Positions 1-23,538 of a stretch of 23,538 nucleotides of DNA are shown here, piece by piece (within the stretch, counting starts at the first letter, position 1; each line of letters opens with the position of its first letter). Source of the stretch: Bacillota bacterium (GTDB lineage: Bacteria > Bacillota_A > Clostridia > Peptostreptococcales > Anaerovoracaceae); assembly GCA_017437925.1 (NCBI GenBank), contig JAFRWQ010000264.1:1-23538 (forward strand). Reading direction: 5' to 3'. Position numbers and translations under genes: made by a program. The notes beneath the pieces are model-generated. The model was not told where the DNA came from, made no database searches, and saw only the letters and a program-made list of their open reading frames with translations.

Positions 1-1
1 C

Positions 2-325
2 TATATAGACGACGAAGCTTTCGCCTTAAGGCTTGCCGAAAGACTATTTCTTCAGGGCAGGGGCAGGCTCGCCGTCATAAGGGGCCTTGAGGAAAAGGGC
101 GTAGGAAAAGAAGCCGCCGTTTACGCCGCGGAAAAAGCATCGGAGCTCTTTCCCCCGGAAGAGGAGAGGGCCTTAAAAGCTGCCCTTAAAGCCTGCGGGA
201 TAAAAGACGAAGAGTATACCGGCTCCATAGACGAGAAAACTCTGGCAAAAGCCGCCAGAAGGCTCTCATCCCTCGGTTTTGAAAGTCATATAATATGGTC
301 GGTTCTCGAAAAGCTCAGGAGCTGA
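2..325 (+). CDS. recX: Regulatory protein RecX, C-terminal part (5' truncated by window edge)
   Basis: The reading frame is already open at the left edge and ends in TGA, giving 107 residues of a C-terminal portion. RecX proteins are small, all-helical modulators that bind RecA filaments and usually restrain recombinase activity. What is visible is the RecX-type helical repeat pattern: an opening YIDDEAFA, then GRGRLAVIRGLEEKGV, and a last repeat with RRLSSLGFESHIIWSVLEKL, matching the usual 'fL.rrGf....I..vL' ending. The N-terminus and any upstream recA linkage are outside the window. A hairpin terminator follows seven bases after the stop, so this gene ends its transcription unit. The family call rests on motif recognition of a partial protein. 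Confidence 0.8.
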   Translation, partial: YIDDEAFALRLAERLFLQGRGRLAVIRGLEEKGVGKEAAVYAAEKASELFPPEEERALKAALKACGIKDEEYTGSIDEKTLAKAARRLSSLGFESHIIWSVLEKLRS

Positions 326-331
326 AAGCGG

Positions 332-365
332 ACAGCGCCTCCGAAGGGCGCTGTTTCGGTCTTTT
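332..365 (+). terminator. Intrinsic terminator after recX
   Basis: A perfect 8-bp GC-rich stem (acagcgcc paired with ggcgctgt) with a 7-base loop is followed by a T-rich tract, ttcggtctttt. It lies just after the recX stop and insulates the next operon. Confidence 0.8.
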
Positions 366-398
366 CTGCCAATTATTCGCATTCGCCGCTGTTTTAAC

Positions 399-427
399 TT
401 GTTAGCCGGGCGGGCGTCTGTTATAAT
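399..427 (+). promoter_or_regulatory. Candidate distal promoter of the peptide transporter operon
   Basis: TTGTTA (399-404) and a perfect TATAAT (422-427) are separated by 17 bases. This fits a sigma-A promoter that would start transcription near 434, upstream of a GC-rich foldable segment and of a second promoter. It is read directly from sequence; activity is inferred. Confidence 0.5.
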
Positions 428-430
428 TCC

Positions 431-509
431 TGCGAGGTGACGCACAGAGCTTCAGCCGCCGGTCCCGCGACCTGCCGCGCGGCCCCGCAAATACCTGTCC
501 GGCTGAGGT
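431..509 (+). other. Possible structured leader RNA (unassigned)
   Basis: This GC-rich segment lies between two promoter candidates and can fold. There is a 4-bp hairpin (tgcg/cgca, 431-444), and a roughly 9- to 10-bp long-range helix joins 449-458 (gcttcagccg) to 500-509 (cggctgaggt, with G-U pairs). Inside the helix is a small ggtc/gacc hairpin (461-472). I could not match it to a riboswitch class, SRP RNA or T-box that I know, and no U-tract follows directly. It may be an unassigned leader element or simple GC-rich folding. Confidence 0.25.
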
Positions 510-518
510 CCGGCGCCC

Positions 519-548
519 TTGACAAGCCAATTGTTCAATGTTTATAAT
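519..548 (+). promoter_or_regulatory. Strong sigma-A promoter for the peptide transporter operon
   Basis: TTGACA (519-524) and TATAAT (543-548) are both perfect consensus hexamers with an 18-base spacer. The start would be near 555, leaving a leader of about 210 bases before the first permease gene. Confidence 0.8.
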
Positions 549-764
549 TAAAGGACGTTTATGTGGGATCGACAGGAAAGCCCGCATAATGTTTGATTTC
601 TTTTTTGAAGAAACCGCCACCGTAAGCAGTAGAAGAAAGGAGTATTATAATCATTGTTCATCAGCGGTCTCCGCTCTCATTGAGACGGATCCGTCGGTAT
701 TATTTCAAGAAGCTTTTCCCTGAAGCTTTATCCTTATCAACCGGATTTCCATACAGGAGGTAAT
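549..764 (+). other. Long 5' leader of the transporter operon, no convincing gene
   Basis: About 210 bases separate the promoter from the first permease. The leader includes a GAAAGGAG stretch near 635-642 with no ATG after it, and two AAGCTT words around 711-728 that could pair across a short loop just ahead of the gene's own ribosome binding site. A 61-codon open frame (538-723) crosses the leader. It starts inside the promoter and lacks a ribosome binding site, so I do not call it a gene. Confidence 0.35.
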
Positions 765-1691
765 ATGTGGAAATACATTGTTAAGAGGCTTCTCGCCCTG
801 ATCCCGGTCATCATCGGAGTCACTCTGATAGTTTACTTTATCATGAGCCTGGCTCCCGGCGACCCGGCGACCACCATTCTCGGCGATCAGGCGACCCCCG
901 AAGCCATCGCTCAGCTCCGCGAGGAGATGGGCCTCAACGACCCCATAATCGTCCAATACGTGCGCTACATGCTGCATCTGTGCAGAGGCGACATGGGAAC
1001 ATCGTACAAGACCAAGAAACCCGTAAGCATTGAGGTGTTCAGCCGTTTCCCGGCAACCATGAAGCTGGCTATCATCTCGGTCACCTTCAGTACCATTCTC
1101 GCCATTCCTCTCGGAATGCTGGCCGCAGTAAAGCAAAACAGCTTCTTCGACGGCGCGAGCATGATATTGGCGCTTCTGGGTATATCGATGCCCATATTCT
1201 GGTTCGGTGTTCTTGAACAGCTGCTCTTCTCTCTGAAGCTGGGCTGGCTGCCTTCATCGGGCAATGATTACTGGTACAGCATCATACTCCCGGCTGCGGC
1301 TCTGGGATTCCATAACATCGCGTCCGTCGCCCGTATAACCCGTTCCTCGATGCTGGAGGTTATACGTCAGGACTACATCCGCACCGCCCGTTCCAAGGGC
1401 GTTCCCTACGGGACGGTTATCAGAAAGCACGCTCTGCGCAACGCCCTGATCCCCACCGTTACCGTTCTGGGCATCCAGATCGGCGGAATGCTGGGCGGAT
1501 CCGTTCTTACCGAGACCGTATTCGCATGGCCCGGCATAGGACGCTTCATGGTGACCTCCATCTCCGGAAGAGACATCCCCTCCGTACTCGGATGCATCAT
1601 CATCTTCTCCCTGTCCTTCTCCGTTATCAATCTCATAGTCGACCTGGCATACGGCTTCATCGATCCCCGTATCAAGGGACAGTACAAGTAA
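765..1691 (+). CDS. Peptide ABC transporter permease (DppB/OppB type)
   Basis: This 308-residue inner-membrane permease is one half of the channel of a di-/oligopeptide importer. It begins with the typical MWKYIVKRLLALIPVIIGVT membrane segment and the GDPATTILG loop. It has about six membrane segments and carries the ATPase-coupling EAA loop in the region DYIRTARSKGV, followed by the family hallmark RNALIPTVTVLG. The length is usual for DppB. The start is fixed by AGGAGG four bases before the ATG. It is the first gene of a four-gene unit and ends 17 bases before the second permease. Substrate class (peptides, possibly nickel or other small ligands) is inferred from the family only. Codon choice favours CTG, CGT/CGC and ATC, as in well expressed genes. 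Confidence 0.93.
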   Translation: MWKYIVKRLLALIPVIIGVTLIVYFIMSLAPGDPATTILGDQATPEAIAQLREEMGLNDPIIVQYVRYMLHLCRGDMGTSYKTKKPVSIEVFSRFPATMKLAIISVTFSTILAIPLGMLAAVKQNSFFDGASMILALLGISMPIFWFGVLEQLLFSLKLGWLPSSGNDYWYSIILPAAALGFHNIASVARITRSSMLEVIRQDYIRTARSKGVPYGTVIRKHALRNALIPTVTVLGIQIGGMLGGSVLTETVFAWPGIGRFMVTSISGRDIPSVLGCIIIFSLSFSVINLIVDLAYGFIDPRIKGQYK

Positions 1692-1708
1692 AAGGGGGTC
1701 GAAGTTAA

Positions 1709-2620
1709 ATGAGTAAAAAAGCTAAAGAAACAGTCGTGATGACTGCCAACGGCGAACAGGTCGTAAAAAAGCAGAATCTTGCTCTTGAGACCTGGAGACG
1801 TCTCGCCAAGAACTGGTCCGCAATGATCGGTCTGGCCATCATCATCTGCCTGATACTGTGCGCTGTCTTCGCCGATCAGCTCTACAGCTACAACGACGTA
1901 GTCATCAAGCAGAACATCAGCAACCGTCTGAAGGGACCCGGCGAGCTTCCCGGACATCCCCTGGGGACCGACGAAGTAGGGCGCGACGTTCTGGCGCGTC
2001 TGGTCCACGGATCGCGTATCTCCCTTGAGATCGGCTTCGTGGCCAACTGCTTCTCCCTCATAGCCGGCGGTATACTGGGCGCTCTCGCAGGATTCTACGG
2101 CGGCAAGGTCGACAACATCATCATGCGTATAATGGACGTCTTCCTGGCCATACCCGGCACCCTGCTGGCAATATGCATCATGGCAGCTCTGGGCTCCAGC
2201 ATATTCAACCTGATCATCGCTCTGTCCGTATCCGGAACGCCCGGCTACGCCCGTATAGTACGCGGCGCCGTGCTGCCCACCCGTGACATGGAGTACGTCG
2301 AGGCTGCCAGAGCCATAGGCTGCACCACCAAGAGGATAATCTTCAATCACGTTATCCCCAACTCGCTGGCACCTGTCATCGTTCAGGTCACCATGCACAT
2401 AGCGACCACCATTCTGACCATTGCAGGTCTGAGCTTCCTGGGCCTGGGCATTTCGCCCCCGACTCCGGAGTGGGGCTCCATGCTGTCAGCCGGCCGTGCC
2501 TATATCCGCGGTTACGCGTATCTGACCACCTTCCCCGGCCTGACCATCATGATCACCATCCTTGCATTCAACCTGCTGGGCGACGGTCTCAGAGACGCTC
2601 TCGACCCGAGACTCCGTTAA
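1709..2620 (+). CDS. Peptide ABC transporter permease (DppC/OppC type)
   Basis: This is the second membrane subunit of the importer, 303 residues. It has the cytoplasmic N-terminal extension typical of DppC (about 30 residues, Lys-rich) and a first membrane helix near residues 38-56. The family signature HPLGTDEVGRDVLARLVHG follows. The EAA coupling loop is visible as EYVEAARAIGC, and the segment AGLSFLGLGISPPTPEWGSM near the C-terminus is classic for the family. An AAAGGGGG stretch precedes the ATG by about ten bases. It pairs with the upstream permease and with the two ATPases downstream; the next ribosome binding site lies just after its TAA. Confidence 0.93.
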   Translation: MSKKAKETVVMTANGEQVVKKQNLALETWRRLAKNWSAMIGLAIIICLILCAVFADQLYSYNDVVIKQNISNRLKGPGELPGHPLGTDEVGRDVLARLVHGSRISLEIGFVANCFSLIAGGILGALAGFYGGKVDNIIMRIMDVFLAIPGTLLAICIMAALGSSIFNLIIALSVSGTPGYARIVRGAVLPTRDMEYVEAARAIGCTTKRIIFNHVIPNSLAPVIVQVTMHIATTILTIAGLSFLGLGISPPTPEWGSMLSAGRAYIRGYAYLTTFPGLTIMITILAFNLLGDGLRDALDPRLR

Positions 2621-2639
2621 TGCCGAAGGGAGTATGGAT

Positions 2640-3677
2640 ATGAACGAAGAAATTAAGAATACTAAAGAACTTGAACTCGACATCAAGAATCTTGTAGTCG
2701 AGTACCGCACTCCGGGCGGCGTGACCCAGGCTCTCAACGGTCTGGATCTTGAGATCGAAAAGGGAAAGACCCTCGGCCTGGTAGGCGAGACCGGCGCGGG
2801 AAAGACCACCACAGGTCTCTCCATCCTGCAGCTGATCCCCGATCCCCCAGGGGTCATAGTCGACGGAAGCATCAAGCTGGCCGGCGAGGACGTGATGCTC
2901 AAGAGCGAGAAGGAAATGGAAAAGATCAGAGGCCAGCAGGTCTCCATGATATTCCAGGACCCCATGACCTCCCTCAACCCCGTTATGACGGTAGAGGATC
3001 AGATCGCCGAAGTTATCGAGATGCACGAACTCGGTGAGGACGGAAAGCAGATATCCCACTCCGCGGCTATCCAGAAGGCCAAGGAGATGCTCGAGCTGGT
3101 CGGCATCACCGGCGAGCGCGGCATCGAATTCCCCCACCAGTTCTCCGGCGGCATGAAGCAGCGCGTGGTCATAGCCATCGCTCTGGCCTGCAACCCCAAG
3201 CTCCTCATAGCCGACGAGCCCACCACCGCTCTGGACGTTACCATTCAGGCGCAGGTACTGGAGATGATGAAGGGACTGCGTGAGAAATACGGCACCTCGA
3301 TGCTGATGATCACCCACGACCTGGGCATTGTCGCGGAGATCTGCGACACCGTATCCGTCATCTATGCCGGACGCGTTATCGAGCACGGATCTCTTGAAGA
3401 CGTTTTCGACTTCACCCGCCATCCGTATACCGAAGGTCTGTTCAACTCTCTGCCCGATCTGGACCACAGAGAGAACAGGCTCAAGCCGATCAAGGGCCTT
3501 ATGCCGGATCCCACCAATCTGCCCAAGGGCTGCGCTTTCGCTCCCCGCTGCGACTATTGCATGGAGATCTGCAAGACCGAAAAGCCTCCCAGGACCTATC
3601 GCAACGACGAACACTATGTAGAGTGCTTCCTCTATAACGAGCAGAATATTAAGGAAGGAGGCCTTCTCGGAAGATGA
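2640..3677 (+). CDS. Peptide ABC transporter ATP-binding protein (DppD/OppD type)
   Basis: This ATPase powers peptide import, 345 residues from the chosen start. All nucleotide-binding motifs are present: Walker A GETGAGKTT, Q-loop FQDPMTSLNP, signature FSGGMKQR, Walker B LLIADEPTTALD and the switch His in MITHDL. The C-terminal oligopeptide-transporter domain has the expected cysteine set (GCAFAPRCDYCMEIC) that in homologues holds an iron-sulfur cluster. An open frame runs upstream into the permease gene, but AAGGGAG at 2626-2632 places the start at 2640 (or 2634, two codons earlier). Its last bases overlap the next ATPase gene by ATGA, which suggests translational coupling. Confidence 0.93.
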   Translation: MNEEIKNTKELELDIKNLVVEYRTPGGVTQALNGLDLEIEKGKTLGLVGETGAGKTTTGLSILQLIPDPPGVIVDGSIKLAGEDVMLKSEKEMEKIRGQQVSMIFQDPMTSLNPVMTVEDQIAEVIEMHELGEDGKQISHSAAIQKAKEMLELVGITGERGIEFPHQFSGGMKQRVVIAIALACNPKLLIADEPTTALDVTIQAQVLEMMKGLREKYGTSMLMITHDLGIVAEICDTVSVIYAGRVIEHGSLEDVFDFTRHPYTEGLFNSLPDLDHRENRLKPIKGLMPDPTNLPKGCAFAPRCDYCMEICKTEKPPRTYRNDEHYVECFLYNEQNIKEGGLLGR

Positions 3678-4645
3678 GCAATATAGACACCACAAAACCG
3701 CTGCTTGAAGTCGAGGGTCTTAAAAAGTATTTCGCGACCAAGCGCGGCATGCTCCACGCTGTAGATGACGTTACCTTCACCATCAATCAGGGCATGACCC
3801 TGGGCGTAGTAGGAGAGTCCGGCTGCGGCAAGTCCACCACCGGCCGCGCCATCCTCCGTCTGCTGGAGCCCACCGGCGGCAGCGTACGCTTCGACGGCGA
3901 GGACCTTCTGGCTCTCTCCCCCGAGGAGATGCGCCGCAAGAGGCAGGAGATGCAGATCATATTCCAGGATCCGTTCTCCTCTCTGAACCCCAGAAAGACT
4001 CTGGCCGAGACCATCGCAGAGCCTATGCTGATCCACCACATCATAGACGACAAGAAGAAGAGAGAAGAAAGGGTTCTCGAGCTTATGGATACCGTAGGCC
4101 TTGCCCGTCGTCTGATGAACGTATATCCCCACGAGCTGGACGGCGGACGCCGCCAGCGTATAGGTATCGCCCGCGCCCTGTCCGTGAACCCCAAGTTCAT
4201 AGTCTGCGACGAGCCGGTATCCGCTCTGGACGTATCCATTCAGGCTCAGATACTGAACCTGCTTGAAGACCTCCAGGATGAGATGGGACTCACCTATATG
4301 TTCATCACCCACGACCTCTCCGTCGTAAACCACTTCTCCGACGATATCGCGGTCATGTACCTGGGCAAGCTGATCGAAAAGGCTCCCTCAGAAGAGCTCT
4401 TCGCTCACCCGACCCATCCGTACACTCAGGCTCTGCTCTCAGCGATCCCCGAGCCCAATATCCACAAGAAGACACAGAGGATACTGCTCAAGGGCGAGCT
4501 CACCTCACCCATCGAGCCCAAGCCCATCTGCCGCTTCGCACAGCGCTGCAATTACGCTACCGATCGCTGCAGAGAAGGCGAACCCTGCCTCAAGGAGATC
4601 AGTCCCAACCACTTTGTTTCCTGCTTCCTGACCGACGACATGTAG
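3674..4645 (+). CDS. Peptide ABC transporter ATP-binding protein (DppF/OppF type), unusual signature motif
   Basis: This is the second ATPase of the importer, 323 residues, overlapping the first by four bases. Walker A ([10 protein letters not shown]), Q-loop ([10 protein letters not shown]), Walker B ([12 protein letters not shown]) and the switch His (FITHDL) are canonical. The ABC signature is not: instead of LSGGQ-QR it reads [10 protein letters not shown], so Ser becomes Asp and Gln becomes Arg. In a heterodimeric ABC importer this could make one of the two ATP sites weak, while the partner DppD keeps FSGGM. Cysteines in the C-terminal domain (CRFAQRC, CREGEPC) again fit the oligopeptide-ATPase tail. 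A strong terminator lies about 40 bases after the TAG stop. Confidence 0.92.
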
Positions 4646-4683
4646 GAAGGGCGCAAGGCGCAAAACCTTACAGACAAAAGAAA

Positions 4684-4713
4684 AGAGCAAGGGCTTCGGC
4701 CCTTGCTTTTTTT
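4684..4713 (+). terminator. Intrinsic terminator after the two permeases and two ATPases
   Basis: An 8-bp stem gcaagggc/gcccttgc (4687-4694 and 4699-4706) closed by the stable TTCG tetraloop is followed by seven T. It separates the transporter core from the binding-protein gene. Confidence 0.92.
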
Positions 4714-4750
4714 ATCATTTTGATGAACCAAAGAAAAAACATGACATAAA

Positions 4751-4769
4751 TTTGTTGATTAATAACAAA
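4751..4769 (+). promoter_or_regulatory. Candidate operator upstream of the binding-protein promoter
   Basis: TTTGTT and AACAAA form a 6-bp inverted repeat with a 7-base AT-rich centre, ending about 36 bases before the -35 box. The position suits an activator or repressor site, but the surrounding DNA is AT-rich and such repeats arise easily there. Confidence 0.3.
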
Positions 4770-4805
4770 AATCTCAATCTTCACAATCGCAGTTCTTATA
4801 TTTTA

Positions 4806-4834
4806 TTGACAAAACTATTTAAGTAATGTAAAAT
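4806..4834 (+). promoter_or_regulatory. Promoter of the peptide-binding lipoprotein gene
   Basis: TTGACA (4806-4811) and TAAAAT (4829-4834) are separated by 17 bases. Transcription would begin near 4841, leaving a leader of about 60 bases. A separate promoter lets the binding protein be made in excess of the membrane subunits, as is common for such systems. Confidence 0.82.
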
Positions 4835-4903
4835 GTTTCACGTTTCGGGAGTGAAGACAGGTACGGCTCCCACAACAGTTATCGCAGCATTAGAGGTGAA
4901 AGA

Positions 4904-6514
4904 ATGAAGAAAAGTGTAAAGCTGATCGCCCTGCTGATGGTCCTCTGCATGATGGCTTCCATGGTAGCCTGCGGAAACAAGACCACCACTCAGACGACCA
5001 CCCCCAGCGGCACCAATACCGAGACCAAGACCGACAACAAGGGTGAGACCAAGACCGAGTCTGCCGATCTGCACTGCGCAGTCGACAATGAGACCGTAGT
5101 AGTCTGCACCGCCGACGAGACCCCGTCCGTCACCGCCCGCGGCCACAACGCCGTTGCCGGTTCCTACTGCAACAACCTGACCTATGAAGGCCTTCTGGCT
5201 CTGGACGCCTCCCTGGCTCCCCAGCCCTGCCTCGCCGAGAGCTTCTCTTACGAGAACCAGCCCGACGGCAGCGTGCTCTGGACCTTCAATCTCCGCAAGG
5301 GCGTAAAGTTCCACAACGGAGAAGAAATGAAGGCTGCCGACGTTGTAGCTTCCCTCGCTGAAGCCAAGGTTTCCCCCGACGTAGCTTCCTACGCCGCCAC
5401 CTATGACAACGTCACCGCCAAGGACGACTACACCGTCACCATGACCACCGCCGGCCCCAGCGCCGCTCTGCTCTATGATCTCTGCCACCACGGCAACTTC
5501 GTGGTTCCCGCTGAACTGATCAAGAACGGAAACGATTTCAACAGCAAGCCCATCGGCACCGGCCCGTACAAGATGACCGAGTGGAAGATCTCCGAGTCCC
5601 TGACCTTCGTCGCTCATGACGAGTACTGGGGCGGAGTTCCCAAGATCAAGACCGTCATCTGGAAGATCATACCCGAAGGTTCCGCCAGAACCATCGCTCT
5701 GCAGGCTCACGAAGTCGACTACGTCATCGAGCTCGACTCCAACGACATGAACCTGGTCCAGGAGGACGCCAGCCTTGAGCTGATGAACATCGACGGCCTC
5801 TCCCACAACTGGCTGTGCATCAACAACGAAGTAAAGCCCTTTGACAACATCAACGTAAGAAAGGCAATGAACGCCGCCATCAACAAGGAAGACGTCGTGA
5901 CCGTAGCTCTGAACGGCGCCGGCTTCGTAGCCCCCGGACAGACTCCTTACGGACAGCTGGGCTTTGACGGCACCGGCTATGACATGTACGACGTAGAGCT
6001 GGCCAAGAAGTACGCCGCCGAATCCGGCGAAGACCTCTCCAAGGTCAACTTCGAAGTCATCTGCTCCGACGACACCAAGCGCCGCGCCGCCCAGGTCGTT
6101 CAGGACAACCTGAACTCCGTATTCGGCATGACCCTCGAACTGGTCTCCATGGACCTCGCCACTTACCTGTCTGAGACTGCGGCGGGACACTTCCAGGGAT
6201 TCCTCGGCGGTTATACCTCCTCCGATATGATGTCCTTCCTGAAGGGCGTATATCACTCCTCCAACATCGGAGCTTCCAACAAGACCAGAACCAAGGACGC
6301 CCACCTCGACGAACTCATCGAAAAAGCGATGGCCACCGTCGACAACGGCGAGCGTGAGCAGGTCCTCAAGGAGACCAGCAGATACCTCAACAGCCTCTGC
6401 TGCCAGATCCCCCTCTATCAGAAGGCTACTCTGTCCGCTCACAACGCTCATCTGCAGGGCTGCTTCACCACTGCCGCCGGCAGATTCTGGGTCGAGGATT
6501 GGTATTGGGAATAG
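4904..6514 (+). CDS. Extracellular peptide-binding lipoprotein of the ABC importer (DppA/OppA-like, SBP family 5)
   Basis: This 536-residue solute-binding protein captures peptides outside the membrane for the upstream importer. The first 22 residues form a lipoprotein signal (basic start, hydrophobic core) with lipobox M-V-A-Cys23. A flexible Thr/Lys-rich linker follows to about residue 50, expected for a tethered Gram-positive binding protein. Family 5 features follow, including the segment WTFNLRKGVKFHNGEEMKA and later GTGPYKM, and the length is usual for the family. AGAGGTGAAAG precedes the ATG. It has its own promoter and terminator. Heavy use of GCC, ACC, AAG and CTG codons suggests high expression. 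The ligand cannot be read from the sequence. Confidence 0.93.
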   Translation: MKKSVKLIALLMVLCMMASMVACGNKTTTQTTTPSGTNTETKTDNKGETKTESADLHCAVDNETVVVCTADETPSVTARGHNAVAGSYCNNLTYEGLLALDASLAPQPCLAESFSYENQPDGSVLWTFNLRKGVKFHNGEEMKAADVVASLAEAKVSPDVASYAATYDNVTAKDDYTVTMTTAGPSAALLYDLCHHGNFVVPAELIKNGNDFNSKPIGTGPYKMTEWKISESLTFVAHDEYWGGVPKIKTVIWKIIPEGSARTIALQAHEVDYVIELDSNDMNLVQEDASLELMNIDGLSHNWLCINNEVKPFDNINVRKAMNAAINKEDVVTVALNGAGFVAPGQTPYGQLGFDGTGYDMYDVELAKKYAAESGEDLSKVNFEVICSDDTKRRAAQVVQDNLNSVFGMTLELVSMDLATYLSETAAGHFQGFLGGYTSSDMMSFLKGVYHSSNIGASNKTRTKDAHLDELIEKAMATVDNGEREQVLKETSRYLNSLCCQIPLYQKATLSAHNAHLQGCFTTAAGRFWVEDWYWE

Positions 6515-6567
6515 ACTGAAGGCTTAAAGCCGAAGGTCCTGACCATTCCGATAAGGAAAACAAGCTC

Positions 6568-6600
6568 AAAACCCGAAGCCTTAAGGCTTCGGGTTTTATT
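6568..6600 (+). terminator. Intrinsic terminator after the binding-protein gene
   Basis: A perfect 13-bp stem, aaaacccgaagcc paired with ggcttcgggtttt, has a TTAA loop and is followed by a short T-rich end. The whole 30-base block is a perfect palindrome, so it could work in both directions. Confidence 0.92.
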
Positions 6601-6655
6601 ATGCCCGCCTCTTTGATATACTGTTTTTATACGACAAGTAAAAAGGAGGAAACCG

Positions 6656-7042
6656 ATGAGAACGGTCAGCATCAACAGCAAAGGCGAGAACAAAGGCCAC
6701 TATTCCCCCGGAGTCATATGCAACGGCATGCTCTATATCTCGGGCCAGCTCTCCCTGGATCCGGATACCCGCAAGGCCCCCGAAGGGGGAGTTGAAGCCC
6801 ACATGCTGCAGGCTTTGAACAATGTGGACAGGGTGCTCAAGAGCGCGGGGCTTGAGAGGAGCGATGTGGTCCAGTGCCGGGTCTACATAGACGATATAAA
6901 TAACTGGGACGCCATCAACGGAGTGTACAGAGAATTCTTCGGGGACCACAAGCCCGCCAGGGTGGTAGTGCCGGTCCCGGCTCTGCATTTTGGCTGCATG
7001 GTGGAGATAGAAGCGGTCGCCGACGCGTCGAAAGCGAGGTAA
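6656..7042 (+). CDS. RidA/YjgF/UK114-family enamine/imine deaminase
   Basis: This 128-residue protein is the usual size of the RidA family, homotrimers that hydrolyse reactive enamine/imine intermediates released by PLP enzymes. Seen in sequence are ICNGMLYISGQLSLDP near the N-terminus, the VVQCRVYIDD segment, and the C-terminal KPARVVVPVPAL block. The Arg of that block (residue 102) corresponds to the catalytic Arg of E. coli RidA; the Cys two positions later in the E. coli protein is Val here, as in several subfamilies. AAAAAGGAGG precedes the ATG. It lies three bases before a PLP-dependent enzyme gene, which fits a protective role for that enzyme's products. No strong promoter is obvious between the preceding terminator and the start. 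Confidence 0.9.
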   Translation: MRTVSINSKGENKGHYSPGVICNGMLYISGQLSLDPDTRKAPEGGVEAHMLQALNNVDRVLKSAGLERSDVVQCRVYIDDINNWDAINGVYREFFGDHKPARVVVPVPALHFGCMVEIEAVADASKAR

Positions 7043-7045
7043 GCC

Positions 7046-8140
7046 ATGAAATACAGATGTTCGGTCTGCGGAAGGGTAGAGGACGTATCGACCCGTCTTC
7101 CCAAATGCCCCTGCGGAGGCCTCTGGGACCTGGAGTTCGAGCCCCCGAAGTTCGATCTCGCTGAGGTCGACAAAAACGAGTGGTCGATGTTCCGCTACAG
7201 GAAGTTCATGGCCCTGGATGACGATTCCTGGAGGGACATCACCCTGGGCGAGGGCATGACGCCCATAGTCAGGCTCGACGAAAACGTCATGCTCAAGATG
7301 GACTACTTCATGCCGACCCTTTCCTACAAGGACAGGGGAGCCGCCGTCCTCATAGCCCACTGCAAGGCCATAGGGGTGGACAGGGTGGTACAGGACAGCA
7401 GCGGCAACGCCGGAAATTCTGTCGCCGCCTACTGCGCCAGAGCCGGGATAAAGTGCGGCATATACGTCCCCGAGGGGACAAGCCCCAAGAAGATAGACAT
7501 GATAAGGGCCCACGGGGCGGAATGCACCGTGGTGCCGGGAAGCCGCGACCACTGCGCCGACGTCTGCAGAAGCAAGGTGGAGGAAGAGGGCGCCTACTAC
7601 GCCAACCACGTCTACAACCCCTTCTTCTACGAGGGGACCAAGACCTACATCTACGAGGTGTTTGAGCAGCTGGGAAGGATACCCCAAAACCTGGTCATCC
7701 CCGTGGGCAACGGGACCCTCTTCATAGGGGCGGTCAAAGCCCTTGAGGAGCTTCTGTCCGCGGGCCTCATAGAAAAGTTCCCGCAGATCATAGCCCTCCA
7801 GGCCGAGACCTGCGACCCCCTGCTTCAGGCGGCGGAGCAGGGCCTTGATGAGCCTGTAAAGCTTACGCCTTCCCCCACCATCGCAGAAGGTATAGCCATA
7901 GGAAGGCCCATGAGGGGTAAGGAGATACTGGCCCTCGCCAAAAAACACGGGGTCCGCTTCATCCACGCAAGGGAAGACCGCATAATGGACGCCAGGGCTT
8001 ATCTTGCGAGGCAGGGCGTCTACTGCGAGCACACCACCGCGGCAAACTACGCCGCCTACCTCGACTACTGCGAAAAGTACGGACCGACCTCCGATACCCT
8101 CATAACCATGTGTGGAGCGGGCCTTAAGTCCGATCATTAG
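7046..8140 (+). CDS. Threonine-synthase-like PLP-dependent enzyme (fold type II)
   Basis: This 364-residue PLP enzyme of the threonine synthase/tryptophan synthase beta superfamily starts with a small zinc-binding region, Cys5-x-x-Cys8 and Cys21-x-Cys23, common in threonine-synthase-like proteins. The Schiff-base Lys is Lys95 in TLSYKDRGA. The phosphate/carboxylate loop is SSGNAGNS (118-125), and a Gly-rich PLP loop appears as PVGNGTLF. The C-terminal CGAGLK matches the family end motif. It is probably threonine synthase or a close relative, but a dehydratase or another beta/gamma-replacement enzyme is possible. The adjacent RidA gene argues for an enzyme that forms an aminoacrylate or aminocrotonate intermediate. 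It is co-transcribed with that gene (3-base gap). Confidence 0.85.
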   Translation: MKYRCSVCGRVEDVSTRLPKCPCGGLWDLEFEPPKFDLAEVDKNEWSMFRYRKFMALDDDSWRDITLGEGMTPIVRLDENVMLKMDYFMPTLSYKDRGAAVLIAHCKAIGVDRVVQDSSGNAGNSVAAYCARAGIKCGIYVPEGTSPKKIDMIRAHGAECTVVPGSRDHCADVCRSKVEEEGAYYANHVYNPFFYEGTKTYIYEVFEQLGRIPQNLVIPVGNGTLFIGAVKALEELLSAGLIEKFPQIIALQAETCDPLLQAAEQGLDEPVKLTPSPTIAEGIAIGRPMRGKEILALAKKHGVRFIHAREDRIMDARAYLARQGVYCEHTTAANYAAYLDYCEKYGPTSDTLITMCGAGLKSDH

Positions 8141-8180
8141 AGCAGGGGCTTGAAAAAGACGGCCTGCCCGTCAAAACACA

Positions 8181-8227
8181 GAAGCAAAAACCGGTACGGC
8201 CTGCATGACCGCACCGGTTTTTGCTTC
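8181..8227. terminator. Bidirectional terminator between convergent genes
   Basis: A perfect 15-bp stem joins gaagcaaaaaccggt (8181-8195) to accggtttttgcttc (8213-8227) around a 17-base loop. Each arm contains a run of A or T, so the element can stop transcription from both the PLP-enzyme gene and the peptidase gene converging on it. Confidence 0.85.
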
Positions 8228-8261
8228 TTGAATCCTTCAGAACGCTTCTTCGGGACAGTTA

Positions 8262-10607
8262 CTACCAGACGGAGACTCTGGTCTCGGGCTCGGTCCACAT
8301 GCCGTCTCCCGGGCCTATGCCGTAGGTCTCGTAGAACTCGTCCAGGGTCTGGAGCACCCTGTTGCAGCGCAGCTTGTCGGGGCTGTGCACGTCGATCTTG
8401 GAGAGCAGCTCTCTCACGGGCCTGGTGGTGGTCGATGCCCAGGTGTTGGCTATGGCCCTGAAGAGCGCGTCGTAATCGGGCTCCTTCTCGCGCTTTATTG
8501 CTTCGAGGAGGCAGCGGGCACTGCCCAGGTCGGCCACGTTCTCCGAGAGGGTGAGGTAGCCGCTGCACTCGATGCCCGGGTAGACCTCGACTCCCTCGTA
8601 CCACCGGATGACCTCCTCGCACTTGCCGGTGAAGGCCGCGTAATCCTCGGGGGTCCACCAGTCGGCGGCGTTGCCGTTCTCGTCGTACTTGGCGCCGTTG
8701 TTGTCGAAGGCGTGGGTGATTTCGTGGGCGATGATATAGCCTATGCCTCCCAGGTTCTCCTCGCGCTTGGCGTTCAGGTCGTAGAGAGGAGCCTGCAGTA
8801 TGGCGGCGGGGAAGGTGATGTCGTTGGAGGTTGCGCTGTAGCAGGCGTTGACGGTGTAGGGAGCCATGATCCAGCTGTCCTTTTCGACCTCTTCGAACTG
8901 TTTACTCACCATGAGGTCTATGGAGGCGGCCTGCAGGGCTATCACGTTGGAGAAGAAGCTTCCGCCTTCATCCGGGCTCAGCATTTCCACCCCGTCGAGG
9001 GAGTCGTCCCACTTATCGGGGTAGCCGACCTTGATCTTCATGGTATCGAGCTTGTGTATGGCCTTGGCCTTGGTCTCTTCGCTCATCCAGTCGAGGGCCG
9101 CTATGCGCTCCTTGTAGATGGCTATGAACTCCTTTATCATGTTCTCCACGTCGGCCTTGGCCTCCTCGGAGAAGTGGTTCTCGACGTATGCTCTGGCCAG
9201 GTAGACGGAGAGGAGGGAAGTGATCTGCTGGAAGGCGAGGGTCTGGGGATCCACGGCGGTCACTATGCCGTAGCACTCGTAGTTGAGGGCGTTGGCTGCG
9301 TCGGTGTATCCGCTTGTAAGAAGGCCTCCCACGCTTAAGAGAAGGTTCCTTAAGGCCATGGCCTTGAGGCAGCCCAGGCCTTCCTCGCTGAACATTGAGG
9401 CCGTGGCTTTCATGGCGCCCACGTCGGTGACCTTTATCCTGTCGGTCTTCTGAAGTCCGGAGCCTTCGTATACCCTGTCGAGATCGACTCCGGGGAAGAT
9501 CTCCTTGAGCTGATCCAGAGTGAATACATTGTAGGTCTTGTCCACGTCGCCGTATTCCTGGGGATCCATGGACGCGGCGGCTATGGTCTTTTCGCCTTCA
9601 AAGACGAGGGCGGCGCAGGCTTCCGCTTCTTCTTCGTCAAGGCCGGCCAGGCTGAAATAGGTCTTATTGAACCTGTCGTAGGGCTCCTTCTGGGGGCTCT
9701 CGCTCAGGTATACGTCCTTATCCATCAGAGTGCCCGGGGTGCTGAAGCTCACCATGTAGTGGTCGGAATCTCTGGAGTCGGTCGTGAGGCCGAAGCCCAG
9801 GAGTATGGAGAAGCGCAGTTCGTCGTTTAAGGCCATGTCGGCCGCGACCAGCTCCTCCACGGTCTTCGCGGTTACGAAGGCGTCTATGTATTTCTGTATG
9901 GGGGCGTTGCCTGCCTTTTCGCGGCCCTCCAGGTCCATTACAGACTCGTACAGGGCTTTGATCCTGGCTTCGGGGCTGCCCTTTTCCTGAGGATTTCCGA
10001 CTATCTCGGCGATAAGATCGAATATCTGGTTCTGGACGGTGACGGTGAGGCCGTAGAAGGGACCGTTGAGAGTGAGCCCCGCGGGGATGTCGGAATTCGC
10101 CAGCCACTCCTTGTTGACCGCCGCGTAGTAGTCGTCCTTGAGGTTGGTCCCCTTAAGGGCGTAGACCCGCTTCATGAGAAGCGTAAGATCCTCGCTGCTC
10201 AGGTGGTCTTTGGGCGAGAGGAGGCAGCTGCCGTCCCCGGCGAGGATGCCGGAGTTCAGCACGTCGGAAAGCTCCTCGACGGCCCACTGGGGGATGTCGC
10301 TGTAATCCTCCGCCGGAGCCGCGGAGCGGGCGTTGTCTCCCACAGGTTCTTCGAGGCCTCCAAAGGCCCTGCGTATCATAAGAAGGGCCTGGACCCTGGT
10401 GACCGGATCCTCAAGGCCCAGATTGCCGTCGCCGTAGCCGTGGACCACGTCGGACTGCTGCACTCCGGGATTGTAGTCCCCGGCAGCCAGCATGAGCATT
10501 TCAAGGGCTTCGCGCCTGGTCAGCTCCTCTGCCGCGTAGACGGGCAGGGCTCCTAGGACCAGTACCGCCGCAAGGATCAGGGCGGCAAAGCGTTTTGCTG
10601 TTTTCAT
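8262..10607 (-). CDS. Secreted M13-family (neprilysin/PepO-like) zinc metallopeptidase with SLH-like N-terminus
   Basis: This 781-residue protein has a signal peptide (MKTAKRFAALILAAVLVLGA, then PVYA). About 140 residues follow that resemble S-layer-homology repeats (LTRREALEML, then YSDIPQWAVEELSDVLNSGI). The rest is the M13 peptidase. Visible hallmarks are VNACYSATSNDITFPAAILQ (the substrate-binding NAxY block), zinc motif HEITH near residue 627, the third ligand Glu in ENVADLGS near residue 688, the SPDKLRCN segment, and the terminal MWTEPE...VW. M13 enzymes cut short peptides outside the cell. The SLH-like part may hold it on the cell wall, and it lengthens the protein by about 100-150 residues over typical PepO. 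GGAGG precedes the ATG, 27 bases after the TetR-type gene, so the two are probably one operon. Confidence 0.9.
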   Translation of the reverse strand: MKTAKRFAALILAAVLVLGALPVYAAEELTRREALEMLMLAAGDYNPGVQQSDVVHGYGDGNLGLEDPVTRVQALLMIRRAFGGLEEPVGDNARSAAPAEDYSDIPQWAVEELSDVLNSGILAGDGSCLLSPKDHLSSEDLTLLMKRVYALKGTNLKDDYYAAVNKEWLANSDIPAGLTLNGPFYGLTVTVQNQIFDLIAEIVGNPQEKGSPEARIKALYESVMDLEGREKAGNAPIQKYIDAFVTAKTVEELVAADMALNDELRFSILLGFGLTTDSRDSDHYMVSFSTPGTLMDKDVYLSESPQKEPYDRFNKTYFSLAGLDEEEAEACAALVFEGEKTIAAASMDPQEYGDVDKTYNVFTLDQLKEIFPGVDLDRVYEGSGLQKTDRIKVTDVGAMKATASMFSEEGLGCLKAMALRNLLLSVGGLLTSGYTDAANALNYECYGIVTAVDPQTLAFQQITSLLSVYLARAYVENHFSEEAKADVENMIKEFIAIYKERIAALDWMSEETKAKAIHKLDTMKIKVGYPDKWDDSLDGVEMLSPDEGGSFFSNVIALQAASIDLMVSKQFEEVEKDSWIMAPYTVNACYSATSNDITFPAAILQAPLYDLNAKREENLGGIGYIIAHEITHAFDNNGAKYDENGNAADWWTPEDYAAFTGKCEEVIRWYEGVEVYPGIECSGYLTLSENVADLGSARCLLEAIKREKEPDYDALFRAIANTWASTTTRPVRELLSKIDVHSPDKLRCNRVLQTLDEFYETYGIGPGDGMWTEPETRVSVW

Positions 10608-10634
10608 GGTTTATCCTCCAAAATACTGCGGTTT

Positions 10635-11258
10635 TTATCTATCGATCAGCTCTTTGAAAAGAGCGTCCCTGTCGAAATTGCCCTCGGCGAGCCCGGGTAT
10701 CTCCTTTAAGGCCTTGCAGACGGAAAGGCTAACCTCGGTGAAGACCGCCGACATCTCCCCGTCGCTGTAGGGGCAGCCGTCGGTGACTATCAGGGTGGCG
10801 AAGCTGAAGGCAAGGAGCCAGAGATCGCGGAAATACGATTCGGCGGACCGGGCGTCCATGCGGTATATGCTCATGACCGAGCCTATGGCCATATCGCGGG
10901 TCATCCTGAAGGCCTCCATGGCGCCTCCGGCAGTGCCGTCAGGCCTTGTGAGGAAAAGCAGCCTGTAGAGCCGGGGCTCGTCTTTGGCGAAGTTTATGAA
11001 CTGGCGGCCCACTCCAAGGAAGGGTATGGGCTCCTTAAGGCCCCGATCGACGTATTCCCTGTAGACCCCCTTGGCGGCTTCCCATACGTCGCGCCTCAGT
11101 AGGTCCATCGACTCGTACCAGGTGAAAATAGGGCGTGGGGAGGTGTTCAGGACGGCTGCGACCTCCCTCGCCGTCACGGCGTCTATACCCCTGTCTCTCG
11201 CGACGCCGAGGGCGGCTTCCACTATCTCTTCTTTTTGAAACTTTACTTTGGGTGGCAT
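10635..11258 (-). CDS. TetR/AcrR-family transcriptional regulator
   Basis: This 207-residue regulator has an N-terminal helix-turn-helix: QKEEIVEAALGVARDRGIDA, then TAREVAAVLNTSPRPIFTWY, the usual TetR layout (residues about 8-50). The C-terminal ligand domain is divergent and gives no ligand hint. An open frame extends 43 codons upstream, but AAGGGGG just before the ATG at 11258 and the promoter within that extension favour this shorter start. A good promoter and an inverted repeat covering the likely transcription start suggest autorepression. It lies directly upstream of the M13 peptidase and may control both itself and that gene. Confidence 0.85.
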   Translation of the reverse strand: MPPKVKFQKEEIVEAALGVARDRGIDAVTAREVAAVLNTSPRPIFTWYESMDLLRRDVWEAAKGVYREYVDRGLKEPIPFLGVGRQFINFAKDEPRLYRLLFLTRPDGTAGGAMEAFRMTRDMAIGSVMSIYRMDARSAESYFRDLWLLAFSFATLIVTDGCPYSDGEMSAVFTEVSLSVCKALKEIPGLAEGNFDRDALFKELIDR

Positions 11259-11293
11259 TTTTTCCCCCTTCGAACAAAACGCGCGTTGCGCAT

Positions 11294-11313
11294 CATACGT
11301 TCTGCAACATATG
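11294..11313. promoter_or_regulatory. Candidate TetR-type operator
   Basis: CATACGTT and AACATATG (arms complementary at 7 of 8 positions) flank a 4-base centre. The site starts two bases downstream of the -10 box of the regulator's promoter, where a bound repressor would block transcription. Confidence 0.5.
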
Positions 11314-11315
11314 TA

Positions 11316-11344
11316 ATCATATATCGGAGACCTCTGCCTGTCAA
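11316..11344 (-). promoter_or_regulatory. Promoter of the TetR-type regulator/peptidase unit
   Basis: Read on the minus strand, TTGACA (11344-11339) and TATGAT (11321-11316) are separated by 17 bases. The start would be near 11309, inside the inverted repeat described above. Confidence 0.72.
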
Positions 11345-11355
11345 TATCCCTGACG

Positions 11356-11385
11356 AAAAAAGCGGGACGCTTTTTAGCGTCCCGC
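11356..11385 (-). terminator. Intrinsic terminator after the acyl-CoA ligase gene
   Basis: On the minus strand, gcgggacgct and agcgtcccgc form a 10-bp stem with a 4-base loop, followed by six T. It lies 30 bases after the ligase stop and upstream of the regulator's promoter. Confidence 0.9.
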
Positions 11386-11414
11386 ATAGTCCTGCCGTTT
11401 ATATGCTTTCGGCG

Positions 11415-13280
11415 CTAGTTCATGACCAGCTGCTGAAAGCCTATTATGTCCTCTTCGGTCAGGGGGTTGTCCTGCCTCTTGATCTTGAGGGTGGTGGTGG
11501 AAATGAAATTGTTCCTCCTGACGAAGACCGCGCTTATCCTCTTGTAGGGGGAGAGGCGGGTGTTGTATTCCCTGACCAGTTCCCTGAAGAAGGCGTCCAG
11601 CTCCTCTTCGGTGGGCTCGTGGCCCAGCTTTTCGGCCACGTTGTCCTTGTTGGGATAGATCTGGATCGCGACTATCTCGTCGCCGTTCCTCTTGTGAGGG
11701 AAGACCATGCAGCTCTCGATGCAGGGATCGTGGATGATGTCGTCCTCGATCTCCTCGGGATATACGTTCTCGCCGGTCTTGGTGACTATGATGTTCTTCT
11801 TGCGGCCGGTGAGGTAGAGCCAGCCGTCGCTGTCTATGAAGCCCAGATCGCCGGTGTGCATGAAGCCGTCGGGCTCTATGGTGCGGGCGGTCTCCTCCTC
11901 CATGTTGTAGTAGCCTAAAGTCACGTTGGGGCCTTTGAAGAGCACTTCGCCTATGCCGCTCTCGTCGGTATCGACGAGCCTGATCTCGCCGCTGTCGACC
12001 ACGGCTCCCACCGATCCCGCCTTGCGGTAGCGCTCCGCTGGGGCGGACATGGGAGTTCCCGAGATCAGGGGGGTGCACTCGGTCATGCCGTAGCCCTGGA
12101 GCACGGTGATGCCCATATCCTCGAAATCCCTGATGATGCCGGCGTTCAAGGCCGCGGCGCCGGTGATGATGACGCTGAGCTTTCCGCCCAGCTGCTCGAG
12201 CACCGATGAGAAGAGGTGCCTGCTGATGTTGATGCCGCTCTTGCGAAGGCCGCGGCTCAGCTTCATCATGTTTTGGAAGATCTTTTCCTTGCCGCTCTTG
12301 GCGACGCCCTTCATTATGCGGTCGTGGACCATCTCAAGGACCCTCGGCACCGCGATGATGTAGGTGTTCTGAGCCTCCTTCATGTTCTGGGTTATGTACT
12401 TCATGCCTTCGGAGAAGGCGGTGCTGGCGCCCCTGTAGAGGACCAGCAGCATGCCCAGGGTGCATTCGTAGGTGTGGTGTATGGGCAGTATGGAAAGGGT
12501 CTTGTCGCTCTGGTGGACCTGGCATATGCGGCAGACGTCCATGATGTTGGAGGTGATGTTCCTGTGGCTGAGCATCACGCCCTTGGGCTGGGCGGTGGTG
12601 CCTGAGGTGAAGAGCAGGACCTTCATGACGTCCGGGTCTATCTCTATGGAGGTGAAGCTTTCGCAGCCCTCCGAAAGGAGCTTTTCTCCCTCTGAGAGGA
12701 GGGCGCTCCAGGAATATATCTCGGGAGCGTCTTCCGCCGTCCTGCCTTCGCAGACCAGCTTCCTGTATTTCTCTTCATCGAATTCCCTCGGGAGGGCGGG
12801 CTCGTTTTCGTCGGTTCTGTCCCCGTAGAACTCCATGACCACCAGCTTCTTTATTTCATTGAGGCCTTTGAGCTTTCTGCACTCGGCCGCGGTGCAGAAT
12901 ATGGTGCCGGTCCCGCCGGCCCTCATGAGGTTCGCGATCTCGGGTCCGGAGAGCTCCTTGTCTATGGGGACGGCGATGCCGGTCCCGTTGACGACGGAGA
13001 GGTAGCTCACTATCCACTCGTAGCAGCCCTGGCCCATGACGGCTATGCGGCTGTCCTTAAGGCCCATTTCGCAGAGCTTGGTTCCGAGACAGTTGACATC
13101 ATGCAGCAGCAGACGGTAGTTTACCGCGAGATAGGGTCCCCCTTTCTCCTTCTTGACCCAGAACGCAGGATTGTTTCCGTAAAGTTCCGCGCTGCCCGCA
13201 AGCATATCCTTGAGTGTTACGATCTGCCTGATATCGGTGTACCAGTATTTTTTAAAATCTTTTCCTGACGCAGTGTTCAT
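11415..13280 (-). CDS. AMP-binding long-chain fatty acid--CoA ligase-like protein
   Basis: This adenylate-forming enzyme has 621 residues from the chosen start. It would activate a carboxylic acid, most likely a long-chain fatty acid, to its acyl-adenylate and then its CoA thioester. Family motifs occur in order: the phosphate loop LLFTSGTTAQPKGVMLSH, the YGMTECTP core motif, HTGDLGFID with the ribose-binding Asp, TGRKKNIIVTKTGENVYPEE at the domain hinge, and the C-terminal catalytic Lys within TTLKIKRQ. The longer frame begins with GTG at 13316, but neither start has a clear ribosome binding site; ATG at 13280 is chosen. It follows the ubiquitin-like cassette by about 75 AT-rich bases with no clear terminator between, so read-through is possible. 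Substrate is inferred from similarity of motifs only. Confidence 0.87.
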   Translation of the reverse strand: MNTASGKDFKKYWYTDIRQIVTLKDMLAGSAELYGNNPAFWVKKEKGGPYLAVNYRLLLHDVNCLGTKLCEMGLKDSRIAVMGQGCYEWIVSYLSVVNGTGIAVPIDKELSGPEIANLMRAGGTGTIFCTAAECRKLKGLNEIKKLVVMEFYGDRTDENEPALPREFDEEKYRKLVCEGRTAEDAPEIYSWSALLSEGEKLLSEGCESFTSIEIDPDVMKVLLFTSGTTAQPKGVMLSHRNITSNIMDVCRICQVHQSDKTLSILPIHHTYECTLGMLLVLYRGASTAFSEGMKYITQNMKEAQNTYIIAVPRVLEMVHDRIMKGVAKSGKEKIFQNMMKLSRGLRKSGINISRHLFSSVLEQLGGKLSVIITGAAALNAGIIRDFEDMGITVLQGYGMTECTPLISGTPMSAPAERYRKAGSVGAVVDSGEIRLVDTDESGIGEVLFKGPNVTLGYYNMEEETARTIEPDGFMHTGDLGFIDSDGWLYLTGRKKNIIVTKTGENVYPEEIEDDIIHDPCIESCMVFPHKRNGDEIVAIQIYPNKDNVAEKLGHEPTEEELDAFFRELVREYNTRLSPYKRISAVFVRRNNFISTTTLKIKRQDNPLTEEDIIGFQQLVMN

Positions 13281-13355
13281 AAAAACATTATCGCAGAAAA
13301 GCCGCGGCTGTTCCACATTTTTATTACACTTTTGTATATCTGCACTAAAATTATC

Positions 13356-15152
13356 TTAAACTATCCCCTCCATGCGGAGCATCCTCCTGAGCTCCTCCAG
13401 ACTCTCGTCCTCGTCAAAGGGAAGGGACAGGGGAGCGTCGGTGTCGACGGGCCTTAAGCCGGGGCTGTTGTGCATGAACAGAGCGCTGACTTTGCTCACC
13501 AGCTCATCGTCGGGAGAGGGCCAGCATAAGATGTAATCGCCCTTTTCGAGGTCGAAGCAGACCCTGCCGCGTATGCCTTCTTCGGCCGCGCCGCAGTCTT
13601 CGGGCAGGACCAGCTTTCCGTTCTCCACCCGGCCCAGATCCCTGGATCTCTTAACGGCCTTGAGGCTGCCGTCGGGAAGGAGGGTCACGTTTCCTATGAG
13701 GTCCGACTCGCCCAGGACCAGGTCGAATATGTTAACATGCTCTTCGAGCTGCTTTTTTACCTGGTTTTTGAAGAGCTTTTCGGGTTCTTCTGTGAGCCTT
13801 TCCCAAAAGCGGGGCTTTCTGCTGAGCCTGCTCAAGAGCCCCAGATAGGAGCGGCTGAAGACGTCGGGATGGTCGAAGAACCTGCCCTTGCCGCAGAGGT
13901 AATTGTAGCGGAAGAGGGTGAACATCTGAGCGGATATGTCTTCTTCGGGCCCTATGCCCAGGCTTTCGATCAGCTTCAGTATATCCCTTGTGGGGAAGGC
14001 TGTCCCGCGGCTGAAGAGCCTCTTTTCGAAGGCCTTCGAGAATATCCTGTTCATGTCCTTGAGGCAGAGGCTGCTGTTTTCGGCTTCCCTGATGAATTCC
14101 CAGCGGGACCTGTTGGCGTTCAGCGAGAGGGCGTAGCTCCTTTCGGCCGCAAGGCTCATCATGGCGCTCCAGAAGACCGCCGAGATCTCGCCGGGTGAGG
14201 CGGGGCTCTTCGTCCCGTCGTAGGAGAGCCTGTATGGCAGGATGCTCCCGTTTGAGCTGCTTACGATTATATAGTCCTCTTCCAGGCGGCAGGCCAGGTC
14301 CTTTGTGCCTTTGAGAAGGGTCTTTACCTCGTCGTCCTTCATGAAGCAGAGGCTGTCCTCTTCCACGTCCTTGAAAACTATGCCTCCGCGGGGGACTGCT
14401 CCCACGATGCATATGCCCTGGAGTATCTCCTGATCCGCGGTCTTCACGTCGATGTGAAGGTAGGCGCAGGCTCCGTTGTAGCGGAAGTAGAGGTCGGACC
14501 CGCTCCTTACGATCTCGCCGGCCATGCCGCTCGAGATGAGATCGGCAGTCCCTATGCCGGGGCTGAAGCGCAGGTTTTCGGGCTTATCGAAGTACAGGGC
14601 TTTGCTCCTCTTGTCGTCGGTGAAGAAGAAGAGCAGATCGCTGCCGCAAAGGGCCCTGGGACCCCTGAACCTGTCAAGGGAGGAGGCGTATTCGCCGTAG
14701 TCCCCTGTGCTTATCTCTGACGCCGCCCCTATGAGCTCGTTCAGATCTCCGGGACGGAACCCCAGCGCGGCCTTGAGCTTTCTGTCGTCCTGCAGCGCCC
14801 TTACCAGCCAGGATACGGTCTTTACGGGGTCGAAGCACAGCAGCTCCGCGTCCCCCGCGTATTCCCTGTCGTCCCAGAGGACCGAATTCGACCTGTAGCG
14901 GACCCTGCCGTCCTCAAGAAATTCCACGGCGCGGAGGTCGTTCATGGCCAGCAGGGGAGCCAGGAGCTCCATGGTCTTGTCTTCAAGCAGGCCGCTGTCG
15001 TGCATGAAGCGCAGGGGCAGGGAGACGGCTTCGGAATCTATGTCCCTTTCGGAAAAGCTGTCCACCATCGAAGATATCAGTTCGCCCAGGCTCGGCGCCG
15101 CGCGGCGCGCGAAGCGTCCCGGGATATGCTCGCTAAGTATCCCTCTCATCAT
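13356..15152 (-). CDS. Large protein of unknown function, last gene of the ubiquitin-like/Lon cassette
   Basis: I do not recognise this 598-residue protein. It has no signal peptide, no membrane segment, and no Walker, zinc or obvious catalytic motif. The N-terminal 100 residues look helical, the middle has many alternating hydrophobic stretches (for example SDLLFFFTDDKRSKALYF and ACAYLHIDVKT) that look beta-rich, and the last 20 residues are acidic then helical (DEDESLEELRRML). Its ATG overlaps the stop of the Lon-type gene (ATGATGA), so the two are translationally coupled and probably act together. GGGAGG precedes the start. It could be an adaptor, a substrate-recognition factor or a partner of the protease; this is inference from position. 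Confidence 0.8.
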   Translation of the reverse strand: MMRGILSEHIPGRFARRAAPSLGELISSMVDSFSERDIDSEAVSLPLRFMHDSGLLEDKTMELLAPLLAMNDLRAVEFLEDGRVRYRSNSVLWDDREYAGDAELLCFDPVKTVSWLVRALQDDRKLKAALGFRPGDLNELIGAASEISTGDYGEYASSLDRFRGPRALCGSDLLFFFTDDKRSKALYFDKPENLRFSPGIGTADLISSGMAGEIVRSGSDLYFRYNGACAYLHIDVKTADQEILQGICIVGAVPRGGIVFKDVEEDSLCFMKDDEVKTLLKGTKDLACRLEEDYIIVSSSNGSILPYRLSYDGTKSPASPGEISAVFWSAMMSLAAERSYALSLNANRSRWEFIREAENSSLCLKDMNRIFSKAFEKRLFSRGTAFPTRDILKLIESLGIGPEEDISAQMFTLFRYNYLCGKGRFFDHPDVFSRSYLGLLSRLSRKPRFWERLTEEPEKLFKNQVKKQLEEHVNIFDLVLGESDLIGNVTLLPDGSLKAVKRSRDLGRVENGKLVLPEDCGAAEEGIRGRVCFDLEKGDYILCWPSPDDELVSKVSALFMHNSPGLRPVDTDAPLSLPFDEDESLEELRRMLRMEGIV

Positions 15153-18037
15153 CTCAGTTTCCTCCCTTCTTCCTTAAGACTGTGAAATTCCATGCCGGGG
15201 AAAAGCCCGCCGACCAGCTCCCCTACGTCGGACACGGGAACCACCTCCATGCCCTGATCGTCCAGGCAGCCCTCGGCCAGGGCCTCCTCGAAGTTCTCCC
15301 TGGGAACGTAGACCTTCCTGATGCCCGCGGCGGCCGCAGCCCTCAGCTTTTCCACGAAGCCTCCCACGGGGGCGATCTCGCCGTAGGCCTTGAGCTCTCC
15401 GGTGAGGGCTGTGTCGGGAAGAGAGAGTCCTGTCTTGTACGAGAGCAGGGCTGCCAGCAGGGCGGTGCCTGCCGAAGGTCCTTCCTTTTCGATGCCGGCG
15501 GGGGAGGAGTGGACGAAGACGCTGCCGGTATCCTCTCCCAGAAGCCTTGAAGCCACGTTCCTCGCCAGCTCAGCAGATTCAAGGTAGGATCCTTTGGCAA
15601 GGCCGGTCACCCTGCTGCGCTTTGAGGGATCCCCGCAGACCTCTATGTCTATTGTGGTCCCGACGTCCCCGCAGACCGCAAGGGCCGTGACCCTGCCGCA
15701 GCCCATCTTTCCGCAGGCCCTGGGCACGAGGGGCTTTCCCAGGCAGTCCCTTACGAAGAACTCGTCTATCTCGGGCTCTTTGCCGCTTAACACTGCCTTG
15801 CGGCTCGCCCTCTTGTAGAGGGTATCTATGCAGCGCTCCAGGTCTCTCACCCCTCCGGCCGGGTTGTAGCGGTCCACGAGTAGGGCGAGGATGTCGCCTT
15901 GGATCTCCCTTTCGCAGCCCAGCTCCTTCCTGATCCTGGGGGAGATGTAGTCCTTTGCGATGGTCAAGGCTTCCCTGCGGCTGTAGGACCTGAGCTGAGC
16001 GACGCGGCAGCGGTTGAGCAGGGGGTAGGGGATCTTCGTAAGGTCGTTGGCTGTGCAGATGAAGAGGAGATCGTCGGTGGAGTACATGCACTCGTAGTAG
16101 GCGTCTCTCGCGTTCTGCTGGTCGAAGATGTTGTAGAGCACGTTGTGCAGGGCCGGCACGCCGGGCTTGTCCAGCTCGTCTATGATGACCACGGCGGAGA
16201 GGCTGCTCACGTTTTTGGCGCAGAGGCTGCCCAGAAGGCCGGGTTTGAGCTCCGGGAAGCCGCTGATCTCCCTGGGGTCGGTGATCTGGTTGAAGGGTAT
16301 GTGTATCACGGGGACCCCGAGGGCTTCGGCGACGGCGTCTGCGAAGAGGGTCTTTCCTACTCCGGCGGGACCGCTGAGTATGATGGGGGTCAGGCGGTTC
16401 GCCGGATTCTTTTCGTGGGCCCAGATCTGGTCGGCCACGGTATCGAGGGGCTTGTCCATGCCGTAGACCTTCTTTTTTACCTCATTAAGATTCACCAGGC
16501 CTTCCGAGAAGCTGCGGCGGCGCAGGTTGCCCAGGTCCACCAGCTTCTTTTCGATCTTCTTCCTGTCTTCGGCGGAGGCATTGTCGTAGTCGTCCAGGAG
16601 CTCCGCCACCCTTTCCCTGACGCCCGGGTCCATCTCGTCCCTGCAGAGAATGAAGCGGTTCCTGACGCCCAGGGCGGTTCTGGCGGGGGAAGCGCAGATG
16701 CTCTCCTTGTCCCTGAGAAGGGTGTAGTATTCGGGAAGGTCTTCTCTTTCGACTCTTACAGTCCCTTCGGGTATCCTGCTCATGATCTCCCAGACTATGG
16801 TCTTCATATGGAGCACGTTGCCGGCCCTGGAATACTTAAGGGCGATGTCTTCCTTTACTTCCTCGCTGAAAGTGACCCCGTCCCCCGTCCTTCCGTTCTC
16901 CTCTTCAAAGCGCTCCTTCCAGAAATCGACGTAACCGATCATCTCTTCATCGCTGTATTCGCAGGCTTCCATCACCGTCATCTCCGAGCTGTCCAGGCAG
17001 GCAAGGCGGTCGCAGTTCTCGGCGGTGAAGAATACCCAGACCGAAGAGGTGTCCACGTCGGAGGCCAGAAGCTCGTTCTTGTAGACCCCGCTGACCAGGG
17101 GCTGGAAGGCCAGGAGCACGTCGTCGCTCTTGATCTTGTCTATGTCCTTGATCAGCATGGCGCCCTGGCCGGCGGTCGAAAGCATCTCGGCAAAGGATCC
17201 CACAGTGGCGTTGGAGTAGACCGTGCTGCTTCCCACTATGGGAGCCACGTCGTAGAGCCCCGCGCAGGAAAAGGACGCGGTCTTAAGGCCCGATAAGGAG
17301 CAGAATTCAAGGATCAGCCTTTCCATATCCCTTCCCCTGCGGCCCGTCAGGGCGAACCTGGGGGCTCTGTGGAGGGGGTCGTTCTGGTACTTGGCCAGGG
17401 CCCGGCAGAGCAGGTCCTTGATGGGAGCCTGGCCGATGAAGCGCCTGTCCAGCTCATCCCTTATGCGGGACACGTCGGCGGTCAGCACCGAAAGGTCGGC
17501 TCCGTTGATGAAGTTGACGTAGAAGGCCAGCTGCTTCATGATGCGGCTCCTCTCGTCGCCGTCGGCGCTGTCAAAGCGGGACATGAGGCTTTCGATGCGG
17601 GCCCTCCGGGAGGCGGTGTACTTGCTGTGGAGCACCGCGAACTTGGCTTTGAGCTCTTCGAGGGAGCTCATGCTGAGGTCCTTCGCGTTCTCCTCCCCGG
17701 GGCTTGCCAGATGGTCGCCTATGTTTCCCTCCTGGCTGATCAGGCCCGAGATCTTCCCCCGGGGCATGTTCTCAACCACCGAGAGCAGGCGGGTGTAGAC
17801 CTCCATGTCGCCTCCTGCGAACTCCCTGATCTTTTCGTCTATGCGGCAGAGCCTGACCGAGACCACGCTTACGACCGGGGTGATGATGGAGGAGGGGAGG
17901 TAGGTGATCTCTATGGGGTTGCCCTCGAAGCGGCGGGCGCTCCAGTAGTCGGCGCAGCGGTTGGTCTTGAGGACTGTTGCGCTGCCGTCTTCGGCTTCAA
18001 GCCTTATTTCTGAAACGAGGGGAGTGATCTCCTTCAC
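15149..18037 (-). CDS. Lon-type ATP-dependent protease with tandem AAA+ modules (N-terminus interrupted, see next entry)
   Basis: The continuous frame gives 962 residues. Residues about 190-340 look like an AAA+ module whose Walker A is lost (ALTGRRGRD) but which keeps a Walker-B-like MLIKDIDK and a sensor-like VWVFFTAEN. A second AAA+ module near 550-720 is intact: GPAGVGKT, VVIIDELDK, LLFICTAND, PLLNRCRV (Arg finger region) and sensor-2 GGVRDLERCI. The C-terminal S16 Lon protease domain has the nucleophile Ser in EGPSAG (near 855) and the partner Lys in GGFVEKLRAA (near 895), so it should be active. The usual Lon N-domain is absent. The frame opens with GTG at 18037 without its own ribosome binding site. 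The upstream fragment with a strong site is probably its true beginning. It ends overlapping the 598-residue gene. The protein would unfold and cut proteins, plausibly those marked by the neighbouring ubiquitin-like system. Confidence 0.88.
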   Translation of the reverse strand: MKEITPLVSEIRLEAEDGSATVLKTNRCADYWSARRFEGNPIEITYLPSSIITPVVSVVSVRLCRIDEKIREFAGGDMEVYTRLLSVVENMPRGKISGLISQEGNIGDHLASPGEENAKDLSMSSLEELKAKFAVLHSKYTASRRARIESLMSRFDSADGDERSRIMKQLAFYVNFINGADLSVLTADVSRIRDELDRRFIGQAPIKDLLCRALAKYQNDPLHRAPRFALTGRRGRDMERLILEFCSLSGLKTASFSCAGLYDVAPIVGSSTVYSNATVGSFAEMLSTAGQGAMLIKDIDKIKSDDVLLAFQPLVSGVYKNELLASDVDTSSVWVFFTAENCDRLACLDSSEMTVMEACEYSDEEMIGYVDFWKERFEEENGRTGDGVTFSEEVKEDIALKYSRAGNVLHMKTIVWEIMSRIPEGTVRVEREDLPEYYTLLRDKESICASPARTALGVRNRFILCRDEMDPGVRERVAELLDDYDNASAEDRKKIEKKLVDLGNLRRRSFSEGLVNLNEVKKKVYGMDKPLDTVADQIWAHEKNPANRLTPIILSGPAGVGKTLFADAVAEALGVPVIHIPFNQITDPREISGFPELKPGLLGSLCAKNVSSLSAVVIIDELDKPGVPALHNVLYNIFDQQNARDAYYECMYSTDDLLFICTANDLTKIPYPLLNRCRVAQLRSYSRREALTIAKDYISPRIRKELGCEREIQGDILALLVDRYNPAGGVRDLERCIDTLYKRASRKAVLSGKEPEIDEFFVRDCLGKPLVPRACGKMGCGRVTALAVCGDVGTTIDIEVCGDPSKRSRVTGLAKGSYLESAELARNVASRLLGEDTGSVFVHSSPAGIEKEGPSAGTALLAALLSYKTGLSLPDTALTGELKAYGEIAPVGGFVEKLRAAAAAGIRKVYVPRENFEEALAEGCLDDQGMEVVPVSDVGELVGGLFPGMEFHSLKEEGRKLR

Positions 18038-18147
18038 CGATACCAGTTTTCCGGAAGCCTTGAGCCTCTCGGGGCATCCTTGTCGTTCAGCTCCCTGTTG
18101 ATCGCCGTGATCAGAGCTTCGCTGCTGATGATCCTGTCTCTGTTCAT
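18034..18147 (-). pseudogene. N-terminal fragment of the Lon-type gene, cut off by an apparent one-base frameshift
   Basis: A 37-codon frame starts at ATG 18147 behind AAAGGAGG, the best ribosome binding site near the Lon-type gene. It reads MNRDRIISSEALITAINREL and then NDKDA before a run of four G on the plus strand (18071-18074). After that run, the frame that reads sensibly is the Lon frame (PERLKASGKLVSVKEI). One extra C in the run would fuse both into a protein of about 999 residues. As the sequence stands, the fragment stops at a TGA overlapping the GTG of the large frame (GTGA). Either this is a base error or mutation, or a short upstream peptide truly couples to a GTG start. I favour the frameshift. 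Confidence 0.6.
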
Positions 18148-18221
18148 TTGTTTTCCTCCTTTCGGTTTATGCGCGTTCTTTCGGCGCGGCTTTGCGCGTT
18201 TATATCAGTCTCTTCCGCCCG

Positions 18222-18833
18222 TCATATCACGGTAAGAGCGGGAAGGCTCGCGGCTCCGCCCAGCATCGAGGCCTCGGCGAAAAGCACGAATCTCATCATA
18301 TCCGGCATGAAGAGCATCACCGTGATGACGGTCAAACTGTAGTATACGGGTCCCTGCAGCAGGTCGCGGTGGACCAGGTCCAGCAGTTCTTCGACGGTCC
18401 AGGCATTCCTGGTGCACTGCATGAGGCTGTCGTCGCGCAGTATGTCCCTTATCTGAAAGGCGCTTACGGCCAGGGGGTAGGCGGTGACGTAGACTGCCAG
18501 TATGCCCAGGGACAGGGGGCCGTTCGTCATGAGGGCGTACCTGCTGTAGGCGAAGGGGAGCAGGGGCAGGAAGATCGCGAAGGCGGTCTTGGTCCTGAAG
18601 TCCCTTTTAAGGCCCAGCATTATGAGGACCCAGCCGCAGCCCAGGATGAAGACGGAGCCGCAGAGCAGCCAGAGCCTTCTGCCGCAGAATATGAAGCTTC
18701 CGAGGCGCACGACCAGGGGAAGGACGCCCAGCTTCATGCCCGCCGCGATGACAGCGGCCGAGGCCGCCGCGCAGAGCAGGGAATAGAGGGCCGCCTTTTG
18801 CCACTCCCTTAAGGTGATGACGATCTCTTTCAT
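18222..18833 (-). CDS. Multi-pass membrane protein of unknown function in the ubiquitin-like cassette
   Basis: This 203-residue protein has about five hydrophobic stretches long enough to cross the membrane: ALYSLLCAAASAAVIAAG, LWLLCGSVFILGCGWVLIML, TAFAIFLPLLPFAY, LSLGILAVYVTAYPLAV and YSLTVITVMLFMP. Between the fourth and fifth is a cytoplasmic-looking charged loop (FQIRDILRDDS through VEELLDLVHRD). No family was recognised. AAAAGGAGG precedes the ATG, 22 bases after the transglutaminase-like gene. It may anchor the system at the membrane; that is inference. The stop is followed by 74 bases before the Lon-type N-terminal fragment. Confidence 0.78.
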   Translation of the reverse strand: MKEIVITLREWQKAALYSLLCAAASAAVIAAGMKLGVLPLVVRLGSFIFCGRRLWLLCGSVFILGCGWVLIMLGLKRDFRTKTAFAIFLPLLPFAYSRYALMTNGPLSLGILAVYVTAYPLAVSAFQIRDILRDDSLMQCTRNAWTVEELLDLVHRDLLQGPVYYSLTVITVMLFMPDMMRFVLFAEASMLGGAASLPALTVI

Positions 18834-18855
18834 TTTCTTTCCTCCTTTTGTATGC

Positions 18856-19623
18856 TCAGGCTCCGGCTTTTTCGCTGCCGCGGGGCTCTGCCGCCAGCTC
18901 CTCTATCCCGGGCTCGTCTCCCTCGTAGCCCATTAGCCTGAGTCTCGCGGGATTCATCAGGACCGGCTGAAGGACAGGGCCTTTGGCGGCGGAGCAGATG
19001 AGAGAAGTGACGTCTATGTAGAGAGGGCGGCCCCTTGATTCCACTATGTTCCAGGCGTGGGGGGTGCCGCCGAGCTTTCCCATGACCAGGGCGCAGGGGA
19101 CTTCCATGTGCTGGCAGTAGAGCAGGTAGAGCTTGGCTATGCCCTCGCAGACCGAAAGTCCGTCGCTCAGGGCCCCGTATATCGAGTGGTACATAAGGGC
19201 ATTCGCGTTCTCGCCCTCCTTGTAGCGTATGTCCTTTGCCATCTCCAGGGCTATGGCCCTGCTGAGCCTTGCTTTCGGCGTGTTTTTGAGCCTCTGCCTC
19301 ATGTCCTGTATGCTGTTCTCCGCCCTGTGGACCCCCGAGGTGATGAAGCGCATATCGCTGAGAAGCAGGTCGAACATGACGCCCAGGCACCTTCCCGTTC
19401 CGGGCAGTACGGCCTTCCTGTAGGTCCAGAAATCCACGTAGAAGAGCTCGGGATGGTCTCTGTGGACCGCCCTCACGGCGGCGTCGGCGTCCTTTGGGCT
19501 CACCGGGGCGTCGAAGAGCACGGTGGTCTTTAAGGCGAAGAGCTCTTCAGCGATCTTTCTGTAGGCAGCCTTCTGAGGACCGCTTAAGAAGGACCTGTAC
19601 TGGGTCGGTGCTATTGCGCTCAT
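18856..19623 (-). CDS. Transglutaminase-like (papain-fold) cysteine protein
   Basis: This 255-residue protein has a transglutaminase-core arrangement in its second half. A Cys near residue 158 sits in GLSVCEGIAKLYLLY, a His near 187 in TPHAWNIVE and an Asp near 203 in LYIDVTS. This is the order and spacing of the Cys-His-Asp triad in bacterial transglutaminase-like peptidases. The first 150 residues are largely helical, with a block HRDHPELFYVDFW that often precedes such domains in Bacillota. No signal peptide is present, so it acts inside the cell. GGAGG precedes the ATG. In this company it may act as a peptidase on the ubiquitin-like tag, a maturation enzyme, or a cross-linker; the sequence does not choose among them. 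Confidence 0.82.
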   Translation of the reverse strand: MSAIAPTQYRSFLSGPQKAAYRKIAEELFALKTTVLFDAPVSPKDADAAVRAVHRDHPELFYVDFWTYRKAVLPGTGRCLGVMFDLLLSDMRFITSGVHRAENSIQDMRQRLKNTPKARLSRAIALEMAKDIRYKEGENANALMYHSIYGALSDGLSVCEGIAKLYLLYCQHMEVPCALVMGKLGGTPHAWNIVESRGRPLYIDVTSLICSAAKGPVLQPVLMNPARLRLMGYEGDEPGIEELAAEPRGSEKAGA

Positions 19624-19651
19624 GCTTCCTCCTTTCCGCCGCGGGCGGGGC

Positions 19652-19945
19652 CTACCAGCTGTGGTGGCAGACCCCGCAGACCCAGCGGGGTCCGTCCGCG
19701 GTCACGGTCTCCGTAATATCGCTTCCGGAGCTGTGGCAGACCGGGCACCAGCGGGCTCTCACGTTCCTCACCAGGCCCGGGCTGTCCGTCTCCAGGGCGT
19801 GAAGGCTCGGCGGTCTGTAATCGCTGTCCGGGAGAATCCGGAGCGGGGCCCTGGCCCTGTAATCCGGGTCCGGAGTTATTACTATGCGCCGGGGGACCCT
19901 GTATGTGGGGTCGGGCTCGATGCGTATGACCGTCCTTTCGTCCAT
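19652..19945 (-). CDS. Small zinc-ribbon protein with P-D-x-x-Y-R repeats
   Basis: This 97-residue protein has two parts. The first 50 residues hold three imperfect repeats, EPDPTYRVPRR, TPDPDYRARAP and LPDSDYRPP. The last 32 form a zinc ribbon with Cys-Pro-Val-Cys and Cys-Gly-Val-Cys pairs separated by about 20 residues (WCPVC ... WVCGVC). I recognise no family beyond the ribbon. Its ATG follows the stop of the JAMM gene directly (TAGATG), with its ribosome binding site inside that gene's last codons, so the two are tightly coupled. A role as an adaptor or substrate-recognition factor, possibly RING-like in placement, is speculative; a single two-Cys-pair ribbon is not a RING. Confidence 0.8.
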   Translation of the reverse strand: MDERTVIRIEPDPTYRVPRRIVITPDPDYRARAPLRILPDSDYRPPSLHALETDSPGLVRNVRARWCPVCHSSGSDITETVTADGPRWVCGVCHHSW

Positions 19946-20596
19946 CTACTGCCTCCTTCTGCTCCTGCGCTTCCTGCGGCGCCTTTCGCGCTGCCTTTTC
20001 ATCCTCTTTTCGTAGCGTATCTGCCCGGGGCTCTTTTCCTTTTCGGCCCTGCGGGGCTTACCTGAGGCTGGAGCGAAGATCTCGCGGGCGTCCAAAGGGT
20101 ACATTATGCCGGGGATCTCGGTCTCCGAGGGCCCCAGGAAGACCTTCCAGTCCCCGGAGTGGGGGTTGAGTATGACCGTGAGGTCGTCGGGCTTGCCGAA
20201 GTGGTCGCGTATGTTCTCGCGGTCGACGCTGCTTACGAAGACCGGAGTCCCGAAGGTGTGGCTGTGGACCCAGCCCAGGCGGACGAAGCCGGTGCGCAGC
20301 GGTTCCGGTATCTCCTCGTCCCTGATGCGCCGGTACTCCCTCTGGAGCCTGATGTTCTCCTCGGGCGGCCAGTAAAGGTAGGAGGGGGTCCCCCTGCAGC
20401 CCGCCGCCGGTATGAAGTGGGTCGCGAGAGCCCTGGTCCTTCCGGGCTTTGCGCTTTCGTAGAAGCCCAGTATCCAGCCGCCCTTTTCGACCCGGTTGTC
20501 GCGCCTCTCTTCGCCGACCCCGAAGTATTCTTTGATGTCCCTTCCCGCCTTGGGCAGAAAGCGGAGAAGGTCTCCCGTGCTGCTGTAGTATCCCAT
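19946..20596 (-). CDS. JAMM/JAB1-MPN metalloprotease (deubiquitinase-like isopeptidase) with Arg-rich tail
   Basis: This 216-residue protein carries a JAMM zinc-protease motif: Glu37 in VEKGGWILG, then His111-x-His113 (GWVHSHTFG), Ser122 and Asp125 in VSSVDREN. The FVSSVD block resembles AMSH-type deubiquitinases; the spacing between the second His and Ser is one residue longer than in AMSH. Such enzymes remove ubiquitin-like tags or trim their precursors. The last 40 residues are extremely basic, dominated by Arg and Lys, and could bind nucleic acid, ribosome or acidic membrane. GGGAGG precedes the ATG, two bases after the E1-like stop. The position after E1, E2 and Ubl genes supports a tag-removal role. 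Confidence 0.9.
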   Translation of the reverse strand: MGYYSSTGDLLRFLPKAGRDIKEYFGVGEERRDNRVEKGGWILGFYESAKPGRTRALATHFIPAAGCRGTPSYLYWPPEENIRLQREYRRIRDEEIPEPLRTGFVRLGWVHSHTFGTPVFVSSVDRENIRDHFGKPDDLTVILNPHSGDWKVFLGPSETEIPGIMYPLDAREIFAPASGKPRRAEKEKSPGQIRYEKRMKRQRERRRRKRRSRRRQ

Positions 20597-20598
20597 CG

Positions 20599-21885
20599 CT
20601 ATACCTCCCTTTCCGCCGCGGGCTCTGCTTCCGTTATCTGCGGGATCACCGCCTTCTCGTCGCCGTCGAGCTCGAGGAAAAGGGGCAGTCTGGCCTCGTC
20701 TTCGTGATCGAATTCGACTATGTGGAGCGGGGGGATGCCTATCTCCTTAAGGCTCATCCCCAGGACCTTTTCTTCGGTCCTTCCCAGGCTGAAGTCGTAG
20801 ACCCGCTGAGAGTTCGAGGGAAAAAGGGGCTCGCGGCCTTCCTCTTTGCACCTGCCGCAGAGCAGGTCGCTGTCGAGAAGGGTGAACTGGGGCCTGTAGA
20901 TCTCTATGGGGCTGCGGCAGCTCTTGCAAAAGCCCGTGGTGACGAAGGCCCTGTTGCTGATGGGAATGCAGTCCTTTTCGAGGGAGAGCCTGTAGCCTTC
21001 GCCGTAGATCCCGGCGACCTTTTCCAGGACGCTTCCCAGCTTCTCATCGGCGGAAAGGCCCGAGGACCTTACTCCGCCCAGCTCTGCGTAATTGATGTGG
21101 TTATCGCAGTCGGCCCTTAAGGGGATGTTGAAGTTCATCAGCTTTCTCGCCCCCGAGCTGTAGCTGCTGAGCACCCCGTACCTGGGGTCGTAGAGCTTGC
21201 TGTCCGGGAACTTTTCATTGTGGAGGATCTTGATCGCGGCCTCCGCGGCCATGGCTCCCGCCTGGGCCGCCGAGGTGATGATGGTGGCGGCGCGGCCCTC
21301 CTTCGCTCCTTCTCTTAAGGTCACGTCGCAGCTGTTCCTGACCCTGATCAGGGCGTCTTCCCTTGCCCGGGGTGTCATGGTGCAGGCGTAGCAGGGCGTA
21401 TCCTTTTCGGGGGACGAGGTGAAGAGGGTCCAGTTGAAGCCGTCTATGCCCACGTCCACGCAGGGCTTTCCCAAAAGCTTGCACACGCGGCTCACGTAGA
21501 GCCTGGTCTGGTGGTTGTCCACGCAGTTGATGACGATGTCGCAGCGCCTTAAGACTCCCTCGCCCAGGCCGGTGCACACGTCCGCCGCCAGCCAGTCGGC
21601 CCTGGGGGCTTTGACGACGCTGAGCCTCTTAAAGCCTTCCGCCGCCAACCGCGCCTTGGACTCGCCTATGTCCGCCCGGGAAAAGAGGACGGTCCCGGGA
21701 AGGTTGGTGTCGCTGACATGGTCCATGTCTGCGACGAAGAGGGCGGAAAAGCCGGTAAGGGCCAGATTCTTGATGACCTCGTTGGCGGTCCTGCCCGCTC
21801 CTATTACTCCTATGACCGCGCTGTCGATGAGGCTCTGCTTAAAGCCTTCTATCCTCTCCTGACGGTCTGTGATCGATTTGCTCAT
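20599..21885 (-). CDS. E1/ThiF/MoeB-like ubiquitin-activating enzyme with C-terminal zinc knuckle
   Basis: This 428-residue adenylating enzyme has a Rossmann ATP-binding loop VIGAGRTANEVIKNLALTG (residues 27-45). It also has the VADMDHVSDTNL strand end and the DIGESKA segment, all typical of E1-like proteins, and Asp123 in NCVDNHQTR matches the Mg-ATP Asp. A Cys pair TPCYACT (165-168) matches the ThiF/MoeB PCYxC position. The usual NLNRQ Arg is replaced (NLPGT), and the third Gly of the loop is Ala. A late zinc knuckle (CKSC and CGRC about 25 residues apart) and about 90 further residues extend the protein. AAGGAGG fixes the start at 21885 rather than the longer frame. It should adenylate the C-terminus of the upstream Ubl and pass it to the E2-like protein. 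Confidence 0.9.
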   Translation of the reverse strand: MSKSITDRQERIEGFKQSLIDSAVIGVIGAGRTANEVIKNLALTGFSALFVADMDHVSDTNLPGTVLFSRADIGESKARLAAEGFKRLSVVKAPRADWLAADVCTGLGEGVLRRCDIVINCVDNHQTRLYVSRVCKLLGKPCVDVGIDGFNWTLFTSSPEKDTPCYACTMTPRAREDALIRVRNSCDVTLREGAKEGRAATIITSAAQAGAMAAEAAIKILHNEKFPDSKLYDPRYGVLSSYSSGARKLMNFNIPLRADCDNHINYAELGGVRSSGLSADEKLGSVLEKVAGIYGEGYRLSLEKDCIPISNRAFVTTGFCKSCRSPIEIYRPQFTLLDSDLLCGRCKEEGREPLFPSNSQRVYDFSLGRTEEKVLGMSLKEIGIPPLHIVEFDHEDEARLPLFLELDGDEKAVIPQITEAEPAAEREV

Positions 21886-21914
21886 TTTCTGACCTCCTTC
21901 GCGCTTTTCTTCAT

Positions 21915-21941
21915 CGGGGCGGACGCCCGCGGCCCGCCCCG
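21915..21941 (-). other. GC-rich hairpin between the Ubl and E1 genes
   Basis: Arms cggggcgg and ccgccccg pair over 8 bp around an 11-base loop in the 105-base gap between the Ubl stop and the E1 start. No T-run follows on either strand, so it is not a normal terminator. It could protect the 3' end of a shorter Ubl mRNA. Confidence 0.45.
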
Positions 21942-21990
21942 GCTCCCTGTTCAACGTGCATTTCCGCGTTCTTTGCGCGGGGCCTTCCCT

Positions 21991-22236
21991 CTATCCGGCC
22001 TTGGCCGCGGTGGCTACGTGGAGCACGTCCTTGTCCCGGATGCCGTTCTCGGCCAGGGTCTTGGCCTGGTCGAGGGCGTCCTCGGACTTGTTCTTCATGA
22101 CCAGCAGGTTCTGGCCGGCGGGGACCATTCTTCTCTCGCCCAGCTGGCGGAGCAGGTCTCCCAGGATGATGTCGGTCTGGGTGCTGATCTCGTTTTCGTC
22201 GGCGTCATAGCAGACTGTGATGTTGATGGTTTCCAT
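21991..22236 (-). CDS. Ubiquitin-like beta-grasp protein (Ubl, YukD/EsaB-like)
   Basis: This 81-residue protein has the right size and pattern for ubiquitin. It opens with a beta hairpin (INITVCYDADENEIS), then the main helix (ILGDLLRQLGE), a strand with LLVMKNK, and the end block LAENGIRDKDVLHVA. That block corresponds to the 'tL.e.gI.dgd.lh' close of Ubl and YukD proteins. The C-terminus is a flexible AAKAG, so it ends in one exposed Gly rather than Gly-Gly. This is compatible with adenylation by the downstream E1 without prior trimming. It sits between the E2-like and E1-like genes. GGAGG lies seven bases before the ATG. It is the likely protein tag of the system. Confidence 0.85.
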   Translation of the reverse strand: METINITVCYDADENEISTQTDIILGDLLRQLGERRMVPAGQNLLVMKNKSEDALDQAKTLAENGIRDKDVLHVATAAKAG

Positions 22237-22297
22237 AGTGCGCCTCCTTTGCTTTTGAGCGTTTTATCCGGTTTTGACTGTTTTGCTCAGGCGGCCC

Positions 22298-22852
22298 TCA
22301 GTACTCCGGAGGAGTGGGGAAGTCCGCCTTTCTGACGGGGAATTGGGACATGTGGCTGCGGTAGTATTCGTCGGCTTCCGAGTTGGCCGGCAGCTCTCCC
22401 TGCTTGTTTCCGCTGTAGCCCGTGTATTCGGGGTTTCCCAGCAGCAGCTGGCCCACTATGTTGAACCACTGCCACAGGAAGAGGCTCGGTCTGTAGAGTC
22501 CTCCGAAGCATATGGCTCCGCTGGAGAACACGTTGGGGAGGAAGGGCCTGCGGCCGGAGCTTATCTCGGCGGCCGGCATCATGTTGGGGTAGTCGGGGCC
22601 GAGGGTGAAGCGGAGGGTGATGCTCTCCTGGTTCTTTATCCCCTTGACCCGCTTGTCTCCGGAGAAAAGGGGAGTGCTGTACTCCGCGACCGGCGCCGTA
22701 TCCTTGTAGGTCACCAGGTAGACCCGGTGGATCCCGTCGGGGGGATCGTCCGCGGGGACCCAGCTGTACTGGCTGTTGAAGGGGACCCGCTTCAGGGCTT
22801 CGTATTCGTTCTTCAGTCTCGTGGTCTTCTGCAGTGATGTCAGGCTCGGCAT
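22298..22852 (-). CDS. E2-like ubiquitin-conjugating enzyme (UBC fold)
   Basis: This 184-residue protein shows the UBC core in order. There is an N-terminal helix (LQKTTRLKNEYEALKRV), a central strand block ending ITLRFTLGPDYPNMMPAAEI (the YP-x-x-P motif, residues 88-93), and the active-site block FLPNVFSSGAICFGG with Cys115. After it comes the W-containing helix RPSLFLWQWFNIVGQLLLGN, as in true E2 enzymes. The spacing from Pro-Asn to the Cys is exactly that of eukaryotic E2s, but the His of HPN is Leu. The protein is slightly longer than a minimal E2, with a polar C-terminal tail. AAGGAGG precedes the ATG. It should receive the Ubl from the E1-like enzyme and pass it to targets; no E3 is recognisable nearby. 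Confidence 0.88.
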   Translation of the reverse strand: MPSLTSLQKTTRLKNEYEALKRVPFNSQYSWVPADDPPDGIHRVYLVTYKDTAPVAEYSTPLFSGDKRVKGIKNQESITLRFTLGPDYPNMMPAAEISSGRRPFLPNVFSSGAICFGGLYRPSLFLWQWFNIVGQLLLGNPEYTGYSGNKQGELPANSEADEYYRSHMSQFPVRKADFPTPPEY

Positions 22853-22873
22853 GGTATCCGCCTCCTTCTTTTG

Positions 22874-23095
22874 CTATCTGTGCTTCACCCAGCGGGTGAG
22901 CCTGCCGTTTTCGTCGATGTAAAGGTCGAAGCTCACGTGGCCCTTGCCGCTTTCCTCGCTGTCGATGTTGACCTCGATGTAATCTCCGTGGTCCTTCATC
23001 ACGTAGTTGTCTCCGACATAGATGCCTTCGTAGCGGGCCGCTTCCTTTACCGCCATCTCGATGGAGTAGTCCGACGGTCTGACCTATCTTTTCAT
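22874..23095 (-). pseudogene. Small protein of unknown function, first gene of the cassette, with an amber codon at codon 4
   Basis: ATG at 23095 stands behind AAAGGAG with good spacing, but codon 4 is TAG (23084-23086). The same frame then continues through VRPSDYSIEMAVKEAARYEG to a natural stop, 73 codons in total. Internal ATG 23056 could give a 60-residue product but lacks a ribosome binding site. The later part looks like a small beta-rich fold (YIEVNIDSEESGKGHVSFDL, then YIDENGRLTRW). I recognise no family. TAG is a normal stop for many genes here, so recoding is unlikely. A point mutation, base error or low-level internal start fit better. It is 21 bases upstream of the E2-like gene. 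Confidence 0.6.
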
Positions 23096-23120
23096 TTTCT
23101 TCTCCTTTCGTCTTTTCTCT

Positions 23121-23135
23121 GTGATCGCCGATCAC
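23121..23135. promoter_or_regulatory. Perfect palindrome in the leader of the cassette, candidate operator
   Basis: GTGATCG-C-CGATCAC is a perfect 7+1+7 inverted repeat, with a further GTGAT half-site at 23141. It sits between the weak promoter candidate and the first start codon of the cassette, and about 85 bases upstream of the divergent promoter. Confidence 0.55.
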
Positions 23136-23143
23136 CTTTTGTG

Positions 23144-23171
23144 ATTCCATTCTGCCAGTCAAAAACGACAA
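23144..23171 (-). promoter_or_regulatory. Weak promoter candidate for the ubiquitin-like/Lon cassette
   Basis: On the minus strand, TTGTCG (23171-23166) and TGGAAT (23149-23144) are 16 bases apart, each matching consensus at four of six positions. The start would fall at the edge of the palindrome. The match is poor, so an activator or another sigma factor may be needed. Confidence 0.3.
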
Positions 23172-23219
23172 AGTAAGGGAAAGAAAAAGGGAAATGTTTC
23201 GCGGCGAGGCCTTCGTTTT

Positions 23220-23228
23220 TGGTATAAT
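23220..23228 (+). promoter_or_regulatory. Extended -10 promoter of the divergent gene
   Basis: TGG-TATAAT is an extended -10 element with a perfect -10 hexamer. No good -35 box lies 16-18 bases upstream, as is common for this promoter type. It would begin transcription near 23235, just before the divergent gene's ribosome binding site. Confidence 0.55.
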
Positions 23229-23250
23229 CGAACCGGAAGCGGAGGCTGAA

Positions 23251-23538
23251 ATGACCGAATACATAAAGATCACGGACAACTGCATAATCAAGATAGAGTA
23301 CGAAGGAAACAGCGGCTCGGGCCCCGTGCGCGCCCTGACCGTGATCAGGGACGGAGCGGAGACCGAGCCCAGAAAGCAGGTCTGCTCGTTCATACGCGCC
23401 CTGGTCGACGCAAGGAAGACCAGGAAGGACGGATATCTTTCCCTTGACAGGGCGAAGGCTGAGATCTGGGCCGAAGACTATCTGGCGGTCGATACCTCCG
23501 AGAGCTTCAAAAAAGTCCTGCGGGACACCAGGGCCAGC
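23251..23538 (+). CDS. Divergent gene of unknown function, possibly winged-helix regulator (3' truncated by window edge)
   Basis: Ninety-six codons are visible from an ATG behind GCGGAGG, running off the right edge. Residues 1-33 look like a short beta-rich head (YIKITDNCIIKIEY). Residues about 45-95 contain QVCSFIRALVDARKTR, GYLSLDRAKAEIWAED and SFKKVLRDTRA, an order that resembles the winged-helix domain of transcriptional activators (helix, recognition region with 'a..iW', then a conserved LR-type helix). The similarity is by eye and modest. The gene is transcribed away from the cassette and shares its intergenic region, so it could be the local regulator. No stop is seen. Confidence 0.6.
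   Translation, partial: MTEYIKITDNCIIKIEYEGNSGSGPVRALTVIRDGAETEPRKQVCSFIRALVDARKTRKDGYLSLDRAKAEIWAEDYLAVDTSESFKKVLRDTRAS

Follow-up and report, generated by a model that had tools for sequence, protein, structure and literature searches.

We analysed a window of 23,538 nucleotides (the whole stretch studied, positions 1 to 23,538 of contig JAFRWQ010000264.1, assembly GCA_017437925.1) from a Bacillota bacterium of the family Anaerovoracaceae. On its minus strand, between positions 23,095 and 13,356, all ten of the co-directional genes with overlaps or short gaps reported in the preliminary description are present, encoding in order a small protein, an E2-like protein, a ubiquitin-like protein (Ubl), an E1-like protein, a JAMM isopeptidase, a zinc-ribbon repeat protein, a transglutaminase-like protein, a membrane protein, a Lon-type protease and a 598-residue protein (Table 1). 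The intergenic gaps are 0 to about 105 nt except ahead of the Lon gene, where 184 nt precede the listed ORF and 74 nt the expected start, and the Lon gene overlaps the gene for the 598-residue protein by 4 nt. This order recurs in two loci of a single genus, L001 and L002 (E1 identity 67 % and 59 %), a recurrence that is more than chance. The window copy departs from intact relatives at two points: the small gene carries a TAG, and the reading frame shifts at the start of the Lon gene. Either may be genuine or an error of assembly; the other eight genes are open. No tRNA was found in the window by ARAGORN and no Rfam family above its gathering score.

Table 1 Features of the cassette and of the adjoining divergent gene, in cassette order
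Feature	Position	Strand	Basis
Small protein, 60 aa from internal ATG 23,056	22874..23095	-	Conserved in L001 and L002
E2-like protein, 184 aa, Cys115, LPN replacing HPN	22298..22852	-	UQ_con and UBE2A profile
Ubl, 81 aa, C-terminus ...AAKAG	21991..22236	-	Profile against ubiquitin chains
E1-like protein, 428 aa, single ThiF domain and Cys-pair C-terminal region	20599..21885	-	ThiF, Uba1
JAMM isopeptidase, 216 aa, Arg-rich tail	19946..20596	-	Profile and active-site residues
Zinc-ribbon repeat protein, 97 aa	19652..19945	-	Three xIxPDPxY-type repeats, then four-Cys zinc ribbon
Transglutaminase-like protein, 255 aa, Cys159-His189-Asp204	18856..19623	-	Transglut_core E = 1.2e-6
Membrane protein, 203 aa	18222..18833	-	Hydrophobic segments read from translation
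Lon-type protease (listed ORF 15149-18037, GTG, 962 aa)	15149..18147 (expected)	-	Pfam, profiles, residues
598-aa protein without known family	13356..15152	-	Middle part weakly beta-propeller-like
Divergent regulator-like gene, first 96 codons, cut by window end	23251..23538	+	Conserved in L001 and L002

Pfam searches with single sequences gave strong matches for the E1, Lon and transglutaminase-like proteins and matches below cut-off for the E2, Ubl and JAMM proteins, the identities of which are settled by profiles of small family alignments matching UBE2A, ubiquitin chains and Rpn11-type proteins; one distant row (L031) in the E2 and JAMM alignments and two (L030, L031) in that of the Ubl aid these matches. 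Alone, the E2 reaches UQ_con at E = 0.0038, under the Pfam cut-off, and its family profile matches UBE2A (UBE2A/Rad6 type) at E = 4.4e-10. Its catalytic-type cysteine, correctly placed at Cys115 in the preliminary description, is invariant in 6/6 rows, with R, S and Q at Cys+6, +8 and +13 in the window; the HPN motif is found in L003, L004 and L031 and reads LPN in the window, L001 and L002. Every Pfam match of the Ubl alone lies under cut-off, while its profile matches polyubiquitin, ubiquitin and NEDD8 chains, with single natural ubiquitin from E = 4.8e-4. The AG at or near the Ubl C-terminus is invariant in 7/7 rows, four of which continue for one or two residues. It is terminal in the window, L001 and L004 and is followed by SI in L002 and TS in L003, extra residues that fit trimming. 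The E1 matches ThiF at E = 5.7e-32 (scored on a 451-aa version from a TTG) and its profile matches Uba1 at E = 3.2e-30; we took its start as the ATG at 21,885, the nearest relatives (P0013 and P0014) starting within about one residue. Cys186, Lys77, Asp123 and six CxxC-type cysteines are invariant in all 33 aligned E1s (59 found), and Cys186 is the candidate catalytic cysteine. The JAMM protein alone gives just 0.02 for Prok-JAB, while its profile matches an N11-like protein at E = 4.4e-11 and RPN11 at E = 1.5e-8; the active-site residues (Glu37, H111/H113 and S122..D125 in the window) are invariant, as Glu, HxH and S..D, in 6/6 rows. The sequence features expected of a Ubl-conjugation system, comprising the E1 nucleotide motif and cysteine, the E2 fold and cysteine, the Ubl glycine and the JAMM residues, are all present.

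The Lon-type protease matches Lon_C (E = 1.5e-17) and AAA (E = 7.7e-15) in Pfam. Its listed ORF is short by about 37 N-terminal residues compared with relatives of 999-1000 aa, and the expected start, an ATG at 18,147, lies in another frame, indicating one frameshift about 70-80 nt downstream of that start. The tandem AAA+ architecture proposed earlier holds in that two AAA+-like modules can be recognised, but a Walker A motif is found in the second only, the first being degenerate (GRRGRD at 232-237), and the ORF on which the proposal was based is the N-terminally short one. In the second module K562 and D620/E621, and in the protease domain the dyad Ser855-Lys897, are invariant in 3/3 sequences; an AAA+ with Walker A/B and a Ser-Lys dyad are the features of the S16 family, and the protein has both. 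A structural model matches Lon and other AAA+ proteins and suggests, with low confidence, an active-type second AAA+ and a Ser-Lys protease behind an AAA+-like module without Walker A. For that first module the model has a mean pLDDT of 53 and TM-scores of only about 0.26, the assignment has an hhalign probability of 22.6 % (E = 0.35 with a smaller profile), and one of three shuffle tests was without signal (347/500). Pfam recognised no Ubl-binding domain in the Lon. The protein is 59 % identical to that of L001 over 503 aa (the E1 there being 67 %) and 60 % to that of L002, and a degenerate first AAA+ ahead of an active one appears, from the sequences compared, to be found only in these cassettes.

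The small protein has the highest identity of the cassette, 88 % to L002 over 59 aa (against 59 % for the E1) and 76 % to L001 over 63 aa, and this conservation points to a partner under tight constraint or to a dedicated target; no Pfam family matches it above cut-off. Counted from the start used by its relatives (23,095), the in-frame TAG falls at codon 4, and since TAG terminates 10 of the 21 window genes checked it is not evidently recoded. The repeats of the zinc-ribbon protein lie 14 residues apart in the window, with three xIxPDPxY-type copies there and in L001, four in L002 and two in L003, and its four cysteines are invariant in 4/4 sequences; it is predicted to be a scaffold or E3-like adaptor. 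The triad of the transglutaminase-like protein is likewise invariant in 4/4, and the protein matches PDB 9crn at E = 2.5e-13. The membrane protein is 43 % identical to that of L001 and 29 % to that of L002 (L002:13110-14252), which has an added C-terminal domain with an HEVKH zinc-peptidase-like motif that is absent from the window and L001 and without a match in NCBIfam, Pfam or PADLOC.

Divergent to the cassette lies a gene whose product resembles a regulator, measures about 1,050 aa in relatives and contains the P-loop ISAPPGYGKT. The window portion is 56 % identical to L001 over 95 aa and to L002 over 93 aa, and the L001 and L002 proteins are 54.7 % identical to each other over 1,040 residues. 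AAA_22 is matched in L002 only (E = 0.0037) and no PDB match was obtained; from its sequence the protein is probably a winged helix with a STAND/MalT-like NTPase and repeats. Beyond the regulator both L001 and L002 encode family-5 solute-binding proteins and an EamA transporter, and in L002 a piece of a solute-binding gene directly follows the 598 gene. The contig of the L001 genome that bears the 598 gene carries dpp/opp-type transporter genes, of which dppB is 92 % and oppF 95 % identical to those of the window. In the window about 9 kb separate the dpp/opp genes from the 598 gene, an interval occupied by AMP-ligase, TetR-like, M13-peptidase and other genes. Since these transporter neighbours are common to one genus we infer that the organism of the window is near this genus and that the cassette location is inherited, which suggests vertical inheritance of the cassette. 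The M13 (neprilysin-like) peptidase (8262-10607), near the oligopeptide-transporter genes, has an apparent signal peptide.

A pattern scan with the E1 alignment of a collection of 84,980 species gave 13 loci, four of them near (L001 to L004), all from rumen-type or related MAGs (Tb.RUG.137, goat omasum RGIG2707, RUG12811 and roe deer rumen RGIG4831). L002 has the full set of ten in the same order, its 598 protein being 38 % identical, while L001 contains nine, its contig stopping inside the Lon gene; the 598 gene of that genome is found at the very end of a different contig (match to 11,019 of 11,020). Relatives of the 598 protein, the Lon and the E1 (P0002, P0004 and P0013) each lie on a contig of 64,482 nt, which we infer to be the same contig and a fourth locus. 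The complete Ubl/E1/E2/JAMM set described at the outset is physically linked to a dedicated Lon, and Lon and the 598 protein are both kept in 4/4 loci of one E1 clade (one locus inferred, one split over contigs). In a tree of 34 rows the four Lon-locus E1s form one group (100/99), whereas shuffled labels grouped the four Lon rows in 74 of 500 tries, since context is known for just 6 of the 34 rows. The tree comprises 33 of the 59 E1s (window included) and L004, with 26 left out, P0067-P0070 among them, and two of its long branches, L004 and P0066, come together. Five sister E1s (P0016-P0020) lie outside the 4/4 count, which is of loci with known context; although the cluster of P0018 includes a contig of 26.5 kb, the searches gave no fourth Lon of this type.

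Homologous operons without the Lon and 598 genes, which the preliminary description named as counting against its interpretation, do exist outside this clade. L003 has the E2, Ubl, E1, JAMM, zinc-ribbon and transglutaminase genes and then different genes, and L004 has the E2, Ubl, E1 and JAMM genes; in neither assembly (both MAGs) was a 598 gene or a Lon covering the N-terminal half of this type found, and both genomes match the Lon profile only at positions 525-983. The tagging core looks like a wider unit, with Lon and the 598 protein as a clade-specific module and not a universal part. Behind the core of L003 (Lachnospiraceae; L003:6562-14803) lie genes for proteins of 286, 123, 517, 154, 525 and over 1,005 residues, those of 286, 517, 525 and 1,005 residues being without a Pfam match; they are perhaps another effector module of the family.

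Genome searches, 1,555 genome look-ups with repeats included, gave matches in 7/393 genomes for the order of G002 and 5/392 for that of G003, in 3/296 and 4/299 for the respective families, and in 2/6 for the genus of G001/G002 and 1/24 for that of G003; for the small protein the figure was 1/119. Beyond G001-G004 the E1 was matched in 11 genomes (L030-L040), all distant. Protein searches scored only about 8,000 word-sharing candidates and missed the 38 % relative of the 598 protein later found in L002, so that the rarity of the cassette is provisional.

The gene order, the active-site residues, the domain identities and the linkage within one clade are directly supported. We propose, with a probability of about 45 %, that the cluster is a tag-and-degrade pathway in which targets would be conjugated to the Ubl and then unfolded and degraded by this Lon. 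The divergent regulator would turn the operon on, the E1 would activate the C-terminal glycine of the Ubl through Cys186, and the E2 would transfer it through Cys115, while the zinc-ribbon repeat protein would act as a scaffold or stand in for an E3. Tagged clients could dock at the inactive first AAA+ of the Lon, perhaps with the 598-residue protein as receptor, and the JAMM protein would trim Ubl precursors and, like Rpn11 on the proteasome, recycle the tag where the protease acts. The membrane and transglutaminase-like proteins may serve to localise the system to the membrane, or may act on conjugates by cleavage or modification. We prefer this reading because an Rpn11-type JAMM protein is combined with an extra, dedicated Lon whose front AAA+ is degenerate and with linkage throughout a clade. 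Against it stand the L003 and L004 cores, in which tagging does without this Lon and so does not need it, the lower conservation of the Lon than of the E1 relative to L001, the frameshift and the small-gene stop in the window, the weak model of the first AAA+, the frequency with which shuffled labels group the Lon rows, the failure to find a fourth Lon of this type among the sister E1s P0016-P0020, and the lack of a recognised Ubl-binding domain in the Lon. A more elaborate version, which we put forward tentatively, is a bacterial analogue of the ubiquitin-proteasome route that arose in evolution separately from proteasomes, with E1-E2 tagging, an Rpn11-like JAMM recycling the tag, a duplicated Lon degrading clients through a first AAA+ ring as receptor and a propeller-like 598 partner, and a STAND-type sensor in control.

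The tagging core existing elsewhere without this Lon (L003, L004) also makes for the main rival, which we consider less probable than the degradative reading: the Ubl could be a reversible regulatory mark on one dedicated target (the regulator, the membrane protein or Lon itself), switching its activity as in type II CBASS, with Lon a separate effector or housekeeper that removes spent parts and is not directed by the tag. There is a precedent in the Ubl conjugation of bacterial cGAS-like enzymes, as reported in PMC10097602 and PMC10449767, whereas the presence of Lon and the 598 protein in 4/4 loci of the Lon clade and the Rpn11-type character of the closest solved JAMM relatives favour the degradative reading.

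An antiphage function, hinted at in the preliminary description, received little support. Bil, and also Bub, act against phage. By analogy the Ubl would mark virion parts and Lon would kill the infected cell or degrade phage proteins, and Bil is indeed a Ubl/E1/E2/JAMM operon in the portion of PMC11354881 available. The presence of the cassette is patchy, in 2/6 genomes of the genus, and PADLOC gave weak, domain-level matches of the E1 to E1-E2 models (4.3e-5) and BilD (0.0027), of the Ubl to BilA (0.0071) and of the E2 to E1-E2 (0.037), with Lon matching DolB at 8.8e-15 over the second AAA+ only (residues 514-664) and CARF-LON at 0.0016. However, PADLOC applied to seven flanking window proteins, the L001 and L002 regulators and the L002 membrane protein returned shared-domain matches only, the strongest on the flanks being an ABC ATPase to mad3 (5e-23) and a RidA-like protein to PD-T4-2_B (1.9e-16). 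The 86 pattern matches in viral contigs included no relative, the three phage records matched covered at most 37 % of the E1, and of 53 plasmid records matched one covers 82 % at 28.5 % identity. Together with the transporter neighbours, which suggest vertical inheritance, these results make an antiphage role improbable. That the cluster serves sulfur transfer or cofactor synthesis (ThiS/MoaD/Urm1 type), the protease genes being incidental, is the least credible reading, for although JAMM and ThiF proteins also occur in sulfur pathways and the E1 matches ThiF, MoeB and UbaA models (all below their cut-offs), an E2-like protein with an invariant cysteine has no role in that chemistry and the 22 window proteins scanned included no thiamine or molybdopterin biosynthesis family except the cassette ThiF.

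If the tag-and-degrade reading is true, the cassette would represent a bacterial counterpart of the ubiquitin-proteasome route. One clade has the two halves next to each other while its neighbours have the tagging half only, and the operon thus makes it directly testable whether bacteria outside Pup link Ubl conjugation to a processive protease.

Among known systems, LonA of bacteria and mitochondria (TIGR00763) shares with the cassette Lon the second AAA+, the lid and the Ser-Lys protease. The cassette protein is nevertheless not a LonA, scoring 187.5 on TIGR00763 (cut-off 608.05), without a match to the LON N-domain (PF02190) and with an extra degenerate AAA+ in front. The Pup-proteasome and the SAMP/archaeal ubiquitin systems link a protein tag to an AAA+ protease; Pup differs in its ligase chemistry, and we know of no E2-Lon operon in the SAMP/archaeal systems. 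Operons of the Prok-RING type, reportedly treated by Burroughs in 2011, are represented by L030-L040, whose ThiF E1s are 24.6-30.3 % identical to that of the window (11/11 loci). L031 has a UQ_con E2 and a JAB as in the cassette, and the Ubl has AG near its end in the four loci read (L030, L031, L036, L037). They differ in the Prok-RING_1 zinc protein of L031 and L036 and the FHA-fused E2 of L030, L036 and L037, and the stretches examined in L030-L040 contain no Lon of the cassette type. The Ubl-E1-E2-JAB-RING set of L031 adjoins 2-ketoacid oxidoreductase and acetokinase-family genes, L032-L035 being alike by gene sizes.

BilABCD, as presented in part of PMC11354881, also combines Ubl, E1, E2 and JAMM in one operon, the JAMM exposing the C-terminal glycine of the Ubl. 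In that account BilA has two Ubl domains, BilD two adenylation domains and BilB a CEHH motif, whereas the cassette has one Ubl (81 aa), one ThiF stretch and no CEHH and adds Lon and the 598 protein, and so we do not regard it as a BilABCD system. Operon type 6d of Iyer et al. 2006 (PMC1779556) consists, in the portion of that paper available, of Ub-like, JAB, E1-like and E2-like proteins and an alpha-helical protein; it resembles the cassette in having the first four as separate genes and in counting Bacillus species among its hosts, and differs in that the same portion describes no Lon, transglutaminase, zinc-ribbon repeat protein or regulator of this kind. The type 6d E2 lacks the HPN histidine and has an invariant histidine after the cysteine; the HPN histidine is absent from the window E2 too, but no histidine after the cysteine is invariant in the six aligned rows.

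A literature search of CC-licensed PMC papers, a scope outside which important papers lie, revealed no Lon-Ubl operon, which fits the earlier statement that no described system has this exact gene set; the combination of a Ubl set with a protease-family tandem AAA+ is, on the other hand, already known. FtsH-ternary systems (vWA-MoxR subsystem 3), as set out in an excerpt of PMC7159879, join a Ubl-conjugation set to a tandem, half-dead protease-family AAA+. They share with the cassette a complete Ubl set with a JAB beside a two-AAA+ protein of which the first AAA+ is catalytically dead, as well as further operon proteins of no known family. The cassette is not itself such a system: according to the same excerpt their tandem AAA+ is of FtsH and not Lon type, their Ubl is fused to E2 and EAD1, and they include vWA, MoxR, RING E3 and caspase-like effectors. 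In the cassette neither the FtsH tandem AAA+, the EAD1-Ubl-E2 fusion nor MoxR was found, and its ten proteins have no vWA, RING or caspase match in Pfam. To the extent that the excerpt describes them, FtsH-ternary systems are the closest published parallel, and because they already join a Ubl set to a half-dead tandem AAA+ the cassette varies a known theme and is not a new category.
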